Of a stretch of DNA of 64,000 nt, positions 1 through 64,000 are shown in pieces. This stretch comes from an uncultured Gammaproteobacteria bacterium. Lineage in GTDB: Bacteria; Pseudomonadota; Gammaproteobacteria; JAADHQ01. Where the stretch lies: positions 1-64,000 of the forward strand of contig CAMYJD010000022.1 of assembly GCA_947258655.1 (NCBI GenBank), given 5' to 3'. The notes under the pieces were generated by a model that was not told the origin of the DNA, searched no databases, and was given only the letters and a program-made list of their open reading frames with translations. Numbering within the stretch: position 1 is the first letter of the stretch; every line of letters begins with the position of its first letter. The position numbers and the translations under genes are program-made.

Positions 1-90
1 GCCTGGACATGAAGGTCTCATACCCTATAACAGGCTTTCAGGAATGTTTGTTTAACAGTCAGGGGCTGGCCAGGTGCAGCCATTCATAAA

Positions 91-180
91 CATTGTCATT
101 GCGAGCTTTGACCAGGAAGGTCTTATGTCACGAAGGCCATGGATGGCCGAGAGTGACGCAGCGAAGCAATCTGCACAACT
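91..180. repeat. Dispersed intergenic repeat (CATTGTCATTGCGAGC ... GAAGCAATCT type)
   Basis: Non-coding; related sequence recurs at about 37490-37660 (GATTGCTTC...CGCAATGACA...CATTGTCATCGCGAGC). Confidence 0.6.
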
Positions 181-251
181 GTGTATCTCAATCAACAGTA
201 AAGTCGGACATAAAACTTAACAGATCGCCGCGGCGCGAAAACCTGCGACCA

Positions 252-333
252 CTTAATATATTCTTCAAATGAATGGCCCTTCGGGCCGCTGGTTGATTTT
301 CTGGATGAATGGCCTTTTAGCCTCGCGATGACA
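252..333. repeat. Dispersed repeat, family GGCCATTCATTTGAAGAATATATAAGCGG (reverse orientation)
   Basis: cttaatatattcttcaaatgaatggcc is the reverse complement of the unit tandemly repeated at 37299-37422; a second half-copy 'gaatggccttttagcctcgcgatga' follows. Confidence 0.7.
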
Positions 334-373
334 GTTTCATGGTATTTACTCTGACCTCAAATATTCCGAATTT

Positions 374-394
374 CCCCCTCCTACAAGGAGGGGG
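374..394. repeat. Perfect hairpin CCCCCTCCT-aca-AGGAGGGGG
   Basis: 9-bp perfect arms with a 3-nt loop just downstream of the minus-strand DUF2461 gene; no clear T-run. Confidence 0.5.
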
Positions 395-411
395 TTAGGG
401 GGTGGTGGTTA

Positions 412-1107
412 TTAATACGATAATCCCAGTGCAGTCGTTATGAATTCCATCAGCGGGCTGGCAGTCGTGAAACTCTTGTCAACTTCGTTGATGAATTTCG
501 GGCCCAGGACAATATCAGGGTCAGTATCCTCGATAACAAGGAAGCTTTTGCGTTTCAGGTCTTCGATGAATTCATGCTCGGGGTCATAACCTTTGGGAGC
601 GCGCGTCAGGCCATCACCCTCGATACCACCAAAGCGCTTCAACAACTGTTTGTCGTTAATGGTTTTCTTCCAGCGTTGTGGATGCTCGACAATGGCCGTG
701 CGGATCTTGTCGAGTACTGGATTGGGTGCGCGCCAGACACCACCGCCAAAGAACACCCGCTGCGGTTCGATATGCACGTAAAATCCGGGTGCGTGCGCAT
801 CCTTGCCGGCCATGTGGCGGAACTGGCAGCCGACATTGGTCTTGTACGGTGTTTTGTCATAGGAAAAGCGCGTGTCCCGGTAGATGCGAAACATCGAGCC
901 GCCATTGGCGCGTGGATCGGCGATATAGCTGTCCGAGATATGCGGCAGGCGTTGCCCCATCGCTTCAATAAATGCACATACAGGATCGACGATGCTTGCG
1001 CGATAGCGCGCCTTGTTGTCATTGAACCATTCTCGGTTATTGTTTTGTTCCAGTTCCTGCAGGAAGTCAAACAGGTCGCTGGGAAAGCCGGGAAATTGTC
1101 CTTGCAT
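412..1107 (-). CDS. DUF2461 domain-containing protein (TIGR02453-like)
   Basis: ORF with FPSDLFDFLQELEQNNNREWFNDNKARY...FRIYRDTRFSYDKTPYKTNVG motifs. Confidence 0.85.
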   Translation of the reverse strand: MQGQFPGFPSDLFDFLQELEQNNNREWFNDNKARYRASIVDPVCAFIEAMGQRLPHISDSYIADPRANGGSMFRIYRDTRFSYDKTPYKTNVGCQFRHMAGKDAHAPGFYVHIEPQRVFFGGGVWRAPNPVLDKIRTAIVEHPQRWKKTINDKQLLKRFGGIEGDGLTRAPKGYDPEHEFIEDLKRKSFLVIEDTDPDIVLGPKFINEVDKSFTTASPLMEFITTALGLSY

Positions 1108-1360
1108 CCCTGGTACTCCTGTTGCTTATGATCGTTGCGGAGCGCGGCTTTTGCCGAGACACAAGCCAAGCATGGATTCATTCTGGCTCGCTGTCAATGT
1201 CGCCATAATTGTAGCTGACGTCTTAACATATTTATCATCGTTGTGGATTGTTACACAGGAAAGTCCTGATCCGCGCTGATAGGTCTTAGCAGTCGTTAGT
1301 CTATGTATAACGAAGTCGTGACTATCTGTTATAGTAGTATAATTCGGGCAATCAGGAGCA

Positions 1361-3541
1361 ATGGCAAACATGTCGACAATAATAAAAAACACCCTCGTGG
1401 CCGTATTCATATTGCTGTATTTGTCGGCCTGTTCCGATACACAGCAGGCGGATAAAGACAGTGCGCCTGAAGCCACGCCCCCTGAACCAGAACAAACATA
1501 CCTGCCGCAGGCATTCAAGCCCAGTGAGCCGAATTACCTGCGCCAGCGCGTGCCTGCCGAGGCACTGGCCTATATACGCCTGCCGCAATTGCTCGGTTAT
1601 ATATCATCAGCCAAGGGCGATGTCTTTACCCGCGCCCTGGTCGCCGACACCCATCGCGAACTTGTCGCGCCGCTGCATGAAAAGCTTTATCGCGCACTGT
1701 CCGACAACAACACCGAGCTGTTCAAACCCTTGCAGGCCTTGTGGTTGCAGCACACGCGATCACCTATCGAGTTCATTGTACTGAGCAATGAACACCAGCA
1801 GCCCCTGCCGCGGGTACTGATGTCAATGACACTGGGTTTTGACGACCTGGAGTCTTTTGCTGAGTTTGTTCAGCATCTCGTGGATCAGGAGCAAAACCTG
1901 TATTTGCTGAATGACAGCATGATCAAATCGGGCCATGCCACTCTCGCTTCGGGCCCGTTGTCGATCGAGTTGCACTACGATGCCGACAGCAGACGGCTTA
2001 GGTTGCTGGCAGGGATGGGCATCAATCGCGACATGATGACGAAAGGCTTCGAGCAACTGCAAGTACAGCAGCATCACCCGATGTATGCGGCGGAGAGTGC
2101 CATAGACAGTAGCCATCATGGGCTGTTTGTGTGGTTCAATATCGAGCGTATCCTGCCCGTTGCCGGTAATGTGATGCCGCCCGAGCAGTATCAGCAAATC
2201 AAGGATACGCTGCTGGCCGAGGCCCGGGCCTTGTCTGCAGGCATCGGGGTTAGTGATGGCAAGGGACGCCTGAAGCTGATCGCGGATTTCAACGACGGTG
2301 CGCTCAGCGCTAGCGTGCCCACGGGTGACATGGATATGAATCTGGATGCATCGGGTCAGCCACGTGCACTGGCCGCGTTGTCGCTGACGACGGCAGGCCA
2401 ATTACAGAAATTGGAGCAGAATCTGCTCCGCTATGTTCCTGGCCCCGGGCATAATGACTATCAGTCATTCAAGCAAAAGTATGCCGAGGCCGCGGGTGTC
2501 AGTGTCGAGGAAACCCTTGCGGCGCTGGGCCCGGAAGTCCTTTTTCTGCAGGACAGTCTCGGCGAATATTCGGCCATAGCAATTCGGGATGTGCAGTTGT
2601 ATCGTCAATTGCTGGCGCGCTGGATTGCGCACGCGAAACTGGACTATAAGAAAATGGACGTCAATGGCATGACCATTTATCATTTGCGCACAAAACCCTG
2701 GTTTATACCGGCGCCGGATTCAAGCGCTGCCAGTAACAATCATTTTATCGAGCTGTTGCTCAAGGCCAGGTCGCACGCATACTGGATAGAAGAGGACGGT
2801 TACCTGGTATTTGCAGCGGTGCCACAATTATTGCTGGACCGCAGTCGCTATAAACACAAAACCAGGATCTCGGACTGGCTCAGGCAGACCCAGAAACAGC
2901 AAAGCGCTTCTGCGTTGTTGCTGGCTTCCGGCAGGATCCAGGGATCACCGGCAAAACTGTATTATGCATATCTGCAGGCCCTGCTGTTTTTAAGTGATAT
3001 CGCCGGTGCCGACATCGATATATCGCGCCTGCCAAGCGCTATGGATGTATCTTTACCGGAAAGCGGGACGTATGGTTTTCAATTGTCGGCCTCTGAGCAG
3101 CAGGTATTTGCTGAACTGGTCTATGAAAACAATCCGGCGGAGTTACTGCTCGGTCAGGGCATGGGTAATGTAGCGGTGTTGGGGATTCTCGCTGCGATCG
3201 CGATACCGGCCTATCAGGATTATACAATCCGCGCCAAGGTCAATCGTGCCTATGCGCAGACGCTGGGCCTGCGGCGCTGGATAGAGAGTTACCACAAACA
3301 GCATGACAGGTATCCCGCGCAGGTAGACATAGAACGCTACAGCTTCGATGGCATCCTGGCCAACAATATCTCGGCTATCACTGTCCACCCGAATACGGGC
3401 CATGTGATAGTGACATTAAGCGGACATATAGCGCTACAGGGTAAACAGCTTGGATTGCAGCCGCACAGTGGTGATGACGGTATGCGTTGGCAATGTCGTG
3501 GCGATGTGCAGATAAAATACTTGCCGCGATCGTGTCGTTAA
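1361..3541 (+). CDS. Lipoprotein with DUF3352-like body and C-terminal type IV pilin-like domain
   Basis: Lipobox LSAC near the N-terminus; C-terminal VAVLGILAAIAIPAYQDYTIRAKV...WQCRGDVQIKYLPRSC resembles type IV major pilin. Confidence 0.7.
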   Translation: MANMSTIIKNTLVAVFILLYLSACSDTQQADKDSAPEATPPEPEQTYLPQAFKPSEPNYLRQRVPAEALAYIRLPQLLGYISSAKGDVFTRALVADTHRELVAPLHEKLYRALSDNNTELFKPLQALWLQHTRSPIEFIVLSNEHQQPLPRVLMSMTLGFDDLESFAEFVQHLVDQEQNLYLLNDSMIKSGHATLASGPLSIELHYDADSRRLRLLAGMGINRDMMTKGFEQLQVQQHHPMYAAESAIDSSHHGLFVWFNIERILPVAGNVMPPEQYQQIKDTLLAEARALSAGIGVSDGKGRLKLIADFNDGALSASVPTGDMDMNLDASGQPRALAALSLTTAGQLQKLEQNLLRYVPGPGHNDYQSFKQKYAEAAGVSVEETLAALGPEVLFLQDSLGEYSAIAIRDVQLYRQLLARWIAHAKLDYKKMDVNGMTIYHLRTKPWFIPAPDSSAASNNHFIELLLKARSHAYWIEEDGYLVFAAVPQLLLDRSRYKHKTRISDWLRQTQKQQSASALLLASGRIQGSPAKLYYAYLQALLFLSDIAGADIDISRLPSAMDVSLPESGTYGFQLSASEQQVFAELVYENNPAELLLGQGMGNVAVLGILAAIAIPAYQDYTIRAKVNRAYAQTLGLRRWIESYHKQHDRYPAQVDIERYSFDGILANNISAITVHPNTGHVIVTLSGHIALQGKQLGLQPHSGDDGMRWQCRGDVQIKYLPRSCR

Positions 3542-3672
3542 TGCAAACGGCCGACAGCATGGGTACGCGTGCATGGAATGTTGTCATGGTGAAGTCTGTA
3601 TTCAGGGATCAGCGCAGGCATATGCGCCGTTGCTGATTGCAGATGCTGATCTGCAACAGCTCGCTCGCGGGA

Positions 3673-4335
3673 CTATTTTTTCATGTGCGCGAGCATTTGT
3701 TCGTAGACATAGCCATACAGAACGAAATGATCTTTTTGATCGAGTAACTGAAATTCAAGGCCATGTTTGTAGTGACTTTCATCATCCTTGTGTATGACGT
3801 TGCGGATAACACAGGGCAAACTGATGTACTCTTCCTTGCCGCCGACCTCGATCTTGGTCGACAGGGTAATGATATCCCCCATATCACCGATCGGTTTCTT
3901 GACCTCTATCATCGCGCCACTGGTACTCATGTCGAGGATGACGACAGAGTGGGTCTTGCTTTTTTCCGTATCGCTGGTTTCCGGTTCGGCCGAACCGACC
4001 AGGCGGATAGATATACGCTCGGCCTTGCGCACGGTGATGTGCTCCATTTCCTTCGGGTAGGCGAGATGCAGATAGGGGTAGGGTCTGAGGCTGGTACTGA
4101 GTATCTGCGTGGTGAAGCCGTAGACCTCATTGCCAGTCATCATGCGCACGATCACAACCTGGTCTTCACGGGCCAGAATAATGTTGCCGTCAACACGCGG
4201 GGTCGTAATCAATACGCTATGCCCTTGCAGGTAGCCTATGACTTTGCTGTAGTGCCGGCGCTTTTGCTCATCTGTGACAAACTGCAGTTGCAATGCATCG
4301 CCGATTTGGAGCTCTAGTCTGTTATCATTGTCCAT
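3673..4335 (-). CDS. PilZ-domain, YcgR-like c-di-GMP binding protein
   Basis: RKAER (RxxxR) followed by DMSTSG (D/NxSxxG) motif; N-terminal YcgR-N-like region. Confidence 0.8.
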   Translation of the reverse strand: MDNDNRLELQIGDALQLQFVTDEQKRRHYSKVIGYLQGHSVLITTPRVDGNIILAREDQVVIVRMMTGNEVYGFTTQILSTSLRPYPYLHLAYPKEMEHITVRKAERISIRLVGSAEPETSDTEKSKTHSVVILDMSTSGAMIEVKKPIGDMGDIITLSTKIEVGGKEEYISLPCVIRNVIHKDDESHYKHGLEFQLLDQKDHFVLYGYVYEQMLAHMKK

Positions 4336-4422
4336 TATTTATGTATTATTTTTTGACTGATCAACCTGTTACAGGGTAGTGATTTTGCCCTTCAAACTCA
4401 ATAACATATCTTAAATCTACAG

Positions 4423-4947
4423 GTGAGGCAAATATCGGTGTCAACTTTTTTCAAACGTCACAGACGCATACGCCTGGCGCTGGAAATCGGTGTCATGCTT
4501 ATTGTGGTGTTTGCGCTCAGGGCCTATATGCAAAGGGATGTTGTCAGCGGCGTAGCGCCGATGTTCGCCGGACAACTGGTGGATGGTAACGTGGTCAGCC
4601 TGACTGAATACCGGGGAGCCCCGGTGCTGGTACATTTCTGGGCGAGCTGGTGTGGAATTTGTCGTCTGGAGGAGGATGGGATCGACGCTATCGCCGCGGA
4701 CCATCCTGTTATTACGATTGCGATGCAGTCCGGTGATGAGGACGAAATCCGCGCCTACCTGCAACAGCGCGGTCTGTCGTTTCCTGTCCTGGCGGACCCG
4801 CAAGGACAGTTGGCTGCACGCTATGGTGTAAGCGCCGTGCCTGCCAGTTTTATCATCGATGCCTCGGGACAAGTGCGCTTCGTCGAACTGGGCTATAGTA
4901 GCGAAACCGGCCTGCGCATACGCCTATGGCTGAGCGGGTGGTTGTAA
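4423..4947 (+). CDS. TlpA/ScsD-like thiol:disulfide oxidoreductase, membrane anchored
   Basis: N-terminal TM; HFWASWCGICRLE thioredoxin-like CxxC; VPASFIID cis-Pro region. Confidence 0.85.
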   Translation: MRQISVSTFFKRHRRIRLALEIGVMLIVVFALRAYMQRDVVSGVAPMFAGQLVDGNVVSLTEYRGAPVLVHFWASWCGICRLEEDGIDAIAADHPVITIAMQSGDEDEIRAYLQQRGLSFPVLADPQGQLAARYGVSAVPASFIIDASGQVRFVELGYSSETGLRIRLWLSGWL

Positions 4948-4969
4948 GCGCGCTCATCGCATGCGCTCT

Positions 4970-5428
4970 TCATCCGCGACGATTTCTTTTTTTACGTCCT
5001 TCGAAATGTGTGATTGTTTTTACTATATCGGGATAGGGTAGCTGTTCGAGGCTGCCATAGGTCTGAATGGCCTGCTGGATGCAGGCATGAATATCCTTGA
5101 CGCCGGCGGGTGCTTCATCAGCGGCCTCCAGGACCTGGGCGATACCGATGATCCCGCCGCATTGCGCCTTGATCTCCTTGGCATGTGGCAAGGCATTGTG
5201 GGTACTGGCCGTTTTTAATGCAAACGCCGCATTCTTGCGTAACAGGCCCAGCAGGGTTTTGCATTGCGCCTGGGCGCTGTCATCGGCGCATGCCGCAGCC
5301 TCGCGGTCGGCAATATTGATCTTGACCAGCTTCGAACAACCGAAGCGTCGCGTCAGCATGGCCTTTTCGAAGCAGCATCGCAACTGGTTTACCGAATGAT
5401 AAAGGTCTCTGTATTCGTTCTCATCCAT
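4970..5428 (-). CDS. Cys-containing conserved hypothetical protein
   Basis: 152-aa ORF with several Cys residues (RCCFEKAML..FGCSKLVKINIADREAAAC..QC). Confidence 0.6.
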   Translation of the reverse strand: MDENEYRDLYHSVNQLRCCFEKAMLTRRFGCSKLVKINIADREAAACADDSAQAQCKTLLGLLRKNAAFALKTASTHNALPHAKEIKAQCGGIIGIAQVLEAADEAPAGVKDIHACIQQAIQTYGSLEQLPYPDIVKTITHFEGRKKRNRRG

Positions 5429-5552
5429 AGTGGATATTTCTTAAAATCAAGGACATGGAAAAAGTTTCCCGCATACATGAATCTATGCGGTGATTATAAC
5501 CCGATATCGACCCTGGTACCCGTGATATCAAGGAAAGAATATCTAGGCATGA

Positions 5553-5568
5553 TTCAGCTTGCGTTCAG
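5553..5568 (+). promoter_or_regulatory. Candidate response-regulator direct repeat TTCAGCTTGCGTTCAG
   Basis: Two TTCAG half-sites spaced 11 bp; near-identical element at 7691-7706. Confidence 0.4.
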
Positions 5569-5656
5569 CTTGGCAGGAGTAATCTGCATATGAAACCTGG
5601 AAAGACGTGCTTCTGATAGAAGCAAACGTCATCAATAGCCGATGGAGGTGAACACA

Positions 5657-6100
5657 ATGACACATTCAATACATGCAATAAAACTTTTGTTAGCCGCAGT
5701 GGTGATGGCGATCTCGGTCCCGGCGTTGGCTGCCGATCGTGAAGATAGCTCGGCGCGGCATTATAACAAGGGTAGTGGTCAGCACGAATACAGGCATACG
5801 CGCAAGCCTGATCACGCTGGCGCCAGACACGAACGCAGACATGATGGCAAACATTATGCCGACAGACATGGCGAGCACAAATATAGCAAGCACCATGATG
5901 GACGCCACTATGACCGCCATTACAATAAGCATCATTATAAGCGCCATCCTGGTCATCACTATCGTAAGCATCATCATGCGAGACATCATCGCCATGACAG
6001 GTATTGCGGGCACAGCTACCGCCATCGTCCATCGTCCTCGTATGGGCTGTGGTATAACATCTCACCGTATTACTCATTGAGATATACCTATCATGACTGA
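5657..6100 (+). CDS. Histidine-rich exported protein
   Basis: Signal peptide (MTHSIHAIKLLLAAVVMAISVPALAA) then a His/Arg/Tyr-rich chain; GGAGGTG upstream of ATG at 5657. Confidence 0.65.
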   Translation: MTHSIHAIKLLLAAVVMAISVPALAADREDSSARHYNKGSGQHEYRHTRKPDHAGARHERRHDGKHYADRHGEHKYSKHHDGRHYDRHYNKHHYKRHPGHHYRKHHHARHHRHDRYCGHSYRHRPSSSYGLWYNISPYYSLRYTYHD

Positions 6101-6277
6101 TGGTTATAAAACCAGGGACTCGAGATCTGACCAGGGAAGGTCGCTGACACACTGATGATAATAGCCGGGTATGCTTAATGTAGGCCCTTTCAGCGCCAGA
6201 CGGTTACAGGCAGGCCTGGCCGGGCTTAATCTCAGCGTCGCACCCGTTGTACTATAGGCGTGATGGTGAGCAGGGAC

Positions 6278-6496
6278 TTACTCTTCGCCCATCGGCCGTG
6301 GTTCACGTTCGGTCGTGAGCAGACGTTCGGCCTCGGTTTGATGCTTGGCATGGACGAGGCGGACCGTGTAGTCGGCATCGGCCGGTAATTCCTTACGACG
6401 CGTACGGACATCATCACGGGCGTCCCGGTATTTGGCGAACTCATCCAGTAGCTCCAGTTTCTTATTGGGAAAAACGGTGTAGACAAAATAGGGCAT
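6278..6496 (-). CDS. Small conserved hypothetical protein (72 aa)
   Basis: MPYFVYTVFPNKKLELLDEFAKYRDARDDVRTRRKEL; plausible isolated ORF. Confidence 0.55.
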   Translation of the reverse strand: MPYFVYTVFPNKKLELLDEFAKYRDARDDVRTRRKELPADADYTVRLVHAKHQTEAERLLTTEREPRPMGEE

Positions 6497-6689
6497 GCTT
6501 TCTTCCGATAGTTATCTGCTTTACAAGAGCGTGGTATTATACGGAAGCTCGGGGTCGGGTTGAAGCCCCGATGGGATCTGTGCTATTCCATGTTATTCGA
6601 ATGGTATTGTATGTGTGGATTCCGGCCCCATTGACCGTTAATATGGCCGCCCCTGTTTTCATTTATCCGCAATATTGTGAGGAAACTCA

Positions 6690-6995
6690 ATGACTGAGCA
6701 AGAGCCGAGTAGAGAAGAACTCATCCTTAAGGCCGTAAAGGTAGTGTTGACTAATGTCGTAAAAGACACGGCGACTGCTCCTGGACTGAAACATCCACTC
6801 GCAGACAATACCCTGGTAGGCATTCGTGATTGTCTGAGCCTGATTTCCCAACGCGAGCAGGAACTGGCGGCAGAGGCCGGTCGGGATATGAATATGCGCC
6901 CGCGCTTTATCGATGAGCCGCGTGCGCAGAATGAGGTTGTGATACCGCTGGATAAAATCGAGCGTTCCATGAAAAAGGATAATCCGGACAAATAA
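6690..6995 (+). CDS. Hypothetical protein (101 aa)
   Basis: ORF preceded by GTGAGGAAACTCA; coding-like composition. Confidence 0.6.
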   Translation: MTEQEPSREELILKAVKVVLTNVVKDTATAPGLKHPLADNTLVGIRDCLSLISQREQELAAEAGRDMNMRPRFIDEPRAQNEVVIPLDKIERSMKKDNPDK

Positions 6996-7039
6996 CGCTG
7001 CAAGGACTGATTTTGCGCAGGCGAGATCGCCTGCCGGAC

Positions 7040-7528
7040 TCAGGAATTAAGGCTTTTTACATTGTCGGCGGAAGGCATGCGATTGGTCAATACCTCGATC
7101 AACTGGTCCTCGAGTTCTATCCGTGTTGCCAGCGCCTCACCCAGTCTGGACAGGTTCTGTTCCAGGTGTGATGCATCCAGTTTGTCATTGATTTCCTCAT
7201 AGGTGTCATTGAAAGCGGAAATCATTTCGGTGGTGGCGAGGATGCGGGGATAGATCTGTTCGGCCAATTGCAGGACCTTTTTTCGTTTTTCCAGTTTTTC
7301 TTCGATATAACGGTACAGATTCAGGTGTGCCTGCAGGGTGTAGTCAACCAGGGTTTCGCAAAATTCCTGCAGGACCTCGCAGGTGTCTTCATCTGCCTGG
7401 AAGGGTTTTAATTCCGCAAGGTGGGTGAACAGGGACAGCATCTGATTGCGTGTGGCCACAAGCTCCTGAATAAGCGAGTGCGATTGCGTGCGCCTTTCTA
7501 CCATGGTGTTCGGCTCTTCACTCAACAT
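7040..7528 (-). CDS. Rsd/AlgQ family anti-sigma-70 regulator
   Basis: LVDYTLQAHLNLYRYIEEK and AEQIYPRILATTEMISAFNDTYE resemble the Rsd/AlgQ family. Confidence 0.7.
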   Translation of the reverse strand: MLSEEPNTMVERRTQSHSLIQELVATRNQMLSLFTHLAELKPFQADEDTCEVLQEFCETLVDYTLQAHLNLYRYIEEKLEKRKKVLQLAEQIYPRILATTEMISAFNDTYEEINDKLDASHLEQNLSRLGEALATRIELEDQLIEVLTNRMPSADNVKSLNS

Positions 7529-7690
7529 AATATCCCCTTTCTAATAGAAGTACTAAGCTTCCAAAAAATCACTGCTTTTGTCAATCATTTCGGCAATAAA
7601 ACACGTAAATATCGCCGCAACGACATAAATGGACGCTTATTAGAATTTGCTTATTGATGCGATCGCCTGTGGCGGCGGGTGCTGGCGATG

Positions 7691-7706
7691 TTCAGGTTGT
7701 GTTCAG
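7691..7706 (+). promoter_or_regulatory. Candidate response-regulator direct repeat TTCAGGTTGTGTTCAG
   Basis: Matches 5553-5568 at 14 of 16 positions; about 60 bp upstream of the glycine-zipper gene. Confidence 0.4.
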
Positions 7707-7763
7707 TTATATGGGCGTATCCTTTTTACCAGGCTCAATAAACAGATGAAAAAGGAGATGAAC

Positions 7764-8306
7764 ATGAGAATGAACAAGCTTATTGTGCTGGGTCTTGCAG
7801 GTATCATCAGCGTCAGCACATCGGTTTATGGCGGACATAAGGCGAAGCATACAAAGGGTTATCATGATTACGCCAAGGTGACCTATGTCGAACCCGTTTA
7901 CAGAACGGTGCGCATTAACCGTCCCGAGCAGGAATGCTGGGATGAAGAGCGCGTCGTCGAGCATCAATACGGTGGAGACAGGACTGCAGGGGGGATTGTC
8001 GGTGGTATACTCGGAGGCGTTGCCGGACACCAGGTCGGCAAGGGCCATGGCAAGACTGCGGCGACTATCGTTGGCACAATGCTGGGCAGCAAGATAGGCC
8101 GGGACATGGCCGGTGATGGTCGCAGGACAGAGAGTCATATCGATACCGAAACCGTATGCAGAACCGTCAATCGATATGAGGAAGAGGAAAGGTTACAGGG
8201 TTACCGGGTGGGCTACCGTTATCATAATCACGAATATGATACCTTTATGAAAAGACATCCGGGCAAGAAACTGAAGGTGCGTGTAAAAGTGGATATTATT
8301 GAGTAA
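7764..8306 (+). CDS. Glycine-zipper 2TM domain envelope protein
   Basis: Signal peptide plus GGIVGGILGGVAGHQVGKGHGKTAATIVGTMLGSKIG; AAGGAG just upstream of ATG 7764. Confidence 0.75.
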   Translation: MRMNKLIVLGLAGIISVSTSVYGGHKAKHTKGYHDYAKVTYVEPVYRTVRINRPEQECWDEERVVEHQYGGDRTAGGIVGGILGGVAGHQVGKGHGKTAATIVGTMLGSKIGRDMAGDGRRTESHIDTETVCRTVNRYEEEERLQGYRVGYRYHNHEYDTFMKRHPGKKLKVRVKVDIIE

Positions 8307-8359
8307 TATGTCTGCTGTACACACGATTATGTCCGGGTCATTCACCCCATAGGTGCTTT

Positions 8360-8629
8360 ATGAAACGATCGAAAACCTTAGCCGCTGGCATCATGATATC
8401 CATGTGCCTGTTGCTCAGCGCAGGCATGATGCTGCCCGAGAGCAGTTATGCCGGTAAAAAAGGGAAAGAGCACAGGACATCATCATCCACGCTTGATGAG
8501 GCCGTAGCCAGGGTGCAACGGCAAACCGGCGGGCGGGTGTTACGTGCCCAGGAACAAGGCTCTGTATATATTATCAAGGTATTGATGCCCTCGGGCGTGG
8601 TAAAAACATTCCGCGTCAAGGCGCAGTAG
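8360..8629 (+). CDS. Exported PepSY-like small protein
   Basis: Signal peptide and LDEAVARVQRQTGGRVLRAQEQGSVYIIKVLMPSGVVKTFRV; directly upstream of a two-component system. Confidence 0.6.
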   Translation: MKRSKTLAAGIMISMCLLLSAGMMLPESSYAGKKGKEHRTSSSTLDEAVARVQRQTGGRVLRAQEQGSVYIIKVLMPSGVVKTFRVKAQ

Positions 8630-8648
8630 CAACGCGGGCAGGGGAACA

Positions 8649-9341
8649 ATGCGCATACTGCTGATTGAAGATGAAGATACCCTCAGACAGCAACTGGCAA
8701 AGACCTTGACCGAGGCCGGCTTTGTTGTCGAGATGGCCGCGGATGGCGAGGACGGTCTGTACCAGGGGCAGGAGTATCCATTCGATCTGGCTGTTGTGGA
8801 TCTTGGCTTGCCCAAACTGTCTGGTATCGATGTGATCAAACGCTGGCGCAGCGAAGGGCGCAGTTTTCCGGTGCTGATCCTGACGGCGCGCGGGCGCTGG
8901 CAGGAAAAAGTGGAGGGACTGGAGGCCGGTGCAGATGATTACATGGTCAAACCCTTCAGTCCGGAAGAATTGCTGGCAAGGATACGGGCCTTGCTGCGAC
9001 GCTCGACGGGATGGGCGCAATCACAATTGCAATGTGGGCCTGTACAACTCGATATGACCGAGCAAAGTGTACGTGTCGATAACGCAAGGATCGACATGAC
9101 GGCCTATGAATATCGCATCCTGGAATACCTGATGTTGCATGCCGGCGAGGTCATTTCGAAAGTCAATCTGACTGAGCATATCTATCACCAGGATTTCGAC
9201 CGTGACAGCAATGTCATCGAGGTCCTGGTCGGTCGTTTGCGTAAGAAAATCGATCCGGAAAATCGCTATAAACCTATAGAAACGCTGCGCGGCCGCGGCT
9301 ACCGTTTTGCTATCGCGCGTACTCCCGAGCAACAGGTATGA
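8649..9341 (+). CDS. OmpR/PhoP-family response regulator
   Basis: Receiver MRILLIEDEDTLRQQL..VVDLGLP..LTARG..KPF and winged-helix IEVLVGRLRKKI..TLRGRGYRF. Confidence 0.92.
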   Translation: MRILLIEDEDTLRQQLAKTLTEAGFVVEMAADGEDGLYQGQEYPFDLAVVDLGLPKLSGIDVIKRWRSEGRSFPVLILTARGRWQEKVEGLEAGADDYMVKPFSPEELLARIRALLRRSTGWAQSQLQCGPVQLDMTEQSVRVDNARIDMTAYEYRILEYLMLHAGEVISKVNLTEHIYHQDFDRDSNVIEVLVGRLRKKIDPENRYKPIETLRGRGYRFAIARTPEQQV

Positions 9342-10693
9342 CACTGCGCCGGCGTTTATTACTAGCAGCAAGCATCATCCTGTTTGTCTTTCTTGGTCTG
9401 ACTGGTCTGGTACTGGACCGCGCCTATACCCATAGCGCCGAGCAGGCCGTACGCGAGCGCCTGCGTGGACAGGTGTTTGTCATGCTGGCCGCGGCCGATT
9501 TTGATGAGCAACAGCAACACCTGAGCGTCGATGAGCCGCTGCCGGACCCGAAATTATCATCGCCGCAATCAGGCCTGTATGCGGGTATCTACGCCGCATC
9601 GGGTTCACTTGTATGGAAGTCACCATCGGCCCTCGGTCTGGGTCTGCCGCGTTCTGCGCATGCTGAAATAGCACAGTGGCACTTCGCACAATTACAGGAT
9701 GAGCAGGGCAATCCCTATTTCAGTATGAGCTTTGTTGCCGCCTGGGAAACCGCGCAGGGGCGGCTGTCACGTTATGTGTTCCAGGTGCTGGAGGACTATA
9801 CATTGTTTAACCGCCAGGTCTCCGGTTTTCGTAATGAACTGTGGGGATGGTTGTTGGGTGTGACGGTGATGCTGTTGCTGGCTCAGGCGGTGATTCTGGC
9901 CTGGAGCCTGAAGCCGCTGCGTAAAGTGGCTGTCGATCTCGATCGCGTCAAGGCGGGTGATGCCGATCGTCTGCAGGAAGACTATCCAGGTGAGATCAGT
10001 GCTTTGACCGCAAGTATCAATACCTTCGTCGATTCCGAGCGCAGCCGGCGTGATCGTTACCGTAATACCCTTGCCGACCTTGCCCATAGCCTGAAGACTC
10101 CACTGGCTGTGTTGAAGACAGGCATTGACGCCAGTGACAGGAATCATGATCAATCCATGCACGAACAGCTTGATCGTATGACACAGATTGTCGACTATCA
10201 GTTACAACGTGCGTCGGCGACGGGCAGAAGTAGTCTCGGCGCGAGCGTGCCGTTGCTGGAAAACATCGAACGCCTGATAAACACGCTCACCAAGGTGCAT
10301 GCAGACAAAGGTATTCGCTGCGATATCGACATCGATGCCGAGTTGCAATTTCCGGGTGAGGAGGGTGATTTGCTCGAGATGGCCGGCAATCTGCTTGAGA
10401 ATGCCTATAAATGGTCGCAGGGTAATATTCGTGTCAGTGCAGGTATCCATGCTGTCTCAAGCGACAGAAAATTGCTGGAGCTGCGCGTCGAGGATGATGG
10501 CAAGGGTATCCCCCAGGCACGCCGGACCGAGGTGCTGCAACGGGGGAAACGTGCCGATGAGAACGTCAGCGGGCATGGTATCGGCCTGGCGGTCGTGGAG
10601 GAAATCGTCAGTGTATATGGTGGCAGTTTTGCTATCGACGATAGCCAGGATCTTGGCGGCGCGTGTATGCTTGTAAGCATCCCCGTTGCATGA
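9338..10693 (+). CDS. PhoQ-like sensor histidine kinase
   Basis: ATGA overlap with the regulator; H-box LADLAHSLKTPLAVLKTG; N-box GNLLENAYKW; G-box DDGKGIP, GHGIGLAVVEEI. Confidence 0.9.
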   Translation: MTLRRRLLLAASIILFVFLGLTGLVLDRAYTHSAEQAVRERLRGQVFVMLAAADFDEQQQHLSVDEPLPDPKLSSPQSGLYAGIYAASGSLVWKSPSALGLGLPRSAHAEIAQWHFAQLQDEQGNPYFSMSFVAAWETAQGRLSRYVFQVLEDYTLFNRQVSGFRNELWGWLLGVTVMLLLAQAVILAWSLKPLRKVAVDLDRVKAGDADRLQEDYPGEISALTASINTFVDSERSRRDRYRNTLADLAHSLKTPLAVLKTGIDASDRNHDQSMHEQLDRMTQIVDYQLQRASATGRSSLGASVPLLENIERLINTLTKVHADKGIRCDIDIDAELQFPGEEGDLLEMAGNLLENAYKWSQGNIRVSAGIHAVSSDRKLLELRVEDDGKGIPQARRTEVLQRGKRADENVSGHGIGLAVVEEIVSVYGGSFAIDDSQDLGGACMLVSIPVA

Positions 10694-10785
10694 CAGATCG
10701 CCGCATAGCAACGCTTGCACATTATAATCTGTGAGCAGTGACTGAACTTTTGGATACAACACATCCGCATTGCAGGAAATGAATA

Positions 10786-11583
10786 ATGAGCATGAAACGC
10801 TTGCTGGAGATTATGGAGAAGCTGCGCGATCCCGTCGATGGCTGTCCGTGGGACAGGCAGCAGGACTTTGCCACACTGGTGCCGTATACGATCGAAGAGG
10901 CATACGAGGTAGCTGATACGATCGCACAACAGGATTACAAGGAGTTGTGTGAGGAACTCGGGGATCTGCTGTTTCAGGTCGTGTTTTATGCGCAGATCGC
11001 GCGCGAACAGCAGTTGTTCGATATTAATGATGTTACCGCGGCCATTGTCGACAAGCTGGTCAGGCGACACCCGCATGTATTTGCAGATGAGCGCATCGAA
11101 TCGGCCGAAAAACAGACCCAGGCATGGGAGGAGCATAAACGCCGGGAGCGTGCGCAAAAATCAGGTGAGGATAGCGCAGCACCCAGTGAGCTGGATGGTA
11201 TTGCAAAATCCCTGCCTGCCCTGGTACGCGCGCAAAAGCTGCAGCGGCGTGCCGCCAGGGTCGGCTTTGACTGGGATGAGATTGCGGCGGTTTATGCCAA
11301 GTTGTTTGAGGAGGTGGATGAGGTGCGTGCAGCCGCACACTCCGCTGATGAGGATGCACTCGAAGACGAAGTCGGTGATCTGTTGTTTGCCGGCGTCAAT
11401 CTCGCCCGCTTTCTGAACGTCGATGCCGAACATGCCCTGCGCCGTGCGAATGACAAATTTGAGCGCCGTTTCCGGGACGTGGAGGAGCGTGTGGCCTCTG
11501 AGGACGGGGATATGCAGATGATGTCGGTCGCGGAACTGGATGAGATCTGGGAAGCAGTCAAATCTCAACAGAACAAAGATTGA
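10786..11583 (+). CDS. mazG: Nucleoside triphosphate pyrophosphohydrolase MazG
   Basis: LRDPVDGCPWDRQQDFATLVPYTIEEAYEV and EELGDLLFQVVFYAQIA. Confidence 0.95.
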   Translation: MSMKRLLEIMEKLRDPVDGCPWDRQQDFATLVPYTIEEAYEVADTIAQQDYKELCEELGDLLFQVVFYAQIAREQQLFDINDVTAAIVDKLVRRHPHVFADERIESAEKQTQAWEEHKRRERAQKSGEDSAAPSELDGIAKSLPALVRAQKLQRRAARVGFDWDEIAAVYAKLFEEVDEVRAAAHSADEDALEDEVGDLLFAGVNLARFLNVDAEHALRRANDKFERRFRDVEERVASEDGDMQMMSVAELDEIWEAVKSQQNKD

Positions 11584-11705
11584 CAATGTTGATGCCCGGC
11601 CTGCAATGTCTGTTTCAGGATGAGCGCTACTGTTTGTTGATATTTTATCTGCCTGCCTGATGACAGGATGCTATTAGCTGGTGTTTTTGATCAAGGGTTA
11701 TAATC

Positions 11706-12119
11706 ATGTTTATTCGAGACACAGAACTACGCTTTCATTGCACAGGCTGTGGCCGTTGCTGTCTGGGGCATGCAGATGAGCATTACATTGAATTGCTGCC
11801 GGGCGAGGCTGGTAAGATCAGGCAGTTCCTGAATCTCGACAAGAAAAGTTTCAGGCGTGATTGCCTGGTCAGCCTGGGAAGCAAATCCAAGGGCATCAGG
11901 ATCAATGCACAGGGTCGTTGCATATTGCTGGACGACAATGACCGTTGTTCGGTCTACCCGGTCAGGCCGCGCCAGTGTATGACCTATCCCTTCTGGCCGG
12001 AGTTACTACAAGCGCCTGAAGCCTGGCATGCCGAGTCCGCTCGTTGCGAGGGTATCGGTCAGGGTGAGGTTGTTTCAAGTTCCCATATCAGCAAGCAATT
12101 GAAGTTGCTGGGGTCGTGA
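11706..12119 (+). CDS. YkgJ-family cysteine cluster protein
   Basis: FHCTGCGRCC...DDNDRCSVYPVRPRQCMTYPFWPE. Confidence 0.85.
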   Translation: MFIRDTELRFHCTGCGRCCLGHADEHYIELLPGEAGKIRQFLNLDKKSFRRDCLVSLGSKSKGIRINAQGRCILLDDNDRCSVYPVRPRQCMTYPFWPELLQAPEAWHAESARCEGIGQGEVVSSSHISKQLKLLGS

Positions 12120-12303
12120 TTAAGCAGGTGACAAATGCCGTCGCATGTCGTACTCGATTTTTGCTGAATGTTGACTATCCTTATCTGTGAGGCCCTGTCG
12201 AATGGGAGGCAGAAGGGGCATGTCAGCATGCTGTTTCGATAGAAGTGCAAATATTACATCAATATACTGTTGTGTATCTGTATACAAAATCTGGGAGTGA
12301 ACG

Positions 12304-12657
12304 ATGCCGGATATTATGAAATTTATTCTGAATGAAGAATCTATACAGTCGGATCCGAACGGCTATCTGTTGAATCTGGAAGACTGGTCTGAAGACGTGG
12401 CAGCAATGCTGGCTACAGAAGAAGACATAACACTGAGCGAACAGCATTGGGAAATCATTCATTTCCTGCGCGATTATTATCTCGAACATGGTATCTCTCC
12501 CAATGTACGTTCACTGATGAAAATGATTGCGAAAAAACTGGGTGCCGAGAAAGGCACACGCAAGTACCTGTATGACCTGTTCCCGCTCGGCCCGTCCAGG
12601 CAGGGTTGCAGAATAGCCGGCCTGCCGCGGCCTAATGACTGCATTGATTTGTCATGA
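12304..12657 (+). CDS. DsrC/TusE family sulfur-relay protein
   Basis: GYLLNLEDWSEDVA...LSEQHWEIIHFLRDYYLEHGISPNVRSLMKMIAKKLG...KYLYDLFPLGPSRQGCRIAGLPRPNDCIDLS with both C-terminal Cys. Confidence 0.9.
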   Translation: MPDIMKFILNEESIQSDPNGYLLNLEDWSEDVAAMLATEEDITLSEQHWEIIHFLRDYYLEHGISPNVRSLMKMIAKKLGAEKGTRKYLYDLFPLGPSRQGCRIAGLPRPNDCIDLS

Positions 12658-12659
12658 AG

Positions 12660-12838
12660 GCAGGGGAAAGATACAAGATAAAAGATACAAGCTGGTTTAT
12701 CCTTGCCCTTTCTGCTGCTTGACGTATCTACATCCATTAAAATAACTATATAAAAATATTATGGCCGGCGAATGCCGGCCATACATTCCCTTGTATCTTT
12801 TCACTTGTATCTTGTATCTTATATCCTTTCTTTTTAAA
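12660..12838. repeat. Dispersed intergenic element, AAGATACAAG/CTTGTATCTT family (copy 1)
   Basis: Left arm aaagatacaagataaaagatacaag; central palindrome ATGGCCGGC-GAAT-GCCGGCCAT (12761-12782); right arm cattcccttgtatcttttcacttgtatcttgtatctta. Confidence 0.75.
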
Positions 12839-12862
12839 CAATAATAAAAGGATGCCCCTCCT

Positions 12863-14053
12863 ATGGAATCACTCAGATCCGGAAATGATGTCTTATTCGT
12901 ATTGTTAGGTGCGATCATGGTACTGGCTATGCATGCCGGCTTCGCCTTTCTCGAGGTGGGTACCGTACGCCGTAAAAACCAGGTCAATGCACTGGTCAAG
13001 ATTATTACCGATTTTGCCATGTCGACGATTGCCTATTTCTTTATCGGCTATAGCCTGGCCTATGGCATCGATTTCTTTGCTGCGGCGGGCACGCTGACAG
13101 AGAAAAACGGCTACGAGCTGGTCAAGTTCTTTTTCCTATTGACGTTTGCGGCGGCCATTCCGGCCATTGTCTCGGGAGGTATTGCCGAGCGCGCGCGCTT
13201 CTACCCGCAACTGATCGCGACCGGCCTGCTCGTTGCCCTGGTCTATCCATTATTCGAGGGCATGGTATGGGGGCAGATTGCCGGCCTGCAGGGCTGGCTG
13301 GAGGCGCGCTTCGGGTTCGGTTTCCACGACTTCGCCGGTTCGGTGGTCGTGCATGCGATGGGCGGCTGGATCGCACTGACGGCCGTATTGCTGCTGGGCT
13401 CGCGCCACGGGCGCTATGGCAAGTCCGGTGAAATATTTGCCCATCCGCCGTCCAATATCCCGTTCCTGGCATTGGGCGCCTGGATCCTGACGGTCGGCTG
13501 GTTCGGTTTCAATGTCATGTCGGCGCAATCCATCGAGGGCATCAGCGGGCTGGTGGCCGTGAATTCATTGATGGCCATGGTCGGTGGGATATTAACGGCA
13601 TTGATTGTCGGTAAAAATGACCCGGGATTCATACATAACGGCCCACTCGCCGGTCTCGTCGCGGTCTGTGCCGGCTCTGACGTCATGCACCCGCTGGGTG
13701 CGCTGGTCACCGGCGCCGTGGCCGGGGCATTATTCGTTATTACCTTTACCCTGACCCAGAACCGCTGGAAGATCGATGATGTACTCGGTGTCTGGCCTCT
13801 GCATGGCCTGTGCGGGGCATGGGGTGGGATCGCTGCGGGTATCTTTGGTCTGACCTCGCTCGGCGGTATGGGCGGGGTTGCATTCATGCCGCAGTTGCTC
13901 GGTACGCTGGCGGGTATTGCCGTTGCCCTGCTTGGAGGTTTTATTATCTATGGCGCGCTCAAATTGCTGGTCGGACTGCGTCTGACCCAGGAGCAGGAAT
14001 ATCAGGGTGCCGATCTATCCATTCACAAGATTGCATCGATGGCGGAAGACTAA
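12863..14053 (+). CDS. amtB: Ammonium transporter (Amt family)
   Basis: MVLAMHAGFAFLEVGTVRRKNQVN, DFAGSVVVHAMGGWIAL, FGFNVMSAQ, DDVLGVWPLHGLCGAWGGIAAG. Confidence 0.93.
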   Translation: MESLRSGNDVLFVLLGAIMVLAMHAGFAFLEVGTVRRKNQVNALVKIITDFAMSTIAYFFIGYSLAYGIDFFAAAGTLTEKNGYELVKFFFLLTFAAAIPAIVSGGIAERARFYPQLIATGLLVALVYPLFEGMVWGQIAGLQGWLEARFGFGFHDFAGSVVVHAMGGWIALTAVLLLGSRHGRYGKSGEIFAHPPSNIPFLALGAWILTVGWFGFNVMSAQSIEGISGLVAVNSLMAMVGGILTALIVGKNDPGFIHNGPLAGLVAVCAGSDVMHPLGALVTGAVAGALFVITFTLTQNRWKIDDVLGVWPLHGLCGAWGGIAAGIFGLTSLGGMGGVAFMPQLLGTLAGIAVALLGGFIIYGALKLLVGLRLTQEQEYQGADLSIHKIASMAED

Positions 14054-14480
14054 AAGTAGCGAGTGGCGAGTGGCTAGTAGCGAGGTTGTTTGAAGATAGA
14101 AATCAGTCTTTTTTCTGACTGCGAGCCACTTGTACCTGGCTACTCTGAATCACCAGTAGGAGTTAATGGCTCAAGGAAGGTTTGTTGAAACTATGTACCC
14201 GCTTTTTCTAGCCAATAGCTACTAAATCCATCGCAGGAATAAGCTGCATAGGGAAAATGTATAGAAGCTATATACCGACCTTTTCTAGCTACTAGCCACT
14301 AGCTACTAAAACAATCACAGGAATAAGCTGCATAGGGAAAATGTATAGAAGCTATATACCAGCCTTTTCTGGCAACTAGCTACTAAATCCATCGCAGGAA
14401 TAAGCTGCATAGGGAAAATGTGTAGAAGCTATATACCGGCCTTTTCTAGCTACTAGCCACTCGCCACTAGCTACTGAAAA
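14054..14480. repeat. Repeat block: inverted arms of AGTAGCGAGTGGC/GCCACTAGCTACT units flanking three ~80-bp tandem copies
   Basis: 'caggaataagctgcatagggaaaatgtRtagaagctatatacc' occurs at about 14234, 14318 and 14395 (periods 84 and 77 bp); arm motif also at 21010-21040. Confidence 0.8.
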
Positions 14481-14481
14481 T

Positions 14482-14558
<77 letters not shown>

Positions 14559-14587
14559 AATATTTGTTGTTGCCGAGTATCAGCGAA

Positions 14588-15589
14588 TTAATAACTTCTT
14601 TCAACCGAAAAATCGGCCAGTGACAGCATCGCATCGATATATCGCGATGGTGGGAATATTCTCAATGCTTCACGGGCCTTTTGCGCCTCATTACGCGCCA
14701 GTTGTGCCGTATAAGCGATCGCATCGGTGGCCTGAATTGCTGCCATAACGGCCTCTATATTTTCCAGTCCGCCTTCTTCAATCGCATGGCGAACTACCTT
14801 GGCCTGTTCTTCGTTGCCGTGCTGGATGGCGTAGATCAGCGGCAGGGTTGGTTTACCCTCTGCCAGGTCATCACCAATATTCTTGCCCAGTTCATTGGCA
14901 TTCGAACTGTAGTCGAGAACATCATCGACCAGTTGGAAAGCGGTTCCCAGATGCATGCCATAGCTTGCCATTGCCCTGATCTGCTCTTCCGTACTATCTG
15001 ATAGTAATGCGCCGAGTTCCGAGCCTGCTTCAAACAGCTTGGCGGTCTTGCAATGAATCACATCCAGGTAACTTTCTATTGTCGTGTCAGCATTGTGTAC
15101 ATTCAGCAGCTGCATGACTTCACCTTCGGCGATCGTGTTGGTTGCATGAGCCAGTATATCCATGACCCGCATACTGTCCACCTTGATCATCATCTCGAAG
15201 GCGCGTGAATAGACAAAATCACCGACCAGTACGCTGGCCTCATTGCCCCAGATGGCATTGGCGGTCTGCTGGCCACGACGCATATTGGATGCATCGACGA
15301 CATCGTCATGCAGCAATGTGGCAGTATGAATGAATTCAATAATCGCTGCGACCTGGTGGTGTCTGTTGCCCTGGTAGCCACAGGCGCGCGCACTAAGCAG
15401 GACAAGGATGGGTCTGATCCGTTTTCCACCACTGCTAATAAGGTAATTACCCAGTTCGCCAATCAGGGCTACGTCAGAGTAAAGGGACTTGCGAATCAGG
15501 TCATTCACGGCATCCATATCATCATGGATCAGGTCGCGGATGTCCTTCAGGTCCATACGGTCCCTGTTTTCTGCTGTTTTTGTCTGCAT
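14588..15589 (-). CDS. ispB: Octaprenyl-diphosphate synthase
   Basis: [15 protein letters not shown] and [10 protein letters not shown] aspartate-rich motifs; adjacent to rplU-rpmA, a common arrangement. Confidence 0.92.
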
Positions 15590-15749
15590 ATCGATGGATT
15601 TAAACTGTTTACGGGCTTTTCGGTCTGCGTAGTGTACCTATCTCGACCTGATCCTGCCAGAAAATTGTCAAATTGATTGACGAGAGGCCGTGAAATGGCT
15701 AGAATTGCCAGCTCTTTTAGTTTTGGTCATAAGTACAGGGTGATCTATT

Positions 15750-16064
15750 ATGTACGCCGTAATACAAACAGGTGGCAAGCAATACCGCTTAAGTGCGGGT
15801 GATACAGTACGCGTCGAGACACTGGATGCGGAAGAGGGAGCCTCTGTTGAGTTTGACAATATTCTGATGGTGGCCGATGGCGATAACATCCAGCTGGGCA
15901 CACCGTATGTCGAAGGCGGTAAGGTTGTGGCCAAGGTCAAGGCCCATGGCCGTCACAAAAAGATCGAGATCATCAAGTTCAATCGCCGCAAGCATTACGA
16001 CAAGCGAACCGGTCATCGACAAAATTATACTGAACTGGAAATCACCGATATCCAGGCGGGTTAA
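15750..16064 (+). CDS. rplU: 50S ribosomal protein L21
   Basis: [25 protein letters not shown]...[20 protein letters not shown]. Confidence 0.98.
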
Positions 16065-16085
16065 TCGACACAAGAGGCGCAAGCA

Positions 16086-16349
16086 ATGGCACATAAAAAA
16101 GCAGGCGGTAGTACCCGCAACGGTCGCGATTCCGAGTCCAAACGTCTGGGAATCAAGCGTTATGGTGGTGAAGAAGTGCTGGCAGGAAACATTATCGTAC
16201 GTCAGCGCGGCACACGTTTTCATGCCGGAAATAATGTAGGTTGTGGCAAGGACCACACCCTGTTCGCAAAGGAAAGCGGCAAGGTTGTATTCGAGGTCAA
16301 AGGCCCGAAAAACCGTAAATTTGTCAGCGTGGTTGCAAGCGAGGCTTGA
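16086..16349 (+). CDS. rpmA: 50S ribosomal protein L27
   Basis: [29 protein letters not shown]. Confidence 0.98.
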
Positions 16350-16377
16350 TCCCCAGGCGAACCAGACGGTTGCTAAG

Positions 16378-16404
16378 AAACCCCGCCTGACGGCGGGGTT
16401 TTTT
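16378..16404 (+). terminator. Rho-independent terminator after rpmA
   Basis: AAACCCCGCC-TGAC-GGCGGGGTTTTTT. Confidence 0.9.
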
Positions 16405-16468
16405 GTTGTTATGCCTTTCAGTTCAAGGCGCTCGACTAGCTAGCGCCGCTAAACGCTGTCCCTGTTGA

Positions 16469-17603
<1,135 letters not shown>

Positions 17604-17604
17604 T

Positions 17605-18762
17605 ATGCATTCACGACAACAAATAACAACAGCCAGACGCTGGGTCGTCAAGATAGGTAGCGCGTTGTTGACCAATGATGGCCGTGGCCTGGATAAGGAA
17701 TCTATCGGTCGATGGGTCGATCAGCTGGCCGAGCTGCGCAGAAATGGTTGCGAGATCGTGCTGGTCTCGTCGGGCTCGGTGGCCGAAGGTATGTCGCGGC
17801 TGGGCTGGGATAAACGTCCGCATGCCCTGCACGAGCTGCAGGCGGCGGCAGCCGTCGGTCAAATGGGCCTGGTACAGGTGTATGAATCGCATTTCCAGCG
17901 TCATGGCCTGCATACCGCACAAATCCTGCTGACACACGAGGATCTGGCCGACCGGCAGCGCTATCTGAATGCACGTTCCACGTTACGCTCATTACTGGCA
18001 CTGGGTGTGATCCCGGTGATCAATGAAAATGATACCGTGGCCACCGATGAAATAAGGTTCGGTGACAACGATACGCTCGCGGCCCTGGCGGCCAATTTCA
18101 CCGAGGCCGATGTCCTTGTGATCCTGACCGATCAGCAGGGATTGTTTGACAAAGATCCGAGGACACATGCCGATGCTAAATTAATATCAGTCGGCCGGGC
18201 GGGTGACCCGGCGCTTGAAGGTATTGCCGGAGGGGCAGGCAAGTTCGGCAGGGGTGGCATGCTGACCAAGGTCGCGGCGGCGAGCCGCGCGGCGCGTTCC
18301 GGTGCCGCGACCGTGATCGCATCCGGAAGCGAGAAGGATATATTGTTGCGTTTACGTAATGGCGAAGACCTCGGTACTGTATTGCTGTCCGATGATGAAC
18401 CGTTGCTGGCACGCAAACAGTGGCTGGCTGGACAGTTAATGGTAAAGGGCAAGTTGTTTATCGATCAGGGCGCTGTCAAGGTGTTACGCGATCGTGGCAG
18501 AAGCCTGTTGCCGGTAGGCCTGACGGCTGTCGAGGGGAAATTCCGGCGCGGAGAATTGGTCGCTTGTGTGGGCCCGGACGGTGCCGAGGTTGCGCGTGGA
18601 CTGGTGAATTATAATGCCGACGAAAGCCGGCAGTTGATCGGTCAATCATCGGACCGGATTGAAGCGATATTGGGTTATGTCGATGAGCCTGAGCTGATTC
18701 ATCGTGACGATATGGTGATAACGGCAGGGGAAAGGGTAAAGATACAAGATAAAAGGGATTGA
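17605..18762 (+). CDS. proB: Glutamate 5-kinase (with PUA domain)
   Basis: [45 protein letters not shown]-terminal PUA region ending HRDDM. Confidence 0.96.
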
Positions 18763-18817
18763 GACGTGAGCGTACGCTCACACATTCCCTTGTATCTTTA
18801 CTCTTTTCTCTTGTACC
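18724..18817. repeat. Dispersed AAGATACAAG/CTTGTATCTT element (copy 3)
   Basis: Left arm ggggaaagggtaaagatacaagataaaaggg lies inside the proB 3' end; palindrome GTGAGCGTACGCTCAC (18766-18781); right arm ACATTCCCTTGTATCTTTACTCTTTTCTCTTGTACC. Confidence 0.8.
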
Positions 18818-18819
18818 TG

Positions 18820-18860
18820 CCCACAAAAAAGGCCGGTCTGAGACCGGCCTTTTTTGTGGG
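18820..18860. terminator. Bidirectional terminator between convergent proB and rpsT
   Basis: CCCACAAAAAAGGCCGGTCT-G-AGACCGGCCTTTTTTGTGGG, perfect 20-bp arms. Confidence 0.95.
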
Positions 18861-18869
18861 CACTAGTAT

Positions 18870-19130
18870 TTACATTGCGCGAATCGCCTGGTTCAGACGA
18901 CTCTTGTGTCGCGCGGCCTTGTTTTTGTGGATCAGGCCTTTGCCTGCCATCTGATCAAGGGCAGGTACTGCTGATTTGTAAGCGGCTTCCGCGGCCGTCT
19001 TGTCACCTGCTGCTATCGCCTTGACTACATTTTTCATGTAGGTACGCATCATGGAACGCTGGCCGGCATTGCGCTGACGATGAGTTTCGGCCTGACGGGC
19101 CCTTTTTCTAGCTTGTGCTGAGTTAGCCAA
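18870..19130 (-). CDS. rpsT: 30S ribosomal protein S20
   Basis: [35 protein letters not shown]. Confidence 0.98.
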
Positions 19131-19351
19131 GGTAATACTCCTGCAAAGAATTCGCTTTCAAAGACCGGGCATATTGCTGATTTTTTCTCTGTTTGTCAAG
19201 TCATCTGGCCCGTTTGCAGGGATTATCTGGCTAGCGGCGGGTGAATTTTATAGTGTGCAGTCCACTAAAGTTGGTATTATGAGCATGAAATCGGTTGGGG
19301 AATCAGGCAACCTGGTGTATTTTCGATGTAAAAAGTATAAAAACACTAAAA

Positions 19352-20929
19352 ATGAGCAGAAAATTAATAAAATCCACCGCCATTGTCAGCGCCATGACCA
19401 TTCTGTCGCGCATACTGGGATTTGTGCGTGATATTGTCCTTGCCCAGGTATTTGGCGCCAAGGCGGCAACCGATGCCTTCTTTGTCGCCTTCAAGATACC
19501 CAATTTTATGCGCCGACTATTTGCCGAAGGGGCCTTCGCGCAGTCATTTGTGCCGGTATTGAGTGAGACCAGGGCGTCGGGCGATGAGCGTGCGGTCAAG
19601 GACCTGGTTGATCATGTGACCGGGACGCTGGGTTTATTGCTGCTTGTGCTGACCGTGCTCGGGATCCTGCTGGCGCCGGTCCTGATTATGGTATTTGCGC
19701 CGGGTTTTATTCTCGCCCAGGGAGACGAGCAGGCGGCCATGGCCAGTACCATGCTGCGCATTACCTTCCCGTATTTGCTGTTTATTTCGCTGACCGCGCT
19801 GGCTGGTGGTATCCTTAATACCTACGGGCGTTTTGCCGTACCGGCATTCACACCGGTGTTGTTGAACCTGTGCATGATCAGCGCCGCCGTGCTGCTGTCA
19901 CCGCGGATGGAAAATCCGGTCATGGCACTGGCCTGGGGTGTGCTGGCTGCCGGGATTGTGCAGTTGTTGTTTCAGTTTCCGTTTCTGCGCCAAATTCGCA
20001 TGCTCCCATTACCGCGCCTGAAGCGTGCCCATGCCGGTGTCGGCAAGATCATGAAATTGATGTTGCCGGCGATTTTCGGCTCATCGGTGGCGCAGATCAA
20101 TCTGTTGCTGGATACGGTCATTGCCTCGTTCCTGGCCGCAGGCAGCGTCAGCTGGCTGTATTATTCGGACCGTCTGGTCGAGTTCCCGTTAGGGGTTTTC
20201 GGTATAGCATTGGCAACCGTGATCCTGCCCAATCTATCCGGCCGTCATGCAGAAAAGTCGCCCGAGCTGTTTAGCATGACGCTGGACTGGGCCATGCGTT
20301 GGGGCTTGCTGATCGGTCTGCCGGCCACGCTGGGTCTATTCATGCTGGCAGTGCCGATGATTGTAACCCTGTTTCAATACGGGGAATTTAACGACAACGC
20401 AGTGGTTATGACATCGCTGAGCCTGATGGCCTACAGTCTCGGGCTGGTCGGGTTTATCATGGTCAAGGTACTCGTGCCCGGTTTTTTTGCGCGCCAGGAC
20501 ACACGCACCCCGGTACGTATCGGCATCGTCGCGATGGTGGCGAATATGTTGCTGAATATCATTATTGTCGTGCCGATGGCGATGAGCGGGGCTACCGCAC
20601 CACACGCCGGCCTGGCACTGGCGACGGCGTGTGCGGCCATTATCAATGCCACGTTGTTGTTTAACACGCTGAGAAGAAAAGGTATATACACAGCGCGGCG
20701 TGGCTGGTTGAAGTTGATCCTGCAGATCGTCATGGCCTGTACCGTCATGGGTGCTTACCTGGTGTGGGCCAGGGCAGATATAGGGCAGTGGTTACAATGG
20801 GGTGCCATGGATCGTGTCTGGAATCTGGCCATACTGATAGCTGTCGCCTCTGTCATTTATATATTGTCGCTATTGGCATTCGGTGCCCGCCCATGGCGCT
20901 GGCGCGTAAACATAATCGAAAGCAGCTAA
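19352..20929 (+). CDS. murJ: Lipid II flippase MurJ
   Basis: MSRKLIKSTAIVSAMTILSRILGFVRDIVLAQVFGAKAATDAFFVAFKIPNFMRRLFAEGAFAQSFVPV; internal ATG chosen over the ORF-track start. Confidence 0.95.
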   Translation: MSRKLIKSTAIVSAMTILSRILGFVRDIVLAQVFGAKAATDAFFVAFKIPNFMRRLFAEGAFAQSFVPVLSETRASGDERAVKDLVDHVTGTLGLLLLVLTVLGILLAPVLIMVFAPGFILAQGDEQAAMASTMLRITFPYLLFISLTALAGGILNTYGRFAVPAFTPVLLNLCMISAAVLLSPRMENPVMALAWGVLAAGIVQLLFQFPFLRQIRMLPLPRLKRAHAGVGKIMKLMLPAIFGSSVAQINLLLDTVIASFLAAGSVSWLYYSDRLVEFPLGVFGIALATVILPNLSGRHAEKSPELFSMTLDWAMRWGLLIGLPATLGLFMLAVPMIVTLFQYGEFNDNAVVMTSLSLMAYSLGLVGFIMVKVLVPGFFARQDTRTPVRIGIVAMVANMLLNIIIVVPMAMSGATAPHAGLALATACAAIINATLLFNTLRRKGIYTARRGWLKLILQIVMACTVMGAYLVWARADIGQWLQWGAMDRVWNLAILIAVASVIYILSLLAFGARPWRWRVNIIESS

Positions 20930-21009
20930 CAAGTTTACCCGGTCTGGTGCAGATAAATCGCGCTCTTCATAGCGGCATGAGAAAGCGTTTTCCGCCTATT
21001 ATTTCATCC

Positions 21010-21040
21010 TCGCTACTAGACACTCGCTACTCGCTACTGA
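21010..21040. repeat. Dispersed CGCTACTAGACACTCGCTACTCGCTACTG repeat
   Basis: Same arm motif as the block at 14054-14480; lies between murJ and ribF. Confidence 0.6.
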
Positions 21041-21107
21041 TCTTAAATTGGGGTTTAGCGCGCAAATTCAGTATACTCTAGCACATGCATAACTGATTCA
21101 GGACATC

Positions 21108-22046
21108 ATGGAACTTATTCGCGGTTTACATAATCTCCGTCCCCGTCATCGCGGTTGTGTGGCCACGATCGGCAATTTCGATGGCGTTCACCTTGGCCAC
21201 CAGGCGGTCCTCGGGCAGCTGGCCGAGCAGGCCGAGACCATGGGTCTGCCAACGGTCGTGATAACGTTCGAACCGCAGCCACAGGAGTTCTTTGCCCCGC
21301 AAATGGCCAAGCCGCGCCTGACACGCCTGCGCGAAAAATACCAGGCGCTGAAACGTTTTTCGATTGACCAGGTGCTGTGTCTGCGTTTCGATCAGGCCCT
21401 GGCCGGGCTTGAAGCCGAGGACTTTATCGACAGGGTCCTGTTGCAGGGGCTGGATGTAAGGTATCTGGTTGTCGGCGATGATTTTCGTTTCGGCAAGAAT
21501 CGCAGCGGAAACTTTGATCTGCTGCATCAAACGGGCGAACGTGTCGGCTTTCCGGTAGTCAATATGCATACATTCAGTATTGACGGTATCCGCGTCAGCA
21601 GTACCCGGATTCGCGAGGCGCTCGAGCAGGGTGATCTGGCGCTGGCGGAAAAACTGCTTGGTCGTCCGTATCGTATGTGCGGGCGGGTGGCCCATGGCGA
21701 CAAGCGTGGCCGCACTATTGGCTTTCCAACTGCCAATATACATTTACATCGCAAGACCTCGCCGGTACAGGGGGTTTATGCCGTAGAGATGTTCGGTGTC
21801 GAGGGTGAGCCGTTGGCCGGTGTCGCCAATGTCGGTAGCCGCCCGACCGTCGATGGCACGCGCAGCCTGCTCGAGGTGCACCTGTTTGACTTCAGTGAGG
21901 AGATCTACGGCCATTATGTGCATGTGAATTTTCTCTACAAGATACGCGATGAAATGAAGTTCGAATCCTTTCAGCAATTGCAGGAGCGCATCAGCGAAGA
22001 TGTGCAACAGGCACGGCAGTGGTTCGCAGCTATGGGTGCCGCATAA
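21108..22046 (+). CDS. ribF: Bifunctional riboflavin kinase/FAD synthetase
   Basis: TIGNFDGVHLGHQAVL; RPYRMCGRVAHGDKRGRTIGFPTANI; GVANVGSRPTVDG. Confidence 0.96.
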   Translation: MELIRGLHNLRPRHRGCVATIGNFDGVHLGHQAVLGQLAEQAETMGLPTVVITFEPQPQEFFAPQMAKPRLTRLREKYQALKRFSIDQVLCLRFDQALAGLEAEDFIDRVLLQGLDVRYLVVGDDFRFGKNRSGNFDLLHQTGERVGFPVVNMHTFSIDGIRVSSTRIREALEQGDLALAEKLLGRPYRMCGRVAHGDKRGRTIGFPTANIHLHRKTSPVQGVYAVEMFGVEGEPLAGVANVGSRPTVDGTRSLLEVHLFDFSEEIYGHYVHVNFLYKIRDEMKFESFQQLQERISEDVQQARQWFAAMGAA

Positions 22047-22152
22047 TAGCTGTAACAGACGAGCATGTCCGCGGTTTTTTTCCACTGGCATAAATAATCA
22101 GGTATGATATCCAGCCCGGATATCGATTGGCAAAAAACCAGGAAGAGGACAC

Positions 22153-24990
22153 ATGGCGGATTACAAGCACACCTTGAATCTCCCCAAAACAGATTTCCCG
22201 ATGCGCGGCAACCTGGCCCAGCGCGAGCCGGCTATGCTCAAGCGCTGGCAGGATATGGATCTGTACGCAAAGATACGTGCGACAGCGGCGGGCAAGCCAA
22301 AGTTTATACTGCATGATGGCCCTCCGTATGCCAATGGCGAGATCCATATCGGCCACGCCGTTAACAAGATCCTCAAGGACATTATCGTCAAATCCCGCAG
22401 CCTGATGGGTTTCGATGCGCCCTACATCCCGGGCTGGGATTGCCACGGCCTGCCGATCGAGCTGAATGTCGAGAAAAAGGTCGGCAAACCCGGCCACAAG
22501 GTCGATGCACGCACATTCCGCAAGGCCTGTCGGGACTATGCCGGCAAGCAGGTCGACAAGCAGCGCCAGGACTTCATACGCCTGGGCGTGCTGGGGCAAT
22601 GGGACGAGCCCTACCTGACAATGGATTACCGCTTCGAGGCGGATATTGTGCGTTCCCTGGGAAAGATTGTCGCCAACGGACATCTGCACAAGGGCTCCAA
22701 GCCGGTGCACTGGTGTAGCGATTGCGGCTCGGCACTGGCTGAGGCGGAGGTCGAATACGAGGACCGCAATTCGCCCGCAATCGACGTGCGCTTCACGGTC
22801 CTCGACGAGGCGAGCCTGCTCGCACGTTGTCATGATGTCGGTGCTGGGCATGGCCCGGTGTCGGTCGTGATCTGGACCACCACTCCCTGGACGCTGCCAG
22901 CCAATCAGGCCGTATCAGTCAACCCGGGACTCGAATACGTCATGATCCAGTGCAGCGGTGTCGCCGAACACGAGCCGGAACGCCTGCTACTGGCCGAAGC
23001 CCTGCTCGCCGATGCAGTCAGTCGCTATGAAATCGAGGACTACCAGATTATCGCGCGTTGCAAAGGTCAGGACCTGGAAGGACTGAAACTGCAACATCCG
23101 TTCTATCAACGTGAAGTGCCGATCATTGTCGGTGATCATGTTACCACCGAGGCCGGAACCGGCGCCGTGCATACCGCACCAGGCCATGGACAGGATGACT
23201 ATGTTGTCGGTAGCCGTTATCAGCTCAAGGTCGACAATCCCGTCGATGCCAATGGCTGTTTCCTGCCGGATACCGAACTGTTTGCCGGTCAGCATGTGTT
23301 TGCCGCCAATGACAATGTCATCGACGCACTAAAGACCCGTGCCAAGCTCGTGCATCATCAGTCGCTGCGTCACAGTTATCCGCATTGCTGGCGCCACAAG
23401 ACGCCGATTATTTTCCGCGCCACGCCGCAATGGTTTGTCAGTATGGACCAGAACGGCCTGCGCCAGAAGGTCATGGGTGAAATCGACAAGACCCGCTGGA
23501 TGCCGGACTGGGGTCAGGCGCGTATCGAGAGTATGGTTGGCAATCGCCCGGACTGGTGTATCTCACGCCAGCGTACCTGGGGCGTGCCGATCCCGTTGTT
23601 TGTGCACAAGCAAACTGGCGAGCTGCATCCGGCCACGGGCATGCTGCTGGAGACCGTGGCCACGCAGATCGAGAAAGAGGGTATCGATGCGTGGTTTGAA
23701 CTGCAGCCGGAAAACCTGATCGGTGATGATGCGCAACACTATGACAAGGTCAGCGACACACTGGATGTATGGTTCGATTCCGGTGTCAGCCATCATGCCG
23801 TGCTCAATAGCAGGGAGGCGCTGGCATTTCCGGCCGATCTGTACCTGGAGGGTTCCGATCAACATCGCGGCTGGTTCCAGTCATCGCTGCTGACCTCGGT
23901 CGGTATGAACGATCAGGCACCTTATAAGGCGGTATTGACGCATGGCTTTACCGTTGATGCCAAGGGACAGAAGATGTCCAAATCGAAGGGTAATGTCGTC
24001 GCGCCACAAAAGGTTGTCAACCAGCTCGGTGCCGATATCCTGCGCCTGTGGGTAGCAGCGACCGATTACCGTAATGAAATAAACGTGTCGGATGAGATCC
24101 TCAAACGCATTGCCGATTCCTACCGCCGCATCCGTAATACCGCGCGTTATCTGTTATCCAACCTTGACGGCTTCGATCCTGTCACGGATCTGCTTGGCGC
24201 CGAACAAATGCTGCCGCTGGATCGCTGGGCCGTGGACCGTGCGGCGCAGATGCAGGCCGAGATCATCGCTGCGTACGACGACTACCAACTGCATGTGATT
24301 TACCAGAAGCTGCATAACTTCTGTAATGTCGACATGGGCAGCTTTTACCTTGATATCACCAAGGATCGCCAATACACGACGCAGCAGGACAGCATCGCGC
24401 GCCGGTCTGCGCAAACGGCGATGTATCATATTTGCGAGGCGATGGTGCGCTGGCTGGCACCGATCCTGAGCTTTAGCGCCGATGAGATCTGGCAGTACAT
24501 GCCGGGCGAACGCGCCGAGTCGGTATTCGTTGAAGAATGGTATCAGGGGCTGTTCGAATTACAGGCACAGGAGCCGTTCAATCGCAGCTTCTGGGGCCAG
24601 GTCATCGAGACCCGTGAAGCGGTCAGCAAGGAGCTCGAACGCCTGCGTGTCGCCGGTGGTATCGGCTCGTCACTGGATGCCGAGGTTGACCTGTATTGCG
24701 GTCAGGAATTGTTCGAACAATTGTCCCGTCTCGAAGATGAGTTACGTTTTATCCTGATCACCTCCTATGCGCGCGTGCACCGGGACACGGACAGGAATGA
24801 TGATGCGATTCACTTTACCTTGAACAGCAATGATGAGCTGTGGGTGGCCGTGGCACCATCGGATCATGAAAAATGCGTACGCTGCTGGCATCACCGTGAA
24901 GACGTCGGCAGCCATGCACAACATCCCGAGCTATGTGGGCGTTGTATCGATAATGTCGATGGCGATGGTGAACCGCGTGCTTTTGCGTGA
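22153..24990 (+). CDS. ileS: Isoleucyl-tRNA synthetase
   Basis: [32 protein letters not shown]-terminal zinc site [12 protein letters not shown]...CGRC. Confidence 0.98.
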
Positions 24991-25157
24991 TTTTTTCTAT
25001 GCTTTGTTTACTGCAATATTTTAAGTCCCCCTCCTTGAAGGACGACTCCACGGAAGGAGTCGGTACGATCCCAGGGAAGGGATCGGTAGACTGTGTCCGG
25101 AACATACAGTCGAGAACGACGCCTGGAGCCAAAGTTGAGGGGGGAATCGGTGGCAAA

Positions 25158-25191
25158 GGGCCATTCATTTAGAGAATAAATCAAGCGGTCC
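25158..25191. repeat. Copy of GGCCATTCATTTGAAGAATATATAAGCGGTC family
   Basis: gggccattcatttagagaataaatcaagcggtcc between ileS and lspA. Confidence 0.6.
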
Positions 25192-25228
25192 ATCTCTATG
25201 CGCTGTTTTTAGGATATATTAAACAATC

Positions 25229-25726
25229 ATGTTGAAATACCTTTGGATTACCTTCATCGTCATCGTGCTCGACCAGATCAGCAAGCATCTGGCCGAGTAC
25301 TACCTGGCCTACCATGTGCCGTTGCCGGTCATGCCGATGTTTAACCTGACGCTGTCCTATAACACCGGTGCGGCGTTCAGTTTTCTCAGTGAGGCCGGTG
25401 GTTGGCAACGCTGGTTCTTTATCGGCCTCGCGTTAGTTGTCAGCGGTTTTATCCTTGCCTGGCTGCGTAAGCTGCAACCCCAGGAAAAATGGATCGCCGT
25501 GGCACTGGGTCTGGTCCTGGGTGGTGCCTTGGGTAATGTCATCGATCGTCTGCTGATCGGCAAGGTCATCGACTTTATCCAGATCTATTACCAGCAATGG
25601 AGCTGGCCAATCTTCAATATCGCCGATTCGGCGATTACGATCGGCGTGGCAATATTGCTGTTCGACGCATTCTTTGCCGGGCGTAAAAAGGCCGGCGATG
25701 ACGACGGGCAGGGGCAGCAATCATGA
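25229..25726 (+). CDS. lspA: Signal peptidase II
   Basis: [54 protein letters not shown]. Confidence 0.97.
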
Positions 25727-26175
25727 GCGAGCCGTTGACGGTCCAGCCCGGTTATGATGTGGTTTTGCATTGTTCGATTACACTCGAAGACGGCACCGTG
25801 GCCGAGAGCACCTTCGGTGATGAACCGATCCGCATCACAATGGGCGACGAAAGCGTATTGATCAGCGGGCTGCAACTGGCCCTGTACGGCCTCAAGGTCG
25901 GTGATCGCGAAAGCATCGTTGTCGATCCGCAGGATGCGTTCGGCATGCCGGATGACGAGGCCGTTCAGCAGATGCCGTTAGCGGATTTTCCTGCCGATAT
26001 GCACCTGGAGGTCGGGCAGATTATCGCGTTTTCAACCCCGGACGGTGACGAGATACCGGGCGCGATCAAGCAGATAGACGGGCAGACCGTGACGGTCGAT
26101 TTGAATCACCCGCTGGCCGGGCACGAGCTGAAGTTCGAGGCGGAGATTGTGGAGATAATACCTAAAGGCAGATGA
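25723..26175 (+). CDS. fkpB: FKBP-type peptidyl-prolyl isomerase (SlpA/FkpB type)
   Basis: ATGA overlap with lsp[72 protein letters not shown]. Confidence 0.93.
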
Positions 26176-26333
26176 AAGGGTAAAGATAAATGAGAGGCAG
26201 GGTAAAGATACAAGGCAAAAGGGAAAAGACTGTTCTGTATATTTAGAACAAGTATTTGCCCGCGTCTGGAGTCAAGTACTAACAGGTAATGTAGGCTACA
26301 ATCCTTGTATCTTGTATCTTGTATCTTCAACCC
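26166..26333. repeat. Dispersed AAGATACAAG/CTTGTATCTT element (copy 4)
   Basis: gggtaaagatacaaggcaaaaggg ... ccttgtatcttgtatcttgtatcttcaaccc between convergent fkpB and pilE. Confidence 0.7.
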
Positions 26334-26341
26334 GCCTTTAA

Positions 26342-26791
26342 CTACCAACATCCTGCATCATCATTGTCTACAGCGTTGGATGTTTTCTTGCCGGTATGAT
26401 CGATGTCAAACGAAGTGCAAAAGGTATCATTATTTTGTCCACCCTTCGTTGTCGGGGTTGCCCTGATTCTATACGTTGTTGCTGTTAGCGTTGCCCCTAC
26501 ATCAGTAATCGAATAGTAGCCGTCACCGTTTAATGGTGTTACATCAGAATCCGGATCTTCAAAGGCGCCGCCGGCTGTGATGAGATCGCAATCGGGGTCT
26601 ATATAACTATTGAATTCGGTAAAACAGCGCTCCAGTATTTGTGCCGCTTGTAGCAACGCGGATTTGGCATCGGCGCGACGCGACTTGCGCACGCTGTCCT
26701 GGTAGGAAGGGTAGGCGATTGCGGCTAGTATCCCTATTACTACGACAACAATCATGACCTCGACCAGAGTAAAGCCTTTGCTGTTTTTCAT
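26342..26791 (-). CDS. pilE: Type IV pilin-like protein PilE
   Basis: Class III leader [43 protein letters not shown]. Confidence 0.9.
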
Positions 26792-26929
26792 TACAAATTC
26801 CTGCTAGTTATTGTGGGCCATAACGAGGCCAATACTAATATAGCCAGTAAAACTAAAGCGCATCGGGCTTATTGTCAACATCGGATCGCTGCCCGCACAC
26901 ATTGTCCATACGGGCAGCGACCGGTGGCG

Positions 26930-29900
26930 CTATTTGAGCTGACGCCAGGATTGACGTCCAGTACCGCTCAGATCTTCCATGTTGGTGGTTTCGGTCTCTA
27001 CTTCACCGTCGTCATTGGTCTTGTTGATATGGATTGAGACCTTGCTGCCGTCACTCAGACCACCGCCGAGTTTGCCGGGACCACCGGTTTCCTTGCCGCT
27101 GGCCAGCACCGTGACTTCCTCGCCATCGATTGTGACCGTTACATAATCATCGGCCTCGAAGCGGCCGTCTCCGGTAAAGTCGAAGGTCGAAGTTGTTACG
27201 CGCTTGCCGGTGGGGCCATCCACGAGCATGAGCCAGCCGCTACCGCCAAATGAACAGGGATCTTCATCCGGGGCCATGGTCGCGAACAGGATACGATTGC
27301 CGTTCAGGACCGGCTGACTGATGACACGTTCGCCCTTGCCACTACCTGAGGGCGGTTGCAGGTGCATATACCAGCCCAGTTTCGGATTATTCGAGCTGTA
27401 ATCGACCGCGTTATCGGTCGTGACCCTGACATTATGACTTACAGTGCGATCGGTTTGACCGTCACCATCATCGTCTATATCAAACGTATTGGAGGCCTGA
27501 TAGATGATGCTTTGTTGCTGCAAATCACTCAGACCACTGATCGGTGAAGCCTTGCCATTATCGAAGTTATCGCGCAGGCCATAGAAGGTCTGTACCTGCG
27601 GCGAAGCACCGACAACATTGTCTCCGGCCTCGAAGAACTTGCCGGTACCGAAATAGACCATGAGGCCATCGTCCGGGTGCCTGCCGACCTGCGGCTTGGC
27701 CGTAATCGGCTGCGGGTTCGAGGTCGCCTGGTCGGTCGCCGCGAACATGGGCTTCGCAATGCTCTGGTTATCGATGAAGGCTGATTGCCATTTGCCTGTG
27801 TTTGCCTTGTCGGATACATCAAACTTCCACAGATTGCCCTTCAGATCGCCGGCATAGATCGTATCGACAATACGGTCGGCATCTGAATCGACGGCGATCG
27901 GTGTGCCGAGGCCGTTTTCCTGGCCTGCACTAGTGCCGCCCACACCGGTATCGATCTTCTTGATGATCGCACCCGTCTGGATATCGATAATCAACAGCAT
28001 GGCTTTGCCAGAATCACTGTTGTAGCCGTTGCCGGTGACCAGTGCCCATTTGCCATTGGCCATGCGCACAATGGAAGGTTCCGGGATCGACGCACCCAGA
28101 TCACCGTCGTTGCTATTGTTGATTTCGAACAATACCTTGCTGGCGCTAAATTGATCCGGGTCGGTCACATCCAGTGCAAACAGTCCCCTGCCGCCGGCCC
28201 CTGTCGTGCCTACCAGAACGGTATGCCAGCTGCCGCCAAAATAGACGTCACCGGCGCGCGGCGAACCATCGACAAAATATTCATGGGATGGATTGTTGCC
28301 ATAACCAGCATCGGTCAATTTCGACAGTTTGGGGATTGTCGTTGCCGGAACATAGGCAAACTTCTCTTTCCCGGTTGCGGCGTCGAACGCATGCAGCATG
28401 CCGTTATTGGAACCGACATAGACCGTGTCCTTTCTGGTTGATGTCGAAGTCAGGTGGGCACGATAGCTGCTGCCTTCCGTGCTGGGCAGAAGTGAGTAGC
28501 CGAAGTTGTCGCGGCCGACATACCATGGATTCGAGTTGGCGATATCACCCAGTATGCGCTTGTGCGTTGTTGCATTGCCAGTAACGGGGTCCTTTGCAAT
28601 CACTGTACGCGCACGGAATTTCAATCCCGCGTCACCTTCATTGGTGCTCGTATCGCCACGGATATAATTGATCCGCGCTGTGGCCTCGGCTTCGGTAGCA
28701 CCGAGGCTGGTCTGTTGTGAAGCGCTAAGGTCGGCATAGGCCTTGAATGCAATACCACCGGTGCCCGGTTTGTAGCTGTATACCGCGCGATCTGCATGGG
28801 CCTTGAACGTGCCCGGGCTGTCGGTGTGCCAGGTTGGTTTGGATACCGGTTCGCCTGCTTTATCCAGCGCAAACGCTGCCAGTTTACCGCCCCAGTCGCC
28901 GCTGTTGAAACTGGCCTGGAAGATCAAGGTATCACCGCTGAGGCGGGTGGAATTCGCGCTTACCGCCGATGCCGATGTGTTCTTCGACGCGGTATCGAAG
29001 GCCTCTCGCAGGGCCTTTTGTAGCTCGGAACCGTCGGACGCCTTATAGGCCGTGCCGCCGGCATTGTCCGCAGTATCCTGCAAGACCTGGCTGATCGAGT
29101 CGCCGGCAAACGCAATTGTATCGATCTTCAGGTACTGGTTGCCGGGCATATCGGGATTGGTCGCATCGGGACGCAGGTCACGAAGGTTGGTCCTCTCGGT
29201 CTGTGGGTCTGATCCCGGTACATGCACGGTCGCCTTGCCGGTCGCGTTGTCTATACATGTTTTCGACTTGTCGGCACCGCGGTCACAAAAGGCCCAGTAG
29301 GCGATATCATCGAGGTTGTCTTCCTGGTTGTTGTTAGCAGCCGTATTCATATCCTTTGCATGAGAGTCACTGTCATAGTCAACCTGGTCGGCGGGTACAT
29401 TGGCATCCCTGAACGGTTCGCCATCGGTCACGATCAGGACATTGCTATTGACGCAGTGCAGTCTCTTCTTATATTGCGGTACATAGAACGGATCGCGTTC
29501 CGGGTTGGCATCGGTGGCCAGATCAAAGTCCTTGAAGCCGGGTTCACCCGCATCAACAACGGCGTAATGGGGCGTGTCCTGCTCATAGTACTGGATGACC
29601 TCCCACAGGTTTTCCGCAATCGGTGTCGTGCCCCAGATCATCGGATAATGCTCGATCGCATCGACGATGTCGGCGATCGGTGTACCGATATAGCCATCCA
29701 GTTCACGGTAATTTTCCTGTGCAGTAGGCAGATTTGCCGTATCAGAGGGCACTTTTACGTACGGGTTGTTCGGGATCTTGAAGCGCAACGTACCACCATC
29801 TGTGCGTACGCCACGATAGATGCCGTTATTGTCTGATTTGTTTGGGTCGAAACGGTAAAACGACACGCCCAGACGCACATCGTCCTTGACCTCGTGCAGG

Positions 29901-31504
29901 ATGCCTTGCGGCGCCGTGCCACTCTCGGTCTCGGGGACCGCAAGCGCGAGGTTGAAGCTGGTTTTTGCACCTTCAAGGGCCACATAGCCGACATTCTCGT
30001 TGGCATGCGTGACCTCGTTATCACAGGACTGCTCTTCCTCGACATGCAATGTGGCTGTAGATGCGCTATTGGAATTCAGGCGCAGCGCCGCGGTATTGCC
30101 TTCATTCAGGGTCTGCATTGCGGCAATGAAGGCCGGTGTCGATGTGAACAGATCGGCCGTGTATGTGATCGTATCGGTGGTGTTGTCGACATTCAGTTGC
30201 GTGCCGGCGAGGAGCTTGAACTTGGTTGTGTCGTCATTCACAGTGCCAGGCTCGATCGCGATATAGCCGACGGTTTCGGTGGTATGTCCGTTTTGCCCTT
30301 CCTCTTCCTGTAACGCCAGCTTGAAGCCGCTGCTACTGATGTCCCATACGCGCGTATTAATCGGGTCGCCGCCATTTTCGGTCATCGATGCCGAGATCAC
30401 GACCGGGGTGACGGCATCGAAGGCCGAGGCGAAGCTAACGGGTGTGTTGTTGGTGCGAGCAGTACCGCAGTTATTGGCCACATATTCGTTAGACGTGTCT
30501 GTCGTGCCGGCCTTCACGTCGATGTCACCAGGTAGTACATGCTCACCTTTTTCGATGACAATAAAGGAAATGCTTTCACTGCCATGCGTTGTATCCGGGT
30601 TCGCGGCAAGATCATATTTCCATCTTTTCAGTTTGATATTGAAGCTGGTTGAGGTCACGCTCTTGATGCGCACCGCAACTGGTACATCGTCGCTATAGGA
30701 CGGGGCCGTAGCGACGACAATAGGATCAGTATAAGAGCTGTTCAGCGTGATGGTCGTGTAGCTTTCGTCGATCGAGACGGTATTGAATTCACCAATTGCT
30801 GTGCCGGCCTGGTTCAAAATGGGCGTGTTCTTGTATGTATACAGCTTTGCATACGGATCGTATTTGCTTTTGATCTTGCCATCGGCCGCCGGCGAGCTGA
30901 TCGTGACGGTCTGGCCGTTCGGGATCGGCGAGTATGTGCTGCTGCTGGAATAACTGTCCGTCTCGTCATTGTCCGAGGGCTCGTTATTGGCGACGATCTT
31001 GTATTTCAGGTCGCCTCCATATGGGTGAGAGCTACGGCTTTCCAGTTTGCCGCCGATCAGGACCTTGCGGCTGGCATCGATACGTCGTGCAGTCAGCCAG
31101 TTCAGGAAGTTACCACTCCAGCAGTTGTTGGTACCTTCCAGTGAGCAATTCGCTGATTCGACAAACGCACCCTTGGCATCGGCATCGATCATGGTTGCGC
31201 CAGACGCGTCGACGATAGTCGGATAGGCGCCGGTATTGACCGGGATCGTATCGTCATAGGTATATTTCTTCAGGTGATCGAAGATACCGGTATATTCCTT
31301 GGTATTGACATAGTCACTCTTGTACATCTTGATCGTCATACTGCCGGAGTTGTCGAGCATGACCATAACATTGGATGCGACCTGGTCGGCCAGCGCCAGT
31401 GGTGACTGCGAGATGTCGAGCGCGGCGGCGGCATGGCCGGTGAACAGGCTTAGCAGCATGCCTGCGATGAAACCGTGGGATGATGATTTTTTGATAATAT
31501 TCAT
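26930..31504 (-). CDS. pilY1: PilY1-type tip-associated adhesin/biogenesis factor
   Basis: N-terminal VWA-like NVMVMLDNSGSM; C-terminal propeller DTVYVGSNNGMLHAFDAATGKEKFAYVP; DSDADRIVDTIYAGDLKGNLWKFD putative Ca site; located in a minor pilin operon. Confidence 0.92.
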   Translation of the reverse strand: MNIIKKSSSHGFIAGMLLSLFTGHAAAALDISQSPLALADQVASNVMVMLDNSGSMTIKMYKSDYVNTKEYTGIFDHLKKYTYDDTIPVNTGAYPTIVDASGATMIDADAKGAFVESANCSLEGTNNCWSGNFLNWLTARRIDASRKVLIGGKLESRSSHPYGGDLKYKIVANNEPSDNDETDSYSSSSTYSPIPNGQTVTISSPAADGKIKSKYDPYAKLYTYKNTPILNQAGTAIGEFNTVSIDESYTTITLNSSYTDPIVVATAPSYSDDVPVAVRIKSVTSTSFNIKLKRWKYDLAANPDTTHGSESISFIVIEKGEHVLPGDIDVKAGTTDTSNEYVANNCGTARTNNTPVSFASAFDAVTPVVISASMTENGGDPINTRVWDISSSGFKLALQEEEGQNGHTTETVGYIAIEPGTVNDDTTKFKLLAGTQLNVDNTTDTITYTADLFTSTPAFIAAMQTLNEGNTAALRLNSNSASTATLHVEEEQSCDNEVTHANENVGYVALEGAKTSFNLALAVPETESGTAPQGILHEVKDDVRLGVSFYRFDPNKSDNNGIYRGVRTDGGTLRFKIPNNPYVKVPSDTANLPTAQENYRELDGYIGTPIADIVDAIEHYPMIWGTTPIAENLWEVIQYYEQDTPHYAVVDAGEPGFKDFDLATDANPERDPFYVPQYKKRLHCVNSNVLIVTDGEPFRDANVPADQVDYDSDSHAKDMNTAANNNQEDNLDDIAYWAFCDRGADKSKTCIDNATGKATVHVPGSDPQTERTNLRDLRPDATNPDMPGNQYLKIDTIAFAGDSISQVLQDTADNAGGTAYKASDGSELQKALREAFDTASKNTSASAVSANSTRLSGDTLIFQASFNSGDWGGKLAAFALDKAGEPVSKPTWHTDSPGTFKAHADRAVYSYKPGTGGIAFKAYADLSASQQTSLGATEAEATARINYIRGDTSTNEGDAGLKFRARTVIAKDPVTGNATTHKRILGDIANSNPWYVGRDNFGYSLLPSTEGSSYRAHLTSTSTRKDTVYVGSNNGMLHAFDAATGKEKFAYVPATTIPKLSKLTDAGYGNNPSHEYFVDGSPRAGDVYFGGSWHTVLVGTTGAGGRGLFALDVTDPDQFSASKVLFEINNSNDGDLGASIPEPSIVRMANGKWALVTGNGYNSDSGKAMLLIIDIQTGAIIKKIDTGVGGTSAGQENGLGTPIAVDSDADRIVDTIYAGDLKGNLWKFDVSDKANTGKWQSAFIDNQSIAKPMFAATDQATSNPQPITAKPQVGRHPDDGLMVYFGTGKFFEAGDNVVGASPQVQTFYGLRDNFDNGKASPISGLSDLQQQSIIYQASNTFDIDDDGDGQTDRTVSHNVRVTTDNAVDYSSNNPKLGWYMHLQPPSGSGKGERVISQPVLNGNRILFATMAPDEDPCSFGGSGWLMLVDGPTGKRVTTSTFDFTGDGRFEADDYVTVTIDGEEVTVLASGKETGGPGKLGGGLSDGSKVSIHINKTNDDGEVETETTNMEDLSGTGRQSWRQLK

Positions 31505-31533
31505 GACAAAACCTCAATGCGTGTGTGCATGGA

Positions 31534-32055
31534 TCAGCGTTTGTATGTGGATTGCAGCAGGACGACGCCGGTGCCGGCCGGGCCGGTGCCGCGTGCGGTG
31601 ATGCGGTAATAGCGCGGTGCCCCCGGAAGGCCCGCCTCAAGGCTTTCACTGGCGCTGGCAGACAGTTCTTCTACGACATAGGCATAGGAGGAATCGTGAA
31701 CCGAGCCGAGTTCGGAACTGTTGCTGTTTGACATCTTGGCAAGATACCAGGTATTGGTTGAGTCAGTTTTTTCCAGATACAGGCCGGCGTCGTTGTTTGA
31801 GTCGGGATCGGAAAAGGCGTCGAGTACGGCCTTGCCCAGGTAGGTTTCGCCTGCCGACAATCCGGCCTCGCCGACCTGGAAGGCGTTATTGCGCTCGCGC
31901 GCATTACCGGCCATGCGTTCCTGTGTCGTCGTTGTTTGCATTGCCGTGATACCGAGAATCGTCAACAGTAACAGCATAATCAGACTGATCGCCAGCGCGG
32001 CACCGTCCTGTGAACGGCCGCAGGGACTGCGATGATGAAGGGTATAGTGTTTCAT
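31534..32055 (-). CDS. pilX: PilX-like minor pilin
   Basis: QDGAALAISLIMLLLLTILGITAMQTTTTQERMAGNARERNNAFQVGEAGL. Confidence 0.9.
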   Translation of the reverse strand: MKHYTLHHRSPCGRSQDGAALAISLIMLLLLTILGITAMQTTTTQERMAGNARERNNAFQVGEAGLSAGETYLGKAVLDAFSDPDSNNDAGLYLEKTDSTNTWYLAKMSNSNSSELGSVHDSSYAYVVEELSASASESLEAGLPGAPRYYRITARGTGPAGTGVVLLQSTYKR

Positions 32056-32071
32056 GGCATGGGTTCCCGAA

Positions 32072-33133
32072 CTAGATCCTGTTTCTTATCTTGATGGTTT
32101 CAGTGAAGCTGTGGCGCAGCCTGCGGTCGGCAATGGTTGTACTCTGGACCACATTCTGCGCTTCCGAGCGTACATTGATCGTGACGCGTATGCTAACGAC
32201 ATTGGCCCAGTTGGCTGCCGTGATATTGTTGGCGGTTTCATAGAAATTGGCAGAGCCGTTTTCATTCGTGTCTACCCCGTAGACCAGCGTCATGTCCTCG
32301 ACATTATCGACCATTTCCTGGTTTACAAATGCGCCATTGACAAGGCTTCTCTTGAACAACGCCGGGGCACCGGATGCGCTCTGGCCGATATAATAGATGA
32401 TGGTCTGGAACTTGAAGATCTCGGCATCGGTGCCATAGTGGCGGCTGACATGGTTGCCAGTGTTCAGGCTGGTGCCGGTCGATAATGTTGCGGGTGACGC
32501 ATCGGGTTGTACGGTGTTAACAACACCGAACAAATGCCCACCTTCGCAGTCGGTAACCATGACGATGTCATTTTTCAGGATGCCGCAGGTCGTGTTGTCG
32601 GTGATCTTGAAATTGGCATTGTCTTTCGGATTGACCAGCTTGCCTCCTTCGCAGGAATCGCCACGCTTGATCAGCAGGGCATCGGTGTTCGTGAGTATAT
32701 TGCCTTCTGCTGTACCGGCTATCAGACCCAGGCTGCCCAGGTCCGACGGTATCGTACCGGTGGCATAGCTGTAGCCGACCAGAGAGCCGTTGCCGTTGTA
32801 GCCGTCGACCGCGGCGCTGATATTGGCATCGCCGACCTTGGTGTCGTAAGAATTGATATCGACATTATTTTCGATCTTGATACCACGGGCCGGTCCGACA
32901 CAGCCCAGAAATCCGGCCATGCGGGTATCACGACGGATAAAATCGAGCGCAAAACGGCCGCTTTCTTGGACTCGCGACGAGGCCTCGTTGAGACGATAGG
33001 CCTGCTTGTTGGAGACGAAGATTGTGATGGTGCCGGCGATCAGCAGCAGGCTGATGACCATCGCCACCATCAGTTCGACCAGGGTCAGGCCGGTTTGTTT
33101 AGCAGGTGTCTGTTTGCAGTATTGTCGGTTCAT
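32072..33133 (-). CDS. pilW: PilW-like minor pilin
   Basis: KQTGLTLVELMVAMVISLLLIAGTITIF; likely start MNRQYCK overlaps the pilV stop (ATGA). Confidence 0.88.
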   Translation of the reverse strand: MNRQYCKQTPAKQTGLTLVELMVAMVISLLLIAGTITIFVSNKQAYRLNEASSRVQESGRFALDFIRRDTRMAGFLGCVGPARGIKIENNVDINSYDTKVGDANISAAVDGYNGNGSLVGYSYATGTIPSDLGSLGLIAGTAEGNILTNTDALLIKRGDSCEGGKLVNPKDNANFKITDNTTCGILKNDIVMVTDCEGGHLFGVVNTVQPDASPATLSTGTSLNTGNHVSRHYGTDAEIFKFQTIIYYIGQSASGAPALFKRSLVNGAFVNQEMVDNVEDMTLVYGVDTNENGSANFYETANNITAANWANVVSIRVTINVRSEAQNVVQSTTIADRRLRHSFTETIKIRNRI

Positions 33134-33681
33134 GGTACGTAGCTCGTTACAAAACGTTTGGGGGTGCCGGTGCGGTCGTCCGTCCACCAGATCTTGATCA
33201 GGTATTGTGGTCCGGTGTTATCACATCCATGCGCAGCGGGTCCTGTGCCTGTGTCCGGATCATTATCCTTGTTCTGGCAAATGATGCCGACGCCGCCCGG
33301 TAGTTGGGTGGCCAGTTCCACCCGCCATTGATTGATATCGGTATTGGCCATCTGTGCAGGCGTACAACCGGTTGTAGTCGTGCACGCAGAAGTGACCGCC
33401 GGTGCACTGACGGTATAGGGTGTAGAGCTTTTTGTGACGGTGTAGCTGGAATTGGCCACATAGTCCGTGATTGTAGCCTGAACCGCCATTGGATTGGCGC
33501 GCATGCGGTCGATGATGTCATAGGCCATGATCGTCGCCTGGCTCCTCAGGTAGGAGCTGTGGTTGCTCTTCATACTGCTGACTTGCAGCCCGGCCAGGCC
33601 GAGCAAACCAATGGACAGGATCAATACCGTGATCAGTATTTCAATCAGGGTGAATCCGTTTATGCGCTGTTGTTGTTTCAT
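33130..33681 (-). CDS. pilV: PilV-like minor pilin
   Basis: MKQQQRINGFTLIEILITVLILSIGLLGLAGLQ; internal ATG chosen. Confidence 0.88.
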   Translation of the reverse strand: MKQQQRINGFTLIEILITVLILSIGLLGLAGLQVSSMKSNHSSYLRSQATIMAYDIIDRMRANPMAVQATITDYVANSSYTVTKSSTPYTVSAPAVTSACTTTTGCTPAQMANTDINQWRVELATQLPGGVGIICQNKDNDPDTGTGPAAHGCDNTGPQYLIKIWWTDDRTGTPKRFVTSYVP

Positions 33682-33724
33682 AGCTTTTGATGATTGCTCA
33701 AGTGATAAATAAACGTTGCTTCTC

Positions 33725-34261
33725 TCATGGACAGGTAGTCTCCTGCACACGCGCTCTGCCAGTAGCGTTGATGCACAGGTAGCGGGTATATCCATCGGGA
33801 AGGCTAAGTGTAAAACTGGATTTAGATGCGATCAGTCCGTCTGATGTATACTGAACATCATTCCCACCTGCGGTCTGGGTCAGTGTAGGCGTTCCGCTCA
33901 GCCCTTCCCATACGCGGAGAATCACATCGGTGCCGTCCTTTAGACCGGCTGTGCCGGTATCATCTGTGAACACAATCCAGCCATCTTTCCAGTCGGTACT
34001 GGCTACGCAACTGGTCTGGTTAGTGCTGGGGCATACGCTGATGTTGATGCCTCGCTTGACGGCCTCACTGCGGGCCAGGGTCATCGCGGTCAGTAATTCG
34101 TTGGACTGCGAAGCGGCACGATTATTCTGAATAATAGTGCGGAAACCCGGTACCGCGATGGTAACCAGGATCGCGGCAACGGCCAGCGTGACCATTAATT
34201 CGATCAGCGTAAAACCGCGTGTTCGTTTCATATCGGTGTTCATTTTTTTACCTGTATGCAT
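33725..34261 (-). CDS. FimT/FimU (GspH family) minor pilin
   Basis: MKRTRGFTLIELMVTLAVAAILVTIAVPGFRTIIQNNRAASQSNELLTAMTLARSEAVKRG. Confidence 0.9.
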   Translation of the reverse strand: MHTGKKMNTDMKRTRGFTLIELMVTLAVAAILVTIAVPGFRTIIQNNRAASQSNELLTAMTLARSEAVKRGINISVCPSTNQTSCVASTDWKDGWIVFTDDTGTAGLKDGTDVILRVWEGLSGTPTLTQTAGGNDVQYTSDGLIASKSSFTLSLPDGYTRYLCINATGRARVQETTCP

Positions 34262-34515
34262 GGTTTAATAATACGGCAAATTGTCACAATTCTGTACGTG
34301 ATGGTGTTGGCAGATTGTGTAAGAATGCAATTATTATTGTTATAAAACATATAGTTATACTTATCTCTAGTTGACAAGTGGTTAAGTCATCCGGATAAGC
34401 GGTAGTCCATAATAGTGCATAATCATACTCAGTTGATATAACAGTCACCAATATTGCTGTAAATACCGTCGTAATGCCTGAATCAGCAGCGGTTTTTTCT
34501 GTATAATTACGGCCC

Positions 34516-35451
34516 ATGGAACTTATATTAGCCAATCCCCGTGGTTTTTGTGCCGGCGTAGACCGTGCTATTGAAATTGTCGAGCGTGCGCTGGATGTCT
34601 TTGGTGCACCGATCTATGTGCGTCATGAGGTCGTGCACAATACCTTTGTCGTCAATGACCTGAAACACAAGGGCGCGGTGTTTGTCGATGAGCTCGACGA
34701 GGTGCCGGATGATGCGACCGTGATCTTCAGCGCTCATGGCGTCTCCAGTGCCGTGCAGCACGAGGCCGAGCAACGCTCATTGAAGGTATTTGATGCGACC
34801 TGTCCGCTGGTGACCAAGGTCCATCTGGAGGTGGCGCGGCATGCCGACCAGGGTAGCGAGGTGATCCTGATCGGGCATGCAGGTCACCCCGAGGTGGAGG
34901 GGACGATGGGGCGCTATCAGAATACAGCGCCCGCTGCCGGGATCTACCTGGTCGAAAGCGAGGCGGATGTCGCTGCCCTCGTTGTCAATGACCCGGACAA
35001 CCTCTGTTTCGTGACCCAGACGACGCTGTCGATGGATGACACCCAGACTATTATCCACGCACTCCGCCAGCGCTTCCCGCGGATCCAGGGGCCGAAGAAG
35101 GATGATATCTGCTATGCAACACAGAATCGCCAGGATGCAGTCAAGGACCTGGCGCGCAAAAGCGATGTCGTACTGGTAGTGGGATCGGTCAGCAGTTCTA
35201 ATTCGAACCGCCTGCGCGAGATTGCCGAGAAAATGTCAGTGCCTGCGTATCTGATCGATGGTGCTGACGATATCAGGTCCGAGTGGTTTGACGGCAAGCA
35301 GATAATAGGTCTTACCGCCGGTGCGTCGGCACCGGAGATCCTTGTCTACCAGGTACGCCAGCACCTGGCCGGACTCGGGGTGAGCTGTGTTAATGAGAAT
35401 GAAGGTAAAGTGGAGAACATTACCTTCAATCTGCCGAAGGAGTTGAAATAA
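34516..35451 (+). CDS. ispH: 4-hydroxy-3-methylbut-2-enyl diphosphate reductase
   Basis: [50 protein letters not shown]. Confidence 0.97.
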
Positions 35452-35571
35452 ACCCGTTATCAAGGCCCCGTTGTTCCGTCCGGTTTATTTCAAAGCACTA
35501 TTCATGCTATTTTTTTCCATTCTTTGCTCCGGACTCGAACTGGTTTCTGATGGCAGCCGCAGGCCGGCGAT

Positions 35572-36681
35572 TTGCTGAGAGGTAGTATATTGTACGATTG
35601 TGTTGTAGTTGGTGGTGGTCTGATTGGCATGTTGAGTGCACGTCAGTTAAAACTCGAAGGCAGGTCGGTCCTGTTACTCGATCAGGGTCGCCTCGGTGCT
35701 GAATCGTCGTGGGCCGGTGGCGGTATCCTGACGCCGCTGTATCCGTGGCGTTACCCAGAAGCAGTATCACACCTGGCGGCCTATAGTGCGCGCCATTACC
35801 ACTCCCTGGCACAAGAGTTGCTGGAGGAGTCCGGCATCGACCCGGAATGGACCGAGAGCGGATTGTTGATCCTGGACGCTGATGAAAAGGTCCAGGCGCA
35901 GGCCTGGGCGCAACAATTCGGTCAAGATCTGCGCATTCTCGAAAAGCTCACGGCGATAAAGTCACTGGAACCCGAACTGGCAACGCAGGCCAATGAGGCA
36001 TTGTGGCTACCAGCAGTGGCGCAGCTACGCAATCCGCGCCTGGTCAGGTCACTGCAGGGCAGTCTGCAATACCATCAAATAGATTACGCCGAACACGAAG
36101 CGGTCTGTGAAATAGAACGGGCGCAGGGCAGGGTCGTCGCCGTGAACACGGCCAAACGGCGGATACCGACAGACACAGTCATTGTCACGGCCGGTGCCTG
36201 GAGTGCCGGGCTGCTCGAACAGGCCGGTATTGCCGTTAAGGTCGAACCGGTGCGAGGGCAGATGCTGGTCTACAAGGCTATACCGGGTCTGCTCAAACAT
36301 ATGGTCCTCGACCACGGTCATTACCTGATCCCGCGTCGCGATGGTCGCATATTGATCGGCAGTACGCTGGAGTATGTCGGTTTTGACAAATCGACGACCG
36401 TACAGGCACGCGCGGAACTAAACGCGCGTGCATTGGCACTGTTGCCGGCGTTAAGCGATTATGCAATCGAGAGGCACTGGTCCGGTCTGCGTCCCGGCAG
36501 CCCCAGCGGGGTGCCGTATATCGGCGACCATCCCGGCCTGCACGGGCTTTATTTTAACTGTGGCCATTTTCGCAATGGGGTCATACTCGGTCTCGCATCG
36601 GTGCAGTTGCTGCTGGATATGATGCTGGGGCGCACACCGGTCATGGATCCTGCGCCATATGCGCTAAATGTGGCGCACTGA
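35572..36681 (+). CDS. thiO: Glycine oxidase ThiO-like FAD oxidoreductase
   Basis: YDCVVVGGGLIGMLSARQL; GRLGAESSWAGGGIL; HWSGLRPGSPSGVPYIG; TTG start likely. Confidence 0.85.
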   Translation: MLRGSILYDCVVVGGGLIGMLSARQLKLEGRSVLLLDQGRLGAESSWAGGGILTPLYPWRYPEAVSHLAAYSARHYHSLAQELLEESGIDPEWTESGLLILDADEKVQAQAWAQQFGQDLRILEKLTAIKSLEPELATQANEALWLPAVAQLRNPRLVRSLQGSLQYHQIDYAEHEAVCEIERAQGRVVAVNTAKRRIPTDTVIVTAGAWSAGLLEQAGIAVKVEPVRGQMLVYKAIPGLLKHMVLDHGHYLIPRRDGRILIGSTLEYVGFDKSTTVQARAELNARALALLPALSDYAIERHWSGLRPGSPSGVPYIGDHPGLHGLYFNCGHFRNGVILGLASVQLLLDMMLGRTPVMDPAPYALNVAH

Positions 36682-36779
36682 CCTGCCATCGATGACAGGG
36701 TAGAGCGCCGATTCGGCCGCTGCTCTGTCCCGCCGGAATACCTGTAGCTCTATTACCATATAAAAAAAGATGCATATAG

Positions 36780-36794
36780 TTAGACTTTGTCTAA
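36780..36794. promoter_or_regulatory. Palindrome TTAGAC-TTT-GTCTAA, candidate Fur/PerR-family operator
   Basis: Perfect 6-bp arms, 24 bp upstream of the ATG of the Fur-family gene. Confidence 0.5.
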
Positions 36795-36817
36795 TAAATA
36801 GGCATATACTAACGCTT

Positions 36818-37246
36818 ATGGAAGACGAAATTCGACAATGGCCGTTAGACAGGCCTGCCGTGATCAAGCTGCTCGGGGATTACGGTATCCAGCCGACGCA
36901 GCAGCGTATCGATATTGCGCAGATCCTATTTGCGTGCCCGCAGCACCTGTCGGCCGACCAGATATTGAAGACTGTGAACGAGTCGCCACCGTCCGTGTCC
37001 AAGGCCACGGTCTATAATACGCTGGGCCTGTTTGCAGACAAGGGTCTGGTGCGTCAGGTGATTGTCGATCCCAGTCGTGTCTTCTATGATTCTAATACCT
37101 CGCAACACCATCACCTGTATGATATCGATCATGGCACATTGACCGATATTCCCGCCGATCAGTTAACGGTCAATGGGGCGCCGCAATTACCCGACGGCAT
37201 GATCACCGAAGGCATCGATGTCATTATTCGAGTCCGCAGCGAATAA
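36818..37246 (+). CDS. Fur-family transcriptional regulator (PerR/Irr-like)
   Basis: GIQPTQQRIDIAQILF...HLSADQILKTV...VSKATVYNTLGLFADKGLVRQV...HHHLYDID; no C-terminal CxxC. Confidence 0.88.
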   Translation: MEDEIRQWPLDRPAVIKLLGDYGIQPTQQRIDIAQILFACPQHLSADQILKTVNESPPSVSKATVYNTLGLFADKGLVRQVIVDPSRVFYDSNTSQHHHLYDIDHGTLTDIPADQLTVNGAPQLPDGMITEGIDVIIRVRSE

Positions 37247-37298
37247 TCCATTTCTCATACCGGTCGCCTGTTATCTATAGTTCATCGCGAGGATAATA

Positions 37299-37422
37299 GG
37301 CCATTCATTTGAAGAATATATAAGCGGTCTAAAAGGCCATTCATTTGAAGAATATATAAGCGGTCTAAAAGGCCATTATAAGCGGTCTAAAAGGCCATTC
37401 ATTTGAAGAATATATAAGCGGC
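37299..37422. repeat. Tandem array of 36-bp unit GGCCATTCATTTGAAGAATATATAAGCGGTCTAAAA (about 4 copies, one 14 bp shorter)
   Basis: Unit starts at 37299, 37335, 37371 (shortened) and 37393. Confidence 0.9.
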
Positions 37423-37489
37423 CACGGGAGCGACTGCGGCGATACGTTCGAAGTCTTCAAGATGTATATGTCGAGAGTATCTTTTGAAA

Positions 37490-37660
37490 GATTGCTTCAT
37501 GTTCGTTCGCAATGACAAGAGTAGATTAATTACATTGTCATCGCGAGCCACGGCGTTTGTGGCGCGGCGATCTGCACGGGTTTATGTCTGGCATCATCCC
37601 TGGTCGGGATGCATTGTTCGAGAGATTGCTTCATTCCATATACGCAATGACATCGGACTC
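37490..37660. repeat. Dispersed repeat GATTGCTTC...CGCAATGACA / TTGTCATCGCGAGC
   Basis: Inverted and direct copies of the motif also present at 91-180. Confidence 0.6.
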
Positions 37661-37676
37661 TGTATCCAGTAAAGAT

Positions 37677-38585
37677 TCAGATCTTATCGATACCGGTTTC
37701 GGAATCTGTCAGTGTCTGGAATGCATCCGGGTGCTGCAGGTTGAATTCACGCGCATGCTGGAGAACGTCAGGGTCGAAGCCGGCGCGACGGATGGACTCG
37801 AGCAGTTCAATGAATGCGGGCTGTTTTTTGATATCGGAGGCACTGGCTACCTGGGGCAGATGGTGGTCGGCGACAATCTTGGCGCCACGCTGTTGTTCGT
37901 CGTGACCGCGCTCATCACTGTAGAAACGTGACAGCACAAATATGCGAGTACCCAGGTAGGCGGCCTCTTCGAGATCGTGGGTAACAAAGAATATGGTCAT
38001 TTTTTCCTGTTCCCACAACTCCAGCAGAAACAACTGCATGTCCTCGCGGGTCTGCGGATCGAGCGCACCGAAAGGCTCATCCATCAACAGGATGCGTGGA
38101 CGCATGATCAATGCCTGGGCTATGGCGGCACGTTGCTGCATACCGCCGGACAGTTCATGCGGATACTTGCCGGCATGCTCCTCGAGCCTGACCCGGGACA
38201 GGTAATGCAGTGCCTGTTGTTCGAACTGCTTGCGTTGGCGGCGGCGCTGCCACCAGTTGTGGCGCAGATTAAAACCCAGCAGGGTATTGTCCAGCACCGT
38301 CAGATTCGGGAACAGCGAGTAACGCTGATAGACAATGCCGCGGCGGGTGTCCGGAAAGTCGGCAGGCTTGCCGTCGATATGGATATGACCCCGGTCCTGG
38401 GCCTCCTGCCCGAGGATAATGCGTAGCAGTGTGGATTTGCCACAGCCACTGGGTCCGACCACGGTACAGAGTTCGCCGCTGGTCACGGACAGATCGATAT
38501 TGTCGAGAATGAGCTTGTTACCGTAGGACTTGTACAGGTCCTCGATATGCAGCAGGTAGTCGTTGGCGCGTTTGGGTGTTTGCAT
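37677..38585 (-). CDS. ABC transporter ATP-binding protein (nitrate/sulfonate/taurine type)
   Basis: GPSGCGKSTLLR Walker A; LSGGMQQRAAIAQAL signature; ILLMDEPFGALD Walker B; ~60-aa C-terminal extension. Confidence 0.92.
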   Translation of the reverse strand: MQTPKRANDYLLHIEDLYKSYGNKLILDNIDLSVTSGELCTVVGPSGCGKSTLLRIILGQEAQDRGHIHIDGKPADFPDTRRGIVYQRYSLFPNLTVLDNTLLGFNLRHNWWQRRRQRKQFEQQALHYLSRVRLEEHAGKYPHELSGGMQQRAAIAQALIMRPRILLMDEPFGALDPQTREDMQLFLLELWEQEKMTIFFVTHDLEEAAYLGTRIFVLSRFYSDERGHDEQQRGAKIVADHHLPQVASASDIKKQPAFIELLESIRRAGFDPDVLQHAREFNLQHPDAFQTLTDSETGIDKI

Positions 38586-38589
38586 CGAT

Positions 38590-39414
38590 TCAGGCCTGGT
38601 ACCAGCGGAACAGGCGGTTATTCAACTGGCGTAGCAACCAGTCGAAACAAAAGCCCAACAACGTGATCCATAATACATAGGGCAGGATAATATCCATGGC
38701 CAGGTAGCGCCGGACCAGAAAAATCCGGTAGCCGAGGCCGTCGGCTGCAGCGATCGCCTCGGCCGCAATCAGGAACAACCAGGCCGCACCGAGACTAAGA
38801 CGAACGGAGTTGATCAGGCGCGGCATGATCTGCGGCAGGATCACCCGATAGACGACATCGAGCTGGCTGGCACCGAGTGTAATGGCCTTCGTGACCTGTT
38901 CCTGAGGTAGTGATTTGACCGCCAGATAGGTATCGCGTGCGATCAGTGGGAATACACCGATAAAGATCAATGTGATTTTGGCGGCCTCGTCAATGCCGAC
39001 GACAATAAACAGAATCGGTAAAATCGCCAGCGGCGGAATCATCGAGAAAAAGGTAAGAAAGGAATAAAAAACGGCATTGAAGCCCGGGAACAGTCCCAGG
39101 TTCAGACCCAGTAACAGGCCGGCAATGGCGGCGAGAATAATACCACTGAACAGGCGCTTCAGGCTGGCCGCGGTATCACTCCAGAGCATGTATTCACCGG
39201 TGCGTTTGTTTGCGCTAAAGGCCAGTTTGTGCACCGATTGGCTTAGTGCGGTCGGTGTCGGCAGTAGTTTGTCACGCGGGTTTTCAGCGTGACGTATATG
39301 TGCCGCGGTGACATAGATCACGGCCACGAGAATAAACGGCACAGCCGCCAGCAGCCATTTCAGATACTTGCCGGGACGGGCATGCAGGCCCAGCAATAAC
39401 GGAGGCTTTCTCAT
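38590..39414 (-). CDS. ABC transporter permease (SsuC/TauC-like)
   Basis: EQVTKAITLGASQLDVVYRVILPQIMPRLINSVRLSLGAAWLFLIAAE (EAA motif). Confidence 0.92.
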   Translation of the reverse strand: MRKPPLLLGLHARPGKYLKWLLAAVPFILVAVIYVTAAHIRHAENPRDKLLPTPTALSQSVHKLAFSANKRTGEYMLWSDTAASLKRLFSGIILAAIAGLLLGLNLGLFPGFNAVFYSFLTFFSMIPPLAILPILFIVVGIDEAAKITLIFIGVFPLIARDTYLAVKSLPQEQVTKAITLGASQLDVVYRVILPQIMPRLINSVRLSLGAAWLFLIAAEAIAAADGLGYRIFLVRRYLAMDIILPYVLWITLLGFCFDWLLRQLNNRLFRWYQA

Positions 39415-39426
39415 CGCTGAACGCGC

Positions 39427-40647
39427 TCAGGATTGCTCATCGCTGAAGTCAAACGGACTGCTCATTTCATTGCCCTTTTCCAGGTCCTGCACGACACTCT
39501 CCTGTTCTTTAGAGATATCATCCAGTTCAATAATCGTTTGCGCCATCTTCGGCAGGGCCTGCTGGCGGAAGCTGGCTATGTCGTCCAGCGCCGCGCGGAT
39601 ATCGACGAAGGCCTGTTTCAGCACCGTCATGTCCAGTTGTGTCGACGAGGCCTGTTTATGGATCTCGGCGCCCTGGGTTTTTAGACGTTCGGCAGTGCCC
39701 GAAATCAGCTTGTTGGTTGCATCATTGACCGAGTTGATCTTGTCGAGGACGATTTTCTGGTCAGCCAGTGCAATTGCCAGCGTCGCACCGACCTTCAGCG
39801 CACTCATTGTCACATTCAGGGTGCGGTTGACACCACGTATCAGCTCCTTGTTGTTACGAATGATCAGTTCGATGGCGATGATGCCCTGTTGATTGACGAC
39901 CAGTTGCTGTTGCAGATCCATGATGCGCTGGCGCAACGGGAACAGGATCTCTTCCTGTAGGAATTTCATTTTTGCATCGTCGCTGCTGATTTCGCGTTCC
40001 ATACGCGTCGCCAGTTTTTGATCGATCAGTTGCGCCAGTTGTATGGTTTGCTCGAGCCTGTGGGTCAACTCGCGCATGCGTTTCTGGTCATCGGCCAGGG
40101 TCGTGTTGTCCCGTTCCAGCTGACCCTTGCCCTGTTTCAGTGAGTTGGATATGGCTTCGATAATGGTGCTGGTTTTTTCAAACTGCGAGAAGTAACGTTT
40201 GATCGGCGTGCCGACAAAAGGCAGGCGACCGAGCAGGCGGCTGAACCAGCCGGGTTCGAAGTCAAAATTGGCCGGATCCGTTTCCTCGACATGCATCTTC
40301 AGGTCTACCAGTGCATTGGCGACACTGCCACCATCTTCGGAACGTTTGGCCAGTTTGCCAATCGGTGCATTCAGCATCGTGTTGAGTTTGGCGGAATCGA
40401 CCTGAACCTTCAGGCCGAGGTGCTCGATGGCGCTTTTACTGGTTGCGGACTTGTCGAGGTCACTGGCATCCAGGGCAAACAATTGCTCGGTGACAGAATC
40501 GGCGCGTTCCATAATCGCATGATCAACGGTTTGTTCATTGACGCTAATTTCACCACTCAGGTCAAGGTCTTTCCTGATCGTGTCGACATCGACCTTATGC
40601 AGGGGTTCCGATTCTTGTGCCTCAGTGTCAGCATGTTGCATTGCCAT
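39427..40647 (-). CDS. TelA family (toxic anion resistance) protein
   Basis: Coiled-coil protein with LPFVGTPIKRYFSQFEKTSTIIEAISNSLKQGKGQLERDN and PLRQRIMDLQQQLVVNQQGIIAIELIIRNNKELIRGVNR, characteristic of TelA. Confidence 0.88.
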   Translation of the reverse strand: MAMQHADTEAQESEPLHKVDVDTIRKDLDLSGEISVNEQTVDHAIMERADSVTEQLFALDASDLDKSATSKSAIEHLGLKVQVDSAKLNTMLNAPIGKLAKRSEDGGSVANALVDLKMHVEETDPANFDFEPGWFSRLLGRLPFVGTPIKRYFSQFEKTSTIIEAISNSLKQGKGQLERDNTTLADDQKRMRELTHRLEQTIQLAQLIDQKLATRMEREISSDDAKMKFLQEEILFPLRQRIMDLQQQLVVNQQGIIAIELIIRNNKELIRGVNRTLNVTMSALKVGATLAIALADQKIVLDKINSVNDATNKLISGTAERLKTQGAEIHKQASSTQLDMTVLKQAFVDIRAALDDIASFRQQALPKMAQTIIELDDISKEQESVVQDLEKGNEMSSPFDFSDEQS

Positions 40648-40669
40648 AATGTGTCTCCTGTGCTGTGTT

Positions 40670-41482
40670 CTAGTATTTGCGCGCGCGTGATGCCAGGTGT
40701 TGTAATTCGTTGATGGCGCTTTCCAGATTTATAGTGGCCTGTTGCTCGACACCCTCTGCCTGTGATAGTGCATGCATGGTCAGGTCCATTTGTGTCATGG
40801 CTTCCTCATTATCGATCAGCAATGATTTTATCTTACTGTTTTGATCATTGTACAGGTCCAGACGCGATTGCAGCGTGGAAATCTCACGTTGCGCCTCGGA
40901 ATTTGTGCGCTGCGCCTGCAGTGTGTCCAGGCGTTTGCGGATAAAGTCGATATCGATGGCCTGATTGCTTTTCAGTAAATGGGCCATTTTCTGCAGGTTA
41001 TCTATGGTGCCGAGAAAGACCTGCTCGAGGACGCCATTAAAGCGCGCGTGGATCAGCTCGCCACTATTAAACTTGTGGTCGACAAGATGATGAAAGGTCT
41101 GGTATTTTTCCTCCAGTCTTTGCAGTTGGCGATAGGCGTCGCTGGCACCGAGTTTTTGCAGTGATTCCCTGACCGCGCTGATTTTCGCTTTCTGCTGGCG
41201 GCTGATATCTTCGAGCAGGCGATTAACATACTGGTTCGACAGATAGTCGTTACGTAACCAGTACTGGTTAATCCACGACAGCCCGGCGATGCCGGCACCA
41301 CCGATCAACATTCCCAGCAACAGCATTGAACCGCCCAACAGGCCGACACCCAGTAGACCGATGATGCCGAGTGCCGCTGGATAGACCACGCTGGGATGCT
41401 CAACGGACGAGCGCAGCACGGCTTTTTTGACCGCCGGGCGTGAGAAGTCATAGCGTTTTTTTTCTTTTTGTTCGAATTCCAT
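40670..41482 (-). CDS. XpaC-like membrane/coiled-coil protein
   Basis: TM hairpin (VYPAALGIIGLLGVGLLGGSMLLLGMLIGGAGIAGLSW) followed by a long coiled coil; adjacent to telA. Confidence 0.55.
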   Translation of the reverse strand: MEFEQKEKKRYDFSRPAVKKAVLRSSVEHPSVVYPAALGIIGLLGVGLLGGSMLLLGMLIGGAGIAGLSWINQYWLRNDYLSNQYVNRLLEDISRQQKAKISAVRESLQKLGASDAYRQLQRLEEKYQTFHHLVDHKFNSGELIHARFNGVLEQVFLGTIDNLQKMAHLLKSNQAIDIDFIRKRLDTLQAQRTNSEAQREISTLQSRLDLYNDQNSKIKSLLIDNEEAMTQMDLTMHALSQAEGVEQQATINLESAINELQHLASRARKY

Positions 41483-41519
41483 GCCTATAGGATACCTGTC
41501 ACATTCACATGCTGTATAC

Positions 41520-43082
41520 CTAGATGTTCTCGGTGACCAGGTAGAGTTCGACGCGCGGCAAGCGGTACTGGTAGGCGCGCAGGCTTTCGCCCTGTTTACG
41601 TGCTAACGGTTGGCGGGCGCCATAACCGATAAAATGCAGGCGGTTCGGGTCGATGGCATGCGCATCCTGCAGGTAAGCAGCAACCGCGGCTGCGCGTTGG
41701 CGTGACAGACCAAGATTGGCAGCTGTATCACCGCGGGTGCCGGTATGGCCCTTTACGATGACGCGATAATTGGGGTAGTGCTTGAGTTGTCTGACCGCAT
41801 TATCCAGCTGGCTGTGGCCTTCATCGGTCAGTTCGCTACTGCCGCTCATGAATATGATCGGGCGTATCTTTAATGTGCCCACTTCGCGCAAGCGACTCCA
41901 TTGCCCGGCATCTAGGGGCGCGAATTGCTTTGGCTTGTTGCTGGATTTTGGTTGTGTACGGTTGGCGGAAAAATTTGTGTTTTCGACGCTCTGCTGGTAA
42001 AGGCGTGCAACGAAGGTGTTGTTGGTTAGGCGATAGGGATCGTCATTGGGTAATATATTTTTTCTGACCGCAGCGGTTTGGGTGAGGATATCGAGTGTGG
42101 ATTCGATCGATGCAATCAGCTCATCCCTGTTGGTGGAAAGGTTGCCGGCAACGCCAAACCAGTCAATAGCATTGTCGTTCAGGCTCATCCACGCAACCCC
42201 TTTGAGCATGGTCCTGATTTTCGTAGGTGCCAGGTCGATATCTGCGGCAGCATCACTGATCAGTCTGTCAGGATTATCGCGGTAGAACTTCAGGCTGCGG
42301 AAATACTGGCGCAGCAGGATTTCGCTAATGTCCGCGTGTGTGACCGAGTATTGGCGGTTGACCAGTAATATATCGACTATTAGTTTGTTGGTGTCCTCGG
42401 TGCCGATGAGTTTTATGATGTCCTTGTTTTCCAGGGCGCGGGTAACATCCGGCTCCCACAACACGGCGGCATCCGCCTTGCCCTGCAGCAGTGCCTGTAA
42501 GGCCTGTTGCGAACCGTTACTGCTAATGCGCCAGTCCTTGTCATCCAATAGCGATTGTATGTCGAAGTGCACGGCGATACTGCGTAACAGGTGCTCACTT
42601 GGCGAATCCGGTGTCAATGCGATGTTGAATTTTTCTACCTGTTTGATTGCATCGAGACTGGAAAGCCTGTCCTTCCATGCGACGATCGCATCACCGCCCT
42701 TCGACTCATCGATAACTGAGATGACAGTGGCGGGAAAATCATGTGTATAGCCATTCAGTAAAAAGGAATCAATCGTGGCCACAGCAAAATCCAGTGAGCC
42801 CTTTTTCAGTTTTTGCATACGTCCGTCATAATCGGCCTGGTCATCGATACATTGCAGGATATAGCCGCTATGGCGCATGCGTTTCTTCAGGTCTTTCGAG
42901 CATAGCGGGTAGTAGCCAATCCAGTTGTCCACACCAATACGGATCGTGGCCTTGATATTTCTCGAGTCGGAACTGTTCTTTTGTGCAGAATCCATCAATG
43001 CAGGTGCGTACAGTCGGTAGGCCAGTATGGTGGCGAAACCCAGTATGATCAGCACGATGGCGATTTTACTGTGTTTTTTCAT
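41520..43082 (-). CDS. SsuA/NMT1-like substrate-binding protein fused to OmpA C-terminal domain
   Basis: TM anchor MKKHSKIAIVLIILGFATILAY; SBP part IRIGVDNWIGYYPL...GKADAAVLWEPDV; C-terminal YRVIVKGHTGTRGDTAANLGLSRQRAAAVAAYL...RLHFIGYGARQP. Confidence 0.85.
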   Translation of the reverse strand: MKKHSKIAIVLIILGFATILAYRLYAPALMDSAQKNSSDSRNIKATIRIGVDNWIGYYPLCSKDLKKRMRHSGYILQCIDDQADYDGRMQKLKKGSLDFAVATIDSFLLNGYTHDFPATVISVIDESKGGDAIVAWKDRLSSLDAIKQVEKFNIALTPDSPSEHLLRSIAVHFDIQSLLDDKDWRISSNGSQQALQALLQGKADAAVLWEPDVTRALENKDIIKLIGTEDTNKLIVDILLVNRQYSVTHADISEILLRQYFRSLKFYRDNPDRLISDAAADIDLAPTKIRTMLKGVAWMSLNDNAIDWFGVAGNLSTNRDELIASIESTLDILTQTAAVRKNILPNDDPYRLTNNTFVARLYQQSVENTNFSANRTQPKSSNKPKQFAPLDAGQWSRLREVGTLKIRPIIFMSGSSELTDEGHSQLDNAVRQLKHYPNYRVIVKGHTGTRGDTAANLGLSRQRAAAVAAYLQDAHAIDPNRLHFIGYGARQPLARKQGESLRAYQYRLPRVELYLVTENI

Positions 43083-43152
43083 GGCGTCCGGCCTATTGTC
43101 TGCGCGTGTTGTAACAATTTTGTGTTCATAAATACATCTATGCCGGGCCGGG

Positions 43153-43953
43153 CTAGAATTCCTGTGCGGTAAAATCGGGGGACTCGGCCAGTACATCATC
43201 AAGGCCCCGCTGTAATGATTGCACGTCGGTGGCCGACTGATAGAGGATCTTGCCGGGCTGGTTCAGCGAGTGTTTGTCGCTGATACAAAAACCGATGGTG
43301 TGAATGATGATGGGTGTTTCGGCCAGCATCTTGTCGACGATACGGCGCGGTTTTTCATCGGGATCGGCAAAACCGTCGGTGACAATGACGAGATGATATT
43401 CGCCATAGCCTAGCTGACTGCGGGCCTGGCGGGTGATGCTGTCGAAAGCCTTCGTGATCGATGTCAGTAAGGGTGTGCTGCGATTGGCATAGACACGATT
43501 GACCTGTTCGGTGAACTGTTCACGGTTGCGGATTGCCAGAGGCGTGCGTTCACTGATGCCGTTATTGTCAAACGTGAGCATTCCCAGGTTGGCGTTGGGC
43601 GGGACATTGGCGGAAAAAGCAATCAGGGCTTTTTTGGCCGCAGTGATCTTGTTCATGTTACCCGAACAGCCCTTTTCCGACATGCTGCCGGAGCCGTCGA
43701 AGACCACATAGTAGTTCTTGCGCAGCAGATCATCGGATAATGCGGTTTGCTTGTGTTTATCGCCGAGATAGGGCCAGGGTGAGACTGTCTGTTTCGACTG
43801 CTCAGGCGCTGGTGGTGTTACCGTATCCGTCGTTGCTGGCCGATTGGCAGGCGCGGGAGTTGGCGGCGGCGAAAACAGGTTGAAAAACTCGGGAATATAG
43901 GTGTATGCAAGCAGTATCACAATGACCCATGGCAATAGTTTTTTCAGTTTCAT
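43153..43953 (-). CDS. Membrane-anchored VWA-domain protein
   Basis: N-terminal TM; MIDAS-like YYVVFDGSGSMSEKGC; VTDGFADPDEKPR. Confidence 0.88.
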   Translation of the reverse strand: MKLKKLLPWVIVILLAYTYIPEFFNLFSPPPTPAPANRPATTDTVTPPAPEQSKQTVSPWPYLGDKHKQTALSDDLLRKNYYVVFDGSGSMSEKGCSGNMNKITAAKKALIAFSANVPPNANLGMLTFDNNGISERTPLAIRNREQFTEQVNRVYANRSTPLLTSITKAFDSITRQARSQLGYGEYHLVIVTDGFADPDEKPRRIVDKMLAETPIIIHTIGFCISDKHSLNQPGKILYQSATDVQSLQRGLDDVLAESPDFTAQEF

Positions 43954-43970
43954 CAGATTCCTTCCCTGGA

Positions 43971-45686
43971 CTAGAGTGGCTGGAAGACGTCGGATTCCGC
44001 TTCCAGCTGGATGATCCGGAACTTGACGCGCATGTTGTCACGCCATTGTTTTTCATTTTTCGGGGCGCAGGGATCGTTACCGCATATACCGCTCTTGGGA
44101 TTGTCGATGCCGTGTCCGACAATCGCGAATTGTGACGGGTCCAAGCTTATGTTTCTGCTACGGGCAAAGTCAATAATGCTGTTACGCACCGCAGTCGCGC
44201 GGGTCAGGCTCAGGTTCCTGGCCGATTGCTGGATGCGGCGCAAAATGATATTACTGGATCCGGCCTTTTTCTTTTTCAGATAACCGAGAGGATCGCTATG
44301 CCCCTCTACCGTTATCACGGCGCCACCATAAGTGGAAGCCAGTTCGATGACACTTTCAAAAGACTGGCTGTACAGGTCAGCAGAAAAAACTTTCTGGTTG
44401 GGCTTGAAAAACACTTCAAAAGCAAAGATCTCGCCTTCCTCCAATGTGCCCTGTTGCTGTTTCCTGGCAATCGTGCTGGCCAGTTTGCGTTCGTCAAAGC
44501 GGGTACGGGTATCGGCGTCAGTCGTCAGCCCGGTGCTGATCTGGCCATAATTCCAGTTGGCATGGTTGAATTTGGCAACGGCCTTTATCAGCCCCAGGCT
44601 GTTGAATGCAGCAGAGGTCTCGGCGACGCGCTTGGTGAAGCGTCGGGGATTATTGCTGTCAGTAAAGAAACGCTTGTTATCGGCAACGTTCATATGCATC
44701 GCATCATGATAGAGGGCCTCGGCATCACTACTGGCCTGTTCACTGTCGAGCAGTGCCCCGGCGGCGCTGCGCATGAAACTACTATACTCGGCACGGCGCT
44801 TGTTTCGTTGCCGGACCAGTTCATCGACCTCCTGTTGAGCCAGCATCAGTCCGCGCACAAAAGCGCTGACATCCTTGCGATGGGACTTGAAGTAATCGGA
44901 GCGCACGGCATAAACATCGGCAATGATACGATTGGCGGTTTTTGTCGACATCAGGATGCGCGCGCCGGCAACCGAGTCTTCCGCGCCGGTACCCATGGTT
45001 CCGCCCGAGGTCAGTGCCAGTGCATCCGGTGTAATGACCATTGCCGCATCGACATCCTTTTCATAAAACGCGGACATCGGCGTGTTATCGGTGCCGGTCA
45101 AATCTGGCAGCCAGCGTATGCTGACATCCCTTGGCGACAGGCCGGCGTCACTGAGGACCTTGGTTAGATAATCGACATGTGGACCATAGGCCTGTAACGC
45201 AATGACCTTGCCCTTGAGATCGGCAGGCTTGCGGATGCCCTTTTTGACGACCATCGCATCACCGCCTGCAGATTCGCTGAGCTGGTAGATCAGCACGGGT
45301 TTTATACGCGGGTCCTTGCCAAGCAAATCCGCTGCCATCGTCAGCATGCCCAGTGTGCCGCGCAAATAAGGGCTTTTACCGCTGATGTAATTTTGTAATT
45401 GACTGGTAAAACTGTCTTCCCGGACCAGGCGCAAACTCAATCCCAGTCCGGCGAAAATGCTGTCCTTGCGGGTGCGGGTACTATTACCATTCGCATACAG
45501 CGTGCGTGCATCTGCACCCCAGGTGATCATTGGTACCTGTGTGGTACCGCTGCGAACCTGTCCTACCGGTGTATGCACGGTGGTTTGCAGTGGTTTTGAA
45601 TCGATATACTGTGGTTTGGCCAGTAGCGGGCTTGTCATCACAATCAGCATGGTGCTGATTAATAATTTTACATACGCTGAATCCAT
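43971..45686 (-). CDS. Exported NMT1-like substrate-binding protein fused to OmpA C-terminal domain
   Basis: Signal peptide; GGDAMVVKKGIRKPADLKGKVIALQAYGPHVDYL; C-terminal GGAVITVEGHSDP...LSLTRATAVRNSIIDFA...QFAIVGHGIDNP. Confidence 0.85.
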   Translation of the reverse strand: MDSAYVKLLISTMLIVMTSPLLAKPQYIDSKPLQTTVHTPVGQVRSGTTQVPMITWGADARTLYANGNSTRTRKDSIFAGLGLSLRLVREDSFTSQLQNYISGKSPYLRGTLGMLTMAADLLGKDPRIKPVLIYQLSESAGGDAMVVKKGIRKPADLKGKVIALQAYGPHVDYLTKVLSDAGLSPRDVSIRWLPDLTGTDNTPMSAFYEKDVDAAMVITPDALALTSGGTMGTGAEDSVAGARILMSTKTANRIIADVYAVRSDYFKSHRKDVSAFVRGLMLAQQEVDELVRQRNKRRAEYSSFMRSAAGALLDSEQASSDAEALYHDAMHMNVADNKRFFTDSNNPRRFTKRVAETSAAFNSLGLIKAVAKFNHANWNYGQISTGLTTDADTRTRFDERKLASTIARKQQQGTLEEGEIFAFEVFFKPNQKVFSADLYSQSFESVIELASTYGGAVITVEGHSDPLGYLKKKKAGSSNIILRRIQQSARNLSLTRATAVRNSIIDFARSRNISLDPSQFAIVGHGIDNPKSGICGNDPCAPKNEKQWRDNMRVKFRIIQLEAESDVFQPL

Positions 45687-46075
45687 TTCCGTCTCCATCG
45701 TGACTGCGATTATTGATTTCCATCCACGGCTCAATATCATATCAGATCTGTGTTTACCCGTCTTGGCCTTAAGTGGTTGTTAATTCGATAAAATACAGAG
45801 GATGCAGCACTGTGTCCAGGCATATATTGATATTGTCATGTACCATTAGGCAGGTATGTTGTCGGCTATATAAGTATTCATATCAAAGGCTTGTATATCA
45901 GCGTCTATGCAGATAGCGTAGTGAGATTGTAAACAAATGTTTAATTTAGTTGAGGATTATTTACTATAGAGTATGCTAATATAGGTATAGTGGAAGAATA
46001 ATGATGTATGAGGTTGTTAACTTCGTATTTTTACATTTACGGGTGCTGCAGGGAAAGTAACATCATGAATCCTGG

Positions 46076-48649
46076 TTGCTATGTGCTATGCAGTTCACAA
46101 AACCTGCCAAATTGCCCCGTCTTACCGCGAGGTACAAATATCTAGCAACGATAGCCGTTGTCGTTGTCGTGCTGATTGTCGCAATGTCCACCTGGTATGT
46201 CGCCAGCATCAAGCAGAGTAGTGCCGCCAGTCTGCAGCATCTTGCTACTATCAAACAGCTGAACGCACTGATTAGACATAGCGTCGTCGATAGCCAGTTA
46301 AAACTGAACAAACTGTTATTATCCAGCTCCATCGATAATGATCGAGCGCCTGTAGAAGCCCTCGATCAGGCCATTATGCACAGTCACGCGTTGCAACAAC
46401 TGTCTGCGGCAGGCAAGGGCGACTTTGAGCAGGATCTGGCATCCCTGACGGCGCAACTGAATTCCTACCGCCAGTTGCTGGTTGATCTGTTGCAGCACAG
46501 GAAAGACCTGAACTGGTTATACCCGGCCTTGCCTTTTATCAATGGATCAATGCTGGAGGCCAACCAGCGTTTTGAAACTGCCAATTTACTCGCCATCAAT
46601 GAGCTCAAGGAGGAATCGGACAATCCGTATTCGCTCAAGGCATTCCAGTATTTTTATGAAACGAATGACTTGTGGCGCCGTGTCATTCTCAATTTTCGCG
46701 CGATGCTGATACGTTTCAGTGGACTCCAGAACGTCCCCCTGGGTGCCAGTGCCGAGGAACAGAATATCCTGCTGTTGTTGGGAGAACTGGCTGTGAGGAT
46801 GGAGGCCATCGCGGAACTGGAAAAAGCGGGCAGTCTCAGCTTTCAGGGTGAGGAGGCAGTAGCCGAGATGCGCGCAGCCAGTAAGGCGTGGGAGCAGGGT
46901 TTTGAGCAACTGCGGCAAATGCGTCTGTCTATATACTGGCGCGCGGATATCGAATATCTGAATACCCGAATTAAGCCGGTGCAGGAGACAATTCTGGCAA
47001 AGTTGGGAAGCCTTGAGGCGCTGGCCGATAACCTGTCACATCAGGAACTGGCAGTAGTCGACAAGGTGCTTGACCGCTTGATAGTACAGTTCTGGATTCT
47101 CGCTGTCTTCATTATCCTGGGCGTGGTGACGGGCTACGCCTATATGCAGAAGCTGATTCTGCGCCCCGTAGCGCGTGTCGCCGAGGCCTTGTGGGCCGAG
47201 TCACATGGTACGACACCGACCAAGTTGTCAACGGCCAAAACCATGGAAATGAAACAGTTGATTGAGTCGTTTTCGGCGATGCGCAAGCAGGTCGCTGAGC
47301 GTCAACAGGCGCTCGAATATCAGGCCCTGCATGATTCGTTGACGGCCTTGCCTAACCGTGTGCTATTGAATGATCGTCTTGAACAGCAGATTAACCTGGC
47401 CGCGCGCGCGGACAGCACACTGGCATTGCTGATTATGGACCTGAACGGTTTCAAGGAGATCAATGATACGCTCGGTCACCAGATCGGCGACAGGGTGCTG
47501 GTTGCGGTTGCGGAGCGCATCCATGAGCAGTTGCGCCTTGCAGATACGGTCGCCAGGATGGGTGGGGACGAGTTCGCGGTGTTGCTGACAGACGTCAACA
47601 AGGACGAGGCCGTCGTGCTGATCGAGCGCATTGTCAAGTCGCTTGAGCATCACCTCGAGATTGGAGGACACAAGTTGCATATCAGCGCCAGTATTGGTGT
47701 CACGATGTATCCGGATCATGGGCATAATGCCAAGATTCTAGTGCAACGTGCCGATGTTGCGATGTACATGGCGAAGCGTTCGCATATACCGTATACATTT
47801 TATGACCGCGAGCAGGATACGCATAATATCGGTTGGCTGACGCTGCCTGCCGAACTGGAAGTGGCCTTGAAGAAGGATCAGTTGCAGCTCTATTATCAAC
47901 CCAAGGTGGAAGCCGTCAGCGGAGCACTAAAAGGCGTTGAGGCATTATTACGCTGGCAACATCCCCGTCACGGCTGGGTCAATCCGGAAGATATCGTTGA
48001 GCTGGCCGAATCGAGCGCGCTGATCGCCGAATTGACAAACTGGGTCATTGACCGTGCCCTCACTGACAGTGTGCGCTGGCGCAATGACGGATTGCAGGTC
48101 AGTATGGCGATCAACCTGTCGCCGCAAAATTTGCATGATCCGACTTTTGTCGATCAGGTCAGCGAGGCGCTGACTCAGCATGGCGTGAATGGCGATGTGC
48201 TGACCCTGGAGATTACCGAGAATGCCTTTATCAGTGATCCGGCGCAGGCCGTAACAAGCATTCATCAGTTGCGTGCCATGGGTATCAGGATTGCGATAGA
48301 CGACTACGGTACCGGATTTTCATCCTTGTCATACCTGCGTCAGTTGGCCGTCAATGAATTGAAAATCGACAAGGTTTTTGTCATGAACCTGGACCAGAAT
48401 GAAGATGACCTGACCATTGTACGTTCGACGATTCATATGGCACAAAGCCTCGGCCTGGAAGTGGTCGCCGAGGGTGTGGAGAAGGTTATGTCGCTACAAT
48501 TACTGCGTGAACTGGAATGCGACTATCTGCAGGGCTATCTGATCAGTGAGCCACTTTCCGATGCTGAATTCCGCGCATGGCTGGATAAATGGGGCGGTTA
48601 TAACACGATGGATGCGGGAATAAAGGATTCGGGAAATCGCGCCAGTTAA
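46076..48649 (+). CDS. GGDEF-EAL bifunctional c-di-GMP protein with periplasmic sensor and HAMP-like linker
   Basis: Two TMs; RMGGDEFAVLL; GVEALLRWQHPRHG; IDDYGTGFSSLSYLR. Confidence 0.95.
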   Translation: MLCAMQFTKPAKLPRLTARYKYLATIAVVVVVLIVAMSTWYVASIKQSSAASLQHLATIKQLNALIRHSVVDSQLKLNKLLLSSSIDNDRAPVEALDQAIMHSHALQQLSAAGKGDFEQDLASLTAQLNSYRQLLVDLLQHRKDLNWLYPALPFINGSMLEANQRFETANLLAINELKEESDNPYSLKAFQYFYETNDLWRRVILNFRAMLIRFSGLQNVPLGASAEEQNILLLLGELAVRMEAIAELEKAGSLSFQGEEAVAEMRAASKAWEQGFEQLRQMRLSIYWRADIEYLNTRIKPVQETILAKLGSLEALADNLSHQELAVVDKVLDRLIVQFWILAVFIILGVVTGYAYMQKLILRPVARVAEALWAESHGTTPTKLSTAKTMEMKQLIESFSAMRKQVAERQQALEYQALHDSLTALPNRVLLNDRLEQQINLAARADSTLALLIMDLNGFKEINDTLGHQIGDRVLVAVAERIHEQLRLADTVARMGGDEFAVLLTDVNKDEAVVLIERIVKSLEHHLEIGGHKLHISASIGVTMYPDHGHNAKILVQRADVAMYMAKRSHIPYTFYDREQDTHNIGWLTLPAELEVALKKDQLQLYYQPKVEAVSGALKGVEALLRWQHPRHGWVNPEDIVELAESSALIAELTNWVIDRALTDSVRWRNDGLQVSMAINLSPQNLHDPTFVDQVSEALTQHGVNGDVLTLEITENAFISDPAQAVTSIHQLRAMGIRIAIDDYGTGFSSLSYLRQLAVNELKIDKVFVMNLDQNEDDLTIVRSTIHMAQSLGLEVVAEGVEKVMSLQLLRELECDYLQGYLISEPLSDAEFRAWLDKWGGYNTMDAGIKDSGNRAS

Positions 48650-48653
48650 GGAC

Positions 48654-48684
48654 AAGAAAATGCCCCATTCTGATGAATGGGGCA
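48654..48684 (-). terminator. Rho-independent terminator (minus strand), likely for glcDEF
   Basis: TGCCCCATTC-TGAT-GAATGGGGCA with perfect 10-bp arms; minus strand reads GGGGCATTTTCTTG. Confidence 0.7.
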
Positions 48685-48780
48685 ATGATAGAGGGTCACA
48701 TTTTCCTCAAGGAGCGATTAAATAATGGCATATATTGGCGCTATTAGTATTGATATAGATCAAAAAAACGTCTGTGCCGA

Positions 48781-50013
48781 TTATTTTTTATCATGCCCGC
48801 GCAAGGCCCGATCGACCAGTTCGATCCAGTGTAGCACCGGCACCGGCGAACGGGTCTGCATATGCATCAGGCAGCCGATATTGGCGGTGGCGATGCACTC
48901 CGGCTCTTGTGCGCACAGATTGGTGAGCTTGTTGTCCAGTAATTGACTGGACAGTTCGGCTTGCAAGACAGAATAGGTCCCGGCAGAACCGCAGCAAATA
49001 TGGGCGTCGCGCGGATATTGCAACTGATAGCCGCATTGTTTTAACAGCGGCTCGATCGTATTGGTGATTTGCTGGCCATGTTGCAGGGTACATGGCGAGT
49101 GGAAGGCAACGATCTGTGCAGGTACAGTACCTATGACCTGCTGAAGAGGCAGTTGGCTCATCAGCTCGCTGATATCCAGGGTCCTGTCACTGATCATTCG
49201 AGCCTTGTCATGGTATTCCGGATCATCCTCGAAGTAGTGATGGTATTCCTTCATATGCGCAGCACAGCCGCTGGCGGTGACGATAATGCCCTCGATGCCG
49301 TCCTGCAAACGTGGCCACCAGGCATCGATGTTTCGTTTCATCTGCCTGCGCGCATCTGCATTCGCAGCCAGGTGCTGGTCAACGGCGCCACAACAGCCCG
49401 ATTGCTGTTCCCGCACAAGCTGTATCTGGAAACGGTCGAGTACCCTGGCGGTAGCGGCATCTATCTCCGGATGAATGACATTCTGTGCACAACCATCCAG
49501 AATTAGCATTTTTCTGGCGTATTGCCGTGCAGGCCAGGGACTGTTTACAGGTAATGCCGGTATTTTCTGTTTCAGTACGGCGGGCAATAGCGGTTTGCAT
49601 AAATTGGCCACGCGTAACAACAGACGCAGGCGCGACGGCTGCGGGACGATTTTTCGCAATAACAGGCGCTTGATTCTTTCCGGCAAGGGGCGGGCAACCT
49701 TTTCCTCGATCCATTCACGCCCGATATCGACCAGCCTGCCATATTCAACCCCGGAAGGGCAGGTGGTTTCACAGGCGCGACAGGTCAGGCAGCGATCGAG
49801 GTGCAGCTGGGTATGACGCGTGACCGGCTGACCCTCCAGCATTTGCTTGATCAGGTAGATCCGGCCACGCGGACCATCGAGTTCGTCACCCAGCAATTGG
49901 TAGGTCGGACAGGTGGCCGTGCAGAAGCCACAGTGTACGCAATTGCGCAGGATACGATTGGCCTGTTGGCCGCGGTTTGTTGCCAGGAATGTCTGCGGTA
50001 GCTTAGTCTGCAT
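48781..50013 (-). CDS. glcF: Glycolate oxidase iron-sulfur subunit
   Basis: CVHCGFCTATCPTY; CLTCRACETTCPSGVEYG; CCG motifs. Confidence 0.95.
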   Translation of the reverse strand: MQTKLPQTFLATNRGQQANRILRNCVHCGFCTATCPTYQLLGDELDGPRGRIYLIKQMLEGQPVTRHTQLHLDRCLTCRACETTCPSGVEYGRLVDIGREWIEEKVARPLPERIKRLLLRKIVPQPSRLRLLLRVANLCKPLLPAVLKQKIPALPVNSPWPARQYARKMLILDGCAQNVIHPEIDAATARVLDRFQIQLVREQQSGCCGAVDQHLAANADARRQMKRNIDAWWPRLQDGIEGIIVTASGCAAHMKEYHHYFEDDPEYHDKARMISDRTLDISELMSQLPLQQVIGTVPAQIVAFHSPCTLQHGQQITNTIEPLLKQCGYQLQYPRDAHICCGSAGTYSVLQAELSSQLLDNKLTNLCAQEPECIATANIGCLMHMQTRSPVPVLHWIELVDRALRGHDKK

Positions 50014-51074
50014 TACAGCGCCTTGTACATGCGTCCGGGATTGAGGATATGCTGCGGATCAAAGGCCTGCTTTAGTTGTTGCTGGATCTGCAGCATGGGC
50101 GCCGGCAACGGCTGGAACGCATCTTCCTGCCGAGGGCCATTGCGATAAAGCGTGGCATGGCCTCCGGCTCTGGTGGTTATACGCCTGATACTGTCGGCGC
50201 TGCTGGTGCTGACCAGCCAGCGTTGCGCGCCGCCCCAATCCAGGAATGTTTTGCCGTCTACTGCAAGCATGGGTGTATTGGGCGGCACGGAAAGTCGCCA
50301 TAGTGGTCTGTCGACGTCGAAGAAGGTGTGGGTATGCTCGCGCAATCGTACCCACATATCCCCGTCTTCCCCGACCAGGTCACCGCCCATCTTGTTATGC
50401 GCGCTTTTCAGTGCCGATTCATTACCTGACAGGCGAAAATACAAATGATTTCCATCATGGCAGGCTGCTGATATCGGCATCGGTCTCTGGCTCCAGCGCG
50501 CGATGACCTGTAAAGCCTTGTCGGTATCGACCTCTTTTCTGATCGTGAACTCCTGCTGCGGCCTGGGGATTACACGGATCGAAATGTCGAGGAGGACGCC
50601 GAGGGTACCCATCGCGCCGGCCATCAGTCTGGACACATCATAGCCGGCCACATTTTTCATGACCTCGCCACCGAACTGCATGATCTGTCCATGACCATTG
50701 ATGATGCGGCAACCGAGAACGAAATCGCGCGCGGCGCCGGCATAGGGCCGGCGTGGCCCGGACAGGTTGCAGGCGATGGTGCCACCCAATGTTGCCTGTT
50801 CACCAAAAGCGGGGGGTTCGAAACCCAGCATTTGCCCATGTACGTGCAGGCACTGATGGATGGTTTGCAGGCTGGTGCCGGCGCGTGCAGTCAGCACCAG
50901 TTCGGCCGGCTCGTAATGGAGGATGCCACTATGGCCGCTGACCTCGAGCACCTGGGCCTCGCAGGGATTACCGTAGAAGGACTTGCTGTTACTGCCCTGA
51001 ATCGCCAGTGGCTGCTGCCGTTGCAGTGCATCCTGCACCTGTGCATGGATGTCGTTTGCCAGATCCGCCATCAA
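50013..51074 (-). CDS. glcE: Glycolate oxidase FAD-binding subunit
   Basis: FEPPAFGEQATLGGTIACNLSGPRRPYAGAARDFVLGCRIINGHGQIMQFGGEVMKNVAGYD. Confidence 0.95.
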   Translation of the reverse strand: MMADLANDIHAQVQDALQRQQPLAIQGSNSKSFYGNPCEAQVLEVSGHSGILHYEPAELVLTARAGTSLQTIHQCLHVHGQMLGFEPPAFGEQATLGGTIACNLSGPRRPYAGAARDFVLGCRIINGHGQIMQFGGEVMKNVAGYDVSRLMAGAMGTLGVLLDISIRVIPRPQQEFTIRKEVDTDKALQVIARWSQRPMPISAACHDGNHLYFRLSGNESALKSAHNKMGGDLVGEDGDMWVRLREHTHTFFDVDRPLWRLSVPPNTPMLAVDGKTFLDWGGAQRWLVSTSSADSIRRITTRAGGHATLYRNGPRQEDAFQPLPAPMLQIQQQLKQAFDPQHILNPGRMYKAL

Positions 51075-52543
51075 AAACGTTCCAGTTCAGGGTGCGGCAG
51101 TTGACCGCCATGTACATGCATGGCACCGAACTCGGCACAGCGATGCAGGGTGGGTACGGCCTTGCCCGGATTCAATAGCGACAGGGGATCAAAGGCCGCC
51201 TTGATGGCATGGAATTGCTGCAGTTCCTGTTCGTCGAACTGGATACACATCTGGTCTATTTTCTCGATGCCGACACCATGCTCGCCGGTAATTGTGCCGC
51301 CTGCCTCGATACAGAGTTCGAGGATCCTGCCGCCCAGTGTTTCGGTGTTTTCGAGTTCTCCGGGTTTGTTGGCATCATACAGAATCAGTGGATGCAGGTT
51401 GCCATCGCCGGCATGGAAGACATTGGCAACAGGCAACTGGTATTCGTCAGACAGTTCCGAGATACGTCTCAATACCCAGGCGAGTTTGCTACGCGGGATC
51501 GTGCCATCCATACAATAGTAATCCGGTGCTATACGCCCGACCGCCGGAAACGCGGCCTTGCGTCCCTTCCACAATTTTTGCCGCTCTGCTTCATTTGCGG
51601 CAGTTGTAATCTGTGTGGCCGCATTGTTAGTTAGCAAGCTGCGTACACGCATGACCTGTTCGGAGACTTCCTCGTTCGTGCCATCGAGTTCACACAGCAG
51701 GATGGCGGCGGCATCGACCGGGTAACCGGCATGGACAAAGTCCTCGGCGGCGCGTATCGCCGGATTGTCCATCATTTCCAGACCTGCCGGAATAATGCCG
51801 TCTGCTATGATGTTTCCTACTGCATGGCCGGCTTGTTCTACATCATCGAATGCAGCCATAATGACCTGTGCACGTTCCGGTATCGGTAACAGCTTGACCG
51901 TGATTTCTACGATAATACCGAGCATGCCTTCCGAGCCGGTCATCAGTGCCAGCAGGTCATAGCCCGGGCTGTCCAGCGCATGACTGCCGATGGTCAACAG
52001 TTCTCCATCGATAGTGACTATTTTCAGGCGACTGATATTGTGTACAGTCAGGCCGTATTTCAGGCAATGCACGCCGCCGGAATTTTCGGCCACGTTGCCA
52101 CCAATAGTACAGGCGATCTGCGATGACGGGTCCGGCGCATAATACAAGCCATGTTCAGCGACGGCCTCGGATATGGCCAGGTTGCGGACGCCGGGTTGTA
52201 CGCTTGCCAGGCGTTGTTGGGGATCGACAGCAATGATTTTGTTCAGTCGCGCAAGACTGAGCAGTACGGCATCTTCACGCGGTAATGCGCCGCCCGACAG
52301 TCCGGTGCCGGCACCACGGGCAATCACCGGGATACGCTGTTCATGGCAGATACGTACAATCGTCTGCACCTGATCGATGGTTTCAGGCAGGGTAACCACG
52401 AGCGGCAGGCGACGATAGGCTGAAAGCCCGTCGCATTCGTAGGGTCTTAGGTCCTCCGCTTCGTGGAGTATCGAGTCGCTGTCCAGGATGCGTGACAGCC
52501 TGTCGAGTAATTGTTTTTTATCGATCGAATTTTGCACACGCAT
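51071..52543 (-). CDS. glcD: Glycolate oxidase FAD-linked subunit
   Basis: RGAGTGLSGGALP; PDPSSQIACTIGGNVAENSGGVHCLKYGLT; GTITGEHGVGIEK. Confidence 0.96.
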   Translation of the reverse strand: MRVQNSIDKKQLLDRLSRILDSDSILHEAEDLRPYECDGLSAYRRLPLVVTLPETIDQVQTIVRICHEQRIPVIARGAGTGLSGGALPREDAVLLSLARLNKIIAVDPQQRLASVQPGVRNLAISEAVAEHGLYYAPDPSSQIACTIGGNVAENSGGVHCLKYGLTVHNISRLKIVTIDGELLTIGSHALDSPGYDLLALMTGSEGMLGIIVEITVKLLPIPERAQVIMAAFDDVEQAGHAVGNIIADGIIPAGLEMMDNPAIRAAEDFVHAGYPVDAAAILLCELDGTNEEVSEQVMRVRSLLTNNAATQITTAANEAERQKLWKGRKAAFPAVGRIAPDYYCMDGTIPRSKLAWVLRRISELSDEYQLPVANVFHAGDGNLHPLILYDANKPGELENTETLGGRILELCIEAGGTITGEHGVGIEKIDQMCIQFDEQELQQFHAIKAAFDPLSLLNPGKAVPTLHRCAEFGAMHVHGGQLPHPELERF

Positions 52544-52604
52544 AATCTAAAGGAATGGCGGACGATTGCAAGCCTTGTTGTAATTAACGTTTCTTGTAAG
52601 GTTA

Positions 52605-53804
52605 TTATTCTGTTCGTAGTGCATCGACCGGATTCATATTCGCGGCCTTGCGTGCCGGGAGTACACCGGATAGCAGACCAATCATGATCGCAATACCCTC
52701 GGCCAGCAGTACATATTGGAGCGGTGTGTGTACGGGAAGCGCCGGAAACAACAGATGCAGCAGCTGCGCCATACTGATACCAAAAATCAATCCTAGTAGA
52801 CCGCCAATGGCCGATAGGATGGTGGCTTCACCGAGAAATATCCATAATACCTGGGTCTGTCTGGCACCAAGTGCCCGTAACAGACCGATTTCCGCGGTAC
52901 GTTCCTGGATTGCAATCAGCATGATTGTCAGGATACCCACGCTGCCAACCAGTAATGAGATACTGCCCAGCGCGGCCACGGCAAAAGTGAGGATATTGAG
53001 TATATCATCCATCACATCCAGCATCTGCTGCTGCGTTACTATGGTGAAGTCTTCACGCCCATGGCGGGCAGTGAGTACCCTTTTAATTGAACTGACAATC
53101 TGTTGTTCATCCCGACCTTCCTCATACATCAGATTGATTTCCATCAGGCCTTCTCGGTTATACATGCTCAATGCCCGTGCAGCAGGTATATATACCGTAT
53201 CATCCAGGTCAAAGCCAAGAACCTGCCCCTTTTGTTCCATCACACCAATAACGCGAAAGTTCTCACCGCCGATACGAATCTTCTGGCCGAGTGGATTGCT
53301 GGCACCAAACAATTCCTGTTTAAGCTTGTAGCCGAGAACGGCAAAGGCGCGTGGGGAAATAATCTGGTCTCGTGGCAGGAAGCGGCCGGAAGCAATCTGA
53401 AATACATATGCCTTTGGCATCTCCGGCCCAACACCAGTTACAAGGGTGCGTCGTTTGCGCCCGTGGGCTTCTATCTCTGCATTACCGACAACAGTGGGTA
53501 CAATTGCCTTGATATGGGAAACACGGCGCAAGGCTTCACTGTCCTCGATGGTCAATGGGTTGTCATTACCGAATACGCCAATTGATGATCCCATGGTACT
53601 TACTTTGCCAGGTGTGATTTTTATTAGAGTCGTACCGAATTGGGTGAATTCAGTCAGTACAAATCGATGAATGCCTTCGCCGATTGACGTCAACAACACG
53701 ACGGAAGCAATGCCTATGGCAATACCCAGTATGGTCAATGAGGCGCGTAGACGTTGCGTATAGATGGCGCTGTAGGTGAGATGGCTGAAATCGCTTAGAT
53801 TCAT
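52605..53804 (-). CDS. MacB-type ABC transporter permease
   Basis: LRASLTILGIAIGIASVVLLTSIGEG; C-terminal FtsX region RTAEIGLLRALGARQTQVL. Confidence 0.92.
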   Translation of the reverse strand: MNLSDFSHLTYSAIYTQRLRASLTILGIAIGIASVVLLTSIGEGIHRFVLTEFTQFGTTLIKITPGKVSTMGSSIGVFGNDNPLTIEDSEALRRVSHIKAIVPTVVGNAEIEAHGRKRRTLVTGVGPEMPKAYVFQIASGRFLPRDQIISPRAFAVLGYKLKQELFGASNPLGQKIRIGGENFRVIGVMEQKGQVLGFDLDDTVYIPAARALSMYNREGLMEINLMYEEGRDEQQIVSSIKRVLTARHGREDFTIVTQQQMLDVMDDILNILTFAVAALGSISLLVGSVGILTIMLIAIQERTAEIGLLRALGARQTQVLWIFLGEATILSAIGGLLGLIFGISMAQLLHLLFPALPVHTPLQYVLLAEGIAIMIGLLSGVLPARKAANMNPVDALRTE

Positions 53805-53807
53805 GGT

Positions 53808-55022
53808 TTACCTGCGTGCCAGTGCCTGTATCGGGTCAAGCCGCGCTGCACGTCGTGCCGGCATGGCACCAAAAATCAGCCCGGTACAAACCGCCAGAAG
53901 AAAAGCGGCAGCAACAGCCCAGACAGGGGCCATGTTGTCGAGGGCGGGGAACATGTAATGAATAAACAGGTTGCTGATATAGCCAATGGCTATACCCGCC
54001 AGTGCGCCTACTGCGGTCAGTAGTGAGGCCTCGATCAGAAACAGGGACTGAATTTGATGCTGTGATGCGCCAATGGCCTTGAGCAATCCGATTTCTGTAG
54101 TGCGTTGACTGACGGTGACCAGCATGATGTTCATGATCAGGATGCCGGCAACGGTTAGGCTGATTGCGGCTATACCGCCCACCGTCAGTGTCAATGATGT
54201 GAATATCCTGTCGAATGTTCCCAGCACTGCATCCTGAGAGATGACTGTGACATCCTCCTCGCCCTGGTGTCTGGCTTTGATGGTTTTGATGATATGTTGC
54301 TTGACCTTCTCCAGTGCATCACGGGAGCGCACCTCGACCAGGATGCGGAACAGCGAAGGGGTGTTGAACAGGTTTTGTGCTGAGACGGTCGGGATGATTA
54401 CGATGTCCTCGACATCCACGCCAATCGAACGACCTCCTGATGCCATTGTGCCAATGACACGAAACTGGCGATCGCCGATACGAATTTTTTTGCCAATAGG
54501 ATTCTCGTTTTTGAAAAGTTCCTGGCGCAGTTTGCTACCGATAACGCAAACTGCCGAGGCCCTGGTATTATCAGCGCCGGGAAGAAAACGGCCACGCGCC
54601 ATTTTCCAGTTCCTCAGTTCAAGCAATTCCGAGTTCGAACCGAGCACCGGGGCTTCACGGCTCAGTTGTTGCCACGATACATTGGCGGCACCGACGACGA
54701 CAGGTGCGATGCGATGGACCTGGGCGTGTTGTTTGAGGCTCAGGGCGTCCAGCAGGGTCAGATCACGTGGTGTTTCGCCACTGAATATATTCAAAGCGGT
54801 GCCGGTGGTTTCTGTTTTACCGGGTATCACAATCAGGAGATTGGTTCCGAGGGAGGAAAATTCAGATGTTACATAGCGACGTGCGCCTTCACCCAGGCCG
54901 GTCAGGATGACGATTGATGCGACACCGATAGATATGGCCAGTAACATCAGTGTGGCGCGTAATGGATGGCGTATGATCGCACCAACAGAGAAGCCGAGCA
55001 TATCGACTATTGCCATTGACAT
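53808..55022 (-). CDS. MacB-type ABC transporter permease (second paralogue)
   Basis: HPLRATLMLLAISIGVASIVILTGLGEGARRYV; RTTEIGLLKAIGASQHQIQ. Confidence 0.92.
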   Translation of the reverse strand: MSMAIVDMLGFSVGAIIRHPLRATLMLLAISIGVASIVILTGLGEGARRYVTSEFSSLGTNLLIVIPGKTETTGTALNIFSGETPRDLTLLDALSLKQHAQVHRIAPVVVGAANVSWQQLSREAPVLGSNSELLELRNWKMARGRFLPGADNTRASAVCVIGSKLRQELFKNENPIGKKIRIGDRQFRVIGTMASGGRSIGVDVEDIVIIPTVSAQNLFNTPSLFRILVEVRSRDALEKVKQHIIKTIKARHQGEEDVTVISQDAVLGTFDRIFTSLTLTVGGIAAISLTVAGILIMNIMLVTVSQRTTEIGLLKAIGASQHQIQSLFLIEASLLTAVGALAGIAIGYISNLFIHYMFPALDNMAPVWAVAAAFLLAVCTGLIFGAMPARRAARLDPIQALARR

Positions 55023-55699
55023 TAGTTGCTGCCCGTATCCACTGTGATTGCGCCATCAACAAAGCGTATTTTTCTGTGCGCGCGTTCGCCCAATTCCGGG
55101 TCATGGGTCACGATGATTAAAGCCATCCCCTGCTGATTCAGATTTTCCAGGATATTGATGACATCATGACCCGAATGGCGATCAAGATTGCCGGTCGGTT
55201 CATCGGCGAGGATGACTCGTGGTTGCATGATCGTGGCCCTGCCGATGGCAACCCGTTGACGCTGGCCGCCAGACAGTTGTTCCGGCTTGTGTTTGGCACG
55301 ATCAGTCAATCCCAGTGTGTCGAGGATCTTTCTGGTACGTTTGCGTCGTTCAGCGGCTGCGATACCGGCCAGCATCATCGGCAGGGCAATGTTTTCTTCT
55401 GCGCTGAGGCGCGGTAATAGATGAAAGAACTGAAAAACAAAACCGATCTGGGTGCTGCGTATGACGGCCTGCTGTTCATCGCTCAGATGCGTAACGACTT
55501 CCCCTTCCAATTCATATTCGCCGGAACTGGGATTGTCGAGCAGGCCGAGGATATTCAGCAGGCTTGATTTGCCGGATCCGGAAGGACCCATAATGGACAG
55601 GTATTCACCATTGTCGATCGTCAGATTGATGTCCCTTAATGCATGGACCTGCTGATCGCCTACTTGAAAAACCCGGTTTATATCGGTCAATCTGATCAT
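55022..55699 (-). CDS. MacB/LolD-type ABC ATPase
   Basis: MGPSGSGKSSLLNILG; LSGGQRQRVAIGRA; ILADEPTGNLD. Confidence 0.95.
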   Translation of the reverse strand: MIRLTDINRVFQVGDQQVHALRDINLTIDNGEYLSIMGPSGSGKSSLLNILGLLDNPSSGEYELEGEVVTHLSDEQQAVIRSTQIGFVFQFFHLLPRLSAEENIALPMMLAGIAAAERRKRTRKILDTLGLTDRAKHKPEQLSGGQRQRVAIGRATIMQPRVILADEPTGNLDRHSGHDVINILENLNQQGMALIIVTHDPELGERAHRKIRFVDGAITVDTGSN

Positions 55700-55705
55700 G
55701 CCGGG

Positions 55706-56848
55706 TTATTCAATAATGACCTCTGCACCGGCCTCCACACCCTTGCGATCGATGGAAGTGACAACCTTGTCGCCTTCCTGCAGACCACTCAATACCTCGG
55801 TATAGATCCAGTTGGAGATACCCTTGTCAATCGTTCTTTGTTCCAGCATGCCTGTTTCCGCATTATAGACCAGCACCGTATTTTCGTCCTTGACGGCCTC
55901 GGTCGGTATTCGCAGTGTCTTGTCCCTGACTTCTACAATGACTTCCGCATCGGCACTATAGCCGGGCAGCAGTTCCTCGATATCCGCTTTATTGTCAAAG
56001 TCGACCTCGATATCGACAGTGCGTGCCTGTTTCTCGATATCGAGCACATAGGGCGCAATTCTGCGCACTGAGCCACTGAAGCTTCTGTTGCTGAATGCAT
56101 CGAGTGTAATTCGTGCGGGCATGCCGGTTTTCAATTCAGGGGCATCGACTTCATCAATGGGGGCGACGACATAGACGCAAGTCTGGTCGAACAGATCGAT
56201 CGTCGGCAAGGTTGGTACGCCGATCGGCGAGGGTGTCGCGAATTCGCCTATTTCCCCATTGACTTCGGCAATGATACCTTTAAACGGTGCGTGCAGTTGT
56301 GTGCGTTGCAATTGTGCCTGGACAAGTTGTGTCTTCGCCTCGCTGACCTGTATGCTGGCCTGGGCCGCGCGGCATGCAGCCCCTTTTGCCTGGGCGTTAC
56401 CGACGGCGCGATCAGTGTCTTCATCAGAGGCAAGTTTTTTCTTGCGCAGGGCCTTGAGCCTGCTGGCTTCCTTCTTGGCAACCTCCGCAGTTACGCAGGC
56501 CTCTGTGGCGCGCGACCGGGTGGCCCGGGTTTCCTTTTCAGAGAGCAGCAGTTCGGCCTTGATATCCTCGTTCCAGATTTCCAGCAACAGGGAGCCGGTC
56601 TGAACCTTGTCTCCTTCAGTTACCTGCAGACGGGCAATCTGGCCAGCAGTGGCGGGTGCCAGACGGGCACGCTTACAACTACGCACCGTGCCGGCACGGG
56701 TATTGGTTACGGTGTTTTCGACCTTGCCGATGCTAACCTGCTTTATTTTCACACTGACCGCTTCGGGGCGGGTGACGTGCCAGATCGTCACGGCTATGAT
56801 AACGACCAGGATTAAGAATAGTATGAGTTTCCCTGAATACCTGTTCAT
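55706..56848 (-). CDS. HlyD/MacA-type periplasmic adaptor
   Basis: N-terminal TM; biotinyl-lipoyl-like repeats; coiled-coil hairpin; LHAPFKGIIAEVNGEIGEF. Confidence 0.9.
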   Translation of the reverse strand: MNRYSGKLILFLILVVIIAVTIWHVTRPEAVSVKIKQVSIGKVENTVTNTRAGTVRSCKRARLAPATAGQIARLQVTEGDKVQTGSLLLEIWNEDIKAELLLSEKETRATRSRATEACVTAEVAKKEASRLKALRKKKLASDEDTDRAVGNAQAKGAACRAAQASIQVSEAKTQLVQAQLQRTQLHAPFKGIIAEVNGEIGEFATPSPIGVPTLPTIDLFDQTCVYVVAPIDEVDAPELKTGMPARITLDAFSNRSFSGSVRRIAPYVLDIEKQARTVDIEVDFDNKADIEELLPGYSADAEVIVEVRDKTLRIPTEAVKDENTVLVYNAETGMLEQRTIDKGISNWIYTEVLSGLQEGDKVVTSIDRKGVEAGAEVIIE

Positions 56849-56880
56849 ATTATCCTGTCAATACGGATAGTATGGCGTGA

Positions 56881-57324
56881 CTAATCCACAATCCGTACTG
56901 CCAGTACATCACATTCAGCATTATGCAGGACAGGGTAGGCCGTCGAACCCAGTATGCGTTGTATGCCGTGACGACCATGGGAGCCGATGACGATCAGGTC
57001 GGCCTGTTTGTCCCTGGCATGTTGGGTGATTTCAGTTTTTGGTATGCCTGTAAGCACGATGGTGTGGTCTGTATTGATTGAATGTTCGTTAGCGAGTTGA
57101 GCGAGGCTTTCTTCGGCCTGTTTCACAATCTCCTCTTCATTACTGTACCAGTCTGGCACAATAATGGGTTCATAGCCGAAATCGATCGGAGGCAGGAATT
57201 CCACGACATGAACGAGAAAAACTGCGGCCTGGTTTTGTGTCGCAAGTTCGATACCTCGTGTGAGTACCTGCTTGCAGGCCGGTGAAAAATCGACGGCAAT
57301 AACAATGCGTTGATAGGCAGACAT
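56881..57324 (-). CDS. Universal stress protein (UspA family)
   Basis: YQRIVIAVDFSPACKQVLTRG; IVIGSHGRHGIQRILGSTAYPVLHNAECDVLAVR. Confidence 0.94.
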   Translation of the reverse strand: MSAYQRIVIAVDFSPACKQVLTRGIELATQNQAAVFLVHVVEFLPPIDFGYEPIIVPDWYSNEEEIVKQAEESLAQLANEHSINTDHTIVLTGIPKTEITQHARDKQADLIVIGSHGRHGIQRILGSTAYPVLHNAECDVLAVRIVD

Positions 57325-57417
57325 CTCTCTACTCCAGTTGCAGCCCCCGCATTCTGATGTTGCTTTTGTAAATCCAGGGCTTTTGCACCGAGTAATAGAT
57401 CAGTGCAAAATGCACGC

Positions 57418-57453
57418 ATTACTATCAATCTGTATTTACAGATTGATAGTAAT
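57418..57453. promoter_or_regulatory. Perfect 17-bp-arm palindrome upstream of usp
   Basis: ATTACTATCAATCTGTA-TT-TACAGATTGATAGTAAT between the XRE regulator stop and the usp start. Confidence 0.5.
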
Positions 57454-57501
57454 TATTAAACTAACTTTCCTTACCGCATCAGAAAGCGCATATCGATAAA
57501 T

Positions 57502-57930
57502 TTATGTCAGTATGCGGATAAGGTCAGAAATGCGTTTTTCATCGGGCTCAGAACCCCGTAATTCCTCGGTATACAGATATGCCGCCAGGCGTGCCTGCTG
57601 GTCCTGATTGAGATCCACGTCCAGTTTCTTGGACATTTCCTCGGTTCTGATCAGGCACTCCTTCAGCATCTCAACATCCACTTCAGGTCGGGCACTGACA
57701 TCATATTGCAGCCACTCCGGAGTTACCTTCAGAATACTGGCCAGTTTTATGATATTGTCCTGCGAAACATTGCCGCCAGACTCCCAGATCGAGACACTGG
57801 CACGGGAAATATCCATACGCCTGGCCAGTTCGGCCTGGCTGATGCCGGCTTTGATTCTTGCCTTTTTGATTCTACTACTGAGACTTTCGCTGCGTCCTTT
57901 AAATGTATCAATTGCGGTATTTGTTTCCAT
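57502..57930 (-). CDS. XRE-family helix-turn-helix regulator
   Basis: IKKARIKAGISQAELARRMDISRASVSIWESGGNVSQDNIIKLASILKVTPEWL. Confidence 0.9.
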   Translation of the reverse strand: METNTAIDTFKGRSESLSSRIKKARIKAGISQAELARRMDISRASVSIWESGGNVSQDNIIKLASILKVTPEWLQYDVSARPEVDVEMLKECLIRTEEMSKKLDVDLNQDQQARLAAYLYTEELRGSEPDEKRISDLIRILT

Positions 57931-58143
57931 TTTTATATCTCATAGCTGTGATTGATTTACGGTCCGATCGATAAGACTAAAATCCCTTTGCTTAATAATA
58001 TGAATATACGTCCAAATGCACTGATGTTCAATATTATTTGTTGAATTCGTCTGAAAATTTGACAGATTCTTCATATTGGGTTTATGTTTTTCCACCTGCT
58101 AAAAGGCTGATTTTCATGACAGTATAGACAGTCAGGTACATAA

Positions 58144-58983
58144 TTACCGGTTTATATCGATTCTCATGGACAGGTCGATGGCGCGGATGTCCTTGGTCAA
58201 CGAACCGACAGAGACAAAATCAACACCACTTTCTGCTACTTTTCTAATGGTTTTCAGGGTGATGCCTCCAGATGCCTCGAGCTCGGCCCTGCCGGCGGTC
58301 AGTGTGACGGCATCCCGCAGCTGTGCATGGTTCATATTGTCGAGTAATATTCTGTCGGCACCGGCCTCGAGTGCCTGCTGCAGCTGTTGCAGGTCTTCCA
58401 CCTCGACCTCGAGCATTTTATTGGTGCCGATCTCACGCGCGTTATGAATGGCCGCGGCGATTGAGCCAGCCGCAGCAATATGGTTTTCCTTGATCAGGAT
58501 CGCGTCATAGAGCCCGATGCGGTGATTGCTGCAGCCGCCACAATGAACCGCATATTTTTGTGCCAGGCGCAGACCCGGCAAGGTCTTGCGTGTATCCAGA
58601 ATGCGTGTATTCAGATCGGCAACGATATCGGCATATTTCCTCGCCAGTGTTGCTGTTGCCGACAGGGTCTGCAGGAAGTTCAGCGCGGTGCGTTCCGCCG
58701 TCAGCAATATGCGTGCATTGCCTTCGACCTTACACAGGACCTGCCCGGGCTCGACCTCGTCGCCGTCACTGACTTTCCACTCAATCCGGGTCATCGGGTC
58801 AAGCTGCAGAAATGCAGCATTGAACCAGTCCTGTCCGCAAATGGTTGCATGTTCACGACAAATGATCGTCGCGTTCGCCGTTTGTTGTGCTGGAATCAGT
58901 GATGCGGTGATATCACCATCACCGATGTCTTCCGCAAGCGCGATGCGTACCTGTTGTTCCAGGTCCTTTTTATAGTCGATCAA
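58144..58983 (-). CDS. nadC: Nicotinate-nucleotide pyrophosphorylase (carboxylating)
   Basis: DTRKTLPGLRLAQKYAVHCGGCSNHRIGLYDAILIKENHI; LEASGGI. Confidence 0.96.
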   Translation of the reverse strand: MIDYKKDLEQQVRIALAEDIGDGDITASLIPAQQTANATIICREHATICGQDWFNAAFLQLDPMTRIEWKVSDGDEVEPGQVLCKVEGNARILLTAERTALNFLQTLSATATLARKYADIVADLNTRILDTRKTLPGLRLAQKYAVHCGGCSNHRIGLYDAILIKENHIAAAGSIAAAIHNAREIGTNKMLEVEVEDLQQLQQALEAGADRILLDNMNHAQLRDAVTLTAGRAELEASGGITLKTIRKVAESGVDFVSVGSLTKDIRAIDLSMRIDINR

Positions 58984-58997
58984 GTGCCTGTCTTTCC

Positions 58998-59160
58998 TTA
59001 TTCGCTGACTTTAAGCAGTTCCACTTCAAACGCCGGCATGGCATTGGGCGGGATTACACCACCGGCAGCACCATAGCCCAGGCGATGGGGAAACTGAACG
59101 GGTCAGTACGATCCTTGCTGGAGTCGAATTTGGTGCTGTCATAATCAATACCTGGTTCCG
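58998..59160 (-). pseudogene. FKBP-type peptidyl-prolyl isomerase remnant
   Basis: Minus strand translates to STKFDSSKDRTDPFSFPI in one frame, then LGYGAAGGVIPPNAMPAFEVELLKVSE* in another; the middle of the FKBP domain is missing. Confidence 0.75.
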
Positions 59161-59200
59161 TACTTACATGGCGTTATTCTAGCATGGCTATGGCATGTAA

Positions 59201-59719
59201 TCAGGGGTATTGTCGCAATGTCAATGTATCGCCACGTTGAATCAATTCCAGTTTTTTCAATACATTCATGCCCAGTAGCACGCCTTCATCATCCATATAA
59301 GGGTTGATATTGGCGCTGATGTCATGCAATACAATATCGGCGATGCGCAGTTCCTGCAGGCGTGTGGAATAAACCTGGATAGTGCCGTTGGCCGTATTCA
59401 CACTCAGTGGAAAGCCTTTTTCCAGGCCAATGCGACTGGCGAGCCGTTCCGGTATCGACACATTGGTCGCTCCGGTGTCGAGTAAAAAGGTGACCTTATG
59501 GTTATTGATGTGTCCGGGCGTAATATAGTGTCCGGCACGGTTACGCAGCAGCTGTACCTCGCGGGTACCGGATTCCAGTATACGGCCTTGCAGATCCTGA
59601 TTGGGATTATGTTGCTTTTCCAGCAGATCATTAAAAAACAGTGTCAGCAACCCGAGGACGATGAGCCAGGCGGCAATAATCATACCCTTGCCAATGGATT
59701 TGCTATGATCTTGTGACAT
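59201..59719 (-). CDS. Retropepsin-like (clan AA) aspartic protease, membrane anchored
   Basis: N-terminal TM; VTFLLDTGATNVSIPERLASRIGL; VLLGMNVLKKLELIQRGDTLTL. Confidence 0.88.
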   Translation of the reverse strand: MSQDHSKSIGKGMIIAAWLIVLGLLTLFFNDLLEKQHNPNQDLQGRILESGTREVQLLRNRAGHYITPGHINNHKVTFLLDTGATNVSIPERLASRIGLEKGFPLSVNTANGTIQVYSTRLQELRIADIVLHDISANINPYMDDEGVLLGMNVLKKLELIQRGDTLTLRQYP

Positions 59720-59776
59720 CCAGCGATTATACCGGGATCCGGCAATGCAGATCAAAATGCGCAGATAGTGTAGAAT

Positions 59777-60457
59777 TTGCGCATGCAATTAAAGAGTAAC
59801 CATAGTGAGCAGGAAGCCGAGCGTCTGCGTATCAGCGAAATCTTCCATTCATTACAGGGTGAGGCAAACACGGTCGGCTATCCTACCGTGTTTATTCGCC
59901 TGACCGGGTGCCCGTTACGCTGTGGCTATTGCGACACCAGCTATGCCTTCACAGGTGGCACCTGGATGGAGCTGGATCAGATCATAAACAGTGTCCAGAC
60001 CTATGGCGCACAGCATGTTACCGTCACCGGCGGCGAGCCATTGGCACAAAAGGCATGTGTGGTTTTACTCGAACGTCTGTGTGATCTCGGCCTGCAGGTG
60101 TCACTCGAGACCAGCGGTGCGCTGGATATCAGCAATGTCGATGCGCGTGTCAGCCGGGTTATGGATCTGAAAACCCCGGGGTCGGGCGAGCAGGATAAAA
60201 ATCGACTGCAGAATATCGAGCTATTAACCCCGCATGATCAGCTCAAGTTTGTGATCAGTGACAGACAGGATTTTGACTGGGCCTGTGAACAGATCAGGGC
60301 CTATCGTTTGACCGAGCGTTGTGAGGTCCTGATGTCACCGGTATTTGAACAGATGGATGCAGCCAAACTGGCGCAATGGGTGCTCGAGTCAGGTCTGCAG
60401 ATCCGCTTCCAGTTGCAATTGCATAAACTGTTGTGGGGTGACGAGCCCGGGCGTTGA
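59777..60457 (+). CDS. queE: 7-carboxy-7-deazaguanine synthase
   Basis: IFHSLQGEANTVGYPTVFIRLTGCPLRCGYCDTSYAF; VTGGEPL. Confidence 0.95.
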   Translation: MRMQLKSNHSEQEAERLRISEIFHSLQGEANTVGYPTVFIRLTGCPLRCGYCDTSYAFTGGTWMELDQIINSVQTYGAQHVTVTGGEPLAQKACVVLLERLCDLGLQVSLETSGALDISNVDARVSRVMDLKTPGSGEQDKNRLQNIELLTPHDQLKFVISDRQDFDWACEQIRAYRLTERCEVLMSPVFEQMDAAKLAQWVLESGLQIRFQLQLHKLLWGDEPGR

Positions 60458-60497
60458 CCATGCGTCTGCTAACGAGCACGTATAATCAGGTTTAATC

Positions 60498-61184
60498 GTG
60501 ATGAATGAACAGAACAAGGCCGTTGTCCTCGTATCCGGGGGGTTGGACTCAGCAACGACACTGGCGATGGCGCGCGACCAGGGATTTGCATGCCATGCGC
60601 TGAGCTTCCACTATGGCCAGCGCCATGTCGCCGAGCTCAATGCGGCCGAACGGGTGGCACAATCACTTGGCGCGGTCATGCACAAGACCATCCATATTGA
60701 CCTTGGCGGTATAGGCGGCTCGGCATTGACCGACCACTCTATTGATGTGCCGGACAAGGCCGGTAGCGGCATACCCGTGACCTATGTCCCTGCACGAAAT
60801 ACAGTATTTCTGTCGCTGGCGCTGGCCTGGGCCGAAGTGCTTGAGGCGCGTGACATCTTTATCGGTGTTAATGCCGTCGATTACTCGGGGTATCCGGATT
60901 GTCGCCCGGATTACATCAGTGCCTATGAAAAAATGGCCAATCTGGCAACCCGTGCCGGTGTCGAGGGTCATCCTACTCATATACAGACACCACTGATAAA
61001 TATGACAAAAGTCGCGATTATACAGGCGGGCTCTCGTCTTGGTGTCGACTATAGCGAGACCGTATCCTGTTATGCCGCCGATGCGCAGGGAAGGGCCTGT
61101 GGCCGCTGTGATTCCTGCAGGATACGGCGCGAAGGCTTTGCCGCGGCCGGCCTTGCTGATCCAACGCAATACGTAAGTTATTGA
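60498..61184 (+). CDS. queC: 7-cyano-7-deazaguanine synthase
   Basis: [30 protein letters not shown]-terminal [17 protein letters not shown] zinc site. Confidence 0.96.
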
Positions 61185-61297
61185 ATTCAATGCAAAGCGA
61201 TGCATAAAAGCTGGATATCTGTATATCATCAAGGTAGAATAGCCGAGTTTTTTATCCAGGTATCCTGTTATGCAGATAGGATGCAACAGTAATTAGC

Positions 61298-62581
61298 TTG
61301 ATAATTGAGGGTATTGAAATGGTTTTTCAGGATTTTGCCAGCGCACAATCTTATTTCCTTTGGGCCACGTTTATTGTCGCTCTGGTAATGGGTGCTGTGG
61401 TCAATAAAACAAATTTTTGCACAATGGGTGCGGTATCCGATTCGGTCAACATGGGTGACAATGGACGTATGCGCGCCTGGTTCCTGGCTATCGCGGTTGC
61501 CATGCTCGGAGTTGTGATCCTGGAAGCTATGAACCTTGTCAATACCGATAGTGCATTCCCTCCCTATCGTGGCGATCAGTTGATCTGGGCAGAGAACCTG
61601 CTTGGTGGAATCGTATTCGGTATCGGTATGACCCTGGCCAGTGGTTGCGGTAACAAGACCCTGATTCGTATCGGTGGCGGTAATATCAAGTCGATCATGG
61701 TACTGCTGGTTATCGGTGTGATCGCCTATTATATGATTAATCCGTTCCCGGGTAGTGACCAGACCCTGATGTCACTGCTGTTCTTTGACTGGATTCGTCC
61801 GCTGGCGGTATCTTTGAAAACCCCTCAGGATCTTGGCGCTATCATCGATGCAGAGCATGTTGAACGTATGCGAATGGTCATCGGCGGATTTATAGCCGTA
61901 GTGATACTGTTCATCGTCTTTATCTCCAAGGAATTCCGTAGCAGTTTTGACAATATCCTCGGCGGCCTTGTCGTCGGCCTGGCTGTCCTGGCTGGCTGGT
62001 ATATCAGTGGCGCCATGGTAAAAATCGAAGCAGAAGGCGAGTTGTTACGCCTGATTGATTATGCGCAAAACTGGGATATGCTGGCTGACAGCGATGAGGG
62101 CAAGCCTGCCGAAATGCGTTCACTGAACTCGCAGTCATTTACCTTTATAAATCCGATGGGCCAGACCTATGGCTATGTGACTGGAGGTTTTGCAGCGAAA
62201 TACCTGACCTTTGGCCTGATGGCGCTGTTTGGCGTTATTGCCGGTTCCTTCCTGTGGTCTGTCGTGACACGCAGCTTCCGTATTGAATGGTTCGCTTCTT
62301 TCAAGGATTTTTTCAATCACCTGATCGGCGCGGTGCTAATGGGTTTTGGTGGCGTACTCGCCGTTGGTTGCACTATCGGTCAGGGAATTACCGGCGTCTC
62401 CACACTTGCGCTGGGTTCAATGATTGCACTGGCCGGTATCATCTTCGGTAGCGCGATAACGATGAAAATACAGCTTTACAAGATGATGTATGAAGATGCC
62501 AGTTTCATGTCTGCCTTTATTACCGGCCTTGTCGATATGCGATTACTGCCGAAGGGTATGCGTAAACTGGAAGGAATCTGA
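61298..62581 (+). CDS. YeeE/YedE-family sulfur transport membrane protein
   Basis: NKTNFCTMGAVSD; LASGCGNKTLIRIGGGNIKS; LAVGCTIGQGITGVSTLALGS. Confidence 0.9.
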   Translation: MIIEGIEMVFQDFASAQSYFLWATFIVALVMGAVVNKTNFCTMGAVSDSVNMGDNGRMRAWFLAIAVAMLGVVILEAMNLVNTDSAFPPYRGDQLIWAENLLGGIVFGIGMTLASGCGNKTLIRIGGGNIKSIMVLLVIGVIAYYMINPFPGSDQTLMSLLFFDWIRPLAVSLKTPQDLGAIIDAEHVERMRMVIGGFIAVVILFIVFISKEFRSSFDNILGGLVVGLAVLAGWYISGAMVKIEAEGELLRLIDYAQNWDMLADSDEGKPAEMRSLNSQSFTFINPMGQTYGYVTGGFAAKYLTFGLMALFGVIAGSFLWSVVTRSFRIEWFASFKDFFNHLIGAVLMGFGGVLAVGCTIGQGITGVSTLALGSMIALAGIIFGSAITMKIQLYKMMYEDASFMSAFITGLVDMRLLPKGMRKLEGI

Positions 62582-62645
62582 AAAAATACCACCGGGGGTC
62601 TTGCGATTCCCGGTGGTTCCAGTATCATGCGCTTTCTAATATTTC

Positions 62646-62721
62646 GGGCCGTTAGCTCAGTTGGTAGAGCAGTGGACTTTTAATCCATTGGTCGTGCGTT
62701 CGAGTCGCACACGGCCCACCA
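62646..62721 (+). tRNA. tRNA-Lys (TTT)
   Basis: GGGCCGTTAGCTCAGTTGGTAGAGC...CTTTTAA...GTTCGAGTCGCACACGGCCCACCA; CCA encoded. Confidence 0.96.
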
Positions 62722-62983
62722 TTTTTACATATCAGGGGAGCAGTCAGCATGCTGATTGCTCATCCCGATTCCTCTATTGAACGCCATATCCACGTGCCGT
62801 TTATATATTTCTCAGGCGTAGAGCAATAACCTGGATAAACAGGTCATACCCCATTGTGAATGATGTGTGCCTGCAGGATAAGCGGATCCGCGTATATTCT
62901 GCGCGATAAGTCGGGAATACGCCTGTGTGTTGCCCTCAAGGTTTGCGCGACAGGGTATCTGTCCTATCCTGACGCCAATCAGG

Positions 62984-63015
62984 TAAAAAAAAGCCCCGCA
63001 TCGCGGGGCTTTTTC
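62984..63015. terminator. Bidirectional terminator downstream of soxB
   Basis: AAAAAAA AGCCCCGC-ATC-GCGGGGCT TTTT. Confidence 0.9.
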
Positions 63016-63032
63016 TGCATCCAGGTGTGGAA

Positions 63033-64000
63033 TTACATTTCAAGGCCGGGATTCGTTCCGAGTCCCTTGATCTTGGGTTCATTGAACTCGGAGATCTTGA
63101 CGACAGTCTTCTGGTTACGCAGGTATTCGGAAACAACATCCCAGATAGGGCGTCCTTCCAGTGGTTGGGCGACACTGGCCCAGCCGGCGACCATGTATTT
63201 CTTGCCGGGGGTGACCTTTTCGTCGTTCAGCTCCATATCGGTAATGCGTTTGCCAATGGTCTCGGTCGGATCGATCGCAAACTTCAGGCCACCGACACGA
63301 ACCATATCACCACCTTGCTGGTAATACGGGTCAGTGTTGAAGATATTATCGGCAACATCTTCCAGTACCGTCTTGATGAATTCACCGGTCATCTCGTTAC
63401 GTGTGACAACCGGGTAGGTCAGGCCAGTCTGGGTCATGACGTGGTCGAAGGTGATGTCCTGTCCCGGCAGGACGCTGACACCCCAACGGAACCCAGGTGA
63501 GAATGCAATCTCGGCATCCTGGACTTCCATCAATGCATCACAGATCAACTGGTCAAAGGTGCCGTTGAAGTTACCGCGTCGATAGAGTAGGTCACCGGCA
63601 ACGGCAAGCTTCTCTTCGAGTTTGTTTTTCATGTTGAAGGTCTTGCCTTCGAAGGTGACATCCTGATCGCGCATCTTGTTGATATAGGTGGTCATCGTTG
63701 TGTCGGGTTCGATCAGGTTCGAGAATACCGGCAGCATCTTGAAGCGGAAATCACGGACCTTGCCGTTTTTAACATCAAAATCCAGTACCGATAGGAACTT
63801 GCCATTGGATCCGGAGTTGATGACCAGGGTTTTGCCAGCGGCGTTGCTGACTTCAACAGGGGCAGGAACCGCATCATGCGTGTGACCACCCATGATTGCA
63901 TCAATGCCCGTTACGCGGCTGGCCATCTTCAGATCGACGTCCATGCCATTATGTGACAGTACGACAACGACCTGCGCGCCTTCGCCGCGGGCCTTGTCGA
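63033..64000 (-). CDS. soxB: Thiosulfohydrolase SoxB (C-terminal part; 5' end beyond window)
   Basis: GIDAIMGGHTHDAVPAPVEV; SPGFRWGVSVLPGQDITFDHVMTQTGLTYPVVTRNEMTGE; YYQQGGDMVRVGGLKF; frame stays open to the window edge (DKARGEGAQVVVVLSHNGMDVD). Confidence 0.93.
   Translation of the reverse strand, partial: DKARGEGAQVVVVLSHNGMDVDLKMASRVTGIDAIMGGHTHDAVPAPVEVSNAAGKTLVINSGSNGKFLSVLDFDVKNGKVRDFRFKMLPVFSNLIEPDTTMTTYINKMRDQDVTFEGKTFNMKNKLEEKLAVAGDLLYRRGNFNGTFDQLICDALMEVQDAEIAFSPGFRWGVSVLPGQDITFDHVMTQTGLTYPVVTRNEMTGEFIKTVLEDVADNIFNTDPYYQQGGDMVRVGGLKFAIDPTETIGKRITDMELNDEKVTPGKKYMVAGWASVAQPLEGRPIWDVVSEYLRNQKTVVKISEFNEPKIKGLGTNPGLEM

What the first reader, a model, noticed from the sequence alone, without database searches (positions are those of the whole stretch)
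41520..45686. Two non-identical substrate-binding/OmpA fusion proteins in one operon
Seen: 41520-43082 and 43971-45686 each have an N-terminal solute-binding region and a C-terminal OmpA-like module (VKGHTGTRGDTAANLGLSRQRA; VEGHSDP..LSLTRATAVRNSI). One has an uncleaved-looking TM anchor, the other a normal signal peptide. Inference: the binding protein would be fixed to the cell wall rather than freely diffusing, which is atypical for ABC importers. The two copies could act at the inner membrane and at the wall.
Basis: partly seen in the sequence, partly recalled or inferred. Interest (0 to 1): 0.7.

Follow-up and report, generated by a model that had tools for sequence, protein, structure and literature searches.

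The report
Wall-tethered binding proteins in TelA-ABC operon
A seven-gene block inserted in this bacterium's chromosome joins a nutrient-importer-like pump to two binding proteins that carry a cell-wall-gripping domain and to a toxin-resistance protein (TelA); the same block occurs on Vibrio plasmids and in some of the largest known bacterial viruses, where I found no published description of it.

Summary
Both proteins are substrate-binding-protein/OmpA fusions, confirmed by sequence profiles, AlphaFold models and PDB fold matches; both SBP parts are TauA/SsuA-like. They sit in a tight seven-gene operon (45740-37677, minus strand): SBP-OmpA "A", periplasmic VWA, SBP-OmpA "B", a membrane-hairpin coiled-coil protein, TelA, and a Tau/Ssu-type permease and ATPase. 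The operon is a clean 8.8-kb insertion: a congener has the empty site with 180 bp in its place.

The same gene order occurs in a few other Pseudomonadota, on Vibrio megaplasmids and in huge phages: a 595-kb phage and about ten IMG/VR contigs up to 545 kb. Lak megaphages and relatives carry a shorter version with a single fusion.

The two copies divide labour. A has a signal peptide and keeps the peptidoglycan-binding Asp/Arg pair (Asp 16/16, Arg 15/16). B is inner-membrane anchored and has lost the Asp in 12 of 13, this window included. The single fusion of the short version has both the anchor and the pair (7/7).

Most likely this is an envelope-spanning sensing/transport complex that protects the cell envelope, not an ordinary nutrient importer. 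That function is inferred; its ligand is unknown.

The parts
43971..45686 (-). SBP-OmpA fusion A: signal peptide, TauA/SsuA-like SBP, divergent OmpA domain with an insertion and with the peptidoglycan-binding Asp/Arg pair
   Evidence: PF09084 1e-7; profile to TauA 6ssy 2.3e-8 and OmpA 3td3 1.3e-6; AF2 + Foldseek to TauA 7e-14; Asp/Arg kept
43153..43953 (-). VWA domain protein, N-terminal membrane anchor (lipoprotein-like in L036, Vibrio and L040 relatives), intact MIDAS motif DGSGS..T..D
   Evidence: PF00092 2e-8; conserved MIDAS residues in 7 homologues
41520..43082 (-). SBP-OmpA fusion B: N-terminal TM anchor, TauA/SsuA-like SBP, OmpA domain with GHTG instead of GHTD
   Evidence: OmpA 3e-20; SsuA_fam 2e-11; AF2 + Foldseek to TauA 2e-13; Asp lost
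40670..41482 (-). Membrane-hairpin plus coiled-coil protein, in the slot before TelA; no Pfam family; homologous to the equivalent gene in huge phages
   Evidence: hydrophobic block from residue 38; phmmer 3e-32 to L040; hhalign 97% to the phage genes; not matched by any Pfam model
39427..40647 (-). TelA (toxic anion resistance family), cytoplasmic coiled coil
   Evidence: PF05816 E=1.9e-70
38590..39414 (-). ABC permease, TauC/SsuC type
   Evidence: PF00528 2.7e-22; TauC model 4e-38, below its equivalog cut-off
37677..38585 (-). ABC ATPase, TauB-like, with intact Walker A (GPSGCGKST), signature (LSGGMQQR), Walker B (LLMDEP) and H-loop; extra C-terminal tail
   Evidence: PF00005 1.3e-33; motifs read from the sequence
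37248..46056 (.). Inserted segment: absent from congener G003, where 180 bp separate the same flanking genes
   Evidence: blastn blocks window 33969-37247 and 46057-48601 are contiguous in L061 (270-3495, 3675-6219)

Best explanation
The operon encodes one envelope-spanning complex, laterally acquired. SHOWN by sequence and models: an ABC importer core of Tau/Ssu type; two SBPs fused to OmpA domains, one exported to the periplasm with a wall-binding motif (A) and one anchored in the inner membrane with that motif degraded (B); an anchored periplasmic VWA protein; and on the inner side a membrane coiled-coil protein plus TelA. INFERRED: A holds its SBP on the peptidoglycan as a fixed sensor or ligand store; B holds an SBP next to the permease; the VWA protein, through its metal site, bridges the periplasmic parts; ligand binding or a change in envelope spacing is passed through the ATPase/permease to the TelA coiled-coil scaffold under the membrane. 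The net effect would be protection of the envelope against a toxic compound or an incoming element. In phages this would keep the infected cell intact or closed to competitors. The ligand is probably a small anionic or zwitterionic molecule, judged only from the TauA/SsuA fold.
For: Gene content and order A-VWA-B-membrane coiled coil-TelA (or another coiled coil)-[SBP]-permease-ATPase recur in other Pseudomonadota (L100, L060), Vibrio plasmids (there the ATPase gene comes first) and huge phages, so these genes work together. The Asp/Arg pair is split by copy: A Asp 16/16 and Arg 15/16; B Asp 1/13 and Arg 13/13; single-fusion type 7/7 both, with an anchor. TelA is linked to nisin and tellurite tolerance in Listeria (PMC12791056). 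Iyer et al. place TelA and TerF-type vWA in sub-membrane structures that keep out phages and xenobiotics, and report Ter genes in jumbo phages (PMC7824862). Mobility: empty site in a congener; 2 of 369 class genomes and 2 of 399 phylum genomes carry A, the own genome counted in each; plasmids and phages. In one genome the operon's nearest gene on its A side is an RT-Toprim defence gene (PADLOC 1.9e-220), with a caspase-fold gene beyond the other end. No catabolic genes are in the operon.
Against: The ATPase and permease look fully functional and most relatives carry an extra free SBP, as a true importer would. PADLOC finds no defence family among the seven proteins beyond generic ABC and MotB-like hits. 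TelA is replaced in most phage versions by a different coiled coil whose likeness to PspA/Vipp1 is weak (E=0.0096; 26-53% over about 65 columns; no PspA Pfam match). Defence-gene adjacency was seen once. No direct evidence of binding, transport or protection exists.
Confidence: 0.45

Rival explanations
1. It is a high-affinity nutrient importer of the taurine/sulfonate kind whose SBPs are tethered (wall and inner membrane) to capture and hand over a scarce ligand; TelA, VWA and the coiled-coil protein are assembly or stability factors.
For: Intact ABC motifs and SBP folds closest to TauA; standalone SBP in most relatives; the permease and ATPase are kept in every mapped version that is not cut by a contig end, one short-form contig showing only the permease.
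Against: No metabolic genes; strict linkage to TelA or another membrane coiled coil; rare and mobile distribution; in phage L039 fusion B has lost its SBP but kept anchor and OmpA domain, and this window has lost the free SBP. These are odd for a plain importer.
Confidence: 0.3
2. It is primarily an anti-phage or superinfection-exclusion system, spread between phages, plasmids and chromosomes.
For: Huge-phage carriage, an RT-Toprim neighbour in one genome, TelA/vWA precedent for phage exclusion (PMC7824862).
Against: Only one defence neighbour seen; not in PADLOC; SBPs with conserved ligand-type folds have no obvious role in exclusion.
Confidence: 0.18
3. A tellurite or oxyanion resistance operon: the ABC part recognises the toxic anion and TelA confers tolerance.
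For: TelA name and phenotype in Listeria; TauA-like anion-binding fold.
Against: No TerB, TerC or TerD among the seven proteins; an importer for a toxic anion would be counterproductive unless used only for sensing; the tellurite phenotypes of TelA are modest (2-fold in Listeria).
Confidence: 0.07

Closest known systems
TauABC / SsuABC sulfonate ABC importers
   Same: Permease, ATPase and SBP folds closest to Tau/Ssu
   Different: SBPs fused to OmpA domains, two copies, plus VWA, TelA and coiled coil; below the Tau/Ssu equivalog cut-offs; ligand unknown
TelA / Ter stress systems (XpaC-TelA, ter operons)
   Same: TelA protein (PF05816) and a vWA protein beside it
   Different: vWA is periplasmic and not TerF-like above cut-off; no TerB/C/D; ABC importer and SBP-OmpA fusions present. 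Most TelA loci mapped in the class lie with an SPFH-like gene and have no ABC genes
RefSeq 'phosphate ABC transporter substrate-binding/OmpA family protein'
   Same: RefSeq gives this name to the direct B orthologues on Vibrio plasmids, so the fusion architecture is known to annotation pipelines
   Different: Name only; no paper found in the held library on its function; nearest solved fold is TauA/SsuA, not a phosphate binder
PHROG family phrog_25518 (unknown function)
   Same: Covers the SBP-OmpA architecture end to end in phages (P0001 80-560 to profile 81-511, E=8.5e-15)
   Different: Unannotated; not linked there to a system

Membership tests
TelA family (PF05816) | Match above Pfam gathering score over most of the model | tested here: met
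   238 bits vs cut-off 30, model 11-327 of 332
Tau/Ssu-type ABC importer | Permease with BPD_transp domain and ATPase with all nucleotide-binding motifs | tested here: met
   PF00528 79.8 bits, PF00005 116.9 bits; motifs in sequence
Tau/Ssu-type ABC importer | Membership in a Tau or Ssu equivalog (curated cut-off) | tested here: not met
   TauC 131 vs 342 bits; taurine SBP models 30-37 vs 304-490 bits
Tau/Ssu-type ABC importer | Binds and imports a sulfonate | not testable with these tools
   needs ligand screen or uptake assay
OmpA C-terminal (peptidoglycan-binding) domain, fusion A | OmpA fold match | tested here: met
   Pfam below its cut-off (20.3 vs 27.2) but profile to 3td3 E=1.3e-6 and OmpA-like strands and helices in the model
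OmpA C-terminal (peptidoglycan-binding) domain, fusion A | DAP-binding Asp and Arg (Asp271/Arg286 of AbOmpA, PMC12108004) | tested here: met
   GHSD...LSLTRA; Asp 16/16, Arg 15/16 homologues
OmpA C-terminal (peptidoglycan-binding) domain, fusion B | DAP-binding Asp and Arg | tested here: not met
   GHTG, Asp lost in window and in 12/13 homologues; Arg kept 13/13
Ter (tellurite resistance / phage exclusion) system | TerB, TerC or TerD genes with TelA | tested here: not met
   none among the seven operon proteins
XpaC family (PF10112), for 40670-41482 | Pfam match | tested here: not met
   no Pfam family at E<=0.1; no relation by hhalign to the gene before TelA in the common TelA loci
PspA/Vipp1 (for the phage coiled coils in or near the TelA slot) | PF04012 match above cut-off | tested here: inconclusive
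   TelA-slot protein: best PDB hits are Vipp1/PspA but E=0.0096, no PF04012; short-form coiled coil: 3/10 members hit PF04012, best 3.7e-4, and generic coiled coils in PDB
Known anti-phage defence system | PADLOC family match over most of the protein | tested here: not met
   only generic MotB-like and ABC-ATPase partial hits

The most novel reading that the evidence does not exclude
Huge phages, Lak megaphages included, carry a dedicated ABC complex whose binding proteins are tethered to the host cell wall. It senses or clears a periplasmic signal and keeps the infected cell's envelope intact or closed to competitors. Bacterial chromosomes and Vibrio plasmids hold relatives of the same module, and it has passed between bacteria and at least one 545-kb phage.
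Probability: 0.3. Interest if true: 0.85.

Novelty: new variant of a known kind. Interest (0 to 1): 0.62.

Why it matters
SBPs of ABC importers in Gram-negative bacteria are normally free in the periplasm. Here an SBP is fused to a wall-binding domain in an operon with TelA, whose mechanism is unresolved. The same operon in genomes of some of the largest phages gives a concrete, testable candidate for what such phages do to the host envelope. The conserved division of labour (wall motif kept in A, lost in B, combined with the anchor in the single-fusion form) gives sharp predictions for simple binding experiments.

Tried and rejected
Chance or misread ORFs: rejected, since seven genes are conserved in order across distant replicons. 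Simple gene duplication as the origin of A and B: not shown; they are highly diverged and each has its own orthologous line. Labelling 40670-41482 as XpaC: not supported. Calling the phage coiled coil PspA-like: kept only as weak. Integration repeats at the insertion edges: none shared. Foreign GC content: none, the operon is about 0.52 like its surroundings. Promoter and terminator scans were near chance. The genome-contig scan with a single protein found only one locus. Literature searches found nothing on the fusion or the operon, but cover only open-licence papers; the two Lak genome papers I searched mention no ABC transporter or OmpA protein in their main text.
Full report
WHAT IS THERE. 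The window holds seven co-directional genes on the minus strand, 45740 to 37677, with gaps of 4-70 nt. In order: SBP-OmpA fusion A (43971-45686), VWA protein (43153-43953), SBP-OmpA fusion B (41520-43082), a membrane-hairpin coiled-coil protein (40670-41482), TelA (39427-40647), ABC permease (38590-39414), ABC ATPase (37677-38585). For A the SBP passes Pfam's cut-off but the OmpA domain does not; for B the reverse. Family profiles against the PDB recover both modules for both proteins: A gives TauA 2.3e-8 and A. baumannii OmpA 1.3e-6; B gives many OmpA domains and SsuA 4.7e-5. AlphaFold models (pLDDT 75 for A, 68 for B) match E. coli TauA by fold with E of about 1e-13.

ANCHORING. A begins with a cleavable signal peptide; B with an uncleaved hydrophobic helix. 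The peptidoglycan-binding pair of OmpA domains (Asp271 and Arg286 in AbOmpA; PMC12108004) was tabulated over all recovered homologues. A: Asp in 16/16, Arg in 15/16. B: Asp in 1/13, Arg in 13/13; in the window the Asp is Gly. The short version of the system has one TM-anchored fusion with both residues in 7/7. So the two-copy systems split the two jobs, wall grip and membrane anchor, between A and B, while the one-copy systems combine them. Binding itself is untested.

AN INSERTION. In congener G003 the blocks flanking the operon (window 33969-37247 and 46057-48601) lie 180 bp apart, so the operon is an 8.8-kb presence/absence difference between the FUR-family gene and the GGDEF-EAL gene. It is absent from all three congeners searched. 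GC content is like the surroundings and no repeats are shared by the edges.

RELATIVES. A is found in 2 of 369 genomes of the class and 2 of 399 of the phylum, the own genome counted in each. Full operons stand in G222 (L100) and G382 (L060), partial ones in L036 and L101. Vibrio plasmids carry it with the ATPase gene first; V. coralliilyticus p380 has only A and VWA. Among phages, a 595-kb genome (LR756511) has the whole set, and IMG/VR scans gave 24 contigs with a fusion, up to 545 kb. Mapping with profiles shows the full form (A-VWA-B-coiled coil-TelA or another coiled coil-SBP-permease-ATPase) in LR756511 and about ten contigs, two of them cut short by contig ends, with near-identical pairs among them. 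A short form (two coiled-coil proteins-single fusion-permease-ATPase) stands in nine contigs and in Lak-A1, where one short-form contig showed no ATPase; five further contigs show the fusion with permease and/or ATPase. All 15 Lak-type records match A over the SBP part. The phage nature was checked: T4-type capsid genes in LR756511, Lak-A1 and the contigs of L043 and L047; terminase genes in the contigs of L040 and L047 and about 6 kb from the Lak fusion. L039's contig matched neither marker, and the remaining contigs rest on the IMG/VR classification. In trees of A and of the permease the five other phage sequences form one clade; the 545-kb contig (L040) falls with the bacterial and plasmid sequences, implying transfer between bacteria and that phage line, direction unknown.

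THE WINDOW'S OWN VARIANT. Relatives have a standalone SBP between TelA and the permease (L040, L043, L060, L100, Vibrio). The window has 12 nt there, so its only SBPs are the OmpA fusions.

TelA CONTEXT. TelA (PF05816) is over the cut-off in 23 of 229 class genomes. Of the TelA loci I mapped, most are a different type, with an SPFH-like gene next to TelA and no ABC or SBP genes; the window's genome also has one of those on C12. The ABC-linked TelA is thus a distinct, rarer kind.

HOW IT MIGHT WORK. Shown: composition, order, topology by prediction, conserved motifs, mobility. Inferred: that it is one complex linking wall, periplasm, inner membrane and a cytoplasmic coiled-coil scaffold, and that its purpose is envelope protection. 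Grounds are TelA's link to nisin and tellurite tolerance (PMC12791056), the proposal that TelA and TerF-type vWA form sub-membrane barriers to phages and xenobiotics, with Ter genes in jumbo phages (PMC7824862), the mobile distribution, and one genome where the nearest gene on the A side is an RT-Toprim defence gene. Against this, the transporter core looks functional and could simply import a small anion. I put envelope protection at 0.45 and tethered importer at 0.3.

KNOWN OR NEW. The fusion architecture has a name in RefSeq and a PHROG number without function. I found no paper on the operon, in a library limited to open-licence papers. It is not a Ter system (no TerB/C/D), not in a Tau/Ssu equivalog, and not a PADLOC system. 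I rate it a new variant built from known kinds.

Noticed in passing
window 37294-37399: Small tandem repeat array (36- and 22-bp units, containing GGCCATTCATTTGAAGAATATATAAGCGG) at the fur-side edge of the insertion.
   Followed up: partly
L104 (own genome, contig 12, 17455-18393): A second TelA locus of the common kind: a 280-aa gene, TelA, an SPFH-like gene and a zinc-ribbon-like gene, without ABC or SBP genes; most of the TelA loci mapped in the class are of this kind.
   Followed up: partly
L060 1868-3028 and 14404-16083: In G382 the operon lies between an RT-Toprim defence gene and a caspase-fold gene, a defence-island-like setting.
   Followed up: partly
L057/L059 (G003 contig 36): The glcF homologue of the congener is interrupted by an in-frame TGA.
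   Followed up: no
L062 11893-13017 (LR756504, 636-kb phage): A TelA gene without the ABC module, followed by a coiled-coil gene.
   Followed up: partly
L035 (Vibrio coralliilyticus p380): Only A (23% identical, Arg of the wall motif lost) and a long VWA protein remain, next to an integrase-bearing region.
   Followed up: no
L039 12658-13227: In one phage contig fusion B has lost its SBP domain and keeps only the anchor and the OmpA domain.
   Followed up: no
L040 945-1721, 8757-9908, 17276-18139: HNH-like and LAGLIDADG-like ORFs (putative homing endonucleases, judged by eye) around and inside the operon on the 545-kb phage contig.
   Followed up: no
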